This document shows positions 1-64,000 of a stretch of DNA of 64,000 nt, piece by piece. Location of the stretch: positions 4,172,001 through 4,236,000 of the forward strand of contig NZ_CP097269.1 in the NCBI RefSeq assembly GCF_028473645.1, read 5' to 3'. Source of the stretch: Acidovorax sp. GBBC 1281. GTDB taxonomy: Bacteria > Pseudomonadota > Gammaproteobacteria > Burkholderiales > Burkholderiaceae_C. Every line of letters begins with the position of its first letter. Positions within the stretch are counted from its first letter, which is position 1. The notes under the pieces are model-generated. The model was not told the origin of the DNA. It saw nothing but the letters and a program-made list of their open reading frames with translations, and ran no database searches. A program made the translations under genes and the position numbers.

Positions 1-221
1 GTGGACCGGGGCAGCATGCCGTACTCGGCCGTCACCCAGCCCTCGCCGCTGCCGCGCTTGTGGGGCGGCACGCGCTCTTCCACCGACGCGGTGCACAGCA
101 CCTTGGTGTTGCCGAACTCGATGAGCACCGAGCCTTCGGCGTGCATGGTGTAGCGGCGGGTGATGCGCACCGGGCGCAACTGGTCGGCGGCACGGCCGCC
201 CGGACGGGTGAAAGAGGTCAT
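1..221 (-). CDS. rph: Ribonuclease PH, N-terminal part (cut by window edge)
   Basis: The minus-strand frame starting at the ATG at 221 encodes 73 residues before the window ends. It begins [18 protein letters not shown] and continues with the early RNase PH pattern, including the [18 protein letters not shown] stretch and [13 protein letters not shown]. RNase PH is a phosphate-dependent 3'-5' exoribonuclease that trims tRNA 3' ends. Only the N-terminal part is present, so the catalytic and hexamer-forming regions cannot be checked. It lies downstream of the PP2C phosphatase gene on the same strand, about 100 bp away. Confidence 0.93.
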
Positions 222-318
222 GGAATGGGGTCCGGTAGAAAACGAAAACAGGGCGGCGAAAACGAAACGGTCATCCGGCAGGCACTGCGTCCGGCCGAGC
301 GCCGGGCGGAGCGAGCGT

Positions 319-1221
319 TCAGGCCTTGCGGGCCGCCGAGCGGCGGATGGCCTCGTTGATCTCGGCGATGGAACGTTCGATGGCCTCGTCGTCCAGGTCG
401 TCGTCCACCATATCGAGTGGACCGGCCTGGATCGTGGAGGAAAACCCGTCGTCGCTGATGCTGTCGGTCGAAATGCCCTGGGTGGATTCGAACGCGTCCG
501 GCGTCTCCCACTCCAGCGCCACCACGGTCACGTTGTCGCTGGTGTCGCCGGCCTTGCGCAGTGCGTCTTCGACCATGTCGGGCACCGACTGCGAGACCGG
601 CAGGCGGCTCAGCTGGCGGGCGATGGTCTCGTCGTCCAGCGTGCCCCACAGGCCGTCGGAGCACAGCAGGATGCGGTCGCCCTGCTCCAGGGCCACCGGG
701 CCGGTGATGTCGTAGATGGGCTTGGTCGGCGATCCCAGGCAGGTGAACAGCACATTGCGGTTCACCCGTTCGATGCCCTGCAGCGGCATGTTGCGCAGTT
801 CCAGGTACGAGTGGTCGCGCGTGCGCGTGAACAGCTCGCCCCCGCGCACCATGTACAGGCGCGAGTCGCCGCAGTGGATCCAGCTGGCGGACCCTTCCTG
901 CACCACCGCCACGACCAGCGTGGTGCGGGGCGTGTCCAGCATGCCGCGGTCGGCCGCGTAGCGAAGGATCTGGTGGTGTGCGGCCAGCAGCGCGTCGGCC
1001 AGAAATCCGTGTACGTCTTCCAGCGTGGGCTTGGCGTGGCGCTGGAACGCGGCGGACACCGTCTGCAGCGCCAGTTGCGCCGCCACTTCGCCCTCCGGGT
1101 GGCCGCCCATGCCGTCCGCCAGCACGAACAGGCTGGACTCCCGCGTGTAGCAGTAGCCCATGCGGTCTTCATTGGTTTCGCGGCCACCACGACGGCTGAC
1201 CTGGAAGACGGAGAATTTCAT
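319..1221 (-). CDS. PP2C-family protein serine/threonine phosphatase
   Basis: A 300-residue soluble protein with the ordered PP2C (PPM) metal-binding motifs: NEDR near residue 18, [10 protein letters not shown] near 36-45, CGDSRLY near 118, SDGLWG near 190 and DNVTVV near 230. The aspartates coordinate the two metal ions. It removes phosphate from Ser/Thr residues. Its ATG overlaps the stop codon of the upstream kinase gene (ATGA at 1218-1221), so the two are probably translationally coupled and act as an opposing pair. The last 40 residues are acidic and of low complexity, with no domain assigned. Confidence 0.93.
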
Positions 1222-2234
1222 TTCGGCTTCGCCCCCATTCGCGTGGCCTCGCCCACCTTCTGCACATTCTTCTTGGTATCGGACACCAGCGTATCAAGCT
1301 GCAGGCGCATCTTCTCGCCCACGGACAGCTTGGTGTAGCGCCGCTCGCCCTCGCGGCTCAGTTCCTTTTGCAAGGCGAACACCGACTGGGGCCGCGACAG
1401 CGGGTCGAGCGCCATGCACCATTCGACCACCTCGATCAGGTTGTCGGAGTAAACGCCGCGCAGCTTGGTCAGCGCCAGCGACAGGCGGTCCTTGTCGGAG
1501 CGCTGCGGCGCCTCGTTGGGCGGGAATCCCTGCATGCAGGCGTAGATGCAGGCGCCGATCGCGTAGATGTCGGTCCAGGGGCCCATCGACGAATCGCGGC
1601 GGTACATCTCGGGCGCCGCGAAGCCGGGCGTGTACATCGGGCGGATGAAGTTGCCCTCCTTCGAAAGCACCTCGCGCGCCGCGCCGAAGTCGATCATCAC
1701 CGCCTTGTTGTCGTCGGTGATGAAGATGTTGGCCGGCTTGATATCGAGGTGCAGCATCTTGTGCTGGTGCACGATGCGCAGGCCGCGCAGCACCTCGTCG
1801 AACAGCGAGCGGATCGTGGACTCGCGGAACACCTTCTGCGTCTTGAGGTCGCGCGCGGTGATGATGAAGTCCTGCAGGGTGGCCCCTTCCAGGTAGTTCA
1901 TCACCATGTAGACGGTTTCGTTTTCCCGAAAGAAATTGAGCACGCTCACCACCGAGGCGTGCGAGATCTGCGCCAGGGCCCGGCCTTCCTCGAAGAAACT
2001 CTTGAGGCCCAGGCGGTACAGCGACAGCTTTTCGGGAGGCACTTTGGGCAGCAACTCGCCCGGGCCGCGGGTGGCCAGGGAAGACGGCAGATATTCCTTG
2101 ATGGCGACCTGCTGGCCGTCGGGATCGATGGCCAGATACACCACGCCGAAGCCGCCGGAGGAGAGCCGGCGCACCACGCGGTAGCCACCAATCGTGGTGT
2201 CGGGCGGCAGGGGGGCCGGCTTGATTTTTGACAT
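1218..2234 (-). CDS. Eukaryotic-type serine/threonine protein kinase
   Basis: A 338-residue Hanks-type kinase. The glycine loop SSGGFG is at about residues 25-30, the ATP-anchoring Lys in VAIKEYLP at 46, the catalytic loop HLDIKPAN with Asp at about 164, and DFG at about 182. No transmembrane or PASTA segment is visible after the kinase domain, so it is probably cytosolic. The frame stays open far upstream to 3260 but runs antisense through yicC. I chose the ATG at 2234 because the protein begins MSKIKPAPLPP, directly before the kinase domain, and leaves a 75-bp divergent promoter region to yicC. Its stop overlaps the phosphatase start. Targets are unknown. Confidence 0.93.
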   Translation of the reverse strand: MSKIKPAPLPPDTTIGGYRVVRRLSSGGFGVVYLAIDPDGQQVAIKEYLPSSLATRGPGELLPKVPPEKLSLYRLGLKSFFEEGRALAQISHASVVSVLNFFRENETVYMVMNYLEGATLQDFIITARDLKTQKVFRESTIRSLFDEVLRGLRIVHQHKMLHLDIKPANIFITDDNKAVMIDFGAAREVLSKEGNFIRPMYTPGFAAPEMYRRDSSMGPWTDIYAIGACIYACMQGFPPNEAPQRSDKDRLSLALTKLRGVYSDNLIEVVEWCMALDPLSRPQSVFALQKELSREGERRYTKLSVGEKMRLQLDTLVSDTKKNVQKVGEATRMGAKPK

Positions 2235-2309
2235 ATTTTGCGAAGAAACCTCGGGCACGAATCGGAACCCGGATAATCGCCGGATCGCAAGCAACCACCG
2301 AAAAGTCCA

Positions 2310-3218
2310 ATGGCAGTTTACAGCATGACCGGATACGCCAGCGCACAGCAAAGTGCATCCGCGGGAGGGGGCGAAACCGATGGCCGCACCCGCCGCCTGG
2401 GGCTGGAGATCCGGTCCGTCAACAGCCGTTTCCTGGATCTGTCGTTCCGCCTGCCCGACGAGTTGCGCGCCCAGGAGCCGGTGCTGCGCAGCCTGCTCAC
2501 CGCCCGCCTCAAGCGGGGCAAGGTCGAAGTCCGCGCCTCCATCGAGAACGAAGACACCACCACCCTGCCCGACCCGGCGCCCCGCCTGCTGCAGCGGCTG
2601 AACTCCGCGCAGGACGCCGTTCGTGCCTGGCTGCCCGACGCGGCCCCCTTGAGCGTCGCCGACGCCCTGCGCCTGTGCGCGAATGCCGGCTCCGCCCAGG
2701 ACGACTGGAGCGATGCCGTCCCCGCCCTGGCCCAAAAAGCACTGAAAGACCTCGTCCAAGCCCGGGAACGCGAAGGCAAGCGCCTGTCGGCCATGCTGCA
2801 GGACCGGCTCGAACAACTGCGTGCCCTGGCCCACCAGGCCACGCCGCTGGTTCCCAAGCTGGTGGAGCAGCAGCGCCAGCGTTTCATGGAACGCTGGAAG
2901 GAGGCCATGGCCCTGGCCGACAACGCCACGCTGCCCGAAGCCGCCCAGGACCGCGCCCTGACCGAGGCCACCGCCTTCGCCATCCGCATCGACGTCGCGG
3001 AAGAGATCACCCGGCTGGATTCGCACCTGGACGAGATCGAGCGCCTGCTCAAGAAAGGCGGCGAAGTGGGCAAACGCCTGGACTTTCTCATCCAGGAACT
3101 GCACCGCGAAGCCAACACGCTCGGCTCCAAGTCCGCCGCGATGGAACTCACGCGCATCAGCGTGGACATGAAGGTCCTGATCGAGCAGATGCGCGAGCAG
3201 GTCCAGAACATCGAGTGA
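2310..3218 (+). CDS. yicC: YicC/YloC-family endoribonuclease
   Basis: A 302-residue protein starting MAVYSMTGYASAQQ, the characteristic YicC N-terminus (YSMTGYG-like), with the C-terminal DUF1732-type segment (KRLDFLIQELHREANTLGSKS) near its end. YicC proteins are endoribonucleases that help degrade some small RNAs. The gene is divergent from the kinase gene and is followed 40 bp later by gmk, the usual yicC-gmk-rpoZ-spoT order of beta- and gammaproteobacteria. Length and motifs are normal. Confidence 0.94.
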   Translation: MAVYSMTGYASAQQSASAGGGETDGRTRRLGLEIRSVNSRFLDLSFRLPDELRAQEPVLRSLLTARLKRGKVEVRASIENEDTTTLPDPAPRLLQRLNSAQDAVRAWLPDAAPLSVADALRLCANAGSAQDDWSDAVPALAQKALKDLVQAREREGKRLSAMLQDRLEQLRALAHQATPLVPKLVEQQRQRFMERWKEAMALADNATLPEAAQDRALTEATAFAIRIDVAEEITRLDSHLDEIERLLKKGGEVGKRLDFLIQELHREANTLGSKSAAMELTRISVDMKVLIEQMREQVQNIE

Positions 3219-3258
3219 GTGATAATCCTTTTTTGATAGCAGCCAGCACCTATCCCGC

Positions 3259-3879
3259 ATGGACTACCCTGGAAATCTATTCGTAGTGGCAGCGCCCAGC
3301 GGCGCGGGCAAATCGAGCCTGGTCAAGGCTTTGCTGGAGCTGGACTCCCATGTGCAGCCTTCGGTCTCGCACACCACCCGGGCACCGCGTGGGCAGGAAA
3401 AGCACGGCCGCGAATACTTCTTCACCTCGGAGCAGGAATTCGACGCCATGGTCGCCTCCGACGGCTTCGTGGAGTGGGCCCACGTGCACGGCCGCCGCTA
3501 TGGCACATCCCGCAAGGCCATCGAGGAGCGCATCGCGCAAGGCGCCGATGTGGTCCTGGAAATCGACTTCCAGGGCGCGATCCAGGTCAAACAGGCCTTT
3601 GCGAATGCCGTCCTCATCTTCATTCTCCCCCCCAGTTGGGAAGAACTGAGATCCCGCCTGGAACGCCGCGGGGAAGACGCTCCGGACGTGATCGAGATCC
3701 GGCTGAAGAATGCCGCCCAGGAAATGGAACAGGCATACAAATTCGACTTCGTTATAATCAACGAACTCTTTGAGCGTGCGCTTTTCGACCTGAAAACCAT
3801 CGTCCACGCTCAGCGGCTGAAGTATGCGGCGCAACGCCGTGCACGGGCCGACACGTTCGAATCCCTCAATATCACCTGA
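3259..3879 (+). CDS. gmk: Guanylate kinase
   Basis: A 206-residue enzyme that phosphorylates GMP to GDP with ATP. The P-loop APSGAGKSS is at residues 12-20. The GMP-binding region includes [21 protein letters not shown]. The lid/base region [13 protein letters not shown] and the arginine-rich [10 protein letters not shown] follow. Length matches the bacterial family. It lies between yicC and rpoZ and is likely co-transcribed with rpoZ (18 bp gap). Confidence 0.97.
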
Positions 3880-3897
3880 TCCTTCTGGAGAAGACGC

Positions 3898-4101
3898 ATG
3901 GCCCGCATTACCGTTGAAGACTGTCTCGAGCACATCCCCAACCGCTTTCAACTCGTGCTGGCAGCCACGTACCGCGCACGCATGCTGAGCCAAGGCCATG
4001 CCCCAAAGATCGAAAGCCGCAACAAACCTGCGGTGACCGCCTTGCGCGAAATCGCCGAAGGCAAGGTCGGTCTGGAGATGCTGAAAAAGGTTCCGGGCTG
4101 A
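3898..4101 (+). CDS. rpoZ: RNA polymerase omega subunit
   Basis: A 67-residue protein beginning [19 protein letters not shown], the conserved omega N-terminus, followed by [12 protein letters not shown] and the conserved [16 protein letters not shown] segment. Omega binds the beta-prime subunit and assists RNA polymerase assembly; in many bacteria it also forms part of a ppGpp site. This fits the neighbouring spoT gene. A strong intrinsic terminator follows the gene. Confidence 0.97.
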
Positions 4102-4130
4102 CGCGCCCAGGTCTGCTGCTGCAGCCCAAT

Positions 4131-4155
4131 AGCACCGCTTTGCGGTGCTTTTTTT
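4131..4155 (+). terminator. Rho-independent terminator after rpoZ
   Basis: Perfect 8-bp stem AGCACCGC / GCGGTGCT with a 3-base loop, followed immediately by seven T residues (4149-4155). It sits 30 bp after the rpoZ stop and 42 bp before the chosen spoT start. This argues against the longer spoT frame that opens at 4140 inside the hairpin. Confidence 0.9.
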
Positions 4156-4196
4156 GGCCAAAAACCCCGATCTCCCCAGCAAGCTACATTAAAGGG

Positions 4197-6467
4197 ATGA
4201 ATGCGGTCTTGAATAAACCATCTGCCCAAGACCCGCGCCCCGGCGAAAGCGGGGCGGCGGGCGGCACGTCCGCAGCAGCCGCCAACGCAGCAGCGGCCAG
4301 TTTTGCGGCCCTCACCGAGAACCTCGGCTACCTCGACGCAGCCAGCATCGAACAGGTGAGGCAGGCCTACCGCTTTGCCGACGAAGCCCACCTGGGGCAG
4401 TTGCGCAACAGCGGCGAGCCCTACATCACCCACCCCATCGCAGTGGCAGCCCAGTGCGCCACCTGGAAGCTGGATGGCCAGGCGCTGATGGCGGCACTGC
4501 TGCACGACGCCATGGAAGATTGCGGCGTCACCAAGTCCGATCTCATCGATCGCTTTGGCCTGCCGGTGGCCGAATTGGTGGATGGCCTCACCAAGCTCGA
4601 CAAGCTGCAGTTCAACACCCGCGAAGAGAACCAGGCCGAGTCCTTCCGCAAGATGCTGTTGGCAATGGCCCGCGATGTACGGGTCATTCTGATCAAGCTG
4701 GCCGACCGCACGCACAACATGCGCACGCTCTCGGACATGCCGCGCAGCAAATGGGGCCGCATTTCTTCCGAAACCCTCGAGATCTATGCCCCCATCGCCC
4801 ACCGGCTTGGGCTGAACCAGACCTACCGGGAGCTGCAGGATCTGTCATTCCGGCATCTCCATCCCTGGCGCTACGCGACCCTGTCCAAGGCGGTGAACAA
4901 ATCGCGCAACCGCCGGCGCGATATCGTGCAGCGGGTTCAAACCGAGGTCGACACCGCGTTTTCGAAGTTGGGCATGAAAGCCCGCCTCGCAGGCCGCGAG
5001 AAAACGCTCTATGCCATCTACCAGAAGATGGACACCAAGCACCTGAGCTTTGCCCAGGTGACCGACATCTACGGCTTTCGCGTGATCGTGCCGACCGTGG
5101 TCGATTGCTACACGGCATTGGGCGTGCTGCATCAGATGTACAAGCCTGTTCCTGGGCGATTCAAGGACCACATTGCCATCGCCAAGCTCAACGGCTACCA
5201 GTCGCTGCACACCACCTTGGTTGGACCTTCCGGAGTCAACATCGAATTTCAGATGCGCACCGAGGAAATGCACGTGGTGGCGGAAGCCGGCGTGGCCGCC
5301 CATTGGTTGTACAAAGCACAGGACGCCGACGGATCGGCCGCGGAGCGCCTTGGCACCAAGTGGCTCCAGTCGCTGCTCGACATTCAGAACGAAACGCGGG
5401 ATGCCGCGGAGTTCTGGGACCATGTGAAGGTGGACCTGTTCCCCGATGCGGTCTATGTCTTCACCCCAAAGAGCCAGATCATGGCACTGCCACGGGGCGC
5501 CACGGTGGTCGATTTCGCCTATGCCATCCACAGCAATGTGGGTGACCGCACCACGGCCGCCAAGATCAACAACGAGCAGGTCCCCCTGCGGACCGAACTC
5601 AAGAACGGCGATGTGGTGGAGATCATCACGGCGCCGGTGTCCACGCCCAATCCCGCCTGGCTGGGCTTCGTGCGCACGGGCCGCGCACGCTCGAAGATTC
5701 GCCACTACCTCAAAACGCTGGCACATACCGAATCAGCGGGACTGGGCGAAAAGCTTTTGACCCAGGCCCTGAGGGCCGAGGGGCTGGAACGCCTGCCGAC
5801 CGAGTCGGAGAACCAGGCACTGTGGGACAAGCTGCTCCGCTTCACAGGCAATCGAACACGCAATGAACTCATGACCGACATCGGTCTGGGCAAACGCATT
5901 GCGGGCATCGTGGCGAAACGCCTCATGGTGCTGATGACGGAACATGGACACCGACCCGATGCCCTGTTGCTGACCCGTGAAAGGTATTCATCCCACGAAA
6001 CCCTGTCGCAAGGTGGCGTGACTTTGGACGGCAGCGAAAACGCATCCGTTCAGTACGCGAACTGCTGCCGGCCTGTGCCAGGAGACCCCATCGTCGGCTA
6101 CCTGGGGCGCGGTGAAGGGCTGGTGGTTCATAACGCCCAATGCAGCGCGGCAAAAAAGCTTCAGCACAAGGACAGCGAACGTTTTATCGCCGTGGACTGG
6201 GCCGATGAGCCAACGCGCATGTTCGAAACCGGGATCGTCGTGACCGTGGCCAACGGCAAGGGCGTCCTGGCACGTATCGCCGCCGAACTGGCGAGCTCCG
6301 AAGCGGACATCGTTCACGTCGACATGGACGATGAAGCCGCCATGGACACAACCGATTTGCGTTTTGTCATCGCCGCACGAGACCAGTCACACGTCGAGGC
6401 CTCCTTGCGCAATTTGCGCCGAACGCCCGCAGTGCTTCGCGCTTTCCGCGTGCTGCCGCAGGGGTAA
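4197..6467 (+). CDS. spoT: Bifunctional (p)ppGpp synthetase/hydrolase, SpoT/Rel type
   Basis: A 756-residue long RSH enzyme that makes and degrades (p)ppGpp. The HD hydrolase domain has LLHDAMED near residues 101-108. The synthetase domain has YGFRVI near 291 and NGYQSLHTT near 340. A TGS domain follows (VYVFTPKSQIMALPRGATVVDFAYAIH region, about 418-480), and a C-terminal ACT domain lies near 675-755. The intact HD motif indicates hydrolase activity. The in-frame ORF opens at 4140, but that start lies in the rpoZ terminator, so I use the ATG at 4197 (MNAVLNKPS). The N-terminal 40 residues are Ala/Gly rich and variable. Confidence 0.95.
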   Translation: MNAVLNKPSAQDPRPGESGAAGGTSAAAANAAAASFAALTENLGYLDAASIEQVRQAYRFADEAHLGQLRNSGEPYITHPIAVAAQCATWKLDGQALMAALLHDAMEDCGVTKSDLIDRFGLPVAELVDGLTKLDKLQFNTREENQAESFRKMLLAMARDVRVILIKLADRTHNMRTLSDMPRSKWGRISSETLEIYAPIAHRLGLNQTYRELQDLSFRHLHPWRYATLSKAVNKSRNRRRDIVQRVQTEVDTAFSKLGMKARLAGREKTLYAIYQKMDTKHLSFAQVTDIYGFRVIVPTVVDCYTALGVLHQMYKPVPGRFKDHIAIAKLNGYQSLHTTLVGPSGVNIEFQMRTEEMHVVAEAGVAAHWLYKAQDADGSAAERLGTKWLQSLLDIQNETRDAAEFWDHVKVDLFPDAVYVFTPKSQIMALPRGATVVDFAYAIHSNVGDRTTAAKINNEQVPLRTELKNGDVVEIITAPVSTPNPAWLGFVRTGRARSKIRHYLKTLAHTESAGLGEKLLTQALRAEGLERLPTESENQALWDKLLRFTGNRTRNELMTDIGLGKRIAGIVAKRLMVLMTEHGHRPDALLLTRERYSSHETLSQGGVTLDGSENASVQYANCCRPVPGDPIVGYLGRGEGLVVHNAQCSAAKKLQHKDSERFIAVDWADEPTRMFETGIVVTVANGKGVLARIAAELASSEADIVHVDMDDEAAMDTTDLRFVIAARDQSHVEASLRNLRRTPAVLRAFRVLPQG

Positions 6468-6485
6468 GGCCGGCACACTAGCCCC

Positions 6486-7043
6486 CTATGCCACCGGTTG
6501 GGGATAGCGGACGTGCAAAACCTCCAGCGTCCGTGTGCCACCAGGCGTGGCCAACTGAACCTGATCCCCTTCGCGGGCCTTCAGTAAGGCCCGAGCCACC
6601 GGCGACACCCAACTCACTTGTGCCAGGCCCATCTCGACTTCATCGATTCCCAGGATCGTGATGGTGCGCTCGACGCCTTCATCGTCCGCATAGTGGACCG
6701 TGGCACCAAAGAACACTTGATCACTTCCGGCGTGAATGGCGGGATCGACCACCTCGGCAATTTCGAGTCGTTTGGTCAGGAACCGAATCCTGCGATCAAT
6801 TTCGCGCAGGCGTTTCTTGCCATACAAGTAGTCCCCGTTCTCCGAACGGTCCCCATTGCTTGCAGCCCAATGAACCACTTCAACGATCTTGGGCCGCTCG
6901 TTGTCGATGAGATCCAGCAGTTCATCGCGCAGCCTGGCGTAGCCGGAAGGGGTGATGTAGTTCTTGCTACCCGCAGGAAGCGGTGCAGGGGAAAAATCTT
7001 CGTCATCGGACTGATCCGATTCTTTGGTGAATGCCTTGCTCAT
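6486..7043 (-). CDS. greB: Transcription elongation factor GreB
   Basis: A 185-residue protein with the GreA/GreB architecture: YITPSGYARLRDELLDL starting the N-terminal coiled coil, the acidic SENGDYLYGKKRLREIDRRIRFL hairpin tip and arm, and the C-terminal FKBP-like domain with VFFGATVHYADDEG and ISWVSPVARALL-like segments. GreB stimulates transcript cleavage by backtracked RNA polymerase. An extra 30-residue acidic N-terminal extension precedes the fold. It converges with spoT. Confidence 0.94.
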   Translation of the reverse strand: MSKAFTKESDQSDDEDFSPAPLPAGSKNYITPSGYARLRDELLDLIDNERPKIVEVVHWAASNGDRSENGDYLYGKKRLREIDRRIRFLTKRLEIAEVVDPAIHAGSDQVFFGATVHYADDEGVERTITILGIDEVEMGLAQVSWVSPVARALLKAREGDQVQLATPGGTRTLEVLHVRYPQPVA

Positions 7044-7083
7044 GGGTGCATTTTGATGCAGAGAGCATTCGAATCCCCAACGG

Positions 7084-7116
7084 AAAAAGCCCTAGAACAT
7101 CACTGTTCTAGGGCTT
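7084..7116 (-). terminator. Intrinsic terminator downstream of tRNA-Arg
   Basis: Perfect 12-bp stem (7088-7099 with 7104-7115) and a 4-base loop, flanked on the left by five A residues, which read as a T tract on the minus strand. It lies 7 bp past the tRNA-Arg 3' end and upstream of greB, so it ends the tRNA transcript. Confidence 0.88.
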
Positions 7117-7122
7117 ACCGTT

Positions 7123-7199
7123 TGGTGCGGCTGGCAGGAATCGAACCCACGACCCCTTGGTTCGTAGCCAAGTACTCTATCCAGCTGAGCTACAGCCGC
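7123..7199 (-). tRNA. tRNA-Arg(ACG)
   Basis: A 77-nt gene including encoded CCA (7123-7125). The acceptor stem GCGGCTG pairs perfectly with CAGCCGC, the D-arm is TAGCTCAGCTGGATAGAG, the anticodon loop CTACGAA gives ACG, and the T-arm GTGGGTTCGATTCCTGC is intact. It is the last chromosomal gene before the split tRNA-Ile that marks the island's left end. Confidence 0.97.
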
Positions 7200-7431
7200 T
7201 AAGCTTTGAATTATAGCATCTTTTCAACGCCGTCATCCATTTCTTGTTTTGATTTTTACGCGAACTATGTGAGGAATTTCGCAATCAAGCAAGACTTAAA
7301 TTCTAACCCATCTTTTGAAGCTGCTTGGCTTCTTTTGCAGAAAACGCAGGCATCTCAACTCTCATGTGCGCGCAATGCGCCTGAACAGGCAAGCGAGGAA
7401 TTGCCATGAACAGCAATCAAGCCCGTTGAAC
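7200..7431. other. Non-coding backbone spacer, no gene seen
   Basis: AT-richer spacer between tRNA-Arg and the tRNA-Ile remnant. The only open frame (67 codons, plus strand) has no recognisable content and overlaps no conserved feature. It probably contained leader or processing sequence of a former two-tRNA minus-strand transcript. Confidence 0.6.
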
Positions 7432-7476
7432 TGGTAGGGCGTGAGGGACTTGAACCCGCGACCAAAGGATTATGAG
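7432..7476 (-). pseudogene. 3' half of a disrupted tRNA-Ile(CAU); island attachment site (left)
   Basis: Read on the minus strand this is the anticodon-loop 3' side, variable loop, T-arm, acceptor 3' strand and CCA of a tRNA-Ile(CAU). It starts at CTCATAATC and ends ACGCCCTACCA. Upstream of the anticodon (beyond 7476) the sequence no longer resembles a tRNA. The missing 5' half is at 53290-53330: 41 nt there plus 36 nt here rebuild a 77-nt tRNA, and the two pieces share GATTATGAG (7468-7476 and 53290-53298). The T-stem has one C/U mismatch, as expected for a decaying remnant. Confidence 0.88.
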
Positions 7477-7664
7477 GCCAGAACCCCTGGACTTGCTCGG
7501 ATTCAGTCGGACCTCAAGCTCGCTAAGTTGTTGATTTTATTGAACTCATCGTCCAGCGACATCCGGCGAAATCCATGGTGTCCGGGGCGCCACTGGCTGC
7601 AAACTGGCAACGGATAGACGCTATCCGGAGGCGCAATTTAGGTAGTTTGATGACCTTTCCCTTG
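7477..7664. other. Left-end island DNA, no gene seen
   Basis: 188 bp between the left attachment core and the first IS66 copy. I see no convincing coding frame, tRNA or hairpin. An integrase gene would be expected at one island end; none is here. Confidence 0.5.
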
Positions 7665-7711
7665 GTAAGCGCCGTCTCAGCCCCCCTCTTGACGCGGGAT
7701 CGACGGAAGAA

Positions 7712-7867
7712 CTACAGCAGGTCGCTCTCACCGTCGCGACGCACGAGCATGGCCAGGCAGTTGCTGCCATCGGCGGCCGTGGCGACGCACTCGTGCGGTG
7801 GCAGCGCACCGATCGTGATGTCGCCGCCGTCCTCGATCAGGGCCTTGATGTAGTTCGTCCGAGACAT
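7712..7867 (-). CDS. IS66 passenger small protein, internally deleted form
   Basis: A 51-residue frame starting MSRTNYIKALIEDGGDITIG. The intact version in the other IS copy (19062-19307) is 81 residues. Here 30 codons between two near-identical repeats (CGACGGTGAGAG and CGACGGCGAGAG) are missing in frame. No known function is recognised; it follows the pRiA4b ORF-3-like gene in the element. Confidence 0.6.
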   Translation of the reverse strand: MSRTNYIKALIEDGGDITIGALPPHECVATAADGSNCLAMLVRRDGESDLL

Positions 7868-7873
7868 CGTCGC

Positions 7874-8455
7874 TCAGACCTTGATCGCGGCGAGCCGGTC
7901 GTTGATCTCGATGCTGTCGAAGGCCAACGGGTCCCAGGTATCGGCACCGATCCATTCGACCAGGTTGTCGTGCTCGGGATCGTCAGGGTTCGCCATGGCC
8001 CGCACGAACTCCGCATAGCCCGGTGCGCCTCCGCAATCCTCCGGCGGCGTTGCACAGGCACCGCCGGCACAGAACGGGAGCACGAACTGCGGCATCGGTG
8101 CGATCTTCTTCTCGACCTTGATGCGGTGGTCCCAGTAGTCCCCGAAGTCGTAGACGTAGCTCAGCGTCGACCGGTTCAGGGCAGTGGTCAGTCGCGTGCT
8201 TTCGCTGGTGATCGAGCCAGGCTCGTCGTGCATCGGGTCTGGCGTGCCATAGCGCTCGCCGTCGCCAGCGATGAACTCGTGCAGATGCGAGTGGCCCCAG
8301 CCGAAGGCAGCCTGGACCACAAGATGCAGCTTGGCCAGGGTGATCGTCTCTGGCACCAGGACGCGGCGCCAGACCTTGGGCTTGGTGCCGCGCAATTCAA
8401 TGTGCAGTTGCAGGATCGCCGCTGGTGCCTTGATCCGTTGGACCTTGCTCGCCAT
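7874..8455 (-). CDS. Plasmid pRiA4b ORF-3-like passenger protein
   Basis: A 193-residue protein of the pRiA4b ORF-3 / IS1096 TnpR-like fold family, with an N-terminal LQLHIELRGTKPKVWRRVLVPE strand and the conserved SYVYDFGDYWDHRI motif. Found as a passenger of some IS elements; its biochemical role is unknown. Start taken at the ATG 3 bp after the tnpC stop (8455) rather than the longer frame into tnpC. Essentially identical to 18474-19055. Confidence 0.82.
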   Translation of the reverse strand: MASKVQRIKAPAAILQLHIELRGTKPKVWRRVLVPETITLAKLHLVVQAAFGWGHSHLHEFIAGDGERYGTPDPMHDEPGSITSESTRLTTALNRSTLSYVYDFGDYWDHRIKVEKKIAPMPQFVLPFCAGGACATPPEDCGGAPGYAEFVRAMANPDDPEHDNLVEWIGADTWDPLAFDSIEINDRLAAIKV

Positions 8456-8457
8456 GC

Positions 8458-10023
8458 TCAAGCTGCTTGTCGTTGGTCTTCGGCGTGTCGGCCGATGTTC
8501 CACGGCAGCAACTCGTCGATGCGATTGATCGGATGGTCCGCAATGCGCCCGAGCACATCGCGCAGGTAAGCCTCGGGGTCGAGCCCGTTCAGCTTGGCCG
8601 TCTCCACCAGGCTGTAGATGGCCGCGGCGCGCTCGCCCCCAGCGTCCGAGCCCATGAACATGAAGTTCTTGCGGCCCAGGCTCACGCCGCGCAGCGCGCG
8701 CTCGGCGGCGTTGTTGTCGATCTCGATGCGACCGTCGTCACGGTAGCGCGTCAACGACCGGAGCCGTGTGAGCGTGTAGCCGATGGCGCGTGCGAGTTCC
8801 GACTTGGCACACACCTGCCCGAGCATCCCTCGCAACCAGGCGAACAGTTCCTCGAGCAACGGCCCGGCTCGCGCCTGCCGCTCCCGGCAGCGCTCATCCG
8901 GTGGGCGGCCGCGGATGTCGGATTCGATCGCATACAGCGCACCGATGCGCCGAAGGGCCTGTTCTGCAACCGAGCCCTGCGCCCGCCCCTGGCTCTCGTG
9001 CAGATCCCAGAATGGTCTGCGCGCATGCGCCCAGCACGAAGCCTCGATGACGTTGCCGTTTGCATAGAGCTTGGCGAAGCCGGCATACGCATCGGCCTGC
9101 AACACGCCCTTGAAGTTCTTCAGGTGCGCCTGAGGATGTTCACCCTTGCGGTCGGGCGAGTAACGCAACCACGCCGCGGGCGCGTCTGCACTCGCAGATG
9201 ACCGATCGTCACGCACGTAGACCCAGAGCCGCCCGGTCTTGGTCTTGCCCCGCCCGGGCGAGAGCACCGCCACTGGCGTGTCGTCGGCGTGGAGCTTGGA
9301 GCCCGCCAGCACGTAGCGCCCGAGCGCTGCGACCAGTGGGTGCAAGAGCTTCTCGCTCTGGCCGACCCAGCCAGCCATCGTGGAGCGCTCGATCAGGACG
9401 CCCTCGCGTGCGTAGATCCGGCTCTGGCGGTACAGCGGTTGGTGGTCGCAATACTTGGCGACCAGCACGTGGGCCAGCAGCCCGGGGCCGGCCACGCCGC
9501 GTGCGATGGGCCGGCTGGGCGCTGGCGCCTGGAAGATCGATTCGCACGCCATGCAGGCGAGCTTGGGGCGCACGTGGCGGATCACCTTGAAGCGCGAGGG
9601 CACGTACTCCAGTTGTTCCGAGACGTCCTGGCCGATCTGCCGCAGCCGACCACCACATGCGCTGCAGCCGCAGGCCTGGCCGGCGGCATCGCGCCGCGCA
9701 TCCGATGTCTCGGGCCGGTACACATGGTTCTCCCGCGGCAGGTGTGTGGGCAGGCTGCGGTCGAAGCCTTCGCTGTTGGCCGCTTGCGCCTTCGGTGTCT
9801 TGCCGACCGGTGCGAGTTCATGCAGCGGCAGACCTTCGATCAATGCGATCTGCGGATCGTCCAACTGCTCGCTGGAGGCGCCGAAGCGGGCGCGGACCTG
9901 GCGCAGCAACTGCACCTTGAGCTTGTCGACGAGCAGTTTGAGCAGGGCGACTTCCGCGTCACGGGCCTGCACGACACGCAGCAGCGAGTCGACGGTGTGG
10001 GGTGCGTTGGCGGTGTTCGGCAC
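8458..10023 (-). CDS. tnpC: IS66 transposase TnpC (copy A)
   Basis: A 521-residue DDE transposase of IS66 elements. It has an N-terminal coiled-coil region, a zinc-finger-like [10 protein letters not shown] with a second CMACES pair, the catalytic core ([19 protein letters not shown]) and the C-terminal [26 protein letters not shown] signature. Start is a GTG at 10023. Full length and apparently intact; identical to the copy at 16906-18471. Confidence 0.94.
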
Positions 10024-10100
10024 GCCATCTACTATGCCATCGGACCTACCCGGAATCGACCGCGACCAGCGCGTTCAGAAGACGAATTCTTGAGCCCAGT

Positions 10101-10448
10101 TCAAGCTGCGAGCGCAGGCTGATCTGTGCGCATCGGCATGCGCCAGTCGATGCCTTCGAGCAGCATCGAGAGCTGTGCCGGCGTGAGCGAGACCTTGCCG
10201 CCTTGCGCCTGCGGCCAGACGAATCGGCCGCGCTCCAGGCGCTTGGCCAGCAGAAGCAATCCCTGGCCATCGAACCACAGCACCTTGAGCATGTCGCCGC
10301 GCCGGCCGCGGAAGACGAAGACGTGACCGCAGAAGGGGTTGGCCGCCAGCGCCGTCTGCACCATCGCAGACAGGCCGTTGAAGCCCTTCCTCATGTCGGT
10401 GTGGCCGGCAACGATCCAGACGCGGGTGCTCGTGGGAAGGCCGATCAC
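10101..10448 (-). CDS. tnpB: IS66 accessory protein TnpB (copy A)
   Basis: A 115-residue IS66 Orf2/TnpB protein with the family pattern RVWIVAGHTDMRKGFNGLSAMV, HVFVFRGRRGDMLKVLWFDGQG and LERGRFVWP. The GTG start at 10448 overlaps the tnpA stop (GTGA), typical IS66 coupling. Longer readings of this frame to 10898 are antisense or out-of-frame readings of tnpA. Confidence 0.92.
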   Translation of the reverse strand: MIGLPTSTRVWIVAGHTDMRKGFNGLSAMVQTALAANPFCGHVFVFRGRRGDMLKVLWFDGQGLLLLAKRLERGRFVWPQAQGGKVSLTPAQLSMLLEGIDWRMPMRTDQPALAA

Positions 10449-10846
10449 GCCAGCGCCTTGAGCGTCTGCAGGACATGGCGCACGCTGGCTTCGTCGACTG
10501 CACCGCGCAATCGCACCCTCGCCCCGCCGACATCGATCTCGATGGTCCCGCCAGGCTGACGAGGCGCCGCCGCCGTGGGTGAAGGGCATGGCGCAACCGG
10601 AGCAGCTTCGATGGTGACGGGCAGCAACATCGGCGAGGGCTGCGGCGGCGCTGGCGTCTGGGGCTGCTCTTGCGTGCTCAGGTGCATCCGGCGCCATGCG
10701 AACAGCAGGTTCGAGTTGATGCCGGCCTGCAGCGCGACGGCGGCCACTGACGCGCCGGGCACCAGGCTTCGTGCGACCAGCTCGCGCTTGAACATCGGGC
10801 TGTGCTCGCGCCGACGGCGCTTGCTCGGGGTGTCTTGATCGTTCAT
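10445..10846 (-). CDS. tnpA: IS66 accessory protein TnpA (copy A)
   Basis: A 133-residue IS66 Orf1 protein with an N-terminal helix-turn-helix like transposase orfA proteins (SPMFKRELVARSLVPGASVA, then LLFAWRRMH), a Pro-rich linker and a C-terminal beta-rich tail. First gene of the IS66 tnpABC set. Confidence 0.9.
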   Translation of the reverse strand: MNDQDTPSKRRRREHSPMFKRELVARSLVPGASVAAVALQAGINSNLLFAWRRMHLSTQEQPQTPAPPQPSPMLLPVTIEAAPVAPCPSPTAAAPRQPGGTIEIDVGGARVRLRGAVDEASVRHVLQTLKALA

Positions 10847-10952
10847 TGATGTGCATTAGCGGTTCTTCATGCACACCATCGCAGCGTACATGGACCACCG
10901 ATCCTGCACATCAGCCCTCAGCAAAAACAGAGGGTACTGAGAAGACGCTTAC

Positions 10953-11198
10953 GGTATGCCAGAGTGCTTTTGAAGGATGAAATGGCCTCGAAACGCGCCC
11001 CAGCAAAACTCGCCGAAAAATGACCCTATTTCGCCGTTTTGCATTTCCGTCTGCAAAATCGGAAAGCTGCTCTATATAAATCAACAACTTAGCGCACCCC
11101 TGCATTTCGCTATTTCATTTATTCCGTGCAAAAAAGAAATACTCGACAAATTTAAGGGGATATTTTGTGATCGGGGGAGATGGCGTTCAGGGCGCAAA
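10953..11198. other. Spacer after IS66 copy A, no gene seen
   Basis: 246 bp of mixed composition right of the IS end. No frame with recognisable content and no clear hairpin. Confidence 0.5.
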
Positions 11199-11411
11199 TC
11201 ATTCCATTGGCGGCCAAAGGTTGGCCCTCGCCTGCGCCAGCTGCCGCAGCTTCACCAGCTCAGAAGGCATGGGGAGGACCCCGATGTTGGCGAGCGCCTG
11301 TATCGCGTCGCGCTTGGACCAAATGTCCGTCTTGTCGCTTGTGAGGAAAACCGAACAGCCGGCCTTGACCGCTGAATCGAGGTGCTGTGTATCGACCTGG
11401 GCGCCCAGCAA
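11199..11411 (-). pseudogene. Possible PIN-domain protein remnant
   Basis: The frame reads DTQHLDSAVKAGCSVFLTSD and continues KTDIWSKRDAIQALANIGV, like the C-terminal half of a PIN-type ribonuclease (acidic residue in the HLDSA helix, then the FLTSDK strand). The open frame continues about 45 bp upstream without an ATG to a TAG, so the N-terminal half is missing. The match is weak, judged by eye. Confidence 0.35.
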
Positions 11412-11476
11412 CTTGCGTAGCGCTTCAAAGAATGTGTGAATCGCGTTTGCTTGTCCCTATGCACGCCGGGGCTTGA

Positions 11477-11869
11477 TCAGTGGGCGGCGTAGGTCGCGTG
11501 AGCTATACGCCAAACGCTGCGATCGTGCAGCACCAAATGCAGCTTAAACCGCAGTGACCAAGGACGCTTCATGCCGTTGATCGTGGCGTCAAAGACGCCT
11601 CGGCCGTGCAATTCGGCTGTCGATCCTGCTAGATGGAGAGACAGCGCCGACACCTTCACGTCGATGTGGTGGTAGTCGAAGTGCCCGTCGCGCACGACGC
11701 CCAGCCACTCGGCGCGCGGTTGAACGTAGCCGGTGATATGCGTGAGCGTGAAGCCGGGTTCGAGCAGATCGTCCAGCACGTCGATGCGAGCCGCGACCAT
11801 TGCCTCGTGGTAGGCGTGCAGCAGTTGCAGAACTGCTGTGTGTTCTTTGGGTTGAGTATTGTTGGTCAT
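11477..11869 (-). CDS. NTF2-like / SnoaL-like protein
   Basis: A 130-residue protein with the NTF2-like cone fold pattern (DUF4440/SnoaL_3 type): the LLHAYHEAMVAARIDVLDDLL helices, GFTLTHITGYVQPRAEW, then alternating beta strands ending in VWRIAHATYA. Family members bind small molecules or act as minor enzymes; the substrate cannot be predicted. Its ATG overlaps the stop of the MFS gene (ATGA), placing it last in the SDR-MFS-NTF2 operon, which faces a divergent LysR gene. Confidence 0.75.
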   Translation of the reverse strand: MTNNTQPKEHTAVLQLLHAYHEAMVAARIDVLDDLLEPGFTLTHITGYVQPRAEWLGVVRDGHFDYHHIDVKVSALSLHLAGSTAELHGRGVFDATINGMKRPWSLRFKLHLVLHDRSVWRIAHATYAAH

Positions 11870-12762
11870 GACGGGACTGGCTCAACCATCGGCCGTCGAC
11901 GGGTGATGCACACCAGCACTGTAAGCAGCGCCATGCTCAGCAGCACGGCACCAGCGCCCAGTGCAGCAGCGATGCGATGGACGGCTTCGGCCAAGGAGGT
12001 TGCTGCGGCCGGTGCGGTGGCACACGCATATACAACCACCATCACCGGCAGGCCGAGCGCGCCACCGAGCTGATGCGCCACGCCTACCAAGCCCGAGGCC
12101 GAGCCTGCATCTTCGGGCGCCACGCCCGTGATGCCCGAGATCGTCAGCGACGCAAGGGCGGAGCCGATGCCAGCACCCACCAGTAGCATCGGCACGGCAA
12201 CGCCGGTGACGAAGGGCGTGTCTGTGCTCAGTAATCCCAGCCACGCCATGCCGATGATCGACAGCAACGGCGCTCCGCTGAGCACCGTCCCCTGACCGAA
12301 GCGCTGCGCTATTCGTGGCGCCGCCAACGCACCGAGAAAATTTACCAGCATCGACGGGAAGAACGCGATGCCCGCCCACAGCGGCCGCATACCAAGCACG
12401 CCTTGCAGGTACTGGGTTGTGTAGAAGAAAAAACCCATTGCCGAACGCATGGCACGCGAGCCAATCAACCACGCAGGTGTCGTCCCCAGTCCGATGGCGA
12501 GCGAGGCAGCAGTGAAGATGCCTAGCCCGATCATGAAGACGAGGCAACGGCCCAATAGGTCACCGGCGCGTGCGCCCAGCAGCATGAAGCCGCCGAAGGC
12601 CAGTGCGTAGGAGTTTTGCACCCACGACAGGCCGGCAGCGGAGAACCCAAGGCCATCGCGGATCGAAGGCAAACCGGTGATCACGATCGAATTGCCAATC
12701 ACGATCATCGCGTAGCCGGCCAGCAGCAAGCTCTTCTCGCGGCGAGGGCTCTCTGTGTTCAT
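11866..12762 (-). pseudogene. DHA2-type MFS efflux transporter with internal deletion
   Basis: The frame (298 residues) begins like a 14-TM drug:H+ antiporter (SIVITGLPSIRDGLGFS, then LSWVQNSYALAFGGFMLLGARAGDLLGRC) and ends with the family's normal last helices. After the GSRA residues of TM4 the sequence jumps to MGFFFYTTQYLQGVLG, which normally lies near TM8-9. About 150 residues are missing in frame against the usual ~450-470. A transporter lacking these helices is unlikely to work. Start taken at ATG 12762. It follows the SDR gene by 31 bp. Confidence 0.75.
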
Positions 12763-12793
12763 TGTGAGCAACTAGTGTGTTTCGATTTTCGGC

Positions 12794-13627
12794 TCAACCT
12801 GGTGTAGGCAACTTGCCAGCACGCATGGCGGCGATCACACCGCCATCGATCAGCAGGTCGGCGCCGGTGATGAAGCCGGCGTCCGAGCCGAGCAGGAACG
12901 ACGCTGCGATCGCAATCTCATCGGGTGGCGCCATGCGCTTGGAGGGGGATTCAGCCACCATGCCGCGATAAATATCGCCGATCTCCGACTCAAGCTCATG
13001 TCGTGCCAGCGGCGTCACGATGATGCCCGGGCTCAGCGCATTGACGCGTGCGCCGCGCTCGCCCCAGGTCATCGCGGCAGCCTGCACGCGCAACATATTG
13101 GCGCGCTTAGCCATCATGTAGGCGACCAGAGTGTTCGGGATAGCGTCTCCCTGCAAGAATGGCAGATCCAGGAGTTCTTCGGTGGGGGTATAGGCGAGCG
13201 CTCTGTCTTGCTCCGGTGGAAGAGCCGGCATCATGTGGCCCGCCATGCTGGAGATGACCAGACCCGATCCGCCGCTGGCGACAACGTGTTCAAACTCGTC
13301 AAACACGACGGCTGTGCCGTACAGATCGACTTTAAGAATCTGGTCGACGGGAGCCATGTTCGGTGAAAGGCCCGCCGTGTTGATGACCTGTACCACGGGC
13401 CCGAGCGCTGCCGCGGCCCTTGCCAATGCCTGCACCGATTCGCGAGAGGAAACGTCGACGGGGTGGGTTTCGACTGCATAGCTTGCGCCGCGCAATTCGG
13501 CTGCTGCGGATTCGAGCGTCTTCTCGTTGAAATCAGCAAGCAACAACGTCTTGCCAAACCCTTGCCGGCGCGCAATTGCAATGCCGATACCACCGGCGCC
13601 GATCACTACCACTACGTCTTTTCTCAT
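12794..13627 (-). CDS. Short-chain dehydrogenase/reductase
   Basis: A 277-residue NAD(P)-dependent oxidoreductase with the nucleotide motif GAGGIGIAIARR near residues 11-22, NTAGLSP in the NAG position, a catalytic Tyr-x3-Lys in AYMMAKRAN and the GADLLIDGG tail. The catalytic region contains an unusual insertion after SSMAGHMMPALP. The substrate is unknown. It heads a minus-strand operon and is divergent from the LysR gene, which likely regulates it. Confidence 0.88.
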   Translation of the reverse strand: MRKDVVVVIGAGGIGIAIARRQGFGKTLLLADFNEKTLESAAAELRGASYAVETHPVDVSSRESVQALARAAAALGPVVQVINTAGLSPNMAPVDQILKVDLYGTAVVFDEFEHVVASGGSGLVISSMAGHMMPALPPEQDRALAYTPTEELLDLPFLQGDAIPNTLVAYMMAKRANMLRVQAAAMTWGERGARVNALSPGIIVTPLARHELESEIGDIYRGMVAESPSKRMAPPDEIAIAASFLLGSDAGFITGADLLIDGGVIAAMRAGKLPTPG

Positions 13628-13834
13628 GTAAATCTCCTACTGGACGGGTCGAACATAAAAGGCTCCCGATGGCGCGGCGCAGAACGAGGTCTTTCACCCG
13701 CAGGTCAATCCGCCACCTGGCTGCCCCGTTGTCTGGTAGCTGGTGGAGATCGGGAGTTCAGAAGGACTTTAGGGATAAGTGGCGATTGCGACTAGACTGC
13801 TAGATATGGATAGACCCATAAGGAGTTCTTATTA

Positions 13835-14722
13835 ATGGCGCGTTTCGACGATTTGGCCGCATTTGCTGCAGTCGTGCGTGCAAAGAGCTTCACGCGGGCG
13901 GCAGCACAAATCGGTGTGTCGCAATCGGCGTTGAGCCAAACTGTTCGTACGCTTGAGCGCAAGCTCGATCTAAAGCTGTTGAACAGAACGACGCGCAGCG
14001 TATCGCCGACTGAAGCAGGGCAGCGCTTGTACGACACAGTCGCGCCGCGTTTCTCAGACATCGAGACCGAGCTTGCCGTTCTTGGTGAGCTCCGTGGCAA
14101 GGCAGCAGGAACCGTGAGGATCTCCGCGACCGAGCACGCCGTGCGCAGCGTGATTTGGCCACGCTTAGAACCATGGCTAAGCAACTATCCTGACATTCGC
14201 ATTGAGATCAGTAGCGATAATCGGTTCATTGATATCGTCGCGGACCGCTATGACATCGGTGTGCGGCTAGGTGGAGATGTGGCAAAAGACATGATTGCGG
14301 TGCGCCTGGCAACGGACATGAAGATGGCTGTTGTCGGCAGTCCGACCTACTTCGCAGCTAGGGGAATGCCGACTTCACCGCAGGATTTGACAGAGCACGA
14401 CTGCATCGGAATGCGACTTCCCACGCATGGCGGGCTGATGACATGGGACTTCCAGCGTCGTGGGCGCAGCATGACCGTCCACGTTTCAGGACGTCTGATA
14501 TTCAGCAACGGCGATTTGATCGTGTCAGCCGCGACAACGGGACACGGGCTTGGCTGGGTTCCCGAAGACATGATCTTAGACCAGATTGCCAACGGCAGGT
14601 TAGTTCGAGCGCTTTCAGATTGGTCTATCACTTATCCAGGCTATCACCTGTACTACGCCAGCCGCAGAGCCTCACCTGCGCTCAGTCTCGTGATCGAGGC
14701 GCTCCGCGCCACGAGCAACTAG
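13835..14722 (+). CDS. LysR-family transcriptional regulator
   Basis: A 295-residue LTTR. The N-terminal winged HTH covers residues 1-60 (FAAVVRAKSFTRAAAQIGVS, then SALSQTVRTLERKLDLKLLNRTTRSVSPTEAG). A substrate-binding domain follows. It is transcribed away from the SDR gene, the classic LTTR arrangement, across a 207-bp intergenic region. Its stop TAG lies on the TA target duplication of the adjoining IS630 copy; the stop also exists in the pre-insertion sequence, so the protein is not shortened. Confidence 0.92.
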   Translation: MARFDDLAAFAAVVRAKSFTRAAAQIGVSQSALSQTVRTLERKLDLKLLNRTTRSVSPTEAGQRLYDTVAPRFSDIETELAVLGELRGKAAGTVRISATEHAVRSVIWPRLEPWLSNYPDIRIEISSDNRFIDIVADRYDIGVRLGGDVAKDMIAVRLATDMKMAVVGSPTYFAARGMPTSPQDLTEHDCIGMRLPTHGGLMTWDFQRRGRSMTVHVSGRLIFSNGDLIVSAATTGHGLGWVPEDMILDQIANGRLVRALSDWSITYPGYHLYYASRRASPALSLVIEALRATSN

Positions 14723-15813
14723 TGTCCTGTCCCGTTAATTCGCCCGCATAGTCTGGCGAGTTTTTCGAGGATGGAGTCTGCTGTAGCTGTCCAAGTAAAC
14801 GGCTGGCAGGACTGGTTGTAATTCGCGATGAATGTGTCGATCTTGTTGATCAGATCCTTCACGCTGGTGAACGAGCCACGGCGGATTGCCCGCGTGGTGA
14901 TGATCGAGAAGAAGCGCTCGACCTGATTGAGCCAGCTTGAATAGGTCGGAACGAAGTGCATGTGCCAGCGAGGCCGCTCGGCCAACCAAGCGCGCACCTT
15001 TGGATGCTTGTGGCTGGCGTAGTTATCAGCTATGCAGTGCACATCCAGTTCGTCGGGCACTGCCTTGTCGATGGCGCGCAGGAAGGCAAGGAACTCTTGA
15101 TGACGATGCCGGGGCCGGCACTGCGCGATCACTTGGCCATTCATCACGTTCAGGGCCGCGAACAAGGTGGTGGTGCCGTGGCGCACGTAGTCGTGCGTGA
15201 CACCTTCGACATAGCCAAACCCCATTGGCAGCATCGGCTGCGTACGCTCCAAAGCTTGGCATTGGCTCTTCTCGTCCACGCACAGCACCAGCGCGTTGTC
15301 AGGTGGGTTCAGGTACAGCCCCACAACGTCGCGCAGCTTCTCGATGAACAGCGGATCGGTCGACAGCTTGAAGCTGTCGGCCCGGTGCGGCTTGAGGTTG
15401 AAGGTCTGCAGATAGCGCGCCACCGTGCTCTTGCTGATGCCCGTATCGGCGGCCAGCGTGCGGGTGCTCCAGTGGGTACCCCCATCAGCAGGCTTGGTGT
15501 GCAACGTCTTGGTAATCAACTCAGCAACACGCTCGTCATCTACCGTGCGGGGGCGACCCGGGCGCAACTCGTCGTAAAGCCCTGCAATGCGATGGCGCGC
15601 ATAGCGCCCGCGCCACTTGGTGACAGTGCTACGACTGATCCCCAGAGCCTGCGCAACCGCGGTGCTGGCTTTATCTGTGCCTTCGCAAGTCAGCACGATG
15701 CGCGCCCTGAGCGACAACGCCGCTGGCAGCGAACGTGATCGCGCCATGGACGTCAGTTCCGCGCGCTCCACTTCACTAAGCGCAATTTCTGTTCGGGTCG
15801 TTGCATTGGGCAT
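14719..15813 (-). CDS. IS630-family transposase (copy 1)
   Basis: A 364-residue DDE transposase: N-terminal helix-turn-helix (STAVAQALGISRSTVTKWRG), a middle segment with LVLCVDEKSQCQAL (first catalytic Asp), a later Asp in HCIADNYASHKHP, and the Glu in SSWLNQVERFFS. Its stop codon TAG is formed by the TA target duplication plus a flanking host base. Identical to the copy at 54977-56071. Confidence 0.94.
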   Translation of the reverse strand: MPNATTRTEIALSEVERAELTSMARSRSLPAALSLRARIVLTCEGTDKASTAVAQALGISRSTVTKWRGRYARHRIAGLYDELRPGRPRTVDDERVAELITKTLHTKPADGGTHWSTRTLAADTGISKSTVARYLQTFNLKPHRADSFKLSTDPLFIEKLRDVVGLYLNPPDNALVLCVDEKSQCQALERTQPMLPMGFGYVEGVTHDYVRHGTTTLFAALNVMNGQVIAQCRPRHRHQEFLAFLRAIDKAVPDELDVHCIADNYASHKHPKVRAWLAERPRWHMHFVPTYSSWLNQVERFFSIITTRAIRRGSFTSVKDLINKIDTFIANYNQSCQPFTWTATADSILEKLARLCGRINGTGH

Positions 15814-15880
15814 GGCGGCACCTCAAGGATGGCCCGAAACCATGCAGCTATCGTGCCTGCGAATTAACGGGACAGGACAC
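14722..15880 (-). mobile_element. IS630-family element, copy 1 (1159 bp)
   Basis: Terminal inverted repeats begin GTGTCCTGTCCCGTTAATTCG at both ends. TA is duplicated at 14720-14721 and 15881-15882; the original target reads CTAG. One transposase gene. A second copy of the same length lies at 54910-56068 in the opposite orientation, splitting an IS5 element. Confidence 0.95.
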
Positions 15881-16082
15881 TAGATGGCCACTGGCTAGCT
15901 GCAATCACCGCAGTACCTTGAGCTTTGCTTGCAGTTTTGTATGCACTAGACAGAGCTCAGGATGGATCCTACCAACGTAAGCGTCTTCTCAGTACCCTCT
16001 GTTTTTGCTGAGGGCTGATGTGCAGGATCGGTGGTCCATGTACGCTGCGATGGTGTGCATGAAGAACCGCTAATGCACATCA

Positions 16083-16484
16083 ATGAACGATCAAGACACC
16101 CCGAGCAAGCGCCGTCGGCGCGAGCACAGCCCGATGTTCAAGCGCGAGCTGGTCGCACGAAGCCTGGTGCCCGGCGCGTCAGTGGCCGCCGTCGCGCTGC
16201 AGGCCGGCATCAACTCGAACCTGCTGTTCGCATGGCGCCGGATGCACCTGAGCACGCAAGAGCAGCCCCAGACGCCAGCGCCGCCGCAGCCCTCGCCGAT
16301 GTTGCTGCCCGTCACCATCGAAGCTGCTCCGGTTGCGCCATGCCCTTCACCCACGGCGGCGGCGCCTCGTCAGCCTGGCGGGACCATCGAGATCGATGTC
16401 GGCGGGGCGAGGGTGCGATTGCGCGGTGCAGTCGACGAAGCCAGCGTGCGCCATGTCCTGCAGACGCTCAAGGCGCTGGCGTGA
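16083..16484 (+). CDS. tnpA: IS66 accessory protein TnpA (copy B)
   Basis: 133 residues, identical to the copy A protein: N-terminal helix-turn-helix of the transposase-orfA type, Pro-rich linker, C-terminal beta region. The TGA overlaps the tnpB GTG start. Confidence 0.9.
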   Translation: MNDQDTPSKRRRREHSPMFKRELVARSLVPGASVAAVALQAGINSNLLFAWRRMHLSTQEQPQTPAPPQPSPMLLPVTIEAAPVAPCPSPTAAAPRQPGGTIEIDVGGARVRLRGAVDEASVRHVLQTLKALA

Positions 16485-16828
16485 TCGGCCTTCCCACGAG
16501 CACCCGCGTCTGGATCGTTGCCGGCCACACCGACATGAGGAAGGGCTTCAACGGCCTGTCTGCGATGGTGCAGACGGCGCTGGCGGCCAACCCCTTCTGC
16601 GGTCACGTCTTCGTCTTCCGCGGCCGGCGCGGCGACATGCTCAAGGTGCTGTGGTTCGATGGCCAGGGATTGCTTCTGCTGGCCAAGCGCCTGGAGCGCG
16701 GCCGATTCGTCTGGCCGCAGGCGCAAGGCGGCAAGGTCTCGCTCACGCCGGCACAGCTCTCGATGCTGCTCGAAGGCATCGACTGGCGCATGCCGATGCG
16801 CACAGATCAGCCTGCGCTCGCAGCTTGA
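16481..16828 (+). CDS. tnpB: IS66 accessory protein TnpB (copy B)
   Basis: 115 residues, GTG start overlapping the tnpA stop (GTGA at 16481-16484). Family motifs TDMRKGFNGL and FRGRRGDMLKVLWFDGQG are present. Required with TnpA and TnpC for IS66 transposition in studied relatives. Confidence 0.92.
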   Translation: MIGLPTSTRVWIVAGHTDMRKGFNGLSAMVQTALAANPFCGHVFVFRGRRGDMLKVLWFDGQGLLLLAKRLERGRFVWPQAQGGKVSLTPAQLSMLLEGIDWRMPMRTDQPALAA

Positions 16829-16905
16829 ACTGGGCTCAAGAATTCGTCTTCTGAACGCGCTGGTCGCGGTCGATTCCGGGTAGGTCCGATGGCATAGTAG
16901 ATGGC

Positions 16906-18471
16906 GTGCCGAACACCGCCAACGCACCCCACACCGTCGACTCGCTGCTGCGTGTCGTGCAGGCCCGTGACGCGGAAGTCGCCCTGCTCAAACTGCTCGT
17001 CGACAAGCTCAAGGTGCAGTTGCTGCGCCAGGTCCGCGCCCGCTTCGGCGCCTCCAGCGAGCAGTTGGACGATCCGCAGATCGCATTGATCGAAGGTCTG
17101 CCGCTGCATGAACTCGCACCGGTCGGCAAGACACCGAAGGCGCAAGCGGCCAACAGCGAAGGCTTCGACCGCAGCCTGCCCACACACCTGCCGCGGGAGA
17201 ACCATGTGTACCGGCCCGAGACATCGGATGCGCGGCGCGATGCCGCCGGCCAGGCCTGCGGCTGCAGCGCATGTGGTGGTCGGCTGCGGCAGATCGGCCA
17301 GGACGTCTCGGAACAACTGGAGTACGTGCCCTCGCGCTTCAAGGTGATCCGCCACGTGCGCCCCAAGCTCGCCTGCATGGCGTGCGAATCGATCTTCCAG
17401 GCGCCAGCGCCCAGCCGGCCCATCGCACGCGGCGTGGCCGGCCCCGGGCTGCTGGCCCACGTGCTGGTCGCCAAGTATTGCGACCACCAACCGCTGTACC
17501 GCCAGAGCCGGATCTACGCACGCGAGGGCGTCCTGATCGAGCGCTCCACGATGGCTGGCTGGGTCGGCCAGAGCGAGAAGCTCTTGCACCCACTGGTCGC
17601 AGCGCTCGGGCGCTACGTGCTGGCGGGCTCCAAGCTCCACGCCGACGACACGCCAGTGGCGGTGCTCTCGCCCGGGCGGGGCAAGACCAAGACCGGGCGG
17701 CTCTGGGTCTACGTGCGTGACGATCGGTCATCTGCGAGTGCAGACGCGCCCGCGGCGTGGTTGCGTTACTCGCCCGACCGCAAGGGTGAACATCCTCAGG
17801 CGCACCTGAAGAACTTCAAGGGCGTGTTGCAGGCCGATGCGTATGCCGGCTTCGCCAAGCTCTATGCAAACGGCAACGTCATCGAGGCTTCGTGCTGGGC
17901 GCATGCGCGCAGACCATTCTGGGATCTGCACGAGAGCCAGGGGCGGGCGCAGGGCTCGGTTGCAGAACAGGCCCTTCGGCGCATCGGTGCGCTGTATGCG
18001 ATCGAATCCGACATCCGCGGCCGCCCACCGGATGAGCGCTGCCGGGAGCGGCAGGCGCGAGCCGGGCCGTTGCTCGAGGAACTGTTCGCCTGGTTGCGAG
18101 GGATGCTCGGGCAGGTGTGTGCCAAGTCGGAACTCGCACGCGCCATCGGCTACACGCTCACACGGCTCCGGTCGTTGACGCGCTACCGTGACGACGGTCG
18201 CATCGAGATCGACAACAACGCCGCCGAGCGCGCGCTGCGCGGCGTGAGCCTGGGCCGCAAGAACTTCATGTTCATGGGCTCGGACGCTGGGGGCGAGCGC
18301 GCCGCGGCCATCTACAGCCTGGTGGAGACGGCCAAGCTGAACGGGCTCGACCCCGAGGCTTACCTGCGCGATGTGCTCGGGCGCATTGCGGACCATCCGA
18401 TCAATCGCATCGACGAGTTGCTGCCGTGGAACATCGGCCGACACGCCGAAGACCAACGACAAGCAGCTTGA
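16906..18471 (+). CDS. tnpC: IS66 transposase TnpC (copy B)
   Basis: 521 residues, GTG start, same domains as copy A: zinc-finger-like Cys pairs, DDE core and the [20 protein letters not shown] signature. It ends 2 bp before the next ATG, implying one transcript for the whole element. Confidence 0.94.
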
Positions 18472-18473
18472 GC

Positions 18474-19055
18474 ATGGCGAGCAAGGTCCAACGGATCAAG
18501 GCACCAGCGGCGATCCTGCAACTGCACATTGAATTGCGCGGCACCAAGCCCAAGGTCTGGCGCCGCGTCCTGGTGCCAGAGACGATCACCCTGGCCAAGC
18601 TGCATCTTGTGGTCCAGGCTGCCTTCGGCTGGGGCCACTCGCATCTGCACGAGTTCATCGCTGGCGACGGCGAGCGCTATGGCACGCCAGACCCGATGCA
18701 CGACGAGCCTGGCTCGATCACCAGCGAAAGCACGCGACTGACCACTGCCCTGAACCGGTCGACGCTGAGCTACGTCTACGACTTCGGGGACTACTGGGAC
18801 CACCGCATCAAGGTCGAGAAGAAGATCGCACCGATGCCGCAGTTCGTGCTCCCGTTCTGTGCCGGCGGTGCCTGTGCAACGCCGCCGGAGGATTGCGGAG
18901 GCGCACCGGGCTATGCGGAGTTCGTGCGGGCCATGGCGAACCCTGACGATCCCGAGCACGACAACCTGGTCGAATGGATCGGTGCCGATACCTGGGACCC
19001 GTTGGCCTTCGACAGCATCGAGATCAACGACCGGCTCGCCGCGATCAAGGTCTGA
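18474..19055 (+). CDS. Plasmid pRiA4b ORF-3-like passenger protein (copy B)
   Basis: 193 residues starting MASKVQRIKAPAAILQLHIE, with the YVYDFGDYWDHRI family motif and a Cys-containing loop (CAGGACATPPEDCGG). Directly follows tnpC. The start at 18474 avoids overlap with tnpC. Function unknown. Confidence 0.82.
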   Translation: MASKVQRIKAPAAILQLHIELRGTKPKVWRRVLVPETITLAKLHLVVQAAFGWGHSHLHEFIAGDGERYGTPDPMHDEPGSITSESTRLTTALNRSTLSYVYDFGDYWDHRIKVEKKIAPMPQFVLPFCAGGACATPPEDCGGAPGYAEFVRAMANPDDPEHDNLVEWIGADTWDPLAFDSIEINDRLAAIKV

Positions 19056-19061
19056 GCGACG

Positions 19062-19307
19062 ATGTCTCGGACGAACTACATCAAGGCCCTGATCGAGGAC
19101 GGCGGCGACATCACGATCGGTGCGCTGCCACCGCACGAGTGCGTCGCCACGGCCGCCGATGGCAGCAACTGCCTGGCCATGCTCGTGCGTCGCGACGGTG
19201 AGAGCCTCAACGTCCTGCTCAAACGCTTGAACAAGGCCATCGGCCTGGCTTGGTCAAACGACACGTTCGTTGACGAGGTCAACGACGGCGAGAGCGACCT
19301 GCTGTAG
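19062..19307 (+). CDS. IS66 passenger small protein, intact form
   Basis: 81 residues, begins MSRTNYIKALIEDGGDITIG and ends in an acidic tail VDEVNDGESDLL. It follows the pRiA4b ORF-3-like gene by 6 bp. I do not recognise a family. It contains two near-identical 12-bp repeats, the endpoints of the deletion seen in copy A. Confidence 0.65.
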   Translation: MSRTNYIKALIEDGGDITIGALPPHECVATAADGSNCLAMLVRRDGESLNVLLKRLNKAIGLAWSNDTFVDEVNDGESDLL

Positions 19308-19354
19308 TTCTTCCGTCGATCCCGCGTCAAGAGGGGGGCTGAGACGGCGCTTAC

Positions 19355-19604
19355 GACGTTCCGTCATGACGGTCAGAGACTGCGGGATATCCCGAATGTC
19401 TTGGGTGCTCTTACCAATGTTCGTTTTCTTGGTCTGGAGCTTGTCCTTGGACTGAATCTCGGCTGCTTCCTTAACGGTCACAGTGCCCATCGTTGCTTCA
19501 GGCGCGGTTTGCGCCCAACTGCTTACAGAGGCCGCGAGCATCAAAGCGCCCAGGGGCAGTAGTGCCTTGTCGGATGCAAGGCCCGTTACCGTAGATTGCG
19601 TCAA
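19355..19604 (-). pseudogene. TonB-dependent siderophore receptor, N-terminal fragment
   Basis: From ATG 19604 the frame encodes a signal peptide (LLPLGALMLAASVSSWAQ) and the start of a siderophore receptor (MGTVTVKEAAE, then DIRDIPQSLTVMTE, the TonB-box/plug start). After about 83 residues it runs into the right end of IS66 copy B. The rest of the roughly 700-residue receptor is absent from the window. Confidence 0.8.
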
Positions 19605-19977
19605 AGGGAGAGGTTTTTTGGGCGCAGCATGCTGCTGCGTCGCTGGGCGCGCGATTTGGACAAGATTAACTCCAGGAGCAGGGGGAAAGGGGCGGCGGAT
19701 GGATACGCCAAGCCGACAACGGGCGGGAGCTAGGGGTGCCTGGCTAAGCGCTCGCAGTGCATCAGGATGTTATATATAATGAGTAGTATTCGCATTCACC
19801 ATGATGCGTAGGCGCTACAGATACCACTGTCTCGAAAGATGAAAATGATTACTTTACATAACTTCATGTAAAGCGTCGCCAAACGCGCGGCCTGCTTAGC
19901 TCAGTAGATTCGGGAATTTTCGAAGCATTGCCAGCAACCGCTTCACCTATGAAAGACGGCGATTTCGCCAAAAATGC
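19605..19977. other. Intergenic region between truncated receptor and Fur-like gene
   Basis: No gene seen in 373 bp. It contains a Fur-box-like sequence (19777-19795) upstream of the truncated receptor, and an AT-rich stretch around 19840-19865 with GAAAATGATTACTTTAC that could be a second weak site. Confidence 0.5.
19777..19795. promoter_or_regulatory. Putative Fur box upstream of the truncated receptor
   Basis: TATAATGAGTAGTATTCGC matches about 12 of 19 positions of the Fur consensus GATAATGATAATCATTATC. Located about 175 bp upstream of the receptor start, so it could control that promoter. Judged by eye only. Confidence 0.4.
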
Positions 19978-20547
19978 TTAGGCGCGAATGACGATGTCGC
20001 GGCCCTCGAAGCTGAGACCAGCAGCGCGCGCAGCTGCAATCAGGCGGTCATAAAGATCAGCGTCATCAATCGCCGTGATACGCCCTGTCTTAGAGCACTC
20101 CAGGCGTACTACTTTCTTTTTCGCACGATCCCCTGCCGTGACGAAGTAGAGCGCCCTTCTGCTCCTGGTAAGAGTCTCAGAAACCAATCCATGGTCTACG
20201 AAATCGCGAATGATCCGATAGACCGTACTGGTTGATACCTGCGTGCCTCGGTGATGCATCACTTGAAAGGTATCGTTTGCAGTAATACCGTCCCTGCCGA
20301 CAGCCGCGATAGCTTGGTAGATGCCTATGCGCGCTATGGTTGGACGCAGTCCTGCAGCGCGAAAGTGCTGCAGGACTGGCACCTTCGCGGCAAAGAATGC
20401 GCCTTGTACGGGCTCTTCGGCGGGTGCAGCTGAAGCGGGAGTCTTGATCAGCAGATCCTGCGACCTGGATACGCTATGTAACTGCGTGTTCCTCACAGCA
20501 GATTCACTTCGCGAGTCAGCCCCGACCGCCCTGCGCGCTTGATACAT
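19978..20547 (-). CDS. Fur-family transcriptional regulator, divergent
   Basis: A 189-residue protein with a Fur-like winged helix (FRAAGLRPTIARIGIYQAI, then TVYRIIRDFVDHGLVSE) and a C-terminal dimerisation-type region (RLECSKTGRITAIDDADLYDRLIAAARAAGLSFEGRDIVI). It lacks the family's usual CxxC and His-rich metal-binding motifs and has a 55-residue N-terminal extension. It may therefore sense something other than free Fe(II), or act without metal. It lies 16 bp after the truncated Fe-binding protein gene on the same strand. Confidence 0.8.
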   Translation of the reverse strand: MYQARRAVGADSRSESAVRNTQLHSVSRSQDLLIKTPASAAPAEEPVQGAFFAAKVPVLQHFRAAGLRPTIARIGIYQAIAAVGRDGITANDTFQVMHHRGTQVSTSTVYRIIRDFVDHGLVSETLTRSRRALYFVTAGDRAKKKVVRLECSKTGRITAIDDADLYDRLIAAARAAGLSFEGRDIVIRA

Positions 20548-20563
20548 TCATGCGCGCCGAAAG

Positions 20564-21118
20564 TCACTTGAAGCCGACACGGTCCAGCATCTGCTGGACT
20601 TTCTGCTGATTGGCTGCGACCGCTGTGACGTGTATGGTTTCCGACTTGAAACCGTTTGGACTCATCGACTGCAAGGCGGGGTTATCAATCTTCACCCCCT
20701 TGGCTGTAGGCCATTCGTTGTTGCCATTCGCAAAGTACTGTTGAGCCTCTGTCGTGGCCAAGTACTCAAGGAACTTGACAGCATTGGCTCGGTTCTTGGC
20801 GTTCTTCGCAACACCTCCACCCGCGATATTCACGTGCGTTCCCCAAGTGCCTTGATTGGGAAACATGATCGCAATCTTGTCCACAACCGCTTTGTCTTCA
20901 GGCTTGTCAGAACGCATGAGCCGGGCGACGTAATAACTATTAGTCACAGCGATTTGGCACTCGCCCGCTGCAACAGCCTTCACCTGATCTGTGTCGCCGC
21001 CCTTTGGATCTCGGGCAAGGTTGCCAACAACGCCTTTCAACCATGCTTCTGCGCTCGCTTCACCAAGATGTTCCGTGACGGAACTGAACAGGCTCAGGTT
21101 GTATGGATGGGAACCCGA
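20564..21118 (-). pseudogene. Fe(III) ABC transporter substrate-binding protein, C-terminal part
   Basis: The frame covers roughly the last 185 residues of a FbpA/FutA-type periplasmic iron-binding protein. It includes AWLKGVVGNLARDPKGGDTDQ, AVTNSYYVARLM with a Tyr in the usual iron-ligand region, and AVKFLEYLATTEAQQYFA. The N-terminal signal peptide and lobe are missing; the frame runs into the IS5 end at 21119. The partner permease and ATPase genes are absent. Confidence 0.85.
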
Positions 21119-22169
21119 GGCGCTGTTGCACAAATCGAATTGCAGACGGCATGACCCTAACCCCAGACGGACCTATGCCACAGCAGTCACCGACACGGTG
21201 TGAGGACGGCCGATCTGACTGAACCGATTGAGCAAGGCCACGCGGACATGCAGCTCCACAACCTGGCGGTCGAACGTGCGCGCGATCACCCGTTCGCCCA
21301 GTCGCTTGAAGCAGTGCATCTTCGTCTCCACAAGGCTGCGCCGGTGGTAGCCGCTCCACTTCTTCCAAATGCCGCGACCCAGGCGCTGGCACGCCCGAAT
21401 GGCCTCATTACGATGCGCCGAGCCCGGACTCGACTTCTTCCAATGGCTGGCGTTCTTGCGGGGCGGGATCACCGCCATCGCGTGCCGCTCGGCAATGGCG
21501 TCCAGGCAGGCGCGCGTGTCGTAGGCGCCATCGGCACTGACGCTTTCGATGGATTCGTCAGTGGGAATCTGAGCCAGCAACCCGGGCAACATCGGCGCAT
21601 CCCCAATGGCGTTGCTGGTCACCTCGATGGCGCGTATTTCCAGCGTCTGCGCGTCGATGCCCAGATGGACCTTGCGCCATTCGCGCCGGTATTCAGCACC
21701 ATGCTTCTTGCGTTTCCACTCTCCTTCGCCCAGGAACTTGATGCCGGTGCTGTCCACCAGCAACTGCAGCGGCGAGTTGGTTCGCTGGTAGCTCAGTTCG
21801 ACCTGCAAGGTCTTTTGGCGCCGGCAAACAGTGCTGAAGTCAGGTACCGGCCAGTCCAGCTTTGCCAGCCGCAGCAGGCTCTGCACCATGCCCAGCGCCT
21901 GTCGCAAGGGCTGGCCGAACAGGCACTTGATGCTCAGGCAGAACTGGATTGCTGCGTCCGAGAAGGTTCGGCTGCGTCCACGCCTGCCGGTCGGCGTGCC
22001 AAACCACTGCATGCCCTCATCTAGCCACATCGTCAACGAGCCTCGCGCTTTCAGCGCCGCGTTGTACGCCTTCCAGTTCGTCGTGCGGTACTTGCTCCGC
22101 TGCCTGTTCTTCGTCTCTGTCACGCAGTCAGTCTACGGGCATCAGCATCGCGATTTGTGCAACAAAGCC
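21119..22169 (-). mobile_element. IS5-family element (IS903-like group), copy 1
   Basis: 1051 bp with ends GGCGCTGTTGCACAAATCG and GGCTTTGTTGCACAAATCG and one transposase gene. The other copy (54762-56973) has a 9-bp target duplication, which fits the IS903 group. Here the 9-bp flanks do not match, and a different truncated gene lies on each side, so adjacent DNA was deleted. Confidence 0.92.
21173..22123 (-). CDS. IS5-family transposase
   Basis: 316 residues from a GTG start. DDE residues are visible as Asp in LLVDSTGIK, Asp in SADGAYDTR and Glu in RRSLVETKMHCFKRLG (the Y-(2)-R-(3)-E-(6)-K-like signature). Complete, so this copy is probably active. Confidence 0.94.
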   Translation of the reverse strand: MTETKNRQRSKYRTTNWKAYNAALKARGSLTMWLDEGMQWFGTPTGRRGRSRTFSDAAIQFCLSIKCLFGQPLRQALGMVQSLLRLAKLDWPVPDFSTVCRRQKTLQVELSYQRTNSPLQLLVDSTGIKFLGEGEWKRKKHGAEYRREWRKVHLGIDAQTLEIRAIEVTSNAIGDAPMLPGLLAQIPTDESIESVSADGAYDTRACLDAIAERHAMAVIPPRKNASHWKKSSPGSAHRNEAIRACQRLGRGIWKKWSGYHRRSLVETKMHCFKRLGERVIARTFDRQVVELHVRVALLNRFSQIGRPHTVSVTAVA

Positions 22170-23277
22170 CATCGCCAGCACTGATGTTGTAGCTGAAATC
22201 GGTTTGATTGAAGATGCTCTTTCTGCTGGTGGTATTGTTGTATGCACTGATCGCGACTGATGTGCCCGCCGCGTTGACTGCACCTGGAAAGACGTTCTGA
22301 TAGAACTTGTCCTGATCGGTAATCCTGGTGCGGTTGCGAAGAGATACGCCGTTCTCGAATTCGTGTTCAACCGAAGCGCTGAAGGCATTAAGCGTTGTTC
22401 CGGTAGGACTGCCAGCCGCATTTCCGAAGAACGTAGAGGGTGCGACCGCCACAGGCACGCCCTTGAAGTTGCTGATGCCGCGATCGGCAATGCGATCGTC
22501 CTTGAAATGCTCATATCCAAGGGTCACCAGTGTTTTAGAGCCCGCGCGCCAAGACAAGGTGGGGTTGATGCCAGATCGTTTGATCCAGACGCCATCGCGA
22601 TAAGTGTCAGAGTTTTCGTACAAGGCGTTCACACGGAATGCCAACTGATCGTTAATCGGCTGATTGATGTCGGCCGTGAGGCGGCGATTGCTATTCGAGC
22701 CAAGTGTTACGGAGCCTCCCAAAGAAGGAGTCCATCCGGCTTGTTTCGCCACACGATTAATGAGACCACCCGTGGCCCCTCGACCAAAAATCATGGCGTT
22801 AGGGCCTTTGAAGACCTCCACACGCTCAATGTTGTAGAGATCTCGGTAGTACTGGACGTCATCGCGAACTCCGTCGATGAAGAAGTCCCCGGTGCTACTG
22901 ATGCCACGGAAAATGGGCGTTTCGCGATTGCCTTCCCCTTGCGCAAAACCAATGCCAGGCACATAGAGCGTCGCCTCAGCCAGGCTCTGGGCTGCTTGGT
23001 CACGTATCTGATCTTTGGTCACTACGGAAATCGACTGAGGGGTATCCCGCAAAGGCGTGTCAGTCTTCGTTGCAGTTGAGCTACGGGGTGCGGCATAGCC
23101 CTCTTCTGCCTCGCTATTCACGGTCACGATAGGTAGCGAGGCGGCTTGAGCCAGCGCAGAGGCTGCAGGCATGGACAGGGTTGCTGTAGCCGCAACGATT
23201 TCAATTGCGCGGCAGATGACGTTACGCCGCGGGGAAGTAACCACACCAAAAGACTGGATTCGATTCATTTGAAGCAT
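22170..23277 (-). pseudogene. Fiu-like catecholate siderophore TonB receptor, truncated
   Basis: From the ATG at 23277 about 370 residues remain. A signal region ends ASALAQA. The plug domain has TKTDTPLRDTPQSISVVTKDQI and EVFKGPNAMIFGRGATGGLINRV, and the first barrel strands follow. The frame then enters the IS5 end at 22169, and the C-terminal half of the barrel is gone. Plug features resemble Fiu/CirA-type catecholate receptors. Confidence 0.88.
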
Positions 23278-23623
23278 TGAGTGCCTTGGGAGCAGGAAGA
23301 GGAATCAGGACGCCCGCGAGATCTCGAAGACGTAGAGGCGTGGATCACGCAATATCAAAATGCGACTTGTTCTCATTCGCAATCAAATGTATCAATGCAA
23401 AAGTAGTTCTGTCAAGTTCTACTATTTGATAGAGTGCCGCCCCACAGACGAGCAAGTGACAGGCGCGTGAGGGTCTTTAACGCGGGATGTAGCTTCGACT
23501 TGTGCTTAGTCAGGGCGCGATGGGTCAGTCAACCCGCATGCATAAAGCGAGAAGACAGTAGTTGTTTGAAGGTCTACTTGACCGTGTCCTGACAGGAAAT
23601 GGGGATACGCCTGGTTGCGTAAC
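23278..23623. other. Receptor promoter region and spacer
   Basis: 346 bp with no convincing gene. The first ~150 bp are AT-rich and hold a Fur-box-like site; the rest shows nothing recognisable. Confidence 0.5.
23362..23380. promoter_or_regulatory. Putative Fur box upstream of the truncated Fiu-like receptor
   Basis: On the minus strand GCGAATGAGAACAAGTCGC matches about 11 of 19 Fur consensus positions. It sits about 85 bp before the receptor start in an AT-rich promoter-like stretch. Confidence 0.4.
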
Positions 23624-23965
23624 TCAAGAAGTTTTGTCAACGCGAGCCGTGCGGACACCGCTGATCTGCCCTCGCACAACCTTCCAGAAGTTCTTTGTGC
23701 CATCGACCAAACGCCATGCATTTGAGCGGTGAGCTAAGACACCGACTTCTGGCAAGACATCTCTCAAGCTCTTGAGGCCGAGAATCTTGAGGTACTTGCG
23801 AATTGTGGCGGGGCTATGGATCAGAAGCATGACTATCCATCCATAGTGCCGGCCCAGCATGAGCATCCCAATCGCGCTCTCCAGCTCGTCAAGGTCCCCA
23901 TTGAACTCGTCTACGGCACGGTCAATGATGGTCAAAAGATCCTGATCGGTCATAGGAATAGGCAT
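23624..23965 (-). CDS. Conserved-looking hypothetical protein
   Basis: 113 residues, predicted helical: an acidic N-terminus (DLLTIIDRAVDEFNGDLDELE), a hydrophobic GMLMLGRHYGWIVMLLIHS segment, and a basic FWKVVRGQISGV tail. I do not recognise a characterised family; such small proteins are common in conjugative elements. It is divergent from the FTR1 gene across a region with a Fur-box-like site. Confidence 0.55.
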   Translation of the reverse strand: MPIPMTDQDLLTIIDRAVDEFNGDLDELESAIGMLMLGRHYGWIVMLLIHSPATIRKYLKILGLKSLRDVLPEVGVLAHRSNAWRLVDGTKNFWKVVRGQISGVRTARVDKTS

Positions 23966-24038
23966 GGGGTGACGAGGGACGCGCTGGCGGACAACAAAGC
24001 CAGCCGACAGTGTCTCCTGGAAGTTTACATTGATGCCT

Positions 24039-24057
24039 GATAATGAGACGCATCTTC
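24039..24057. promoter_or_regulatory. Fur box upstream of FTR1 gene
   Basis: GATAATGAGACGCATCTTC agrees with about 14 of 19 positions of the Fur consensus, including the whole first GATAATGA half. It lies 32 bp upstream of the FTR1 GTG start, suggesting iron-repressed expression. Confidence 0.6.
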
Positions 24058-24088
24058 ATGAACTAATGCGCCTTGGGCATGCTTTTCC

Positions 24089-24835
24089 GTGTTTGATGCA
24101 TTCGCCGTGGTTTTAAGGGAATCAGCCGAACTGATTCTCATACTTGGATCGCTTGTGGCCAGCCTCCGCTCTACCAAAGCTGAGCATCTACTGCCGTGGG
24201 TCGCTGGAGGGGCGACGACAGGCTGCGCTGCTGGCGTAGCTCTCTGTCTCTGGCTCGCATCCTCCTCAGTCGACTCTCGCTGGACGGCAGGTTTGACGTT
24301 TGTGCTTGCATTTAGCGTGCTGTTGATGGTCAGCACCATGCTGGTTGCACAGAGCACCATTCGATCACGCACTCAAACGCTCGTTGCCAACTGGCTTGAG
24401 AAGCCAGCCGCTCCGTTGATAGTCCTTGCTTTCTGCGCGCTGGCCGGACTACGTGAAACTTTGGAAGCAGGTCTTTTTCTGCGCTCTCTTTGGATACGAG
24501 CCGACAGTTCGGATGTTCTGGTTGGAGCCACGCTTGGGTTGGTGGGCGTGCCGTGCTTGGCCATCGCCTCACTCAAGCTAAGCACTCGCATCGGTATCTT
24601 GGCGGCGTTTCGGCTATCGGCTCTGTTACTGTCTTTGCTTGCGATTCAGATGATGCTCGGCTCTCTGGCTGAGTTTGCTCGCGCCTCAGCTGGATCAGAT
24701 GGCACAGACTCACATTTGTTGCAAATCGTCCTGCCTAACGGGCGCTGGTACACCTGGTTCTGCGCCGCACTGATGTTCATTCCGGCTTCATTTATCGTCC
24801 GAGGTTGGTGGAAAGAATCGGCTAGATTGAGCTAA
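24089..24835 (+). CDS. FTR1-family iron permease
   Basis: A 248-residue membrane protein with about seven hydrophobic segments. Two REx2E motifs, the hallmark of FTR1/EfeU iron permeases, are visible: LRESAE near residue 9 and LRETLE near 122. They line the Fe(III) route. Start is a GTG preceded by a Fur box. No EfeO/EfeB or P19 partner is adjacent, so the oxidase or periplasmic partner is missing or elsewhere. Confidence 0.85.
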   Translation: MFDAFAVVLRESAELILILGSLVASLRSTKAEHLLPWVAGGATTGCAAGVALCLWLASSSVDSRWTAGLTFVLAFSVLLMVSTMLVAQSTIRSRTQTLVANWLEKPAAPLIVLAFCALAGLRETLEAGLFLRSLWIRADSSDVLVGATLGLVGVPCLAIASLKLSTRIGILAAFRLSALLLSLLAIQMMLGSLAEFARASAGSDGTDSHLLQIVLPNGRWYTWFCAALMFIPASFIVRGWWKESARLS

Positions 24836-24886
24836 CTTTCAACGCGCTCTGAGGGCCAGATGAAGTCGGCGTGAAAGGTGAAACTT

Positions 24887-26233
24887 TCAACAGCGTGGCG
24901 TAACTAGTGGACTCACGGATTTTTCGAGAGTTACACGATAAACACGACTAGCTGCAGGCTCGTCGACGATATCGAAAGATCCTCCGTGGACGGCGGCAAC
25001 ACGCTTCACCACTTGATGTCCAAGGCCGAGCCCAAGAATGGTGGCGGGCTGAGCCCGGTTGGCTCCTGTCTGCGGACCATTGTCCCGTACCTCAAGCCTC
25101 ACAGGCTGTGCAGCAGCAACGATCTCGACCCATGTTCCCTTGGGCGTGTGGGCAAGGGCATTTTCAAGAAGATTGCGCAAAGCTAACTCCACCAGAATGG
25201 GATGGCCTCGCATAGGAACTGAGACCACTCCGCCAAGAGACAGCTCATGCCCAGTGGAGTACGCGGTTTGGCCATACTCTGAAGTGACGCGACGTGCAAG
25301 CGATGCCAGATCGAAATCCTGCGCCGCTTCTGCCAACTGCGCACGGCTGGCGCGGGCCAGGGAAAGCAGGTCAGAGATGACTGAGGCCGAGCGCGCGGCA
25401 TCGGTATCAACCTGTACAAGTGCAGCTTCCCTCTCCTCCTCGCTCAGCCGTCCGCGCAGCAGGTTGGCATGCAAGCGAAGTGACGCCAAAGGCGTTCGAA
25501 GCTCATGAGCAAATTCATTGGCAAGCTCGCGCTCACGCAGGAGAGCAAGGTTGTAGCGCTCGGTCAGAGTATTTATGGCGTTGACCATCACCTGGAACTC
25601 AAGGTGTGGTGGTGCGACGAGAGGCACGTTATTGTGGATGTCCAGGGCGTGAACACGTCCGCTCAATTCGTACAAAGGCCTCAAGCCCCGGCGTATCGCA
25701 ACGACGAGCACAAGCGCGATGACTGGTAGTAACCAGAGACCTGGCGTGGCGACGTGTTCGGCGATGTCTTGAGCGAGAGAGTCACGTTCCGCAAGGCTCA
25801 GCAGGACCATGATTTTGCGTCCATGGTTGGCGTTATCCCACCTGGAAAAGACGCGCCATTCCCGGGCCGGATCGCCAAGGAGCAGGGTGCTGAAGCCTTC
25901 GGTATAGTCAAAGGTGGGCAACGGGGCCTGACCGGTATGCGCGAGTAGCTTCCCGCTCGCCTCCCAGATCACGACGCTCAGCGACTGCTGGTAGTCATGT
26001 GTGCTGAGCTCGGGCCTATCCGCTACATCGGAGCTATGGGGCTTGGGCGCAAAGGAATTGCTGGGATAGGCCAATAGCAGAGCCGCAACTCCCGCCAGGT
26101 GGCCATCGGTCAGCTCATCTGCTTCATGCAGGCCCGTTCGATACCCTGCGGCGACGAACGCGACCCACACCGCCAGCAGCATTCCGAGGACCCAGCCCAG
26201 CAATTGGCGCTGTAGAGAGGGGCGCATGATCAT
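24887..26233 (-). CDS. Sensor histidine kinase, PmrB/QseC type
   Basis: 448 residues. TM1 is near residues 10-28, a periplasmic sensor loop runs to about 160, TM2 is near 165-185 (LWLLPVIALVLVVAI), then a HAMP-like linker. The H-box EFAHELRTPLASLRLHANLL is near 245, the N-box LRNLLENALAHTP near 360, and a GLGLG box follows. The ATG overlaps the regulator's stop (ATGA at 26230-26233). PmrB proteins sense Fe(III), low pH or cationic peptides. The gene setting (PmrA boxes, eptA) supports a PmrB role. Confidence 0.9.
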   Translation of the reverse strand: MIMRPSLQRQLLGWVLGMLLAVWVAFVAAGYRTGLHEADELTDGHLAGVAALLLAYPSNSFAPKPHSSDVADRPELSTHDYQQSLSVVIWEASGKLLAHTGQAPLPTFDYTEGFSTLLLGDPAREWRVFSRWDNANHGRKIMVLLSLAERDSLAQDIAEHVATPGLWLLPVIALVLVVAIRRGLRPLYELSGRVHALDIHNNVPLVAPPHLEFQVMVNAINTLTERYNLALLRERELANEFAHELRTPLASLRLHANLLRGRLSEEEREAALVQVDTDAARSASVISDLLSLARASRAQLAEAAQDFDLASLARRVTSEYGQTAYSTGHELSLGGVVSVPMRGHPILVELALRNLLENALAHTPKGTWVEIVAAAQPVRLEVRDNGPQTGANRAQPATILGLGLGHQVVKRVAAVHGGSFDIVDEPAASRVYRVTLEKSVSPLVTPRC

Positions 26234-26916
26234 TCAATGGCCTCGTCCGGAACAAAGTAGCCCACGCCGCGCATGGTGCGTATGCATTCCTCGCCCAACT
26301 TCTTGCGGATGTTGTGGACATGGACTTCAATGGCATTGCTCTTAAGAGCATTGTCCCAGCTGTACAGACTGCCTTCTAGTTGCTGCTTGGAGAGGACGTG
26401 AGGCCTTGCCTCCAGAAGCGCCATCCAGATTCCGAACTCGCGGGCAGAGAGGTACACCTCCCGGCCGGCCTGGCGCACGCGCCGGGTGGCAGGGTCGATC
26501 TCGGCATCTCGCCAGTACAGCAGCGCCTGATGTCTCCCCATAGCCCTGCGACGCAATGCGCGCACCCTGGCTGCCAGTTCATCTGTCGAAAACGGCTTGG
26601 TGAGGAAGTCGTCAGCACCGAGATCGAGCCCTTCGATACGTGAAGAGATCGCATCGCGCGCCGACATGATTAACACGGGAGTGGTAAGCAACGGCAGTCC
26701 CTTGGCGGGTGAGCTGCGCAATCGCCGTATGACTTCAGATCCATCGCCGTCGGGTAGGCCCAGGTCCAGAAGGACTACAGCAAATGGCTCCGTGCGCAGC
26801 GCCGCCCATGCCTGCGAGACACTGGTCGCGACATCAAACGTCCACCCCAGGTTCTTCAATGCAAGGCGTAGGCCACGGCATATCGCCTCGTCATCTTCCA
26901 CGATAAGTATTCGCAT
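26230..26916 (-). CDS. OmpR-family response regulator, PmrA/QseB type
   Basis: 228 residues: receiver domain with acidic pocket EDDE (8-11), phospho-acceptor Asp in LLDLGLPDGDG near 53 and KPFS Lys near 111. A C-terminal winged helix follows (ALKSNAIEVHVHNIRKKLG, then IRTMRGVGYFV), as in PmrA. A perfect PmrA box on its own strand starts 23 bp upstream, implying autoregulation. It is divergent from the PAP2-eptA operon. Confidence 0.9.
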   Translation of the reverse strand: MRILIVEDDEAICRGLRLALKNLGWTFDVATSVSQAWAALRTEPFAVVLLDLGLPDGDGSEVIRRLRSSPAKGLPLLTTPVLIMSARDAISSRIEGLDLGADDFLTKPFSTDELAARVRALRRRAMGRHQALLYWRDAEIDPATRRVRQAGREVYLSAREFGIWMALLEARPHVLSKQQLEGSLYSWDNALKSNAIEVHVHNIRKKLGEECIRTMRGVGYFVPDEAIE

Positions 26917-26938
26917 TTCTCCATTTGCGTTTCCTGGG

Positions 26939-26955
26939 CTTAAGAACCTATTAAG
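26939..26955. promoter_or_regulatory. PmrA box between pmrAB-like and PAP2-eptA operons
   Basis: On the minus strand CTTAAT-AGGTT-CTTAAG fits the PmrA consensus YTTAAK-N5-YTTAAK at every position. On the plus strand it reads CTTAAG-AACCT-ATTAAG with one mismatch. It lies exactly midway, 23 bp from each start codon, so it may serve both divergent promoters or overlap their core elements. Confidence 0.75.
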
Positions 26956-26977
26956 GGCGTTTCGATAGCTTCAGTAA

Positions 26978-27664
26978 ATGCAAAACTTTTCTGGCAAGTT
27001 TCTTTGGATTGCGCTACTTTCGTTCATGGCGGTTCTGGTTTGGGATGCATCTGGACTCGACATGGCGATGGCCATGCTGATGGGCAATACGCAAGGTTTT
27101 CCATTTCGCAACAGCTGGCTGCTGACCAGCGTTTTGCACGATGACGCCAAGCATGCAGCCTGGGGTCTTGTCGTTTTGCTCTCCGCTTCAGCGCTGTGGC
27201 CTTGGGGGCCATTCGCCAAACTGCCGTTCGAGCGGCGGCTGCAATTGGCGGCGGTCACCCTGCTTGCCACAGGGGTAGTCTCTCTGGTCAAGGCCACCAG
27301 CCACACCAGTTGTCCGTGGGACCTGGCCGAGTTCGGAGGCGTTGCCAGGCATGTTTCCCACTGGAGCGGCTGGGCCGACATTGATGGAGGCCCTGGCAGG
27401 TGCTTTCCCGCAGGGCATGCGTCTGCCGGGTTCGCATTCGTTGCCGGCTACTTCGCGCTGCGCAGGGACCTGCCCCGGCTTGCCCGTATATGGCTGCTGA
27501 TTGCCCTGGCAAGCGGTCTTGCACTCGGACTGGTGCAGCAGTTCCGCGGCGCCCATTTCATGAGCCATACGCTGTGGACGGGATGGATCTGTTGGATGAC
27601 TGGATGGCTGACCGACCCCCTGTTCTCGCGGTTTCGTGGCCGCTTCGACGGGACTCCAGCATGA
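26978..27664 (+). CDS. PAP2-family phosphatase, inner-membrane, eptA-linked
   Basis: 228 residues with about five or six TM segments. PAP2 motifs: KATSHTSCPWDL (motif 1), PAGHASAGF (motif 2) and RGAHFMSHTLWTG (motif 3, catalytic His). Related proteins dephosphorylate lipid A, undecaprenyl-PP or phosphatidylglycerophosphate. Its TGA overlaps the eptA ATG, so the two are coupled; removing a lipid A phosphate or recycling lipid carriers would fit. PAP2 genes also accompany mobile mcr-1. Confidence 0.88.
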   Translation: MQNFSGKFLWIALLSFMAVLVWDASGLDMAMAMLMGNTQGFPFRNSWLLTSVLHDDAKHAAWGLVVLLSASALWPWGPFAKLPFERRLQLAAVTLLATGVVSLVKATSHTSCPWDLAEFGGVARHVSHWSGWADIDGGPGRCFPAGHASAGFAFVAGYFALRRDLPRLARIWLLIALASGLALGLVQQFRGAHFMSHTLWTGWICWMTGWLTDPLFSRFRGRFDGTPA

Positions 27665-29301
27665 TCCGCCGGCCGGTTTCACCGCTGTGGCTTGCGGCGG
27701 GAGCGAGCCTGTGGATGGCTGCCACCGGCAATGGCCCGCTCTGGAGCCGTCTTTCGGGTCTTGGGTTGTTGCAGAGCCCGCAGGACGTGGCATTTGCCGG
27801 TGCCATGTTCCTGATGATCTGGGCTTGCCTCGCCGCCTTCCTCTGCCTGCTGGCATGGCGGTTGACGCTCAAGCCCGCCATCACCATGCTGTTCGTCAGC
27901 ACGGCGGTGGCCGGCCATTTCATGGCCAGCTACGGTGTTGTCATGGACCCGAGCATGCTGCTCAATGCCATGCAGACCGACGTAGCCGAAGCCGGGGCGC
28001 TGATGAACTGGCGACTGCTCGTGCGTTCGCTGGCATTGGCCGTGCTTCCGGCTTGGCTCGTCTGGCGGCAGCCCGTAATTTATGGGCCAACCATGCGACA
28101 ACTGTGGCGCAATCCGTTGGCGGCACTGGCTGCCTTGGCGTTTCTGGTAGCGACGGTGTTCGCGAGTTTCCAGCCGCTGGCTGCGACCATGCGCAACCAC
28201 AAGGATGTCCGTTACCTGCTCAACCCCGTCGCCAGCGTGTATTCGGTGGTGCGGGTGGCTCTGAAGTCTTTCGAGCGAGATGAGTCAACGTTGCTACCCA
28301 TCGCGCAGGACGCTCATCTGGGCCGTCCTGCAACGGTTGCAACGGAGCGTCCACGCCTGTTGGTGCTGGTGCTGGGCGAGACTGCAAGAAGCGCCAATTT
28401 CGGCCTGAATGGCTACGAGCGCCAAACCACGCCTCGCTTGGCCAGCCACGGCGTCGTCAGCTTCACCAATGCCTGGTCGTGCGGCACGAGCACGGCAGAG
28501 TCGGTGCCCTGCATGTTTTCGCATCTGACACGCGATGAATTCGGCGGTCGCAAAAGCAATTACGAAAACCTGCTCGACGTACTGCAGCGCGCTGGATTGG
28601 CCGTACTGTGGATCGACAACCAGTCGGGCTGCAAGGGGGTATGCGATCGCATACCCAGCGTCTCCACCGTCTCCGCTGAAAACGCCCAACTGTGCGCCTC
28701 GGGCCAGTGCCTGGACCACGTGATGCTGGACGGGCTGGATGAGCGCATTCAGGCGCTCGACCCAGAACGCCGCGAGCGCGGCGTGGTGATCGTGATGCAC
28801 CAGATGGGTAGCCACGGCCCGGCCTACTACAAGCGTTCGCCGCCCGAATCCAAGCTGTTCCCGGCGGAGTGCACGACCAATGCTCTGCAGGAGTGCAGCC
28901 GCGAAAGTGTGGTCAATGCCTACGACAACTCCATCGTTTACACAGATCGATTCCTTGGCTCGGTGATCGACTGGCTACAGGCGAGGCAGTCTCTGGCGGA
29001 TGCCGCCATGGTGTACGTGTCCGACCATGGCGAGTCGCTAGGGGAGAACAATGTGTACCTGCATGGCCTGCCGTATGCCTTTGCGCCAGACCACCAAAAG
29101 CATGTCCCGTGGATCACGTGGATTTCCGACGGGTTCAAGGCTGTCTCGGCACTGTCAACGGAGTGCCTGCACAAGGGCCGCGACCTGCCTTTTTCGCACG
29201 ACCATTACTTCCATTCCGTGCTCGGTCTCATGGCAGTGCAGACCGGTGCATACCAGCCGGACATGGATGCCTATGCCCGCTGCCGAAGCAACGGCGGTTG
29301 A
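27661..29301 (+). CDS. eptA: Lipid A phosphoethanolamine transferase, EptA/MCR family
   Basis: 546 residues: five N-terminal TM helices (to about residue 200) and a periplasmic sulfatase-fold domain. Visible zinc and catalytic residues: Glu in LGETARSANFGLNGY (about 240), nucleophile Thr in CGTSTAESVPCMFSH (about 279), and Asp-His in YVSDHGES (about 452) with HG later. Cys pairs (DNQSGCKGVCDR and others) match the MCR/EptA disulfides. It transfers phosphoethanolamine from phosphatidylethanolamine to lipid A, lowering negative charge. I start at ATG 27661, which overlaps the PAP2 stop; the frame is open further upstream. Acts with the divergent PmrAB-like system. Confidence 0.95.
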   Translation: MIRRPVSPLWLAAGASLWMAATGNGPLWSRLSGLGLLQSPQDVAFAGAMFLMIWACLAAFLCLLAWRLTLKPAITMLFVSTAVAGHFMASYGVVMDPSMLLNAMQTDVAEAGALMNWRLLVRSLALAVLPAWLVWRQPVIYGPTMRQLWRNPLAALAALAFLVATVFASFQPLAATMRNHKDVRYLLNPVASVYSVVRVALKSFERDESTLLPIAQDAHLGRPATVATERPRLLVLVLGETARSANFGLNGYERQTTPRLASHGVVSFTNAWSCGTSTAESVPCMFSHLTRDEFGGRKSNYENLLDVLQRAGLAVLWIDNQSGCKGVCDRIPSVSTVSAENAQLCASGQCLDHVMLDGLDERIQALDPERRERGVVIVMHQMGSHGPAYYKRSPPESKLFPAECTTNALQECSRESVVNAYDNSIVYTDRFLGSVIDWLQARQSLADAAMVYVSDHGESLGENNVYLHGLPYAFAPDHQKHVPWITWISDGFKAVSALSTECLHKGRDLPFSHDHYFHSVLGLMAVQTGAYQPDMDAYARCRSNGG

Positions 29302-29435
29302 TCGCGGTGGGAAGCCGGCAGGTGGCGGCGTACTCACTGCCGCTCGCACGCTTGGCCGCGTTCATCGCAAACCGGGCCGGGCGGGAGGGCATGCCCTGTG
29401 CGGGCTTGCCGCGAAATCCCCTTGTCTGAACGAAA

Positions 29436-29452
29436 TTTAAGCGCGTCTTAAT
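29436..29452. promoter_or_regulatory. PmrA box upstream of second PAP2 gene
   Basis: TTTAAG-CGCGT-CTTAAT fits YTTAAK-N5-YTTAAK at every position. It is 82 bp upstream of the PAP2 start and 134 bp after the eptA stop, giving this gene its own PmrA-dependent promoter. Confidence 0.75.
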
Positions 29453-29533
29453 CGCCGGCTTTCATGCTGACGGGGTCTGCACAAGCTATGGAGGCCGTGC
29501 ACAAGATACCACCGACTCACCAGAAAGACGTGC

Positions 29534-30232
29534 ATGCAAAGTCCGGTCGCCACCACACACCACCACGCGGCTTCTCGCTTCGGGGAGTTTCCTCAGGGGC
29601 CCGCCTTTCAGCGTGTTACGCTAGTGCTCGCAGCCATCCTGTCAGTGATCGCATTTTGCTGGCTGGCCCAAGAGGCGGCGATAGAAGGCGAATACATTGC
29701 CATGGAGGCGCAGTGGATAGCGACGGTCTTCACCTGGCGCAGCCCTCTGATGGATCAGATCATGCTGGGATACACCAGGACGCATGACCTCTTCATGGTC
29801 GCATTCATTCTGGGCTTCATGGGTTTTCACGCGTACCAACGGCACTGGCCGCAGGTCAGGTGGATCGTCGCGGTGGTGCCCGGCGGCATGCTGGCCAATC
29901 TGGGGCTGAAGGCATTCTTCCACCGCGCGCGTCCAGAGTTCGACTCCATGATCCACGCACACGGCTACAGCTTCCCCAGCGGCCATGCTATTGCCGCTGC
30001 TCTGGTGGCTGGCTGGCTGATCTATGCCACCTGCTTGTCTACCCGCAGCCTGGTATGGCGAAGTGCCAGCGTGGCGCTCGGTTTGTCGATCGCGGTCAGT
30101 GTGGCCTTCAGCCGCGTCTACCTGGGTGTGCACTACCCGATGGATGTCATTGCCGGGGCCCTTGCCGGAGCGGCCTGGATCTTGATCTGCCTGGCCTTGA
30201 AGAGCCTTCTGGATTCCGATGCCACAGAGTGA
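29534..30232 (+). CDS. PAP2-family phosphatase (second copy)
   Basis: 232 residues, six predicted TM segments. PAP2 motifs KAFFHRARP, YSFPSGHAIAAALVAG and SRVYLGVHYPMDVIAG are perfect, so it should be catalytically intact. It is a different subtype from the eptA-linked PAP2 protein (PgpB/LpxE-like sequence pattern). The preceding PmrA box places it in the same regulon. The substrate, a lipid A phosphate or undecaprenyl-PP, is not decidable from sequence. Confidence 0.9.
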   Translation: MQSPVATTHHHAASRFGEFPQGPAFQRVTLVLAAILSVIAFCWLAQEAAIEGEYIAMEAQWIATVFTWRSPLMDQIMLGYTRTHDLFMVAFILGFMGFHAYQRHWPQVRWIVAVVPGGMLANLGLKAFFHRARPEFDSMIHAHGYSFPSGHAIAAALVAGWLIYATCLSTRSLVWRSASVALGLSIAVSVAFSRVYLGVHYPMDVIAGALAGAAWILICLALKSLLDSDATE

Positions 30233-30410
30233 CTTGGTGCCTATGCCCTTCCGTGCACAAGGCATTGGAGCGTGCAGGCTGGGCAGGCGCGCTGCAGTGT
30301 TCTTGGCTTACCGTGCCACACCGCCACCTGCGATGCTCACACGAGTGTCCCAGGAAACATGACGGTGATCCGCTTGCCCAGTCATATCTGCACGCCTGCT
30401 ACGCTGAGAA

Positions 30411-30452
30411 GGGCGGCGGCGGGCTGCACGGCTGCCGCCGCCGGGCCCTTTT
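30411..30452 (+). terminator. GC-rich hairpin between converging genes
   Basis: GGCGGCGGC (30412-30420) pairs with GCCGCCGCC (30434-30442), followed by a short T-rich stretch (CTTTT). It lies between the PAP2 gene and the converging kinase gene and likely terminates one or both transcripts. Confidence 0.55.
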
Positions 30453-30456
30453 CCCA

Positions 30457-31815
30457 TCACGTCGGCGTTGCCGGGGGAAGGGTCAGTGTGATACGGCAGC
30501 CGGGCTGGGCATCGCCGATGGTCAAGGCCATGCCATGCAGGCGTGCGATGGCGGCCACCAGGCTCAGGCCGAGCCCATGGCCAGGTGTATGCCGGCTCTT
30601 TTCCGAGCGGTAGAAACGGCGCAGCACGGCGCCCCGCTCCTCTTCAGGAATGCCGGGGCCTGCATCGGTGACCATGGCCTGTACCTGCCCCGCCTCCTGC
30701 GCCACCTGCACCGTGACGTCGGTCCCGGGCGGCGCGAACTTGATGGCGTTGTCGATGAGATTGGCGAAGGCGTCGAACAGCAGGTCCGGGTCCCCGCGCA
30801 GGATGACCGGCACTGCGCAGCCGACAAAGCGCAGCGCCACGCCGAGCTCCTGCGCGGCCGGCTCAAACAGCTCCACCGCATCGCCCACGATCACTGTGAG
30901 GTCCACCGTCTCGAAGTTCTCCCGCCGTGCGCTGTTCTCGATCTCCGAGATGCGCAGCAGCCCCTTGAACATGCGCAGCAGCAGCCGCGCATCGTCGGCC
31001 GTATCGTCCACCAGCGCCGACAGCTCTTCCCGCGACAGCGCACCGGCCTGCGCTCGGTCAAGCCCGGCGAGCATGCGCGTGAGTGGTGTGCGCAGGTCAT
31101 GGGCCACGTCGTCCGTGACGCCTTTGACCTCTCCCATGAGCCGCTCGATCTCGTCGAGCATGGCATTCACCAGGGCGGCGATGCGGTCCAGATCGTCGCG
31201 GGAATTGCGCACGGGCAGGCGCGCGCCCAGATGGCCCTCCACGATGCTCTGCAGCGAATGGGCCATGCCGTCCAGGCGCCGCCGGGCCCGGGCTCCCAGT
31301 GCAAACGCACCCGCCAGCCCCACGCCCAGCACGATGAAGATGCCGCCAACCATGGCGGTGCGGATGCGCTCGTCGAACTCATCGAGGTCATGCACGTCAC
31401 GGCCGATCACCAGCACCAGGCCGGAGCCCAGCACGCTGGCCAACGCACGCACGGGCACCTTGTTGCCATGGGCGTCGTATTGTTCGGCATCGAAGGGGGC
31501 GTCGTAGCGCGGCACCGGTCCGACCAGTTCGAAGGCACCGGCCACGCGCTCGCCGCCGCCGATCAGAACGGCGGGTTCGCGAAGCGATGGGTCGCGCCGC
31601 AGCCGCCCCGACACTTCACGCAGCAAGGCCTCCGGCGGCAGCTGCGACCAGCGCTGCACATTGGCCTGCAGGCTACGATCCACCTCGTGTGCCAAGTAGA
31701 ACGAGGTCTGCCAGTAGACATAGCCCAGCAAGGCCGCGCTGGACAGGGCGAACACCGCGAGAAAATAGGCCGCCGTGCGGAAATGGCTGGTCCGCAGGGT
31801 GTCAGACAGGGGCAT
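30457..31815 (-). CDS. Sensor histidine kinase
   Basis: About 452 residues (ATG at 31815; an alternative at 31824). TM1 is near residue 12-32, a periplasmic loop follows, TM2 is near 160-185, then HAMP. The H-box is DDVAHDLRTPLTRMLAGLDRAQ, the N-box DAFANLIDNAIKFAPPG, and a GHGLGLSLVAAIARLHG G2 box is present. It overlaps the end of the upstream response regulator gene by about 14 bp. The signal is unknown; the setting next to an RND pump suggests an envelope stress or toxic compound. Confidence 0.9.
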   Translation of the reverse strand: MPLSDTLRTSHFRTAAYFLAVFALSSAALLGYVYWQTSFYLAHEVDRSLQANVQRWSQLPPEALLREVSGRLRRDPSLREPAVLIGGGERVAGAFELVGPVPRYDAPFDAEQYDAHGNKVPVRALASVLGSGLVLVIGRDVHDLDEFDERIRTAMVGGIFIVLGVGLAGAFALGARARRRLDGMAHSLQSIVEGHLGARLPVRNSRDDLDRIAALVNAMLDEIERLMGEVKGVTDDVAHDLRTPLTRMLAGLDRAQAGALSREELSALVDDTADDARLLLRMFKGLLRISEIENSARRENFETVDLTVIVGDAVELFEPAAQELGVALRFVGCAVPVILRGDPDLLFDAFANLIDNAIKFAPPGTDVTVQVAQEAGQVQAMVTDAGPGIPEEERGAVLRRFYRSEKSRHTPGHGLGLSLVAAIARLHGMALTIGDAQPGCRITLTLPPATPT

Positions 31816-32491
31816 GAATGGCATAGCCGGCCCCCCGTACGGTCTGGATCATGGGCACCTCGCCCGGTGCATCGACCTTGCGCCGCAGCCGGCCGATATG
31901 CACTTCGATGACGTTAGTACGCTCCTCGTAGCGGTAATTCCACACCGCCTCGAACAGCATGGTTCGCGTCACAATCTGGCCCGCATGCTTCATCAGATAC
32001 ACCAGCAGGTCATGTTCGCGCGGCACGAGATCGATGCTGCGCGCGCCCCGGCGCACTGTGCGCGTGAGCAGGTCCACCTGCAGGTCGCCGACACACAGCT
32101 GCGTCTCGCGGCCGGTGGCCGGCGCCGCGCGGGTGCGGCGCACCAGCGCCTCCACCCGGGCCACCAGTTCCATCGCCTCGAACGGCTTGGCCAGGTAGTC
32201 GTCCCCGCCGGCGCGCAGTCCGCGCACCCGTTCGTCCAGGGCCGACAAGGCGCTGAGTATCAGCACCGGCGCATGCCCGCAGGCAAGCCGCAGTGCGGCC
32301 AGCAACGCCAGCCCGTCGAGCGCGGGCAGCATGCGGTCCAGCACGATCACATCGAAGTCCCCTGCAAGGGCGCGCACCAGCCCCATGCGGCCATCTCCCA
32401 CATGCTCCGTGGCATGGCCCGCATCGTGCAACGCCATGGCGATGGCAGAGGCAGTTCCGGGGTCGTCCTCGATGACCAGCACCCGGCTCAT
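31802..32491 (-). CDS. OmpR-family response regulator (partner of the adjacent kinase)
   Basis: 229 residues: receiver with EDDPG, Asp in VIVLDRMLPALDG and Lys in LAKPFEAMELVARV; C-terminal winged helix ending IQTVRGAGYAIHAPV. Co-transcribed and overlapping with the downstream kinase gene. Its start is only 26 bp from the start of another response regulator on the opposite strand. Confidence 0.9.
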   Translation of the reverse strand: MSRVLVIEDDPGTASAIAMALHDAGHATEHVGDGRMGLVRALAGDFDVIVLDRMLPALDGLALLAALRLACGHAPVLILSALSALDERVRGLRAGGDDYLAKPFEAMELVARVEALVRRTRAAPATGRETQLCVGDLQVDLLTRTVRRGARSIDLVPREHDLLVYLMKHAGQIVTRTMLFEAVWNYRYEERTNVIEVHIGRLRRKVDAPGEVPMIQTVRGAGYAIHAPV

Positions 32492-32517
32492 CGCCTGCCC
32501 CGCGGTCCGAGGCCACC

Positions 32518-33213
32518 ATGCGCGTGCTGATCATCGAGGATGACCGACGCACGGCCGCCTACCTGGTGCGTGCGCTGCGCGAAAGCGGCCGCGTGGCAGA
32601 CCATGCGGCCGACGGGGCCACGGGCCTGGCCATGGCGCGCGAAGGCATCTACGATGCCATCGTGCTGGACCGCATGCTGTCGTGCATGGACGGCCTGGCA
32701 GTGGTGCGTGTGCTGCGCGGTCTTGGCCTGCACCTGCCGGTGCTGATGCTCAGCGCCCTGGGATCGGTCCAGCACCGGGTCGAGGGGCTGCAGGCCGGCT
32801 GCGACGACTACCTGACCAAGCCCTACGCCTTCATCGAGGTGCTGGCGCGCCTGGACCGCCTGCTGGCGCGCACCGAGCCCCTTGCCGAGGGCCTGCGGCT
32901 GGCTATGGCCGACCTGGAACTGGATGTGGCCAGCCGCGTGGTGGCCCGCGCGGGGCAGCGCGTCGACCTGAGCACGAGCGAGTTCCTGCTGCTCGAAAGG
33001 CTGATGCGGCATGCGGGACAGGTGATCAGCCGCCAGATGCTGCTGGAAAGCGCCTGGGACTATGACTTCGAGCCCCCGGATCATCTGATCGACAGGCACA
33101 TGCATCGCCTGCGCAAAAAGGTGGACGGTGGGCATGCAGAGATGTTGATCCATTCGGTTCGGGGGGCGGGGTATCGCATGGGTCCACCTGCCGACGGCAG
33201 GGCCCCGGGCTGA
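32518..33213 (+). CDS. OmpR-family response regulator (orphan, divergent)
   Basis: 231 residues, with IIEDDRRTAAYL, phospho-Asp in AIVLDRMLSCMDG and KPYAFIEVLARL in the receiver, and a winged helix ending IHSVRGAGYRMGPP. It resembles CopR/IrlR-type regulators. No kinase follows; the next genes encode an RND pump, so it probably controls that operon, taking phosphate from the kinase at 30457 or from one elsewhere. Confidence 0.88.
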   Translation: MRVLIIEDDRRTAAYLVRALRESGRVADHAADGATGLAMAREGIYDAIVLDRMLSCMDGLAVVRVLRGLGLHLPVLMLSALGSVQHRVEGLQAGCDDYLTKPYAFIEVLARLDRLLARTEPLAEGLRLAMADLELDVASRVVARAGQRVDLSTSEFLLLERLMRHAGQVISRQMLLESAWDYDFEPPDHLIDRHMHRLRKKVDGGHAEMLIHSVRGAGYRMGPPADGRAPG

Positions 33214-33393
33214 CACCTGCGCCGGCAAGATGCGTCTGCGCATTGGACCATCGCCCGCCCGCCAGGCCAACCCACTCCAACATAAACAGTAAGTCATTTT
33301 CAGGGAAGAGCGGCGTTAGCCACTCCCTCCTATCTTCTCCCCATCGGCCGCCCGGCATTCCGCCGGCGACCCCGGACAACGAGAGGATGGACC

Positions 33394-34782
33394 TTGAATC
33401 TGCACGACACTCGGTACCGGCTGCGCAGGACGGCGCTGGCCGCCCTGGCGGGCTCCCTGCTACTGGCGGCCTGCACCACGGTGCCGGCCGACCCTGCCCC
33501 CGTCGTCGCGCTGCCTGCGCACTGGTCCGGCACGCAAGAGGCCGCACCAGCGTCGTCGGCCGCGGACTGGTGGGGCTTCTTTGGCAGCACCCAGCTCGAT
33601 GCGCTGGTCGCCCAGGGGCTGGACCAGGGCCTGTCCGTGCAGATCGCCCTCGCCCGGCTGGAGCAGGCGCGGGGAATGGCGCAGATCAGTGGCGCCGCCC
33701 GCTACCCCACCGTCACCGCGGGCCTGAATGCCAGCGGAGGCAGCAGCTCGAGCAGCCCCAAGCAGTCGCTGTCGATCACCGGCACGATGGACCTGGACAT
33801 CTGGGGCCTGCATGCGGCCAAAGCCGACTCCGCGGGATCTGTCGCCCAGGCCAGCGAGCTCGACGTGGAGACCGCACGCCAGTTGCTGGCTGCCAACATC
33901 GCGCTCAATTACCTGCAGTTGCTTGCGCTGGACGAGCGGATCGATCTTTCCCGCCGCATCGCCAGCGATGCGCAGCAACTGCTGTCGCTGGTGGAAAAGC
34001 AGGCCAGCCTGGGCGCGGCCTCGGCACTGGACGTGGCGCAGCAGCGCAACACGCTGCAGACCTTTCTGGCGGCCACGCCGCAGTTGGTGCTCCAGCGTGA
34101 CACCTTGCGCGGACAACTGGCCGTGCTCGTCAACGCCACGCCGCAGGAATTCACGGTCCGAGCCGAACCCTTCCTGGACATCGCCGTTCCGCAGATCCAG
34201 GCCATTGCGCCGGCACGGGCCGTAGCCGGCCGCCCCGAGGTGCTGGCGGCCGAGGCACGCCTGAAGGCCGCCCGCTTCGACGTGGCCGCGGCGCGGGCCG
34301 CCTTCCTGCCGTCGGTGTCGATCACCGCCCAGGCCGGCGCACTGCTCAACCCCACTCAGGCGCTGTGGAGCTTGGCCGGGGCCTTGCTGCAACCACTCTT
34401 CAACGGAGGCAGCCTCGACGGCCAGCTGCGCGTGGACCGCGCCCACGCCGAGGAACTGCTGGCCAGTTACCGGCAGTCCATCCTCCAGGTGCTCCAGGAA
34501 GCACAGGGGCAATTGATCGCCGTGCAGCGCCTGCAGGAAACCGAGACGCTGGACAAGGCCGCCGTCGAGTCCGCCCAGGAGGCCCTGCGCCTGTCGCGCA
34601 TCCGTTACGACCGGGGCGCCTACGACCTGCTGGCCGTGATCGTCAACGAGCGCACCCTCTACCAGGCGCAGGACACGCTGCTGCAGGCACGCCTGCAGCG
34701 CCTGCAGGCCACCGTGGGCCTGTACCGCGCCTTCGGCGGCCAGTCCGCGCAGCCCGCCCCGGCCCAGATTTCCTCGAAATGA
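33394..34782 (+). CDS. RND pump outer-membrane factor (NodT/OprM family lipoprotein)
   Basis: 462 residues with a lipoprotein signal: RRTALAALAGSLLLAAC, lipobox LLAAC near residue 28. Two repeated OEP domains of alternating alpha-barrel and beta-barrel segments follow, ending in the SYRQSILQVLQEAQ and YDRGAYDLLAVI repeats typical of the family. Start is a TTG preceded by GAGAGG. It forms the outer channel of the tripartite pump with the next two genes. Confidence 0.92.
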   Translation: MNLHDTRYRLRRTALAALAGSLLLAACTTVPADPAPVVALPAHWSGTQEAAPASSAADWWGFFGSTQLDALVAQGLDQGLSVQIALARLEQARGMAQISGAARYPTVTAGLNASGGSSSSSPKQSLSITGTMDLDIWGLHAAKADSAGSVAQASELDVETARQLLAANIALNYLQLLALDERIDLSRRIASDAQQLLSLVEKQASLGAASALDVAQQRNTLQTFLAATPQLVLQRDTLRGQLAVLVNATPQEFTVRAEPFLDIAVPQIQAIAPARAVAGRPEVLAAEARLKAARFDVAAARAAFLPSVSITAQAGALLNPTQALWSLAGALLQPLFNGGSLDGQLRVDRAHAEELLASYRQSILQVLQEAQGQLIAVQRLQETETLDKAAVESAQEALRLSRIRYDRGAYDLLAVIVNERTLYQAQDTLLQARLQRLQATVGLYRAFGGQSAQPAPAQISSK

Positions 34783-34789
34783 GAACACC

Positions 34790-35965
34790 ATGACCACCGA
34801 CACCCAAGCACCCCGTGCACATCCGCTGCGTCGCATTGCCATTGCGGCGGCCACGGTCGCGGCAATGGCCGCCGTCTTCGCCTATGCCACCGCCTCGACC
34901 CCGCAGGCAGCTCCCGCAAAAGCCGCGGGAGAAGCGGTTCCGGTCTCCCTGGCGAGCGTGGTGCAGCAGGATTTCCCCATCTGGACCGACGCCATTGGAA
35001 CGGTGACATCGCTCAACGCGGTGAACGTCCGATCGCGCGTGGACGGCCAGCTTGAGCGCGTGGCCTTCACGGAGGGGCAGATGGTGCGCAAGGGCGACCT
35101 GCTGGCGCAGGTCGATCCCCGGCCGTTGCAGGCGCAGGTCAACCAGACCCGTGCCGTCCTGGCGCAGGAAGACGCGCGCCTGAGCAGCAACAAGATCGAT
35201 CTGCAGCGGGCGATCGAACTCGCCGCAGCCGGTGCGGGCTCCACCCAGGCGGTGGACACCCTGCGCGCCACGGTGGCGACCCAGGCGGCCGTGGTGCAGG
35301 CGGCACAGGCGGCACTGGACAGTGCCCAGCTGCAACTGGGCTTCACGCGCATCACCTCGCCCAGCGACGGCCGCGTCGGCCAGCGCCTGCAGCCGGCGGG
35401 ATCGACCGTGCATGCCAACGATGCCGTGGGCATCGCCACGGTCACGCAGATGAACCCGATCTGGGTAGCCTTCTCCGTGCCGCAGGACCAGTTGCCGGCC
35501 GTGACCCAGCAATCCCAGGCGCGTGCCCTGAAGGTCCAGGCGCTACTGCGCGACCGCTCCCAGGTGCTGGCAGACGGCGAACTGGAATTCGTCGACAGCC
35601 AGGTGTCTCCGGCGGCCGGCCAAGTGCAGCTCAAGGCCCGCTTTGCCAATGCCGACCGTGCGCTGTGGCCGGGGCAACTGGTCTCCGTGCGCATGCTGCT
35701 GAGCACCCAGGCCCAGGCCACCGTGGTTCCGCAGGAAGCAGTGCAGCAGGGGCCCAAAGGCGCTTTCGTGTATGTCGTGGAAGGCCAGCACATGGCCCAG
35801 ACCCGGCAGATCGACGCGGGGCCCATTTCACAGGGCCTGCAGTGGGTGCGCAAGGGCCTGCAGCCAGGCGATACGGTGGTCACGCAAGGCCAGTACCGCA
35901 TCGCGCCCGGTATCCAGGTCATGGCCACCACGGCCGCTTCCTACGCCCCCGCCAAAGGCCAATGA
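34790..35965 (+). CDS. RND efflux periplasmic adaptor (membrane fusion protein)
   Basis: 391 residues: N-terminal TM anchor (IAIAAATVAAMAAVFAYA), lipoyl-like halves (NVRSRVDGQLERVAFTEGQMVRKGDLLAQVD and the ITSPSDGRVGQRL region) flanking a helical hairpin, and C-terminal beta-barrel/MP domains. It resembles MdtA/MuxA. The stop overlaps the pump gene start (ATGA). Confidence 0.93.
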   Translation: MTTDTQAPRAHPLRRIAIAAATVAAMAAVFAYATASTPQAAPAKAAGEAVPVSLASVVQQDFPIWTDAIGTVTSLNAVNVRSRVDGQLERVAFTEGQMVRKGDLLAQVDPRPLQAQVNQTRAVLAQEDARLSSNKIDLQRAIELAAAGAGSTQAVDTLRATVATQAAVVQAAQAALDSAQLQLGFTRITSPSDGRVGQRLQPAGSTVHANDAVGIATVTQMNPIWVAFSVPQDQLPAVTQQSQARALKVQALLRDRSQVLADGELEFVDSQVSPAAGQVQLKARFANADRALWPGQLVSVRMLLSTQAQATVVPQEAVQQGPKGAFVYVVEGQHMAQTRQIDAGPISQGLQWVRKGLQPGDTVVTQGQYRIAPGIQVMATTAASYAPAKGQ

Positions 35966-38900
35966 TGAGCAGCATCTCCGAACCCTTCATCCGCAGGCCC
36001 GTCGCCACGGCCCTGCTCGCCCTGAGCGTGCTGCTGGTGGGCGTGCTCGCCTACTTCAACCTGCAGATCTCCTCGCTGCCGCAGGTGGAGTTCCCCTCCA
36101 TCTCGATCTCTGCCAGCCTGCCTGGCGCCAGCGCGGAAACCATGGCCACGTCGGTGGCCACGCCGCTGGAGCGGGCCTTGTCGCAGGTGCCGCAGGTCAC
36201 CTCGATGACCTCGTCGAGCTCGCTGGGCAAGACGCAGATCTCGCTGCAGTTCGACCTCAGCCGCAGCATCGACGGTGCGGCGCAGGACGTGGAGTCCGCC
36301 ATCGCGCGGGCCAACCGGACCTTGCCCAAGACCATGACCTCGCCGCCCAGCTACAACAAGGTCAATCCGGCGCAGGCCACCGTGATGTCGCTGGCGCTGA
36401 CCTCGTCCACGCGCACGCTGACCGAGCTCAACCGCTATGCCGACAATTTCCTGGCGCAGAAGCTGTCCATGGTCCCCGGCGTCGGCCTGGTCGACTACCA
36501 CGGCCAGCAGCGGCCGGCGGTGCGGATACGCCTCGATCCGGACGCCCTGGCCGCGCGCGGGCTGACCCTGGCCGACGTGCGCTCCATCGTCGGGTTGAGC
36601 ACAGTGAGTGCGCCCAAGGGCAGCATCAACGGGACGGACAAGACCGTATCGCTGAACACCACCGACCAGTTGCAGCGCGCCGAGCAGTTCGACCAGCTGG
36701 TGGTGGCCTACAAGGCGGGCGCACCGATCCGCCTTGGCGATCTGGGCACCGTGGTGCACGCGGCCGAGGACGTGCGCCAGGCCGCCGGCATCAAGGGCCA
36801 GCCCACGGTCATCGTGGACATCCACCCGCAGCCGGGCTTCAACATCGTGGACACGGCGCAGACCATCCGCCAGCAACTGCCACAGCTCACGGCGAGCATG
36901 CCGCGCGACGTTGCGCTCCAGGTGGTGGGCGAGCGCACGCAGACCATCACCGCCGCCGTGGCGGACGTCAAGTTCACCCTGCTGCTGTCCATCGCGCTGG
37001 TGGTGATGGTGATCCTCGGCTTTCTGCGCAACCTGACCAGCACTCTCATCGCCAGCATCACCATCCCCCTGGCGCTGCTGGGCACCTTCGCGCTGATGTA
37101 CCTGATGGGGTATACGCTGGACAATCTGTCCATCATGGGCCTGAGCATCGCCGTGGGCTTCGTGGTGGATGACGCCATCGTCGTGCTGGAAAACATCGCG
37201 CGCCACCGTGAGCAGGGCAAAAGCGCCCTGCAGGCCGCGCTGGACGGAACCCGCGAGGTCGGTTTCACCATCGTCTCCATGACGCTGTCGCTGATCGCCG
37301 TGTTCATCCCGCTGCTGCTCATGGGTGGCATGGTCGGACGCCTGTTTCGGGAGTTCGCGATCACGCTGAGCACGGCCATCCTGGTCTCGGGCGTGGTCTC
37401 GCTCACGCTGGCACCCATGCTGTGCGCCCGCCTGCCCGGAAATGGCCATCCGTCCAACGAGAGCCTGAGCGTCTGGGCCGGCCGCGCCTTCGAATGGATC
37501 GAGCGCGGCTACGAGCGCGGATTGGATGTGGCGCTTCGCCACCAGCGCTCCGTGCTGGCCCTGGCAGTGGCGACCATGGTCGCCACCGCGGCCCTCTACG
37601 CCTGGGTGCCCAAAGGCTTCTTCCCGATGCAGGACACGGGCCTGCTGAGCGCCACGGTCGAAGGCGCACCGGACATCTCGTTCGACGCCATGCGCCAGCG
37701 CATCTCGCAGGTCAGCGAGGCGCTGCATACGGACCCCGACGTGCAGACCGTCTACTGGTGGATCGGCCCCAACCCGACCATCAGTCAGGGCAAGATGATG
37801 GTGTCGCTCAAACCTTTTGACCAGCGCAGCGCCACGGCGGCGCAGATCATGGCCCGGCTCAAGACGCGCGCGCTGGTGGTGCCCGCCGTCAAGACGTCGA
37901 TGCAGATGATCCAGGACATCCAGATCGGCGGCCGCGCCGCCAAGGCGCAGTACCAGTACACCTTGCAGGCCGGCGACGTGAACGAGCTCGACCACTGGAG
38001 CAGCCTGCTGCAGGCGCGGCTGAAATCGCTGCCGCAACTGGTGGACCTGGGGTCGGACCGCCAGCCCTCGGCGGCCGAAACCACGCTCAAGATCGATCGC
38101 GACACCGCCTCCCAGTTGGGGGTGTCGATCCAGGCCATCGACGATGCGCTGTACGACGCCTTCGGCCAGCGCCAGGTCGCCACGCTGTTCACCCAGCTCG
38201 ACCAGTACAGCGTGATCCTCGAGCTCGATCCCGCCTGGCAGCTGTCTGCGGAAACCCTCAAGCACCTGTACGTGCGCTCCTCCAGCGGCCCCGACCTGGT
38301 TCCCCTGAGCACGCTCGCCTCCCTTCAGCAGGGCGTGGCCCCCGTGACGATCAACCACCAGGGCCTGTTCCCGTCGATCACCCTGTCCTTCAACCTCGCG
38401 CCCGGCGCTGCGCTGGGAGACGCCGTGGCGGCTGTCCACGCAGCCTCCACCGCCATCGGCATGCCGGACACAGTGACGGGCACCTTCCAGGGCACGGCCC
38501 AGGCGTTCCAGGATTCGCTGCGCACCCAGCCCTGGCTGATCCTGGCCGCGATCCTCACGGTCTACGTAGTGCTGGGGGTGCTGTACGAGAGCCCCATCCA
38601 CCCACTGACCATCATCTCCACGCTGCCGTCGGCCGCATTGGGAGCCTTGCTGGCCCTCAAGCTGTGCGGCCTGGACCTGGGCATCCTGGGCATGATCGGC
38701 ATCATCCTGCTGATCGGCATCGTCAAGAAGAACGCCATCATGATCGTGGACTTCGCACTCGAGGCCCAGCGCAACCAGGGCCTGACGCCGCTGGAGGCTA
38801 TCCGCCGTGCCTCCGTGCTGCGCCTGCGCCCGATCCTGATGACCACGCTGGCGGCATTGCTGGGCGCCGTGCCCCTGGCCTTCGGCCACGGGGCCGGATC

Positions 38901-39090
38901 GGAGATGCGCCAGCCGCTCGGCATCGCCATCGTCGGTGGCCTGGCGGTATCCCAGGTCCTGACGCTGTACACGACCCCGGTCATCTACCTCTGGTTCCAG
39001 CGCCGGTCCGACGCATGGACCCGCCGGCGGTCCCGACACCACCCGGATCAGCCGAATGGCCAGCCCCGCCTGCCTGCCGCCGTGTCCTGA
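35962..39090 (+). CDS. RND multidrug efflux pump inner-membrane transporter (MdtB/MdtC/MuxB-like)
   Basis: 1042 residues, normal for HAE1 RND pumps. TM1 follows SEPFIRRPVATALLALSVLLV. The TM4 proton-relay motif is VGFVVDDAIVVLENI (Asp-Asp). The second half has the conserved GIVKKNAIMIVDFALEAQ. The start ATG at 35962 overlaps the adaptor stop; a longer in-frame reading from 35665 is antisense-like noise. Only one pump subunit gene is present, whereas Mdt and Mux systems use two. Substrates unknown. Confidence 0.94.
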   Translation: MMSSISEPFIRRPVATALLALSVLLVGVLAYFNLQISSLPQVEFPSISISASLPGASAETMATSVATPLERALSQVPQVTSMTSSSSLGKTQISLQFDLSRSIDGAAQDVESAIARANRTLPKTMTSPPSYNKVNPAQATVMSLALTSSTRTLTELNRYADNFLAQKLSMVPGVGLVDYHGQQRPAVRIRLDPDALAARGLTLADVRSIVGLSTVSAPKGSINGTDKTVSLNTTDQLQRAEQFDQLVVAYKAGAPIRLGDLGTVVHAAEDVRQAAGIKGQPTVIVDIHPQPGFNIVDTAQTIRQQLPQLTASMPRDVALQVVGERTQTITAAVADVKFTLLLSIALVVMVILGFLRNLTSTLIASITIPLALLGTFALMYLMGYTLDNLSIMGLSIAVGFVVDDAIVVLENIARHREQGKSALQAALDGTREVGFTIVSMTLSLIAVFIPLLLMGGMVGRLFREFAITLSTAILVSGVVSLTLAPMLCARLPGNGHPSNESLSVWAGRAFEWIERGYERGLDVALRHQRSVLALAVATMVATAALYAWVPKGFFPMQDTGLLSATVEGAPDISFDAMRQRISQVSEALHTDPDVQTVYWWIGPNPTISQGKMMVSLKPFDQRSATAAQIMARLKTRALVVPAVKTSMQMIQDIQIGGRAAKAQYQYTLQAGDVNELDHWSSLLQARLKSLPQLVDLGSDRQPSAAETTLKIDRDTASQLGVSIQAIDDALYDAFGQRQVATLFTQLDQYSVILELDPAWQLSAETLKHLYVRSSSGPDLVPLSTLASLQQGVAPVTINHQGLFPSITLSFNLAPGAALGDAVAAVHAASTAIGMPDTVTGTFQGTAQAFQDSLRTQPWLILAAILTVYVVLGVLYESPIHPLTIISTLPSAALGALLALKLCGLDLGILGMIGIILLIGIVKKNAIMIVDFALEAQRNQGLTPLEAIRRASVLRLRPILMTTLAALLGAVPLAFGHGAGSEMRQPLGIAIVGGLAVSQVLTLYTTPVIYLWFQRRSDAWTRRRSRHHPDQPNGQPRLPAAVS

Positions 39091-39129
39091 TCCGCCCCGC
39101 CCCTGCTTGCCATGCCCCTAAGCCTGCCC

Positions 39130-39290
39130 ATGACCAACGACACCTTTCCGCCCATCTCCGCGCCTCTGCTCCCCGGCGCTGCGCAAGTGCTGCCAAAGTC
39201 GTGCCTGCGCGCCATGGCATTGCAATCGCCCCAAGGCGGCCCCTACAGTCTGGACTTGAATGCGGGCGAATGCGTTGCCATCACCGGCCC
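39130..39290 (+). repeat. 161-bp tandem duplication, first copy (dead fetA start)
   Basis: This segment is repeated without a mismatch that I can see at 39291-39451. It contains the start codon and first 53 codons of the ABC ATPase gene. As 161 is not a multiple of three, this first copy stops just after entering the second copy (short frame 39112-39294). The second copy carries the complete gene. Confidence 0.93.
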
Positions 39291-39962
39291 ATGACCAACG
39301 ACACCTTTCCGCCCATCTCCGCGCCTCTGCTCCCCGGCGCTGCGCAAGTGCTGCCAAAGTCGTGCCTGCGCGCCATGGCATTGCAATCGCCCCAAGGCGG
39401 CCCCTACAGTCTGGACTTGAATGCGGGCGAATGCGTTGCCATCACCGGCCCATCGGGCAGCGGCAAGAGCGTGCTGCTGCGCCTGATCGCCGACCTCGAC
39501 CCCCACGAAGGCGACGTGGAGCTGTATGGCCGATTGCGCTCCACCTGGCCCGCGCCCGAGTGGCGCCAGCAGGTGGTGTACCAGGCGGCCGAGCCTGCCT
39601 GGTGGGCGGCGACGGCGGGCGAGCACATGGGCGCAGCGACCACGCAGGCCCTCGCACTGCTGCTGGCGCAGCTGGGACTCGAGCCCGCCATGCTCACGGC
39701 GGACATCACCCGCCTGTCCACGGGCGAGCGCCAGCGCATGGCCCTGGTGCGCTCGCTTTCGCGCCAGCCGCGGGGCCTGCTGCTGGACGAACCCACTGCG
39801 TCCCTGGATGTCGCCAGCACCCTGGCCGTGGAACGGCTGATCACCAGCAGGATGCGCAGTGACGGGCTGGCCGTGGCCCTGGTCACCCACTCCCATGAGC
39901 AGGCGCAGCGCATGGGGAATCGCTGGCTGCAGGTGCGCGACCACCAGGTGCACCCGCTATGA
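39291..39962 (+). CDS. fetA: ABC ATPase of a FetAB/YbbLM-type iron exporter
   Basis: 223 residues with Walker A GPSGSGKS (53-60), signature LSTGERQR, Walker B GLLLDEPT and a switch His in VALVTHSHEQ. In E. coli FetA with FetB exports iron and increases peroxide resistance. The start lies at the junction of the 161-bp tandem duplication. The TGA overlaps the fetB ATG, so the pair is coupled. Confidence 0.86.
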   Translation: MTNDTFPPISAPLLPGAAQVLPKSCLRAMALQSPQGGPYSLDLNAGECVAITGPSGSGKSVLLRLIADLDPHEGDVELYGRLRSTWPAPEWRQQVVYQAAEPAWWAATAGEHMGAATTQALALLLAQLGLEPAMLTADITRLSTGERQRMALVRSLSRQPRGLLLDEPTASLDVASTLAVERLITSRMRSDGLAVALVTHSHEQAQRMGNRWLQVRDHQVHPL

Positions 39963-40756
39963 ACGTTATCCACCTACAGGCCACGGACCTGGCCATTGCC
40001 GCCCTGCTGGTGGTGGCCAGCGCCGCCACATCATTCGCCCTGCACCTGCAGATCCACAGGCAGCTGCTATGGGCGGCTGCACGCATGGTGCTGCAACTGC
40101 TGCTGGTGGGGCTGCTGCTGCGCCTGGTGTTCCGCTCCGGCTCCGCGCCAGCCACCGTGCTGATCGTGCTGCTGATGATCGCCGCGGCGGCACGCGAGGT
40201 GGCCGTACGCCCATCAGAGCGCCTGCGCGGCCTGGCCAACTACCGCATCGGCGCGATGGTGGTGGGCGCTTCCAGCGCCGCTACGGTGTGCCTGGCGCTG
40301 CTCACCGCGATCCAGCCATCGCCCTGGTACGACCCGCGTTACGCCATTCCGCTGATGGGTATCGTGCTCGGCACGGTGCTGAACTCGGCCAGCCTGGCGC
40401 TGGACACGTTCTACGGCGGGCTCAGGGCCAGCCGTGCTGCCGTGGAGGCGCGCCTGTGCCTGGGCGCCAGCCTGCGCGAGGCGTTCATGCCCCTGGCGCT
40501 CACCTCCATACGCCGCGGCCTGATTCCGCTCATCAACCAGATGTCGGCCGCAGGAATCATCACCCTGCCAGGGATCATGACAGGCCAGTTGCTGGCAGGG
40601 ATGGACCCGCTGGAGTCAGTGAAGTACCAGATCCTGCTTTTGTTCCTGCTGACCGGCGCGGGTTGCCTGGCGTCTGCAGGCGCCGTCTGGCTGGCAAGCC
40701 TGTGCGTGAGCGATGACCGCCAGCGCCTGCGGCTCGATCGCCTGCGTGACAGGTAA
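39959..40756 (+). CDS. fetB: FetB/YbbM-type iron export permease
   Basis: 265 residues, about seven TM helices. The conserved central block is LMGIVLGTVLNSASLALDTFYGGLR and the loop RLCLGASLREAFMPLALTSIRRGLIPLINQM is typical of the UPF0014 family. The GIITLPGIMTGQLLAGMDPLESVKYQI segment is also conserved. It partners with the ATPase encoded just upstream. Confidence 0.9.
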   Translation: MNVIHLQATDLAIAALLVVASAATSFALHLQIHRQLLWAAARMVLQLLLVGLLLRLVFRSGSAPATVLIVLLMIAAAAREVAVRPSERLRGLANYRIGAMVVGASSAATVCLALLTAIQPSPWYDPRYAIPLMGIVLGTVLNSASLALDTFYGGLRASRAAVEARLCLGASLREAFMPLALTSIRRGLIPLINQMSAAGIITLPGIMTGQLLAGMDPLESVKYQILLLFLLTGAGCLASAGAVWLASLCVSDDRQRLRLDRLRDR

Positions 40757-40812
40757 TCCCCGTGTCTGGGGCCACGTCGTGGCCCGCAGCGGAAATGTCT
40801 CTGACACATTCA

Positions 40813-40829
40813 CTTAAGCCCTCTTTAAT
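40813..40829. promoter_or_regulatory. PmrA box upstream of glycosyltransferase operon
   Basis: CTTAAG-CCCTC-TTTAAT fits YTTAAK-N5-YTTAAK at every position, 42 bp upstream of the ATG at 40871. It links the glycosyltransferase pair to the PmrAB-like system 14 kb away. Confidence 0.75.
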
Positions 40830-40870
40830 GCAGCCCGCCAACACTGCTGCCATTGTCAGAAAGTGAACTC

Positions 40871-41947
40871 ATGCACCATTCTCTCGTGTTGGATTACAGG
40901 GCTATGTCGGTGCCTGTCGGCGTACTGGATGCAGCGGAATCCCTTGAACCATCCGTTGCTGACAAGCCCATTCTGGGTACCGACGAGGCCCCCCGCTCCA
41001 AGCTGCCCAGCCTGTCATGCGTTGTCCCTTGCCACAACGAGGGGTGCAACCTGGAATTGCTGCTCCCGACACTCGTCGACATTCTCGAGATGCACACCCG
41101 TGCCTGGGAGATCATCCTGGTCGATGACGGAAGCACCGATGAAACGCTAGCCACGGCGCAGCGCTGGACCGGGGTACCGGGAGTGCGGTGCGTTCAGCTG
41201 TCACGCAACTTCGGCAAAGAAGCGGCGCTGACGGCGGGGCTGCAGGAGGCTGACGGCGAGGTCGTGGTGATGCTGGATGCGGACCTGCAGCACCCCCCGC
41301 TGCTGATCGCGGAGTTCATCCGCCATTGGCAGGCCGGCGCGGACGTGGTTTATGCGCAGCGCCACAACCGCGACGACGAGCACCTGACCAAACGCATTGG
41401 CGCGCGCTGGTTCTATGCTTTGATGAATGTGGGTGGCGGCTTCGAGATTCCCCCAGGTGCTGGCGACTTCCGGCTCATGGATCGGGCTGCGGTGGCCGCC
41501 TTGCTGGCGATGCCGGAACGCACCCGCTTCATGAAAGGTCTCTACGCCTGGGTGGGTTTCCAGGCCGTCGCCGTGCCCTATGTGCCGGCCGCGCGCGTGC
41601 ATGGCAGCAGCCGGTTCAATCTGCTCAAGCTCATCGGACTCTCCATGGACGGCCTCACAGCCTTCACCAAGTGGCCGTTGCGTGCCGTCAGCATCGTCGG
41701 AACCGTCCTGGCCGTTCTGGCCTTCCTCTATGGCGTGTACCTGAGCATCGACTACCTGCTCAATGGCCACGCGGTGAGTGGCTGGACCACCATCGTCGTG
41801 AGCCTGATGCTTTTCGCCGGAATACAGATGGTTTCCCTGGGGCTGGTGGGCGAGTACGTCGGCCGTGTCTTCGAAGAGGTGAAGGCGCGCCCGCTGTTCG
41901 TGGTGCGCAGCCGTTTGGGCCGTGGTTTGAAGGCCAGCAGCAAATGA
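40871..41947 (+). CDS. Undecaprenyl-phosphate glycosyltransferase, GT2 (ArnC/FlmF/GtrB-like)
   Basis: 358 residues from the ATG at 40871 (an upstream TTG at 40853 is possible). The GT-A fold is shown by SCVVPCHNEG, ILVDDGSTDET and the metal-binding DADLQHPP. Two C-terminal TM helices (SIVGTVLAVLAFLYGVYLSI and VVSLMLFAGIQMVSLGLVGEY) anchor it. Such enzymes load a sugar onto undecaprenyl phosphate. The next gene encodes an ArnT-like transferase (ATGA overlap) and a YdjC deacetylase follows, so an N-acetylhexosamine donor is plausible. Confidence 0.9.
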   Translation: MHHSLVLDYRAMSVPVGVLDAAESLEPSVADKPILGTDEAPRSKLPSLSCVVPCHNEGCNLELLLPTLVDILEMHTRAWEIILVDDGSTDETLATAQRWTGVPGVRCVQLSRNFGKEAALTAGLQEADGEVVVMLDADLQHPPLLIAEFIRHWQAGADVVYAQRHNRDDEHLTKRIGARWFYALMNVGGGFEIPPGAGDFRLMDRAAVAALLAMPERTRFMKGLYAWVGFQAVAVPYVPAARVHGSSRFNLLKLIGLSMDGLTAFTKWPLRAVSIVGTVLAVLAFLYGVYLSIDYLLNGHAVSGWTTIVVSLMLFAGIQMVSLGLVGEYVGRVFEEVKARPLFVVRSRLGRGLKASSK

Positions 41948-43518
41948 GCGACAGTATTCCCGAGAGCCGTCCCCATCCCCGCGAACTGCTGACGGCAGGC
42001 CTTGTCCTGTTCGCCCTGCTTGCGTTGACCGCATGGGCTCGGCCGCTCATGCTGCCCGACGAAGGGCGCTATGCAGGGGTGGCATGGGAGATGCTGCGCT
42101 CCGGCGATTGGGCGACGCCCACGCTGGATGGCATGCCTTTCTTCCACAAGCCGCCGCTGTTCTACTGGATCACGGCAGCGGCGATGTCGGTCTTTGGCGT
42201 GGGAGAGTGGTCGGCGCGCGCAGCCCCATTGGCGGGAGCGTGGCTCGCCGGCTTCGGCATGTTCGCCTTCGTCTGGCGCTGGGCCGGCAGGCGCCAGGCG
42301 CGGCTCGTCGCCATGGTGCTCCTGGCGCAGCCGCTGTTCTACATCGGCGGCCAGTTTGCCAACCTGGACATGTTGGTGGCCGGATGCATCACGGCCACGA
42401 TCCTTCTGGCGGCTCATTCGGTGTTGTGCCGAGAGGCCGGACTGCATGGGCGCCTGGCGCTGGTTGCTGCCTATGCTTTCGCGGCCCTGGGCGTGCTGTC
42501 CAAAGGACTGATCGGCATGGTTCTCCCGGGAATGGTCATCGTGGTCTGGATGGTGCTCAGGGGGCGCATGCGAGGCTTGCTGGGCATGCTGTCGCTTCCG
42601 GGCCTGGCGGCTTTCCTGGCCATCGCCGCGCCCTGGTTCGTGGCGATGCAGATGCGATTCCCTGAGTTTTTCGACTACTTCTTCCTGGAGCAGCATTTTC
42701 GGCGGTTTACCGGCACCCAATTCAACAACGCCCAGCCATGGTGGTTTTACCCAGCGCTCTTGCTGCTGTTTCACAGCCTTTGGCTCCCCTGGATCGTCCG
42801 CACACTCATGCCCTCGCGCCTGGCCACTTTGCGGGCCGATTCAATACGGCTTTTGATGGGGGTGTGGGCGTTTTTGATCGTGGGCTTCTTCTCCCTTCCC
42901 CATTCCAAGCTCGTGGGCTACATCCTGCCGGCTCTGGCACCACTGGCGTACTTGCTGTGCGAGGCCTTCGCCAATGCGGGGCAGTCCCCCAGAAAAACAA
43001 TGGTGCACTGGTGGTATGGCGCTTCGATCGTGGCCGCGCTTATGTCTTTGGGGGCCATCGCCTATCTATCGTTGAACCCGGACAATTCCAATCGCGCCCT
43101 CGCGCAGGTACTGCGCAGCGAGCATGCGGCTGGGGAGCCGGTGTTCATGCTCGAGCGCTACCACTATGACGTGGCGCTGTATGCGCGCCTGCTGCAACCG
43201 CCCGTGGTCGTCGACGCCTGGAACGACCCTGGCATCCCGCGCACGGACAACTGGCGCAAGGAGCTGGCGGATGCATCACGCTTCGCGCCGGAGGCAGCGA
43301 AGAACCTCCTGTTGCTGCCCGAACGCCTGCCCAGCGCCCTCTGCTTGGCGCCCGTCAGCTGGGTGATGGGGCCACCCGGCCGGGCCGATAGCCTGCCGTT
43401 CCTGGCCCATGCCAAGGTGGTCTACCGCGCGAAGGAGGTGGTGCTGTGGCGCGTCGAGCGCAGCCAGGCCCAGGCGGTCAATTCCCTGCGCTGCGAAGGA
43501 ATGTCCAATGCCGGCTGA
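41944..43518 (+). CDS. ArnT/FlmK-like lipid-linked glycosyltransferase (GT83)
   Basis: 524 residues with about 11-12 TM helices and the GT-C first-loop motif PDEGRYAGVAWEML (catalytic Asp-Glu). FFHKPPLFYW is typical of ArnT and relatives, and a C-terminal periplasmic portion follows. It should transfer a sugar from undecaprenyl phosphate to lipid A at the periplasmic face. Start overlaps the GT2 stop. It overlaps the converging GtrA-like gene by 41 bp. Confidence 0.9.
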   Translation: MSDSIPESRPHPRELLTAGLVLFALLALTAWARPLMLPDEGRYAGVAWEMLRSGDWATPTLDGMPFFHKPPLFYWITAAAMSVFGVGEWSARAAPLAGAWLAGFGMFAFVWRWAGRRQARLVAMVLLAQPLFYIGGQFANLDMLVAGCITATILLAAHSVLCREAGLHGRLALVAAYAFAALGVLSKGLIGMVLPGMVIVVWMVLRGRMRGLLGMLSLPGLAAFLAIAAPWFVAMQMRFPEFFDYFFLEQHFRRFTGTQFNNAQPWWFYPALLLLFHSLWLPWIVRTLMPSRLATLRADSIRLLMGVWAFLIVGFFSLPHSKLVGYILPALAPLAYLLCEAFANAGQSPRKTMVHWWYGASIVAALMSLGAIAYLSLNPDNSNRALAQVLRSEHAAGEPVFMLERYHYDVALYARLLQPPVVVDAWNDPGIPRTDNWRKELADASRFAPEAAKNLLLLPERLPSALCLAPVSWVMGPPGRADSLPFLAHAKVVYRAKEVVLWRVERSQAQAVNSLRCEGMSNAG

Positions 43519-43933
43519 GCACGTAGGTGATCAAGGCCACGCCGATCAGAACAGCCGCAAGCTTCAGCGAATACCACCTCGCATTCCCTGCAAGCAGCAG
43601 TGCGTAGGCGGTCTGGTTGATGGCGAAGCCGAGACCCGAAACGAGCACGAAGCGAAGCGCGGATCGCAAGAGAGGAGCGCGGTGGCCGCGAAAGGTCAGC
43701 CGGTAGTGGCCAACAAAGGAGACGACCATGGCGACGATCCAGCCTGCCAGGTTGGACGCCAGGGGCTGCCATCCAAACGACTCCACGAGGCCAACCACCA
43801 CGCTCCAGTGCAAGGCTGCAGCGCAACTGCCCACCGCAACGAAGAGCAGGACGTGATGGACCCGATGGAGGCGGGCGAGCGCACGCTTGAGCAGGCTATC
43901 GGTGGGCATCGTCCTCATCGTGCGCCCGAGCAT
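43478..43933 (-). CDS. GtrA-family small membrane protein (flippase-like)
   Basis: 151 residues from ATG 43933 (alternatives at 43918 and 43909). There are four TM segments, with FVAVGSCAAALHWSVVVGL, GWIVAMVVSFVGHYRLTF, FVLVSGLGFAINQTAYALL and the C-terminal TYVLSRHWTFL typical of GtrA. GtrA proteins are thought to flip undecaprenyl-phosphate-linked sugars. It would complete the GT2-ArnT pathway, but it is on the opposite strand, converging on the ArnT-like gene and divergent from the deacetylase gene. Confidence 0.82.
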   Translation of the reverse strand: MLGRTMRTMPTDSLLKRALARLHRVHHVLLFVAVGSCAAALHWSVVVGLVESFGWQPLASNLAGWIVAMVVSFVGHYRLTFRGHRAPLLRSALRFVLVSGLGFAINQTAYALLLAGNARWYSLKLAAVLIGVALITYVLSRHWTFLRSAGN

Positions 43934-43939
43934 AGCCGC

Positions 43940-44788
43940 GTGTGCGTCTGCGTGGATGATTTTGGACTGACGGACGGCATCGGCGATGCCGCGCTGCAAC
44001 TCATCGACATGCAGCGCGTGCAGGCCATCGGGTGCATGGTCGGCGCCCCCGCATGGAGCGTCTGGAGCGGCCAGGCCCGCCGGCTCGACGCAGGGGCCGT
44101 TGACGTGGGCCTGCACCTGGACCTGACCGAGTTCACACTGCAGCCTGCGACGCGCATGGATTTGCCGCAATGGATCGTGCGCAGCTACCTCGGCCAGCTC
44201 GACACGGGTGCGGTGCGCGCGGAGATCCGGGCGCAACTCGGTGTGTTCGAAGACGCCGTGGGGCGGCCGCCGGCGTATGTCGATGGCCACCAGCATGTGC
44301 ACCAGCTGCCCGGCGTGCGCCGGGAACTGGTCGACGAATTGCTCGCCCGCTATGGAGGGTGTTCAAGCCCGCGGCCGTGGCTACGGGCCACCACCGCGGC
44401 CGCGGGCTTGCATCCCGCATCCCACGGTGGCTGGCGCAGTTGGGCCAAGGCACAGGTCATTGCAGGCCTGGGCCATCGAGGCATGCGCTCACTGGCTCGC
44501 GCCCACGGTTTTTCGCAGAACGCAGGGCTTTTGGGCGTCTATGGCTTCGATGCAGATGCACTTGGCTATTTTTCACTGTTGGCCGCTGGGCTCTCGACCA
44601 GTCGCGACGCCACCCTGCTCATGTGCCATCCCAGTCGCAGCCACGATGCGTTCGACGCGATCGGAGCTGCACGTCGGATTGAATTCGAAGTGCTGCATGG
44701 GCCGCAGATGGGGCGACTCCTGGCGGAGTCCGGTGTTTGCCTGCAGCCCATGAGGCGGATACTGGCACGCGGCCGTGCGCCGGACTGA
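43940..44788 (+). CDS. YdjC/ChbG-family carbohydrate deacetylase (NaxD-like)
   Basis: About 282 residues from GTG 43940, beginning MCVCVDDFGLTDGI, the metal-binding Asp-Asp start of the YdjC fold. It continues with VGLHLDLTEF and YVDGHQHVHQLP (His ligands) and LMCHPSRS. ChbG deacetylates chitobiose. NaxD (Francisella, Acinetobacter) and the Bordetella homologue deacetylate undecaprenyl-linked N-acetylhexosamine before it is placed on lipid A. The adjacent GT2, ArnT-like and GtrA genes favour the NaxD role. The exact start is uncertain. Confidence 0.85.
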   Translation: MCVCVDDFGLTDGIGDAALQLIDMQRVQAIGCMVGAPAWSVWSGQARRLDAGAVDVGLHLDLTEFTLQPATRMDLPQWIVRSYLGQLDTGAVRAEIRAQLGVFEDAVGRPPAYVDGHQHVHQLPGVRRELVDELLARYGGCSSPRPWLRATTAAAGLHPASHGGWRSWAKAQVIAGLGHRGMRSLARAHGFSQNAGLLGVYGFDADALGYFSLLAAGLSTSRDATLLMCHPSRSHDAFDAIGAARRIEFEVLHGPQMGRLLAESGVCLQPMRRILARGRAPD

Positions 44789-45038
44789 CCGGCTTTCGCT
44801 ACCCATGCCGGAGTCGCCACGCACAGGGCGACCTATCCCTCGTTTCCACACTTTCCATGGACGTCCCGAGCAGAATCGCACCCCACAGGCGCAGCCCTGC
44901 GGGGCCCACGGTAACCATGCCGAGGTTTCGAGCCCGTTGCCTGCAGCCTTGACGGGATACGGCGCCCTTCTTGCATGCCGTAGGGTTCAAATCAAGCCTT
45001 GTAGGCTGCCCCAAAACTGGTGCGTCTGAGGAAAAAGC

Positions 45039-45788
45039 TCAATCCTTGGGCTGCGGCAAGGTGAATGCCAGCGTCGCAGAGAAGCCGTCCTCGTCAGCCT
45101 CAGTGCGGTCGGTGCGTTCACGAGTATGGTTGGCCTTGATCACGTTCAAACCGCTGCTTCCCAGGCGCACTTGTACGCGTCCATTCGCGTCCGTCTTGAG
45201 TACCTTTCCATGGGTATCCCCAATATAGTCCGCCCGCACCATGGCGCCCACCAGTGGGCGTCCCTCAAACAACACTTGCACCGCGAGCCGCTCGCCCCGC
45301 TTGACGGACAGAGGATCCGCCAGCGGCACTATTTCCAGCGGCAGTCCGAATGGCTGCGCGGGCCCACCGGCTATGGGCCTCAGTACGGTGGTGGTGTACA
45401 TCATGTAGTAGCCCGACTTCTTGGCCGCTGGCACCTGTGAACGTGGCCCCGACACCCATTTGCCGTCAGTTCCCCGGCTCCAATACCCGTCTTCAAAAGC
45501 CAGGGCTACGGCGGCCACATCCGGGCTCGCATCAACCAGTACGTTGCGAGACTGGGGCTTGAGCGCAACGGTCAAGGACGAGCCGTCGGCTGCCCGGCCT
45601 TGTACGCTTTTGACAGCCTGCGCCTGGTACTCGTCGTCCACAGGCCCCTCGCCGAGCACCAGGGCCCACTGACCCGTCCGCTGCGCCACCCAGACACCGT
45701 GCGCCTGAGCAGCGAGAGGTCCAAGCGCGCCCGCTGCGAGCAGCGCTAAACGTAGCAGGTAGCGCATTGCGCCAGCAGCTTTCATCAT
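45039..45788 (-). CDS. DUF4198-domain periplasmic protein
   Basis: 249 residues with a signal peptide ending AAQAHGVWVA. The mature part contains a C-terminal beta-sandwich region (RGERLAVQVLFEGRPLVGAMVRADYIGD, KTDANGRVQVRL) characteristic of DUF4198 proteins. These often accompany TonB-dependent metal or heme receptors. It lies 11 bp after the receptor gene and is probably co-transcribed. An ATG at 45788 gives the proper signal peptide. Confidence 0.82.
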   Translation of the reverse strand: MMKAAGAMRYLLRLALLAAGALGPLAAQAHGVWVAQRTGQWALVLGEGPVDDEYQAQAVKSVQGRAADGSSLTVALKPQSRNVLVDASPDVAAVALAFEDGYWSRGTDGKWVSGPRSQVPAAKKSGYYMMYTTTVLRPIAGGPAQPFGLPLEIVPLADPLSVKRGERLAVQVLFEGRPLVGAMVRADYIGDTHGKVLKTDANGRVQVRLGSSGLNVIKANHTRERTDRTEADEDGFSATLAFTLPQPKD

Positions 45789-45799
45789 GTCGATTCTCC

Positions 45800-48235
45800 T
45801 CAGAAGTTGCTGGTCAGGGACAGACGCACGGTGCGCGGCTGGGCCATTCCCACCGTGCCGTACACCACCGACTCCCAATAGCGCTTGTTGGTCGCGTTCT
45901 GCACGGCCAGGCGCACGACAGAGGATTTGCCCATGATGCGGGTGCTGTAGGCAGCACCCAGGTCCCAGCGGCCGAAGCTGCCCACCATGACCGAGTTGGC
46001 ACCATCCAGCGGACGGTTGCCCATGTGGTAGTAGCCTGCATTCACCGAAAGGCCGGGCACGGCCGCGACGCGGTAGTCAAGGAAGGCGCTTGCCTGGAAA
46101 CGTGCCACATTGTCAGGACGCTTGCCGTCCACATTGGCATCCCCCGTCCCGTGCTGGGCGGCATCGATCCAGGCGACGCCGAGGATGCCGCTCAGTTGGC
46201 GCGTGATGCCGCCATTGGCGGCGAACTCCACACCGCGGTGGCGCTGGCGGCCCTGGGTCTTGAACAGGTTGTCGATGGCGCTTACGGCCTGCAATTGCTT
46301 ATCGATATCAAAGACCGCGGCCGTCAGCATGAGGCCAGGCACCACGCTCGACTTCACACCCACCTCGTACTGGGTACTCGTGATCGGATCCAGGCGCTGA
46401 TAAGGGTTGCTGGACCAGCCGGGCGCATAGGCGCCCTGCTCGAAGCCCTTGGTGTAGGTGGCGTACACGGTGGTGTGCGATGCCGGCTTGAATAGCACGC
46501 TGGCCGTGGGCACCGTGGTGGTGGTGGCATAGTGCAGACGCACACCGCTGTCGGGATAGTCGCGTGGCTTGTCGTTCACGTAGTCGATGTAGCGCGCACC
46601 CAGCAGCACGGACCAGCGGTCCGACAGCGCCACCGTGTCGCTCACGAACAGGCTGTGCTGGATCGAGTGTGCCGTGGGCAGGCCGGTATCCAGCGGCAGG
46701 CCTGGGTCGGGCACGCCGCGTGGGCGGTAGATGTTGCCGATGGCGTCGGGCAGGCGTGTGTAAGGCCCTTCGGGATAGTCCATCTTGGAGTAGCTGTATC
46801 CCGAGACCACCTCGTGCCGCAGCCCTGCGGTCTCGAAGCGGCCGGTAGCGAAGAACTGGCCCGATATCACGCGGTACTCCTCGCCCTCGTACGAAATGCC
46901 GCCGTCAAGTACGTTGCTGTTGGCCGCCACCGAATAGGCGTTGTTGAACAGCGCGTTGCGCTTGGTGGAGCCATAGCCGAACTGCCCGGTGAGTGTCCAG
47001 TCGGTGTTGAGTGCGTAGTCCAGTCGCGAGCCGACGTTCCAGCTGCGAGAGCGGTAGCGGCCCCAGGGCTGACCGATCAGCGTGCGCGGATCGATGCTGG
47101 CGGCAGGTACCAGTGATCCATCAGGCCGCGGGCCCAGGCTGGCGCTGGCCGACTGTGCCTTCTCCTGGTAGTCGAAGTCCAATTGCAGCATGGTGTCGCG
47201 GCCAAGCTTGAAATCCATGGCACCGCTGATAAATTCGCGCTGCAGATCGCCAGGGTGGGTGAAGTTGCCGACCTTTTCCTTGGCGACATTGAGGCGGTAA
47301 CCCATGCTGCCGTCGCCGATGGGGCCACCGGCGTCCAGGCTGGTGTAGTAGCCCTTTTGCGTGCGCAACTCGCCGGTCACGCTGAGCAGGTGATCGCGCG
47401 TGGGCCGCTTTGTCACGTAGTTCACGAGGCCGCTGGGATCGCCCACGCCATAGAGAAAGCCCGAGACGCCCTTGAGCACGTCGATGCGCTCCTTGTTCTC
47501 CAGCGGCACATCGGCATAGACGTTGGCCAGCAAGCCGTCGCGGCGCACGTTGTTGAAGGTGTTGGCGGAAAACCCGCGCACGGCCACGCCATCGAACGAG
47601 GCTGCATAGGTCACGGCGCTGACCGACGGGTCGTTCTTGAGCACGTCGAGCGCCGTGCGCGCGCGCTGGCTTTGCACAGTGTCGGTGCTGTAGGAGCCGA
47701 TGGAGAAAGGAACGTCCTGTGTATCGCGCACGCCTAGCGCACCGGCGTTGACATCGGGGGTTTCATACAGTCGAGGCGCGCTGGCCGTAACGATGACCGG
47801 TGGCAACACGGTAGCGGCCTCTGCCACCGGTGTTGCCGACTGGGGCGCTGAAGTGCTGCCGCGCCGTGTCAACACATAGCCACCGCCCTGCTCCACCGCA
47901 ACCAGCCCCGTGCCCTGCAAGAGCACAGCCAGAGCCTCGGGAACCGCGTGGTTGCCGCGCACCCCAAGGGTTTGCAGGCCGGCAGTCATGTCCGTTGGAA
48001 AAGACAGCAGGATGCCTGCCTCTCGGCCAAGACGGTTGAGCGCGGCCTCCAGCGGTCCGGCGGGAATGTCGTAGGCCCTGCGTGCAGCAGGGGCCGCGGT
48101 CGCTGTCTTGTCGGCCGCCAGGGCCAGGCCTGGCAGCAATGCGGTAGCCGCAAAGGCCTGCCCAATGGCACAGACCAGCACACTGCGTGCGTACCGACGA
48201 ACGGATGGCCTGCTGGCCGGGTGATATGGTCCCAT
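45800..48235 (-). CDS. TonB-dependent siderophore receptor with signalling (STN) domain, FecA-like
   Basis: 811 residues. A signal peptide ends LALAAD. An N-terminal STN domain (about residues 50-115) has YDIPAGPLEAALNRLGREAGI. The plug follows (VPFSIGSYSTDTVQSQRA, VAVRGFSANTFNNVRRDGL, IDVLKGVSGFLYGVGDPSGLVNYVTKRP), then a complete 22-strand barrel ending NKRYWESVVYGTVGMAQPRTVRLSLTSNF with terminal Phe. The STN domain couples ligand binding to FecR/FecI, encoded just upstream. Confidence 0.93.
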   Translation of the reverse strand: MGPYHPASRPSVRRYARSVLVCAIGQAFAATALLPGLALAADKTATAAPAARRAYDIPAGPLEAALNRLGREAGILLSFPTDMTAGLQTLGVRGNHAVPEALAVLLQGTGLVAVEQGGGYVLTRRGSTSAPQSATPVAEAATVLPPVIVTASAPRLYETPDVNAGALGVRDTQDVPFSIGSYSTDTVQSQRARTALDVLKNDPSVSAVTYAASFDGVAVRGFSANTFNNVRRDGLLANVYADVPLENKERIDVLKGVSGFLYGVGDPSGLVNYVTKRPTRDHLLSVTGELRTQKGYYTSLDAGGPIGDGSMGYRLNVAKEKVGNFTHPGDLQREFISGAMDFKLGRDTMLQLDFDYQEKAQSASASLGPRPDGSLVPAASIDPRTLIGQPWGRYRSRSWNVGSRLDYALNTDWTLTGQFGYGSTKRNALFNNAYSVAANSNVLDGGISYEGEEYRVISGQFFATGRFETAGLRHEVVSGYSYSKMDYPEGPYTRLPDAIGNIYRPRGVPDPGLPLDTGLPTAHSIQHSLFVSDTVALSDRWSVLLGARYIDYVNDKPRDYPDSGVRLHYATTTTVPTASVLFKPASHTTVYATYTKGFEQGAYAPGWSSNPYQRLDPITSTQYEVGVKSSVVPGLMLTAAVFDIDKQLQAVSAIDNLFKTQGRQRHRGVEFAANGGITRQLSGILGVAWIDAAQHGTGDANVDGKRPDNVARFQASAFLDYRVAAVPGLSVNAGYYHMGNRPLDGANSVMVGSFGRWDLGAAYSTRIMGKSSVVRLAVQNATNKRYWESVVYGTVGMAQPRTVRLSLTSNF

Positions 48236-48326
48236 GTTGTCGTCCCAAGGAATGTTGGAAAAGTGATTCGCTCACCTCCCATGTCCCGCGAGAACGCGAA
48301 AGAGACCACCTGTTCCGAAAATTACT

Positions 48327-49382
48327 TCAGGCGCCTGTTGAGCGAGGGATCACGCGCACCCAGTAGCGCGTGAAGTAAAGAACCCGCACGGGCAGCGTGC
48401 TTTGCAGTACTTCCAGGATCCGGTCCGTGTCGACCAACGGATAACTGCCCGAGACACGCTGCTCCGCCACCGCTGGGTCGCAGTCAATGCGACCGGGGCG
48501 GTGACGGGCCAGTTCGGTCAGGAAATCAGCAAGGCGCATCCCCCCTGCCAACAGCATGCCGTCCATCCAGGCAATGTCGGACTCCTGCGCGGCAACAGGC
48601 CGCCTGATCGAATCACGGGTCAGCCGTGTCTGCTCGCCCGCGCGCAGCGTAAGGGCTTGGCCATCGGCATCGTGCGGCTGTATTGCCACCGCACCTTCGT
48701 AGACAGCCACCCGGCTGCTGCCATCCTGCAAATGTACGGAGAACTTTGTGCCTAGCGGTCGCAACTCGCCATGCGCCGTCTCCACCACAAAGGGCAGCCC
48801 GGCGAAAGCGCCTTCGTGACCGGTGGTGACTGCAACCTCGCCGCTGACCAGGCGCAGCCGCCGTTCGGTGGAGCCCATCTGCACACTCAGGGCCGTGCCA
48901 GTGTTAAGTGCCACCATGCTGCCATCGGCCAAGCGCACTGTCCGCCGCTCGCCCACGCCGGTGCGTTCATCAGCCAGCCACTGTTGCCAGGGTGTCGCTT
49001 CGCGGTGTACCAACCAGGTACCGCTTCCTGCGAACAGCAGCACGGCCAGGGCCTTCACGCCTGTGCGACGGCGAAGAGAACGCGGAGATGCCAGCGCTGC
49101 GTGCGCAAGGACTGAGGCAGCCGAAACAGACTCCAACCGACCGTTGACGGCTTCGATATGACGCCAAGCTCGGTCATGATCAGGGTGCTGCTGCCGCCAA
49201 TCATTCAGGCCTCTGCGGGTCGCATTGGTGGCGCTCCCTGACTGCAAGTCCACCAGCCATTCCACAGCTTGGCGAGCGACTTGCGGCGAAATTCCTTCGG
49301 GCCGGAATGGCAGGCGCACGGCCGCATCGACTGCCGTACTCGGCAGCTCGATATCTCGTTCCTGGTGTGCGTCCAGACCCAT
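48327..49382 (-). CDS. fecR: FecR-type anti-sigma regulator
   Basis: 351 residues: an N-terminal DUF4880-like cytoplasmic part (ISPQVARQAVEWLVDLQSG), one TM near 135-150 (VKALAVLLFAGSGTWLV) and a periplasmic FecR domain (GERRTVRLADGSMVALNTGTAL). A C-terminal STN-like/DUF4974 segment is present. It relays the receptor signal to the sigma factor. Start chosen at ATG 49382, 17 bp past fecI; the longer frame overlaps fecI. Confidence 0.9.
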   Translation of the reverse strand: MGLDAHQERDIELPSTAVDAAVRLPFRPEGISPQVARQAVEWLVDLQSGSATNATRRGLNDWRQQHPDHDRAWRHIEAVNGRLESVSAASVLAHAALASPRSLRRRTGVKALAVLLFAGSGTWLVHREATPWQQWLADERTGVGERRTVRLADGSMVALNTGTALSVQMGSTERRLRLVSGEVAVTTGHEGAFAGLPFVVETAHGELRPLGTKFSVHLQDGSSRVAVYEGAVAIQPHDADGQALTLRAGEQTRLTRDSIRRPVAAQESDIAWMDGMLLAGGMRLADFLTELARHRPGRIDCDPAVAEQRVSGSYPLVDTDRILEVLQSTLPVRVLYFTRYWVRVIPRSTGA

Positions 49383-49398
49383 CGCTGGAACAGATCGC

Positions 49399-49914
49399 TC
49401 AGTCTGTACCCAGCGCGAAGTAGCACTGGGTTGCCGCGCGTACGAGATGGCGCTTGACGGTAGTGACAGAGATACCCAGTTCGGCCGCGATCTCGGCATG
49501 GGCCATGCCATCGAGCTGGGAGTGCAGAAAGGCTCTCTTGGCAAGGGTTGGCAAACCGTCCAGCCGGCGGTCGATTTCCACCAGGGTTTCGAGCAAGATG
49601 GCACGCTCTTCAGGGGAAGGCACCAGCGCCTGAGGAGCTTGGGCCAGCGCATCAAGGTACGCACGCTCGATCTGCTCACGCCGCCAGTGGTTGGCCAGCA
49701 CCCGCTGGGCCACGGTGGTCAGAAAGGCACGCGGCTCACGCAGTGCGGCCAGTGGCTCATCGCGCGCCAGCAGACGCACAAAGGTGTCCTGTGCGAGATC
49801 GGCCGCCCGGTGCGAGCAACTGAGCTTGCGGCACAGCCACGCGTACAGCCAACCATGGTGGCCGGCGTAGAGCGCGCGCACATCCTCCAGTAGAACCGTC
49901 TGAGCGGCCGTCAT
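49399..49914 (-). CDS. fecI: FecI-type ECF sigma factor
   Basis: 171 residues: sigma-70 region 2 (LYAGHHGWLYAWLCRKLSCSHRAADLAQDTFVRLL) and region 4 (LPTLAKRAFLHSQLDGMAHAEIAAELGISVTTVKRHL). It directs transcription of the downstream receptor operon when iron-siderophore binds. The ATG at 49914 gives a normal FecI length. Confidence 0.92.
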   Translation of the reverse strand: MTAAQTVLLEDVRALYAGHHGWLYAWLCRKLSCSHRAADLAQDTFVRLLARDEPLAALREPRAFLTTVAQRVLANHWRREQIERAYLDALAQAPQALVPSPEERAILLETLVEIDRRLDGLPTLAKRAFLHSQLDGMAHAEIAAELGISVTTVKRHLVRAATQCYFALGTD

Positions 49915-49961
49915 GGCATTGTTCCTTTGAAGCAAAACGCCAGAAACCCCGGCGGCTAAAT

Positions 49962-49980
49962 GCAAATGCGAAGTATTCTT
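49962..49980. promoter_or_regulatory. Putative Fur box upstream of fecI
   Basis: GCAAATGCGAAGTATTCTT matches about 11 of 19 Fur consensus positions, 48 bp upstream of the fecI start in an AT-rich stretch. Fur control of fecI is the usual arrangement. Confidence 0.45.
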
Positions 49981-50057
49981 ATTGTAGTGCTACTCATTCA
50001 AAATGGTGTTGTGACCCCTTGGTCGTCGAACCACGATGGGTTAGCTAAAGCTGGGCG

Positions 50058-51146
50058 CTAGTGGTGTGAACCGGAAGTTCGTATGCAGAACTCTGCAACG
50101 GACTGAAGGATTTGATCGGCCGTCTTGGTCCAGACGAAGGGCTTGGGATTGACGTTGTTGGTAGCCACGTAGGCGCGGATGGCGTTCTCCAGGGCGCGGG
50201 TCGAGGGGAATCTCCCGCGCTTGAGCCGACGCGCCGTGAGGATCGAGAACCAGCATTCCACCAGGTTGATCCAAGAGGCCGAGGTGGGCGTAAAGTGCAG
50301 GTGCACACGCGTATGCCTGAGCAGCCAGCGCTGGATGATCGGGCTCTTGTGGGTGCTGGCATTGTCGAGCACGAGATGCAGTTCGAACTCCGCGGGCGTG
50401 GCACGTTCGACGGTCTGCAGGAAGTGACGGAACTCCACGCTGCGATGACGTCGGTGGACCTCGGCGATGACCGTGCCGGCCTTGACATCGAGGGCGGCAA
50501 AGAGGTCTGTCGTGCCGTGTCTCAGGTAGTCATGCGTGTGGCGCTCCGGCTGGCCCGGTTGCATGGGTATGGCCGGAGCGGTATCACTGTGGGCCTGGAT
50601 GGAGGGCTTCTCGTCCACGCACAGCACCAGAGCGCGCTCGGGTGGATGCAAGTACAACCCCACGATGTCACGCACCTTGTCGACGAAGTACGGGTCGGTG
50701 GAGAGCTTGAAGCCTTCGGTGCGATGCGGCGCCAATGCAAAGGCACGCCAGATGCGCGAGATGGTGGTCTGGCTCAGTCCCAGATGAGCGGCGAGCGTAC
50801 GGGTGGACCAATGGGTGGCATTCTCTGGCACGGTCTCCAGCGTCGTGGTGATCACGGCCTCGACCTGCTCGTCCAGGATCGTGCGCGGAGCGCCTGAGCG
50901 GGGTGCATCGTCGAGGCCGGCAATGCCATGCTGGGCAAAGCGCCGACGCCACTTCGACACCGTCATCAGGCTCAAACCCATGGCTTCGGCAATCGCCGTG
51001 TTGGTCGCTGCTGAATCGGCACAGGCCAGCACGATGCGTGCTCGCAGCGCCAAGGCCTGGGCGGTCTTGCGACGGCGTGACCAACCGAGCAACACAGCTC
51101 GGTCGGCTTCGCTCAACTCGATAGCAACGGCATGCGGTCGGGCCAT
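50058..51146 (-). CDS. IS630-family transposase (second type)
   Basis: 362 residues from ATG 51146 (MARPHAVAIELSEADRAVLL). An N-terminal HTH (AIAEAMGLSLMTVSKWRRRF) and DDE residues in LVLCVDEKPSIQ, LVLDNASTHKSP and SASWINLVECWFS are present. It differs clearly from the other IS630 transposase in the window. The stop TAG is again completed by the TA duplication and a host base. Confidence 0.93.
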   Translation of the reverse strand: MARPHAVAIELSEADRAVLLGWSRRRKTAQALALRARIVLACADSAATNTAIAEAMGLSLMTVSKWRRRFAQHGIAGLDDAPRSGAPRTILDEQVEAVITTTLETVPENATHWSTRTLAAHLGLSQTTISRIWRAFALAPHRTEGFKLSTDPYFVDKVRDIVGLYLHPPERALVLCVDEKPSIQAHSDTAPAIPMQPGQPERHTHDYLRHGTTDLFAALDVKAGTVIAEVHRRHRSVEFRHFLQTVERATPAEFELHLVLDNASTHKSPIIQRWLLRHTRVHLHFTPTSASWINLVECWFSILTARRLKRGRFPSTRALENAIRAYVATNNVNPKPFVWTKTADQILQSVAEFCIRTSGSHH

Positions 51147-51223
51147 GATGTGCTCCCGGGCTGCAAAAAACAGCCGCCAGAAACACATCATAGAAGTTCA
51201 TGCGAATCTCTGGTGCACACCAC
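50061..51223 (-). mobile_element. IS630-family element (second type), 1163 bp
   Basis: Inverted ends begin GTGGTGTGAACCGGAAG and GTGGTGTGCACCAGAGA. TA duplications lie at 50059-50060 and 51224-51225; the target was CTAG. One intact transposase. It sits between fecI and the IS5 deletion derivative. Confidence 0.93.
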
Positions 51224-51273
51224 TAGAACACTCGCTCTGCCGCAGTGAGGAATGCTTGCACATGCTTAGCGGC

Positions 51274-52080
51274 GGCTTTGTTGCACAAAGCGATGCAGCT
51301 CGCTGGTAGTCTGACCAGATGAGTGAAGGCAAGAAGATGCGGACCCGCTACCGCACGACAAACTGGGCACAGTACAACGCGGCATTGAAGGCCCGTGGAT
51401 CGCTGACGATGTGGCTGGATAGGGGGATGCAGTGGCTGGCTGAGCCCAAAGGCAAACGCGGTCGCAACCAAACGTTCTCGGATGCCGCGATCCAGTTCTG
51501 TCTGAGCATCAAGTGCCTGTTTGGTCAGCCCCTTCGCCAAGCGCTTGGCATGGTCCAAAGCCTGCTCAAGCTGGCTGGGGTGAACTGGCCGGTCCCTGAC
51601 TTCAGCACGGTCTGTCGGCGCCAAAAGGATCTGCAAGTCCAACTGAACTACCAGCCGAGGAGCTCACCGCTGCACCTGCTGGTGGACAGCACAGGCATTA
51701 AGTTCCTGGGAGAAGGTGAATGCAAGCGCAAAAGGCACGGGGCCGAATACCGGCGCGAATGGCGTAAGGTTCATTTGGGCATCGATGCTCAGACACTGGA
51801 GATCCGGGCCATCGAGGTCACCAGCAACGCCATTGGAGATGCGCCCATGCTGCCGCAGTTGCTGGCGCAAATGACCAAGATGCACTGCTTCAAGCGCTTG
51901 GGCGAGCGGGTCATGGCACGAACGTTTGAGCGTCAGGTGGTTGAGCTGCATGTCCGAGTTGCGCTGCTGAACCGGTTCAGCCAGCTTGGACGGCCTGAAA
52001 CCGTCGCGGTGGCGGCTGTGGCATGAGTGCGCCTGGGGCTGGGGTCATAACGCGCTCGATTCGGTTTGTGCAACAAAGCC
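51274..52080 (+). mobile_element. IS5-family deletion derivative (807 bp)
   Basis: Both ends carry GGCTTTGTTGCACAAA inverted repeats like the other IS5 copies, but the element is 243 bp shorter than the expected 1050 bp. It is a related but distinct IS from the copy at 21119. No clear target duplication is seen. Its right end truncates the neighbouring ICE-type gene. Confidence 0.85.
51319..52026 (+). pseudogene. IS5 transposase lacking two catalytic residues
   Basis: 235 residues against 316 in the intact relative. The fusion point is LLAQ-MTKMHCFKRL: 81 codons carrying the second Asp (GAYDTR) and the Glu (RRSLVE) of the DDE triad are gone in frame. The first Asp (LLVDSTGIKF) remains. It cannot catalyse transposition, but could be moved in trans. 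Confidence 0.88.
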
Positions 52081-52833
52081 ATCCCAAACACGAAGCCAAA
52101 ACGGCGACATCGACGCAGTGCTGCGTTGGCGTATCACTTCGCTCTTGCGGGGGTCAATTCCGAGACTTGTTCGCATTCGCGTAATCGCCTGTTGAATCAG
52201 CAACATCTGATCGCTTTCAGGCAAATCCAGCCGTACACGAACATACATCTCCTGCGCCGCTTGGTAACGTCGGATAACCTTGGGCGCATTCATGCCGACG
52301 GATGATAGGTCTTCCAGGCTATCAACGACCGCCGACGCGTGAGCCTGGCTCGGTTGAAATAACAGCGTCAAGCTGAGATCATGTGCGCGCGTATCAGGGT
52401 CAGGCAGTGATGCAAGGCCCCAGGCCTTTGTGGCAAACCATGTGCCGTGTACGACCTTCCAGCATCCATCAGCTTGTCTGTCCACGTAGTCGCCCAGCAG
52501 TTCGCCGTCGAGCTGCCGCGGCTCACAATAGTGCTGATGGACGGGAAACGTTCGCCATGCCGGAATTTGGAAATCTTCATCTGTGAGTACCGGACGGCCT
52601 CCAACGAATCCGCGCTGGTCAAGTAAGCCGTAGTGGGCGAGGCGGGTTTGATAAAGCCGGTATCTCGGTGAGCGGCGAATGATCTCCCATGCCAAACGGA
52701 GGTAATCCTGACCGCTCCAAAGGGACTCAGGCTTAAGTGCGGGATATTCATTGGCGCTCTGCCAATTCGCACCCGGGCCACTCTTCCCGTCGAATTCGAG
52801 GGCATCGATAGCGGGGGTGGACGTTGCCAACAT
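52081..52833 (-). pseudogene. ICE-type DUF6499/DUF2285-like protein, C-terminus replaced by IS
   Basis: From ATG 52833 about 250 residues remain. The N-terminal pattern YPALKPESLWSGQDYLRLAWEIIRRSPRYRLYQ resembles DUF6499/DUF2285 regulators found near the ends of Tn4371- and ICE-type elements. The C-terminus reads into the IS5 end at 52080, adding about 12 foreign residues. The ATG is only 9 bp beyond the intron-bearing tRNA. Family assignment is by eye. Confidence 0.55.
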
Positions 52834-52841
52834 TAAAGGAG

Positions 52842-53167
52842 TGGTAGGCCGTGTTGGACTTGAACCAACGACCAAAGGATTCAGGTTTGCGCGAGTTTCC
52901 CCGCTCCCTGGACTATCTCACCGCCCCCAGCCGAACTGGTGGGGCGCCGGGCGCTATTGGGTGGTTATTGGACGACTTCCTCACACCCTAGTCTCTGCAC
53001 CTTCCCGCCTACCGATCTTTCGACCTGTCTTCGGCGGGCTTGGCTCAAGGTTGCCACGGCCTACGCCGACAGGTTTCCTTGAATTCACCCAGTTTTTCCA
53101 ACGAGGATTACTCCCCATGGTCACCATTTGATGAGTCCTCTGCTCTAACCAACTGAGCTAACGGCCC
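52842..53167 (-). tRNA. tRNA-Ile(CAU) interrupted by a group I intron
   Basis: The minus-strand exons are 53167-53131 (GGGCCGTTAGCTCAGTTGG ... GACTCAT) and 52881-52842 (AATCCTTTGGTCGTTGG ... GGCCTACCA). Joined they form a 77-nt tRNA with CAU anticodon, encoded CCA and perfect D-, anticodon- and T-stems; the acceptor stem has one terminal G-U pair. The body matches tRNA-Ile2, whose C34 is modified to lysidine to read AUA, rather than tRNA-Met. It is clearly not a duplicate of the split tRNA-Ile at the island ends: acceptor and T stems differ. It is the only complete tRNA-Ile(CAU) in the window. Confidence 0.93.
52882..53130 (-). ncRNA. Self-splicing group I intron (IC3-like), 249 nt
   Basis: It lies between U and AA of the anticodon loop, directly after CAU, the same position as the Azoarcus tRNA-Ile(CAU) intron. 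Core signatures are present in order: GUGA guide pairing to exon UCAU with a U-G wobble; GGGTGAATTCAAGGAAACCT (P3/P4); TGGCAACCTTGAGCCAAGCC (P5/P4); GGTGCAGAGACTAGGGTG (P7 5' strand); GATAGTCCAGGGAGC (P7 3' side). It ends in a terminal G. No endonuclease ORF, so it should splice but not home. Confidence 0.95.
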
Positions 53168-53289
53168 ACTTCCTTTCACAACTTGCGCCACCGCGCCGGT
53201 AGCAACGCGGTAGCAAATCGCCGAACTCTATGAACGGCAATCTTGGGCGCTCACTCGGCAGCATGTGTCATTAATGCCACAGACCACTT
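53168..53289. other. Right-end island DNA with short repeats
   Basis: 122 bp between the intron-bearing tRNA and the right attachment core. It contains CGGTAGCAACG directly followed by CGGTAGCAAAT (around 53199-53219), possibly integrase arm-binding repeats. No coding frame recognised. Confidence 0.4.
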
Positions 53290-53330
53290 GATTATGAGTC
53301 CTCTGCTCTAACCAACTGAGCTAACGCCCC
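53290..53330 (-). pseudogene. 5' half of a disrupted tRNA-Ile(CAU); island attachment site (right)
   Basis: Minus-strand sequence GGGGCGTTAGCTCAGTTGG through GAGGACTCATAATC: acceptor 5' strand, full D-arm and anticodon-arm 5' side with CAU. After AATC the sequence departs from tRNA. The matching 3' half (acceptor ACGCCCT) is at 7432-7476. The shared core is GATTATGAG. Confidence 0.88.
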
Positions 53331-53349
53331 CCGCGTCAATTGTATGTGC

Positions 53350-54354
53350 TTACTTGCGGTAACTCAGCGCGTTGGAAACCAGCTTGGATGTGATGTCCAC
53401 GATCTGGATCATCCTGTCGTACGGCATCCGGGTTGGCCCGATGACACCCAGGGTGCCGACGACTTGACCGTCCACTTCATAGGGAGCAGTGACCACCGAA
53501 AGCTCCTTGAACGGGACAATCTGGCTCTCCCCGCCAATGAAGATGCGCACACCATCTGCACGGTTGGAAACATCGAGCAAACGTAGGATTTGCGTCTTCT
53601 GCTCGAACAGGTCGAACGCGCGGCGCAGGTTGCCCATGTCGTTGGAAAAGTCACTGACTGCCAGCAGGTTGCGCTCGCCGGAAATCACCACATTGTCCTG
53701 AGACTCCGCCATCGCTTCGGACCCGACGTTGACAGCCGCCTGCATCAGCGAGCCGATTTCTTCCCGCAGCTGATCCACCTCCGTCTTCAAGCGCTCGCGC
53801 ACCTGGTCCATGTCCATTCCGGAATAGTGGCTGTTCAGGAAATTGGCCGCCTCCACGAGATGCGATTGCGAGTAGTCCACATCGGTGAAGATCACGCGGT
53901 TCTGCACGTCTCCTTCAGGGGAGACGATGATGACCAGAAGCCGCTTTTCGGACAATCTCAAGAATTCGATGTGCCTGAACACCGAGGCACGTCGGGGCGC
54001 CATGACAACGCCCACGAACTGGGACAGGCTGGACAGCAAATGCGCCGCGTTGGCAATCACCTTTTGCGGCTGCTCTGCAGCCAGTTGCGGCGAATACAGC
54101 TGTTCGCGCTGCACTGTCAACATGGTGTCAACGAACAGGCGATACCCTTTGGCCGTCGGAATTCGGCCAGCAGACGTGTGCGGGCTTGCAATCAGTCCGA
54201 TCTCTTCGAGATCGGCCATCACGTTACGGATGGTGGCGGGAGAAAGGTCGAGACCGGACGCGCGCGACAGCGTACGCGAACCCACGGGTTGGCCATCGGC
54301 TATGTAGCGCTCTACGAGCGCCTTCAGCAACAACTTGGCACGGTCATCAAGCAT
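53350..54354 (-). CDS. hrcA: Heat-inducible transcription repressor HrcA
   Basis: 334 residues. The N-terminal winged helix ([20 protein letters not shown], then [33 protein letters not shown]) and the [19 protein letters not shown] segment are diagnostic; a GAF-like C-terminal domain follows. HrcA binds CIRCE operators to repress groESL and dnaK. No CIRCE is visible in the remaining upstream DNA. The prophage-encoded recombinase ends only 9 bp before this start codon, so the original hrcA promoter has been displaced. Confidence 0.96.
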
Positions 54355-54909
54355 TGAATCATTTTACTTATGTAAGGGCCAAGGACCGTTCTGGCCACGT
54401 CCTTCATATCGGTGGATGTGGTACCGCAAAGTACCGACAGGCACACCCAACATCGACGCCAGCACATCTTGCGTATACCACCCACTGCGCCACGCTTGAA
54501 CAGCCTGAGCAACATCATCTCGAGATAACTTAGGCAGACGCCCCCAGGTCCTGCCAGCAGCACGCGCAGCACGCTGCCCAGCCACGCACCTTTCACGAAT
54601 CAGCTCGCGCTCAAACTCAGCGAACACGGCAAGCAAATTGAGATACATACGACCCTGAGGGGTCACAGTTTCAATAGCCTCAGTGAGCGACCTAAAACCC
54701 ACGCCGCGAGCCCTCAGGACGTCAAAGACATTGACGAAATGTGAAATGGATCTAGCCAACCGGCTTTGTTGCACAAATCGCGATGCTGATGCCCGTAGAC
54801 TGACTGCGTGACAGAGACGAAGAACAGGCAGCGGAGCAAGTACCGCACGACGAACTGGAAGGCGTACAACGCGGCGCTGAAAGCGCGAGGCTCGTTGACG
54901 ATGTGGCTA

Positions 54910-56068
54910 GTGTCCTGTCCCGTTAATTCGCAGGCACGATAGCTGCATGGTTTCGGGCCATCCTTGAGGTGCCGCCATGCCCAATGCAACGACCCGAACA
55001 GAAATTGCGCTTAGTGAAGTGGAGCGCGCGGAACTGACGTCCATGGCGCGATCACGTTCGCTGCCAGCGGCGTTGTCGCTCAGGGCGCGCATCGTGCTGA
55101 CTTGCGAAGGCACAGATAAAGCCAGCACCGCGGTTGCGCAGGCTCTGGGGATCAGTCGTAGCACTGTCACCAAGTGGCGCGGGCGCTATGCGCGCCATCG
55201 CATTGCAGGGCTTTACGACGAGTTGCGCCCGGGTCGCCCCCGCACGGTAGATGACGAGCGTGTTGCTGAGTTGATTACCAAGACGTTGCACACCAAGCCT
55301 GCTGATGGGGGTACCCACTGGAGCACCCGCACGCTGGCCGCCGATACGGGCATCAGCAAGAGCACGGTGGCGCGCTATCTGCAGACCTTCAACCTCAAGC
55401 CGCACCGGGCCGACAGCTTCAAGCTGTCGACCGATCCGCTGTTCATCGAGAAGCTGCGCGACGTTGTGGGGCTGTACCTGAACCCACCTGACAACGCGCT
55501 GGTGCTGTGCGTGGACGAGAAGAGCCAATGCCAAGCTTTGGAGCGTACGCAGCCGATGCTGCCAATGGGGTTTGGCTATGTCGAAGGTGTCACGCACGAC
55601 TACGTGCGCCACGGCACCACCACCTTGTTCGCGGCCCTGAACGTGATGAATGGCCAAGTGATCGCGCAGTGCCGGCCCCGGCATCGTCATCAAGAGTTCC
55701 TTGCCTTCCTGCGCGCCATCGACAAGGCAGTGCCCGACGAACTGGATGTGCACTGCATAGCTGATAACTACGCCAGCCACAAGCATCCAAAGGTGCGCGC
55801 TTGGTTGGCCGAGCGGCCTCGCTGGCACATGCACTTCGTTCCGACCTATTCAAGCTGGCTCAATCAGGTCGAGCGCTTCTTCTCGATCATCACCACGCGG
55901 GCAATCCGCCGTGGCTCGTTCACCAGCGTGAAGGATCTGATCAACAAGATCGACACATTCATCGCGAATTACAACCAGTCCTGCCAGCCGTTTACTTGGA
56001 CAGCTACAGCAGACTCCATCCTCGAAAAACTCGCCAGACTATGCGGGCGAATTAACGGGACAGGACAC
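54910..56068 (+). mobile_element. IS630-family element, copy 2 (1159 bp)
   Basis: Same ends and length as 14722-15880, opposite orientation. TA duplicated at 54908-54909 and 56069-56070, target CTAG in the IS5 transposase gene. Confidence 0.95.
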
Positions 56069-56071
56069 TAG
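54977..56071 (+). CDS. IS630-family transposase (copy 2)
   Basis: 364 residues, identical to the copy at 14719-15813, with intact HTH and DDE residues. Probably functional. The TAG stop is completed outside the element. Confidence 0.94.
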   Translation: MPNATTRTEIALSEVERAELTSMARSRSLPAALSLRARIVLTCEGTDKASTAVAQALGISRSTVTKWRGRYARHRIAGLYDELRPGRPRTVDDERVAELITKTLHTKPADGGTHWSTRTLAADTGISKSTVARYLQTFNLKPHRADSFKLSTDPLFIEKLRDVVGLYLNPPDNALVLCVDEKSQCQALERTQPMLPMGFGYVEGVTHDYVRHGTTTLFAALNVMNGQVIAQCRPRHRHQEFLAFLRAIDKAVPDELDVHCIADNYASHKHPKVRAWLAERPRWHMHFVPTYSSWLNQVERFFSIITTRAIRRGSFTSVKDLINKIDTFIANYNQSCQPFTWTATADSILEKLARLCGRINGTGH

Positions 56072-57263
56072 ATGAGGGCATGCAGTGGTTTGGCACGCCG
56101 ACCGGCAGGCGTGGACGCAGCCGAACCTTCTCGGACGCAGCAATCCAGTTCTGCCTGAGCATCAAGTGCCTGTTCGGCCAGCCCTTGCGACAGGCGCTGG
56201 GCATGGTGCAGAGCCTGCTGCGGCTGGCAAAGCTGGACTGGCCGGTACCTGACTTCAGCACTGTTTGCCGGCGCCAAAAGACCTTGCAGGTCGAACTGAG
56301 CTACCAGCGAACCAACTCGCCGCTGCAGTTGCTGGTGGACAGCACCGGCATCAAGTTCCTGGGCGAAGGAGAGTGGAAACGCAAGAAGCATGGTGCTGAA
56401 TACCGGCGCGAATGGCGCAAGGTCCATCTGGGCATCGACGCGCAGACGCTGGAAATACGCGCCATCGAGGTGACCAGCAACGCCATTGGGGATGCGCCGA
56501 TGTTGCCCGGGTTGCTGGCTCAGATTCCCACTGACGAATCCATCGAAAGCGTCAGTGCCGATGGCGCCTACGACACGCGCGCCTGCCTGGACGCCATTGC
56601 CGAGCGGCACGCGATGGCGGTGATCCCGCCCCGCAAGAACGCCAGCCATTGGAAGAAGTCGAGTCCGGGCTCGGCGCATCGTAATGAGGCCATTCGGGCG
56701 TGCCAGCGCCTGGGTCGCGGCATTTGGAAGAAGTGGAGCGGCTACCACCGGCGCAGCCTTGTGGAGACGAAGATGCACTGCTTCAAGCGACTGGGCGAAC
56801 GGGTGATCGCGCGCACGTTCGACCGCCAGGTTGTGGAGCTGCATGTCCGCGTGGCCTTGCTCAATCGGTTCAGTCAGATCGGCCGTCCTCACACCGTGTC
56901 GGTGACTGCTGTGGCATAGGTCCGTCTGGGGTTGGGGTCATGCCGTCTGCAATTCGATTTGTGCAACAGCGCCTAGCCAACCGATCCAGCTTGTACACCA
57001 CAAGCACATCACCGCTAGCGAGAGACTGCAAACACCTGTCCCACACAGGCCGCACTTTCACAGCACTCGCCTGTTCTTCAAAGAGCACCTGAACACCAGC
57101 AGCGGCGAGCGCATCAAGCTGCAGCCTAGTCTCCTGATCCTTTGTTGACACGCGCGCATACCCAACCAACCTACCCCGCTGCTGCTGCATCAATCCTCCT
57201 TTTTTGCGTATCCGGGAACGAAACGATTTATCTTTGCGGCAATAGCTGGGATGCGGTCCAAAG

Positions 57264-57285
57264 AAAAACGGCCCCAAAAGGGCCG
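57264..57285 (-). terminator. Rho-independent terminator at the end of the phage structural operon
   Basis: Stem CGGCCC (57269-57274) with GGGCCG (57280-57285), 5-base loop, and five A on the left giving a T tract on the minus strand. It lies between the 60-residue gene and the recombinase gene, separating the two transcripts. Confidence 0.85.
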
Positions 57286-57301
57286 CCACAAACTCTTCGA
57301 C

Positions 57302-57484
57302 TCAGCGACCAATCCACCATCGCAAGCCATAACCGACCACGACGGCCACAGCCGCCACAAGAGGGACAAAATGCCGACGCCACCAAGGCACAGACACGAC
57401 GCGCCTAGCCAAGCGATTAGCCTCCTTATGAGACTCAATACGCTTGAGGTGATCGCGGTAATAGTCCCTGTCCTGAAAACCCAT
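57302..57484 (-). CDS. Small phage membrane protein
   Basis: 60 residues beginning MGFQDRDYYRDHLKRIESHK. A basic helical N-terminus is followed by one TM segment (FVPLVAAVAVVVGYGLRWW). No family recognised. Last gene before the terminator, directly after zot; possibly an assembly or immunity factor, but this is not shown. Confidence 0.6.
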   Translation of the reverse strand: MGFQDRDYYRDHLKRIESHKEANRLARRVVSVPWWRRHFVPLVAAVAVVVGYGLRWWIGR

Positions 57485-57515
57485 AGATACCTCCCTTTTG
57501 AAAGCCAAAAGGATA

Positions 57516-58523
57516 TCAAGACGGCGACGCCGGCTGCACCTCTTTGGGGTCACGGTCCTGACGCGGCTTGTCGACGCCATCAGCCAACACGTATGGGTTG
57601 AACGGCCTGTCTATACGCCACTGGTTACACGCGTCACTACTAACATCAAGCAATCGAGCAGCGCCCGAATAGCACTTGCACACGCCATCGATGCACATGG
57701 CGCCAGTTATGACCGGCATCACCACGACCTTTCGCAAGTGGTCATATGCAGGGGCAGTCCAAGGCCTGTCAGACAGGCGCGGCATAAAGTCGACGCGCTC
57801 ATCAGGTACCGGCTGCACCTGAGCAACAGCCACACCAACTGACTGCGCCTGAGGCACCACTGCAGCCGGACCAGCAGCGGCGACCACAGGAGCAAGCGCA
57901 GGCGGATTTACCTTGGCCGAAATGGAGCCATATACGCGCCAAGTCATGACGACTACGCCGACAAGCGCAAGCACCGCCACAGCCAGCATCCAAGGGACAG
58001 AACGAATCGGCTTGATGTGCACGGACGCGCTTTTGTACTGCCCGAAAACATGCTTGGGCAATCGGTAGCGCTTTTTGATTGGGGCGTTTTTCCAAGCGGT
58101 ACGGCAATTGTCCGCACACTCAGGCCATTCATACCACCAGCGGCCAAGGATGCCCAACTCACGGAGGTGGACATGACGCCCTACCAGGGCACGCACGTTG
58201 GCATCAATTAGATTCGGGCCTTGCGTGATGATGTAGAAATCGAGCCCACGGTGCCGATGGGTTTCCAGCTTGGCAACGTGTTCGGGCACCTTGACACCAG
58301 GACCCCGAGGACGCCACACCCGCTGGACCTCATCAATGACGATGACAGCGCCATCAGGCACCAGCTCATGCCACCGCTCAGGCTCAGCAAGCTCCTCATG
58401 CTCAATCTTGAGGTCAGGGATGCCGTTCACAAAAAGCTGCCGCCCCTTGGCAACGTCAGCGAGCATGGAAACCAGAGCAGCGGACTTTCCAGTCCCAGGG
58501 GCACCAGTGATAAGAGTGAGCAT
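57516..58523 (-). CDS. zot: Inovirus assembly ATPase, Zot/pI family
   Basis: 335 residues from ATG 58523. Walker A GAPGTGKSAA is near residues 7-16, Walker B AVIVIDEVQRVW near 72, and a conserved HRHRGLDFYIITQGPNLID follows. One TM (MLAVAVLALVGVVVMTW, about 190) precedes a periplasmic C-terminal tail with a Cys-containing domain (CIDGVCKCYSG). pI proteins drive phage extrusion through the envelope. Longer readings start inside the neighbouring gene. Start overlaps the upstream stop (TGATG). Confidence 0.93.
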   Translation of the reverse strand: MLTLITGAPGTGKSAALVSMLADVAKGRQLFVNGIPDLKIEHEELAEPERWHELVPDGAVIVIDEVQRVWRPRGPGVKVPEHVAKLETHRHRGLDFYIITQGPNLIDANVRALVGRHVHLRELGILGRWWYEWPECADNCRTAWKNAPIKKRYRLPKHVFGQYKSASVHIKPIRSVPWMLAVAVLALVGVVVMTWRVYGSISAKVNPPALAPVVAAAGPAAVVPQAQSVGVAVAQVQPVPDERVDFMPRLSDRPWTAPAYDHLRKVVVMPVITGAMCIDGVCKCYSGAARLLDVSSDACNQWRIDRPFNPYVLADGVDKPRQDRDPKEVQPASPS

Positions 58524-58822
58524 CAGCCACCCCCGGCGTTGCCGCCAGTCGTCTGCAGAGCAAAGCGCTTCATCGCCATCCAGGCGAGGCCAGACACAAT
58601 GCCACCACTGGTGATAGCCATGGCATCGAAAAAGCCGCACATGGCAATGAGCTGAAGCACCTCTCCGCCGAATCCAGCCATGGCCGCTTTGGCGGCATTC
58701 ATGGCCGTCGAGACCGCCGTGCTGGCACCCTCATAGGTGGTATAGCCAAAACCGAGCGCGACCATGACGCGCGAGACGATGGGCCAGGATATTTTCGCAA
58801 GCCATTCAGCAATGCCTTCCAT
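58523..58822 (-). CDS. DUF2523-type minor coat protein (pVI-like)
   Basis: 99 residues from ATG 58822, very hydrophobic with two or three TM segments (ISWPIVSRVMVALGFGYTTYEG, LQLIAMCGFFDAMAITSGGIVSGLAWMAM). Position between the pIII-like and Zot genes and composition match inovirus pVI/DUF2523 proteins, which cap the virion end. Stop overlaps the zot ATG. Confidence 0.8.
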   Translation of the reverse strand: MEGIAEWLAKISWPIVSRVMVALGFGYTTYEGASTAVSTAMNAAKAAMAGFGGEVLQLIAMCGFFDAMAITSGGIVSGLAWMAMKRFALQTTGGNAGGG

Positions 58823-58824
58823 GG

Positions 58825-60201
58825 TCAATCCTTCCGGGACAAGCCCAAAAACGACAGCACTGCCGCCAAGTAAGCAAAGCCGACAATGAGCGGGCGCACC
58901 CCGCTAGCGAAATCGCAGAACAAGTCCCATCGGAATTCAAGGTCCATCCCCATCGCGGACAGATGCCGAGGCGCTGGACACGACCCATTGGACGGGCCAA
59001 AACCCTCCTCCCTTTCCAACTTGAGCGGGACGACATTGGCCGGCAGAGGCTTGGCCTCAATCTCTCCGAGCTTTTGGCAAGCCACAATGTCCGGATGCTT
59101 TTCACACAGGCTCTGCTGATCCTCTGGCTTGGGCTGATCGCCGGGATTGGGCTCAGCATTTGGATCGTCGTCAGGAGACGCCAAAGGCCGGTCTACAGGT
59201 TGTATATCCACCCTCCATGGATCGTCAGGAGTGGGCGCAGGGACAACCCGAAAACCCGGCTGAATCCAAGGCTGGTTACCAGGACCAGGAGCGGCCGACG
59301 GGTCATACTTTGGGTTTGGAATAGGGCTACCGGTAGGGATAAACAACGGGCTTGGCTTGCCGTCCTGGCCAGGATTAATGACCGGCTTTTCAACGGGCAA
59401 CGGGGTATTGGCTGGCAACTCGCCAGGGACGCTAGAAGGCAAGGGCCAATCAGCGGGGACGTTCGGCCATCCAACTTGATTGGCGGGATTGAGCACCCTG
59501 CGAGCGAACTCCTCAGAGGTCTCAACCGTCTCAGTGCGAGACCCCTTCACGACACAGCCTTCGTCAGTAGCCTCAGACCCTGCAGGGCATGGCTTCTGGA
59601 CACGCTCAATGATGTTGTATACCGAGGCGCCACCAAACACATAACCAGGCGGATTGCCTAGATACTCATACGGGAACGAAAAGCCGCCACGACACGCTGG
59701 CACGCTGGCCCCATAAAACACGACAGTGGCGCCACGAGGCGCCTGCCCATTGAGGAACCAAGTGCACGCAGCCTCAGGACTATCAAAACTTTTCTCAACA
59801 CCGGCCAACCGATATTCCCAGCGCACAATGACCTGATCCTCATCGACGCGCTGCTTCCACTTCTGGTCAGAGTCATCCCAAAACATCTTGGCCGTGTACA
59901 GCAAAGAGGCGATACCGACCCCGAGCCGCACATATGGGTTGAAAAAAATCGCAGCAGCGATGACACGAGGCGCAGAGGCAGACAGCCTCAATGCAGTCGG
60001 CACGGATGCAGTCCTACCTGCAGTAGTCAAGGTAGCAGCAGGACGAGCGGTGAGCCGCTCAAAATCCGTCATTGTCTTGGCCGAGTACGTAGCACCAGCA
60101 CCAGTGCCTGCAGTCCACCCAGGGGGAGGAGTCAACTGTGAATAAGCGGCATTAGCACCAGCACCGCAGCACAGAAAGACAGCGGCTACCAGCGCACGCA
60201 T
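58825..60201 (-). CDS. TspB/pIII-like adsorption protein
   Basis: 458 residues: signal peptide MRALVAAVFLCCGAGANA, an N-terminal domain, a long Pro/Asp/Asn-rich linker (about residues 270-380) and a C-terminal Cys-rich segment. A final TM anchor (PLIVGFAYLAAVLSFLGL) ends with a basic tail. This matches inovirus pIII/TspB proteins, which bind host receptors at the virion tip. Start at 60201 chosen for the signal peptide. Confidence 0.85.
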   Translation of the reverse strand: MRALVAAVFLCCGAGANAAYSQLTPPPGWTAGTGAGATYSAKTMTDFERLTARPAATLTTAGRTASVPTALRLSASAPRVIAAAIFFNPYVRLGVGIASLLYTAKMFWDDSDQKWKQRVDEDQVIVRWEYRLAGVEKSFDSPEAACTWFLNGQAPRGATVVFYGASVPACRGGFSFPYEYLGNPPGYVFGGASVYNIIERVQKPCPAGSEATDEGCVVKGSRTETVETSEEFARRVLNPANQVGWPNVPADWPLPSSVPGELPANTPLPVEKPVINPGQDGKPSPLFIPTGSPIPNPKYDPSAAPGPGNQPWIQPGFRVVPAPTPDDPWRVDIQPVDRPLASPDDDPNAEPNPGDQPKPEDQQSLCEKHPDIVACQKLGEIEAKPLPANVVPLKLEREEGFGPSNGSCPAPRHLSAMGMDLEFRWDLFCDFASGVRPLIVGFAYLAAVLSFLGLSRKD

Positions 60202-60246
60202 ACGATCCAAGCCATGCCGAGCACTGCGGCAAAAGCAGCCCAAAAA

Positions 60247-60588
60247 TCAGGCGTTGTCATTTGTTTCCTCCCCCCTTAGAGCCCGCGCCAAGAACATGAC
60301 CGAATAGGTTGCGATCCAGGCAGCAGCGACCATCCAGCCCATGACCAAACCATCCTGCAACTGCAAGAAGCCGCAAGGCTGAGCGGTGTACGTTGAGACA
60401 ATTTGGATAGGCGTGCCACCCGCCACGGGCTGCAGCCGATAAGTGATCGACGCATCAGCGACACCACCTATGTCCATGACATAGGCAGTGCCACCGTGCG
60501 AGACCACAGCGCCAACCTGCGCAGACGCAGAGGCTTCCGCCGCCTGCTTGGAGGTCGGATAGCAAGCAGTGCCGACTTGAAAAGCCAT
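60247..60588 (-). CDS. Inovirus hypothetical membrane protein
   Basis: 113 residues with a Cys-containing N-terminal part (ACYPTSKQAAEASASAQVG) and one C-terminal TM (GLVMGWMVAAAWIATYSVMFLA) followed by an acidic tail. Similar proteins sit between the coat and pIII genes in Xanthomonas-type inoviruses. Start overlaps the preceding 40-residue gene (TGATG). Confidence 0.7.
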   Translation of the reverse strand: MAFQVGTACYPTSKQAAEASASAQVGAVVSHGGTAYVMDIGGVADASITYRLQPVAGGTPIQIVSTYTAQPCGFLQLQDGLVMGWMVAAAWIATYSVMFLARALRGEETNDNA

Positions 60589-60710
60589 CACAGCCCCCTG
60601 CGCATGAACCGATGGCAAAAAAGCCAAACGCGCGCCGACAACACCAGCGCTGACACGGCCATCGCGTTGTAGCCCATGCCCGCCAGCACTGGCGTAATCA
60701 GCGCGAGCAT
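60588..60710 (-). CDS. Tiny phage membrane protein, 40 residues
   Basis: Begins MLALITPVLAGMGYNAMAVS and ends RFMRRGL. One hydrophobic segment and a basic C-terminus suggest a minor coat (pVII/pIX-like) role. The start overlaps the coat protein stop (TAATG at 60708-60712), and its stop overlaps the next ATG (TGATG), so it is embedded in a chain of coupled genes. Confidence 0.7.
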   Translation of the reverse strand: MLALITPVLAGMGYNAMAVSALVLSARVWLFCHRFMRRGL

Positions 60711-60943
60711 TACAGCCCCTTGCGCAGGAACTTGACGGCGAAGACGGCGATGATTGCGACCAGCACAATGCCGGCGATTTCGATGCCGTCCAGCTTCATG
60801 CCGGTCAACGCCGTTTTGCTGTCGGCGGGGATTTCCGCCAGGGCAGAACCAGCAGACAGGACCAGGGCCGCACCAGCAGCAGCAGCCTTCGCGCCAACCT
60901 TGGCGCCGAACTTGCGGGCAACGCCCAGAGTGTTTTCGTACAT
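60710..60943 (-). CDS. Inovirus major coat protein (pVIII-like)
   Basis: 77 residues from ATG 60943: basic N-terminus, signal-sequence core AAAAGAALVLSAGSALA with cleavage after ALA, then a 41-residue mature protein. The mature part has an acidic/amphipathic N-terminus (EIPADSKTALTGM), TM IAGIVLVAIIAVFAV and basic tail KFLRKGL, the classic pVIII plan. Confidence 0.88.
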   Translation of the reverse strand: MYENTLGVARKFGAKVGAKAAAAGAALVLSAGSALAEIPADSKTALTGMKLDGIEIAGIVLVAIIAVFAVKFLRKGL

Positions 60944-61027
60944 GTGATTTCCTTGATTTCCAACGCTGCGAAATTGCAGCCGGATACGCAGCACGCTGCG
61001 CATCGAGCTATCAATTTCTGACCCTTG

Positions 61028-61046
61028 TGTTTAGTTTTACTAAACA
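61028..61046. promoter_or_regulatory. Palindrome upstream of the coat gene, possible operator
   Basis: Perfect 7-bp inverted repeat TGTTTAG-TTTTA-CTAAACA in the gap between the 35-residue gene and the coat gene. There is no T tract in the direction of transcription, so an operator or mRNA stabilising hairpin is more likely than a terminator. Confidence 0.5.
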
Positions 61047-61083
61047 GTCGGGACAAAAAAAGAGACCGGGAACGAATCGAGAT

Positions 61084-61191
61084 TTACATTCGGCGGTACT
61101 CCCGCCACTGCAACAGGATCAAGCCGCCCACAATGCCGGCCATGCATCCAGACACCGCGAGCAAGCACACCATGAACAAGTAGTCATACAC
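61084..61191 (-). CDS. Tiny phage membrane protein, 35 residues
   Basis: GTG start at 61191, beginning with the residues YDYLFMVCLLAVSGCMAG after the initiator and ending QWREYRRM. One TM helix then a basic tail: a plausible minor coat protein. It follows the 67-residue gene by 2 bp. A GTG start makes the call less certain. Confidence 0.55.
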   Translation of the reverse strand: MYDYLFMVCLLAVSGCMAGIVGGLILLQWREYRRM

Positions 61192-61193
61192 GG

Positions 61194-61397
61194 CTATGCC
61201 CGGTCAATCTCATAGGTTCGAAACACCACCGCCTCACCTGCACAGTGGTCCTGCACCGCATCGACCGCAGCCTCAGGGGTCGAAAACGGCGTGGCGTTGA
61301 CAATGAGCGGAGTGCTATCGACACCACCCTCACCGTCAGCACGCAAAAAGGTGTAGTCATCCGTTGACTGCACGTAGTACCGTGGGACTATTTGCAT
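61194..61397 (-). CDS. Hypothetical phage protein, 67 residues
   Basis: Begins MQIVPRYYVQSTDDYTFLRA; soluble, mixed alpha/beta with one Cys (VQDHCAGEAVVF). No family recognised. Lies after the ssDNA-binding protein gene in the phage operon. A repeated TTCGTTCCCGG motif lies just upstream of its start. Confidence 0.6.
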   Translation of the reverse strand: MQIVPRYYVQSTDDYTFLRADGEGGVDSTPLIVNATPFSTPEAAVDAVQDHCAGEAVVFRTYEIDRA

Positions 61398-61422
61398 ACG
61401 TCACCGGGAACGAAATGGGGTT

Positions 61423-61731
61423 TTACTGGCCCTTGCCGGTGGCAACAGCCTTCGGCGTGAGCTTGTGCATGACAGTTTTCATGGTCTTGCCATTGGTGAC
61501 CATTTCCATATCGGCTTCGGCCGAAAAAGGAAACGGCAGATGCTTGAACGCATCGAATTCAGCAGCAGTGCCGAGGGTGAATTCAGCAGCGCTCATGCCC
61601 TTGGCAGTGCCCTTGCTGGCATCCAGATCGATCAAGGCATAGACCTTCGTGGAGTCGTAGCCGTTGCCGTTTTCCAGCGTGCCTTTGCTGGCCTTCATGC
61701 CGACGACGTGCAGGTTTTGGGTGAACTTCAT
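61423..61731 (-). CDS. Inovirus single-stranded DNA-binding protein (pV-like)
   Basis: 102 residues beginning MKFTQNLHVVGMKASKGTLE, with short beta-strand repeats. The ALIDLDASKGTAKGMSAAEF region resembles phage SSB proteins located directly after the Rep gene. It would coat the nascent ssDNA genome and switch replication from RF to single-strand production. Confidence 0.78.
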   Translation of the reverse strand: MKFTQNLHVVGMKASKGTLENGNGYDSTKVYALIDLDASKGTAKGMSAAEFTLGTAAEFDAFKHLPFPFSAEADMEMVTNGKTMKTVMHKLTPKAVATGKGQ

Positions 61732-61761
61732 TTTGTGTTTCCTTGGATACTTCCGGCGTTG

Positions 61762-62871
61762 TCAAAGACCCGCTGCGGCCGGTTCGCAGGGATTCGTATT
61801 GAATGCATTCGTGAACTTTTTGAGGGCTTGCTCGATACCGTGAGCCATCGTGGTGGAATCCAAGCCACGCAGGCCACGAGGCACCCGGCGGTGCTGCTGA
61901 TCGACCACCATGGCCACCAGCCAATCTTCGTTTGGCATGACCTTGGAAATCTGCACGAGCGTGGGAGCAACGACGCGTTGCACCCAGTTCACGACGCGCT
62001 GCGCACTGGCCTCAGCCACCTTCGTAGCCGTTGAAATCTTCGTGGCGGTCTCGCGGTTGCAGAGCATTTGCATCGCGGGGTAGGCACCGGCGAAATACTC
62101 AGCAGCGTTGACCAGGGTCTCCCAGGGGATGACACGATTGACGTTCCGCAACTCGGCTTCGGCACGCAGCCAACGGCTTTCCATCATTGCGTACTGGTGG
62201 CCCTTTTCGTAGAACCGAGCGAGCTTGCCGCTTTCGCGTTTGCCCACCTGGAAGGTGCGCGAATGCCCATGCATGGGCATGCCGTCAGCATCGACACCGA
62301 GACTCCAGCACCCGTGGGTGGTGTACTTCGGCTTGCGATTGCGGTAGCTGAATTCATGGTGCTTATAGAGGTGCACGACCTCATCAATCACCAGCTCGCC
62401 TTCGAAGAAATCCTTGGCCAAATCCACCCGCGTGATCGTGGGATGAATCTCTGCGAAGTAGTCATGCACCCGCTTTTCCCAGCCAGGACGAGCCATGGTG
62501 CAACCCTCACCCTTGAGGGTGAAGCAGATAGTTCCACGCTGGCTTTCGCCGCCTGCACTGACGCTTGCCACTTCGTGGCCATTCTCATTGTCGATAGTCG
62601 TCGTGAATTCGTAGTAGTCCCGGCCAGGGCGATCCAGGCCAACGGTGTAGCCGAGCAACTGAGCAAAAACGTGGGCGTACCAACGGGCCAAATTCTGGTC
62701 ATCGGAATCCTTCGGAATCCGTTTCGTGTCCGGGATCAATTCGCGTTTGAGCGTGAACCGCAGGTAGTCCAACACGATGCCGCTTTGAGCCTTGGCATCC
62801 AGCTGGCGACGCTGGCAAAGCACCTTCAAACGACCACCTTCCAAAACCAACTTTTCATCAGATACCGTCAT
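61762..62871 (-). CDS. Rolling-circle replication initiator (inovirus Rep)
   Basis: 369 residues from ATG 62871. Rep_trans/phage replication initiation factor pattern: LDYLRFTLKRELI early, ITRVDLAKDFFEGE, TFQVGKRESGKLARFYEKGHQYA (with the likely catalytic Tyr region) and ELRNVNRVIPWETL. It nicks the phage origin to begin rolling-circle synthesis. The ATG overlaps the preceding stop (ATGA). Confidence 0.88.
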   Translation of the reverse strand: MTVSDEKLVLEGGRLKVLCQRRQLDAKAQSGIVLDYLRFTLKRELIPDTKRIPKDSDDQNLARWYAHVFAQLLGYTVGLDRPGRDYYEFTTTIDNENGHEVASVSAGGESQRGTICFTLKGEGCTMARPGWEKRVHDYFAEIHPTITRVDLAKDFFEGELVIDEVVHLYKHHEFSYRNRKPKYTTHGCWSLGVDADGMPMHGHSRTFQVGKRESGKLARFYEKGHQYAMMESRWLRAEAELRNVNRVIPWETLVNAAEYFAGAYPAMQMLCNRETATKISTATKVAEASAQRVVNWVQRVVAPTLVQISKVMPNEDWLVAMVVDQQHRRVPRGLRGLDSTTMAHGIEQALKKFTNAFNTNPCEPAAAGL

Positions 62872-63482
62872 GCCCACTCTCCCGAAACTTTGTTTACTCC
62901 CGTGTTACTCGGGGGGGTATCAATGCGTGCGGCGCCCTTGCCCGCGCTGCGCCTGCGTGCTGCGGGCGCCGCAACGCCGGAAACGCCATGAAGACCACAG
63001 CAGGACACCGCAGCTTCAGAAGCAGGGCGAATCCCTGCGAGACCGGGCTCTATGGCTGCGCCACCAAGCCCCTGCGGGTCTTGGCCCATTCGGGTAACGA
63101 TCCCCTTCGCGGGAGCGCGCAGGTCCGGGACGATGGCATCGGGCACGGGTGGCACGCAGGTTGACATGGGGTTTGGCACCCCATACCCCACCCCCACCGA
63201 GCCCCCTTCGGGGGACGCGCTATCCGCGCTTCGGCGGGGCCCCGGTTTGTCTCCAGCAAGGGGGGCGGCCAGGGCGGAGGGGGACTCAAGGTACTCGGCG
63301 TACCGATCGAGCGCCCACAGCACACCGGACAGGCCCAGGACGATGCCCAGGCCACACGATGCAGCGATATCCAGCAGGTACTGGGGCCAGTCGCGGCGGA
63401 ACGCCTCACGCCGCTCCAGGCGGTCAGCAGCCCACGCTGCGCGGATTTCCGCGATGCGCTGAGGATCAATACCGGGCCTCAT
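62868..63482 (-). CDS. Hypothetical phage membrane protein, 204 residues
   Basis: Basic N-terminus (RIAEIRAAWAADRLERREAFRRDW), one TM (YLLDIAASCGLGIVLGLSGVLWAL), then a long Pro/Gly/Ala-rich tail likely disordered. Stop overlaps the Rep start. No family recognised; the tail has low complexity, so the downstream reading frame is less certain. Confidence 0.6.
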   Translation of the reverse strand: MRPGIDPQRIAEIRAAWAADRLERREAFRRDWPQYLLDIAASCGLGIVLGLSGVLWALDRYAEYLESPSALAAPLAGDKPGPRRSADSASPEGGSVGVGYGVPNPMSTCVPPVPDAIVPDLRAPAKGIVTRMGQDPQGLGGAAIEPGLAGIRPASEAAVSCCGLHGVSGVAAPAARRRSAGKGAARIDTPPSNTGVNKVSGEWA

Positions 63483-63694
63483 GGCAGCAGCCCCTGCATG
63501 GCTTCCAACCGCAGGACATGCAAGCGGGCTTTTTCAGCCTGCGCACCACTGCGCAAGTACGCGCCGACCACGGCCGCACATTGCTTGTAGTCAGCAGCCC
63601 TTCGGGGACTGCCCTCGCAGATGGATTTCGGGACCGGGGCCGTAATGGCACGCCGGCAACGGTATTCAAGGTCGCGCTTGGCTTCGGGACTCAT
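63479..63694 (-). CDS. Hypothetical phage protein, 71 residues
   Basis: Begins MSPEAKRDLEYRCRRAITAP and contains two Cys and helical Arg/Ala-rich segments (RSGAQAEKARLHVLRLEAMQGLLP). Overlaps its neighbours by ATGA on both sides, a coupled phage early operon. Function unknown. Confidence 0.6.
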   Translation of the reverse strand: MSPEAKRDLEYRCRRAITAPVPKSICEGSPRRAADYKQCAAVVGAYLRSGAQAEKARLHVLRLEAMQGLLP

Positions 63695-63906
63695 GGCAAG
63701 ACCCGCCCACATGGAAGCCGCACCAAAACATCCCGACCATCGGCAAACTCGACTCGCTGATACTCCCCAGCCCCTTCCCAAAGCAAAGGACGCAACCAAA
63801 AATCATCACGCTGATGACCATCGCTCAAAATGCACCACAACGGATGGGCCTCAGCCCGACCTTGCGCAATAGCCTCACAAGCCTCATCAAATGCCACGGT
63901 AGTCAT
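63691..63906 (-). CDS. Hypothetical phage protein, 71 residues
   Basis: Begins MTTVAFDEACEAIAQGRAEA; acidic, soluble, with FWLRPLLWEGAGEYQRVEF. No family recognised. ATGA overlaps with both neighbours. Confidence 0.6.
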   Translation of the reverse strand: MTTVAFDEACEAIAQGRAEAHPLWCILSDGHQRDDFWLRPLLWEGAGEYQRVEFADGRDVLVRLPCGRVLP

Positions 63907-64000
63907 TGCAGCGCTCCGTTTTTGCGTGAGCCGTACAGACCGACCTGCTTCCAATTGCGATTCGTTTCTGCGAAACGCACCATGGACTGCAGCAACTCAT
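63903..64000 (-). CDS. Phage protein, C-terminal fragment (cut by window edge)
   Basis: The last 31 residues read ELLQSMVRFAETNRNWKQVG and end KNGALQ. The stop overlaps the next gene's ATG, so the frame is credible. Too short to identify; the prophage continues beyond the window. Confidence 0.5.
   Translation of the reverse strand, partial: ELLQSMVRFAETNRNWKQVGLYGSRKNGALQ

Follow-up and report, generated by a model that had tools for sequence, protein, structure and literature searches.

Acidovorax sp. GBBC 1281 carries an island within its gene for tRNA-Ile(CAU), a usually essential tRNA in which lysidine is formed, and the locus raises the question of how the host gets by with this gene split, and why the island brings a second copy of the gene that is itself interrupted by a group I intron. 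We analyzed the locus in a 64-kb window (the whole stretch of DNA studied here, G000:C1:4172001-4236000) of the host genome, which comprises 5.7 Mb in two contigs. The island (positions 7468-53298 of the window, 45.8 kb) splits the tRNA-Ile(CAU) gene, the genome's only intronless copy, at the anticodon loop. The 3′ half of the gene remains in the left flank (7432-7467, minus strand), and the 5′ half, which includes the att core, lies at the right end (53290-53330, minus strand), adjoining hrcA (53350-54354, minus strand; PF01628, 1.5e-66). The att core is a 9-bp sequence, GATTATGAG on the plus strand and CTCATAATC on the tRNA strand, and a core search located two copies in the window, one at the left junction (7468-7476, minus strand) and one at the right junction (53290-53298, minus strand), with the island interior (7477-53289) between them. 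By chance, a mean of 0.13 copies would be expected in the window, and 2 of 100 shuffles contained at least two.

Joining the two host halves in silico gave an intact 77-nt tRNA with anticodon CAU, and both the 5′ half (41 nt) and the 3′ half with the core (45 nt) showed 100% identity to the intact gene of another genome of the same genus (G005). In two island-free genomes of this genus (G007 and G003), the sequences flanking the island lie adjacent to each other around an intact, intronless gene. The first-pass annotation had named an intron-bearing tRNA at this locus in island-free relatives as one observation that would speak against its reading, and no such copy is present in these two genomes. 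The rebuilt gene and the intact genes of the three relatives thus indicate that a 45.8-kb insertion broke the host tRNA gene. The island has in common with tRNA-targeting integrative islands the splitting of a tRNA gene and the direct repeats at its ends. Neither junction holds a whole intronless tRNA, no intact gene was found elsewhere in the genome, and no attP fragment restoring the target tRNA was found. Judged from the DNA sequence, we regard it as established that the host tRNA gene was destroyed and replaced by the island.

A search of the whole genome with the sequence of the 5′ half, allowing up to three mismatches, found it in two places only, namely the split gene and the copy in the island. 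Among 47 tRNA matches in the genome, two were called as CAU, and by sequence these are one initiator-like and one elongator-like tRNA-Met. No further tRNA-Ile(CAU) was found in the genome besides the split gene and the intron-interrupted gene, in a list that is without any tRNA-Ile(GAU) and therefore may be incomplete, for example at the rRNA operons. The earlier suggestion that the island provides a substitute for a broken single-copy gene agrees with this count, and the other finding named there as refuting, further intact intronless genes in this genome and all relatives, was not obtained.

The second, complete tRNA-Ile(CAU) is located at 52842-53167 on the minus strand, 122 bp inside the right end of the island (first estimated as 120 bp). 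Exon 1 (53131-53167) ends in the anticodon CAU, exon 2 (52842-52881) starts with A37 and encodes the CCA end, and a 249-nt group I intron (52882-53130) is inserted between U36 and A37, all on the minus strand. The two exons joined in silico fold into a 77-nt tRNA with anticodon CAU, the acceptor and T stems of which are unlike those of the host gene, as had been noticed from the letters alone. The first-pass annotation had also recognized the intron and its position, and both held up: the intron scored 62.7 bits against RF00028, above the gathering score of 50, and it divides the core CTCATAATC as CTCAT/AATC. With default settings, ARAGORN called no tRNA at the island copy, and called it once the intron was removed. 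In an alignment of 15 introns inserted after U36, the kind found in the window, 31 of the 80 predicted pairs had both partners substituted in one or more sequences, a pattern that fits selection on the RNA structure of the intron, and the U-G pair at the 5′ splice site and the final G of the intron were invariant in all 15. The island intron has a likeness to that of Azoarcus, which occupies the same insertion site, and may belong to the same type (group IC3 subgroup).

Between the island tRNA and the right core lies a 122-bp spacer (53168-53289, minus strand), which may be the P′ arm of attP. It contains two 9-bp direct repeats, TTGCTACCG on the tRNA strand (53208-53216 and 53197-53205). This 9-mer occurred twice in 0 of 20,000 shuffles of the spacer, and any repeated 9-mer was seen in 81 of 5,000. 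The spacer of L185 has three occurrences of the motif TTGCTAC, that of L095 two and that of L106 one, and other spacer repeats, such as CTTACACACCG, recur in Polynucleobacter. A consensus scan found no promoter; the host promoter may read into the island tRNA, since the orientation is the same.

Annotation of the island, based on profile scans of selected proteins rather than every ORF, revealed two IS66-type copies, DDE_3 and DDE_Tnp_1_5 transposases, TonB receptors and two-component systems, together with an EptA-like transferase and RND and ABC transport genes. IS66-type copies at 8458-10898 and 16031-18471 are mirrored around MFS, SDR, and LysR genes, an arrangement reminiscent of a composite transposon. 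Neither Pfam and PHROGs searches of selected ORFs nor tblastn with the integrases of G006, G010, G060, G061, and G062 detected an integrase in the window, and the island's own integrase therefore cannot be named. Directly after the intron-bearing tRNA lies a 276-aa ORF (52045-52875, minus strand) with 31-32% identity to the first gene of three whole elements in other genomes. Its homolog in one of these (G060) gave a weak match to Trans_reg_dom (PF20109, 22.9 bits against a cut-off of 23.8).

The three complete elements are those of Rhodoferax bucti (L185, G060; ~18.9 kb), G061 (L156; ~22.3 kb), and G062 (L123; ~22.7 kb). All have the same order, with the host 5′ half followed by the spacer, the intron-bearing tRNA, the relative of the 276-aa ORF, the next gene (which in G060 matches the replication protein family PF05144), cargo, two integrase frames, and the host 3′ half. 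In G060 these frames (330 and 449 aa) encode tyrosine integrases (PF00589), in G061 and G062 they match the same family, and a tyrosine integrase lies ~200 bp from the far end of each whole element. Cargo varies among the three. PADLOC was run on a set of eight proteins, from which a 1103-aa ORF beside the G061 matches was left out; five gave no match, and the three that did, a type I methyltransferase, the candidate PDC-S05, and a type I specificity subunit, all belong to the G061 element. The tRNA exons are identical in the three elements and the window, whereas the native host halves differ. The window island has the right-end layout and the first gene in common with the whole elements and contains several insertion sequences.

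To examine the prevalence of this arrangement, 84,980 species genomes were scanned for the end of an intron followed by a tRNA-Ile 3′ exon. At least 119 stretches were obtained, among the matches listed mostly from beta-proteobacteria with Polynucleobacter prominent, and some of the stretches listed are intronless tRNAs. A parser given 141 sequences (the window, 133 loci, and seven relatives) returned 95 interrupted genes, of which 89 were left after removal of one false parse (L190) and exact repeats, and 77, including the window, had enough upstream sequence. An orphan or decayed tRNA-Ile(CAU) 5′ half was present within ~600 bp upstream at 34 of these 77 intron loci among the matches listed, compared with none of the 21 distinct genes represented by 24 intronless control loci (three were repeat genomes already counted); the Fisher p value of 4.7e-5, and that of 5.9e-5 obtained without the window and the doubtful locus L173 (32/75), are optimistic because the loci are related. 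At L173, from a Gammaproteobacteria MAG (G326), the upstream piece (743-800) is not a clean half but a 58-nt CAU tRNA without T arm (Rfam, 42.3 bits; fold z-score −2.8), located ~200 bp upstream of the intron-bearing tRNA-Ile(CAU). A stricter test (an 18-nt motif with up to two mismatches, within 1000 bp) identified 27 of the 77 loci, and those found by the looser test alone (L083, L095, L106, L125, L133, L148, and L194) all look decayed. No orphan 5′ half was detectable at 43 of the 77 loci. The junctions are varied, with 18 types among 27 compared, a set that omits further Polynucleobacter loci sharing one type. Other elements that pair an intron-bearing tRNA with the same target, for which the first-pass annotation had proposed a search, are thus represented by the three whole elements and by the loci with an orphan half.

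Several observations were made alongside this survey. A single 2.15-Mb contig of Polynucleobacter sp. MWH-HuK1 holds four intron 3′ ends with a tRNA-Ile exon (L132, L161, L183, and L187), two of which have an orphan 5′ half, so that several elements are present in one genome. A Polynucleobacter-1 RNA (RF01718, 94.3 bits; L110:523-666) shares an 8-kb stretch with an intron tRNA element. An 858-aa gene upstream of many Polynucleobacter loci was considered as topA and rejected, the end of the gene reading, by eye, as rpoD.

The presence of intact copies was examined in 42 intron-bearing genomes picked from the listed stretches, isolates and longer contigs being favored; intact anticodon arms were sought, allowing up to three mismatches. 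All 42 gave arm matches, mostly tRNA-Lys-like, and uninterrupted CAUAAUC arms were found in four (G307, G324, G299, and G326). Those of G324 and G299 are the orphan halves of L124 and L120, that of G326 belongs to the shortened tRNA of L173, and Polynucleobacter brandtiae (G307) has an intact gene plus an intron remnant. An intact intronless arm was thus absent in 40 of the 42 genomes, the exceptions being one intact (G307) and one doubtful (G326) case, in a survey in which genes may be absent from draft assemblies and a tRNA-Ile whose stem differs strongly escapes the pattern.

A sample of 130 genomes from the family, with rows for 81 listed genomes that were counted by hand and in which stems unlike the pattern are missed, included 69 with an intact gene, eight with an orphan 5′ half without an intact copy, and four with tRNA-Lys rows only. 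An orphan 5′ half together with a matching intact gene was found in none of the 81 listed genomes, and hence in none of the eight with an orphan half. A replacement was found in seven of these eight, and in six of the seven it contains an intron. Five have a copy with an intron after U36 (G000, G028, G335, G403, and G406, the last of which is probably the same genome as G061), and G337 has a copy with an intron after U33. The replacement in G411 is intronless, an 88-nt CAU tRNA whose D arm is odd and which has an extra variable arm, located 150 bp downstream of the 5′ half (L256:1008-1095), and its odd shape is perhaps another way to disguise a replacement. For G387, no replacement tRNA was found in 40 kb beside the orphan half or by ARAGORN at all 47 tRNA matches, where CAU occurred only on two tRNA-Met. 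An integrase-like frame, recognized by eye, lies ~200-250 bp downstream of the split 5′ half in this genome (L258). In G335 (L259), the intron tRNA and the orphan 5′ half point in opposite directions and there are two orphan 3′ halves, perhaps reflecting a double insertion.

The common position of the intron is after U36. Introns after U33 occur in Paracidovorax (L117, L204, and L211), G008, G044, and G337, among others, and where tested they score below the RF00028 gathering score of 50 (25.7 bits for G008 and 32.5 bits for G337). Both positions lie within the 7-nt anticodon loop, which is the recombination core. At several Paracidovorax loci (L078 to L082, L117, L204, and L211), ~1.6 kb separate the tRNA with an after-U33 intron from hrcA, and no trace of the native gene was seen; the intron-bearing copy is perhaps an old, domesticated replacement. 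At L098 (Polynucleobacter sinensis), the order is host 5′ half, spacer, second 5′ half, second spacer, and intron copy. The second 5′ half is split at CTCATAA and has upstream sequence typical of element-borne copies. Such an order would be expected if a second element had hit an intronless element-borne tRNA, but it is not decisive, and homologous recombination between tRNA 5′ halves could also have produced it. At L127, a further element appears, by eye, to be joined at CTCATAA following the left end of another element.

We consider the best explanation of the locus, and probably the correct one, to be that the element destroys its target, replaces the tRNA, and uses the intron to mask the replacement from integrases. 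The island would enter by recombination at the anticodon loop, through the core CTCATAATC, of the host's single tRNA-Ile(CAU) gene, and would destroy the target rather than restore it with a gene fragment. The complete foreign tRNA-Ile(CAU) just inside the P′ arm, presumably transcribed from the host promoter, would keep the host alive if the tRNA is essential here as elsewhere. A group I intron after U36, inside the att core, splits the island copy, and its RNA would splice itself out in the cell to yield a normal tRNA, leaving a DNA without a contiguous anticodon-loop site. The element's own spare gene would then be closed to it as a target for integration or recombination, and the carrier cell would be left without an anticodon-loop attB, either for the element itself or for its rivals. 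The first-pass annotation had proposed replacement together with self-immunity; replacement stands, given the sole copy and the empty sites in relatives, and self-immunity is what we infer. The split gene, the empty site in relatives, the only remaining copy found, the varied junctions, and the conserved structure of the intron are all read directly from the sequence. Because related bacteria hold many islands of the same plan, these findings suggest that the intron conceals the replacement gene from integrases. Masking would also account for the many elements with different junctions, the two intron sites that both cut the core, and the lack of a matching intact gene in the eight genomes with an orphan half. 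The broader proposition, that widespread bacterial elements break the only tRNA-Ile(CAU) gene and supply a ribozyme-disguised copy, making themselves hard to lose, self-immune, and exclusive toward rivals for the same site, is one toward which we lean slightly.

Replacement could also have occurred without masking, the intron being a neutral passenger from the donor gene, since group I introns often reside in tRNA anticodon loops; we regard this explanation as rather unlikely but worth weighing. The 347-kb Klebsiella jumbo phage Muenster (Alcyoneusvirus; MT708547.1) carries an unannotated intron-split tRNA-Ile(CAU) in a tRNA cluster (L303:1501-1800), where a group I intron (104.1 bits against RF00028) occupies the same site as in the island tRNA. 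No integrase gene is annotated, and no link to integration is apparent, within the 3.1-kb stretch seen; the intron-bearing gene may therefore predate its use by elements. The query region matched by Muenster is also matched by three further Klebsiella phages. A passenger would further agree with the intronless replacement of G411 and with intron genes that adjoin hrcA without a relic, as at L145 and L162. By contrast, the att core is cut by both intron positions, and group I introns look rare in the background genomes, an exact intron pattern matching at least 3 genomes, the window's own among them, out of 250 from the order (a lower bound, because the pattern is exact), as against six of the seven replacements found in the family sample. 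The G411 copy, the unfound replacement of G387, and the Muenster intron stand against a strict version of self-immunity. The 43 intron loci without a detectable orphan half, the intact gene of G307, the irregular piece at L173, the low scores of the after-U33 introns, and the failure to find an integrase or a promoter likewise speak against masking, which we still prefer as the explanation.

It is very unlikely that the intron guards or controls the tRNA in some other way, such as against anticodon nucleases or through regulated splicing, with the effect on integration as a by-product. Such a function would suit the presence of the intron in a jumbo phage, where the stretch seen shows no role in integration, but the link to split host genes would be left unexplained, and protection from nucleases would be brief because the mature tRNA is identical with or without the intron. 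Least probable of all is a coincidence, in which the intron tRNA has long belonged to the host, as its position directly beside hrcA in some relatives might suggest, and the split gene an unrelated relic of a hot-spot island, and this is already contradicted by the identity of the intron-copy exons among elements though native halves differ, by the lack of an intron copy at the locus in the island-free G007 and G003, and by the comparison with controls (orphan half at 0/21).

The arrangement that we favor, a destroyed target and a masked replacement, differs from that of known integrative islands. As described for the Islander database (PMC4383910), islands restore the split tRNA with a fragment carried in attP. 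They likewise split the tRNA at an att site centered on the anticodon, with a direct repeat of the core, but in the window there is no restoring fragment, and a whole, separate, intron-bearing tRNA gene is supplied. Ordinary islands in two genomes of the same genus (G006 and G010) use the same tRNA gene and the same core, with an integrase adjoining, and unlike the window island they leave an intact intronless tRNA and an orphan 3′ half. An orphan tRNA-Ile(CAU) 3′ half, as expected of an ordinary restoring attP, also lies on plasmid 1 of Polaromonas sp. JS666 (L304:1501-1540).

The closest precedent found is an archaeal element in Caldiarchaeum, where a recombinase-bearing insertion lies between a 5′ fragment of tRNA-Thr(GGU) and a complete intron-containing tRNA; its authors propose that the intron was introduced into the tRNA gene by a mobile element and that this may block further invaders (Sugahara et al. 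2012, PMC3293823). The window shares with it the tRNA fragment and the intron tRNA, and a recombinase is found in the relatives only; the class and site of the intron differ. The archaeal case, as described there, concerns one population and tRNA introns removed by a protein enzyme, with an extra intron at 24/25, whereas here a group I ribozyme lies in the att core, an independent tRNA gene is inside the element, and many bacterial elements are involved. The protective tRNA disruption hypothesis of Randau and Söll, as cited in PMC4390854, holds that disrupted tRNA genes shield against integrating elements. There the host is shielded, and here the element itself bears the shielded gene. The pre-tRNA-Ile of Azoarcus, the same tRNA, also has a group I intron, which was studied as a ribozyme with no link to integration in the main text of a review of bacterial group I introns, where neither "integrase" nor "genomic island" appears (PMC3984707). 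No bacterial precedent for the arrangement was found in the open-access PMC library, judged by titles and the opening lines of abstracts and short of preprints and most subscription journals.

Intron-bearing tRNA genes are easily missed, as the default ARAGORN run on the window illustrates. If the proposed mechanism is true, a group I intron would gain a selectable job, that of hiding the DNA of a gene from a site-specific recombinase while leaving its RNA intact, and the old idea of tRNA introns as guards against integration becomes directly testable in bacteria. Capture of a single-copy and likely essential tRNA would then constitute a new route to element addiction, and the mechanism would explain the anticodon-loop introns of tRNA-Ile(CAU) in many Burkholderiales.
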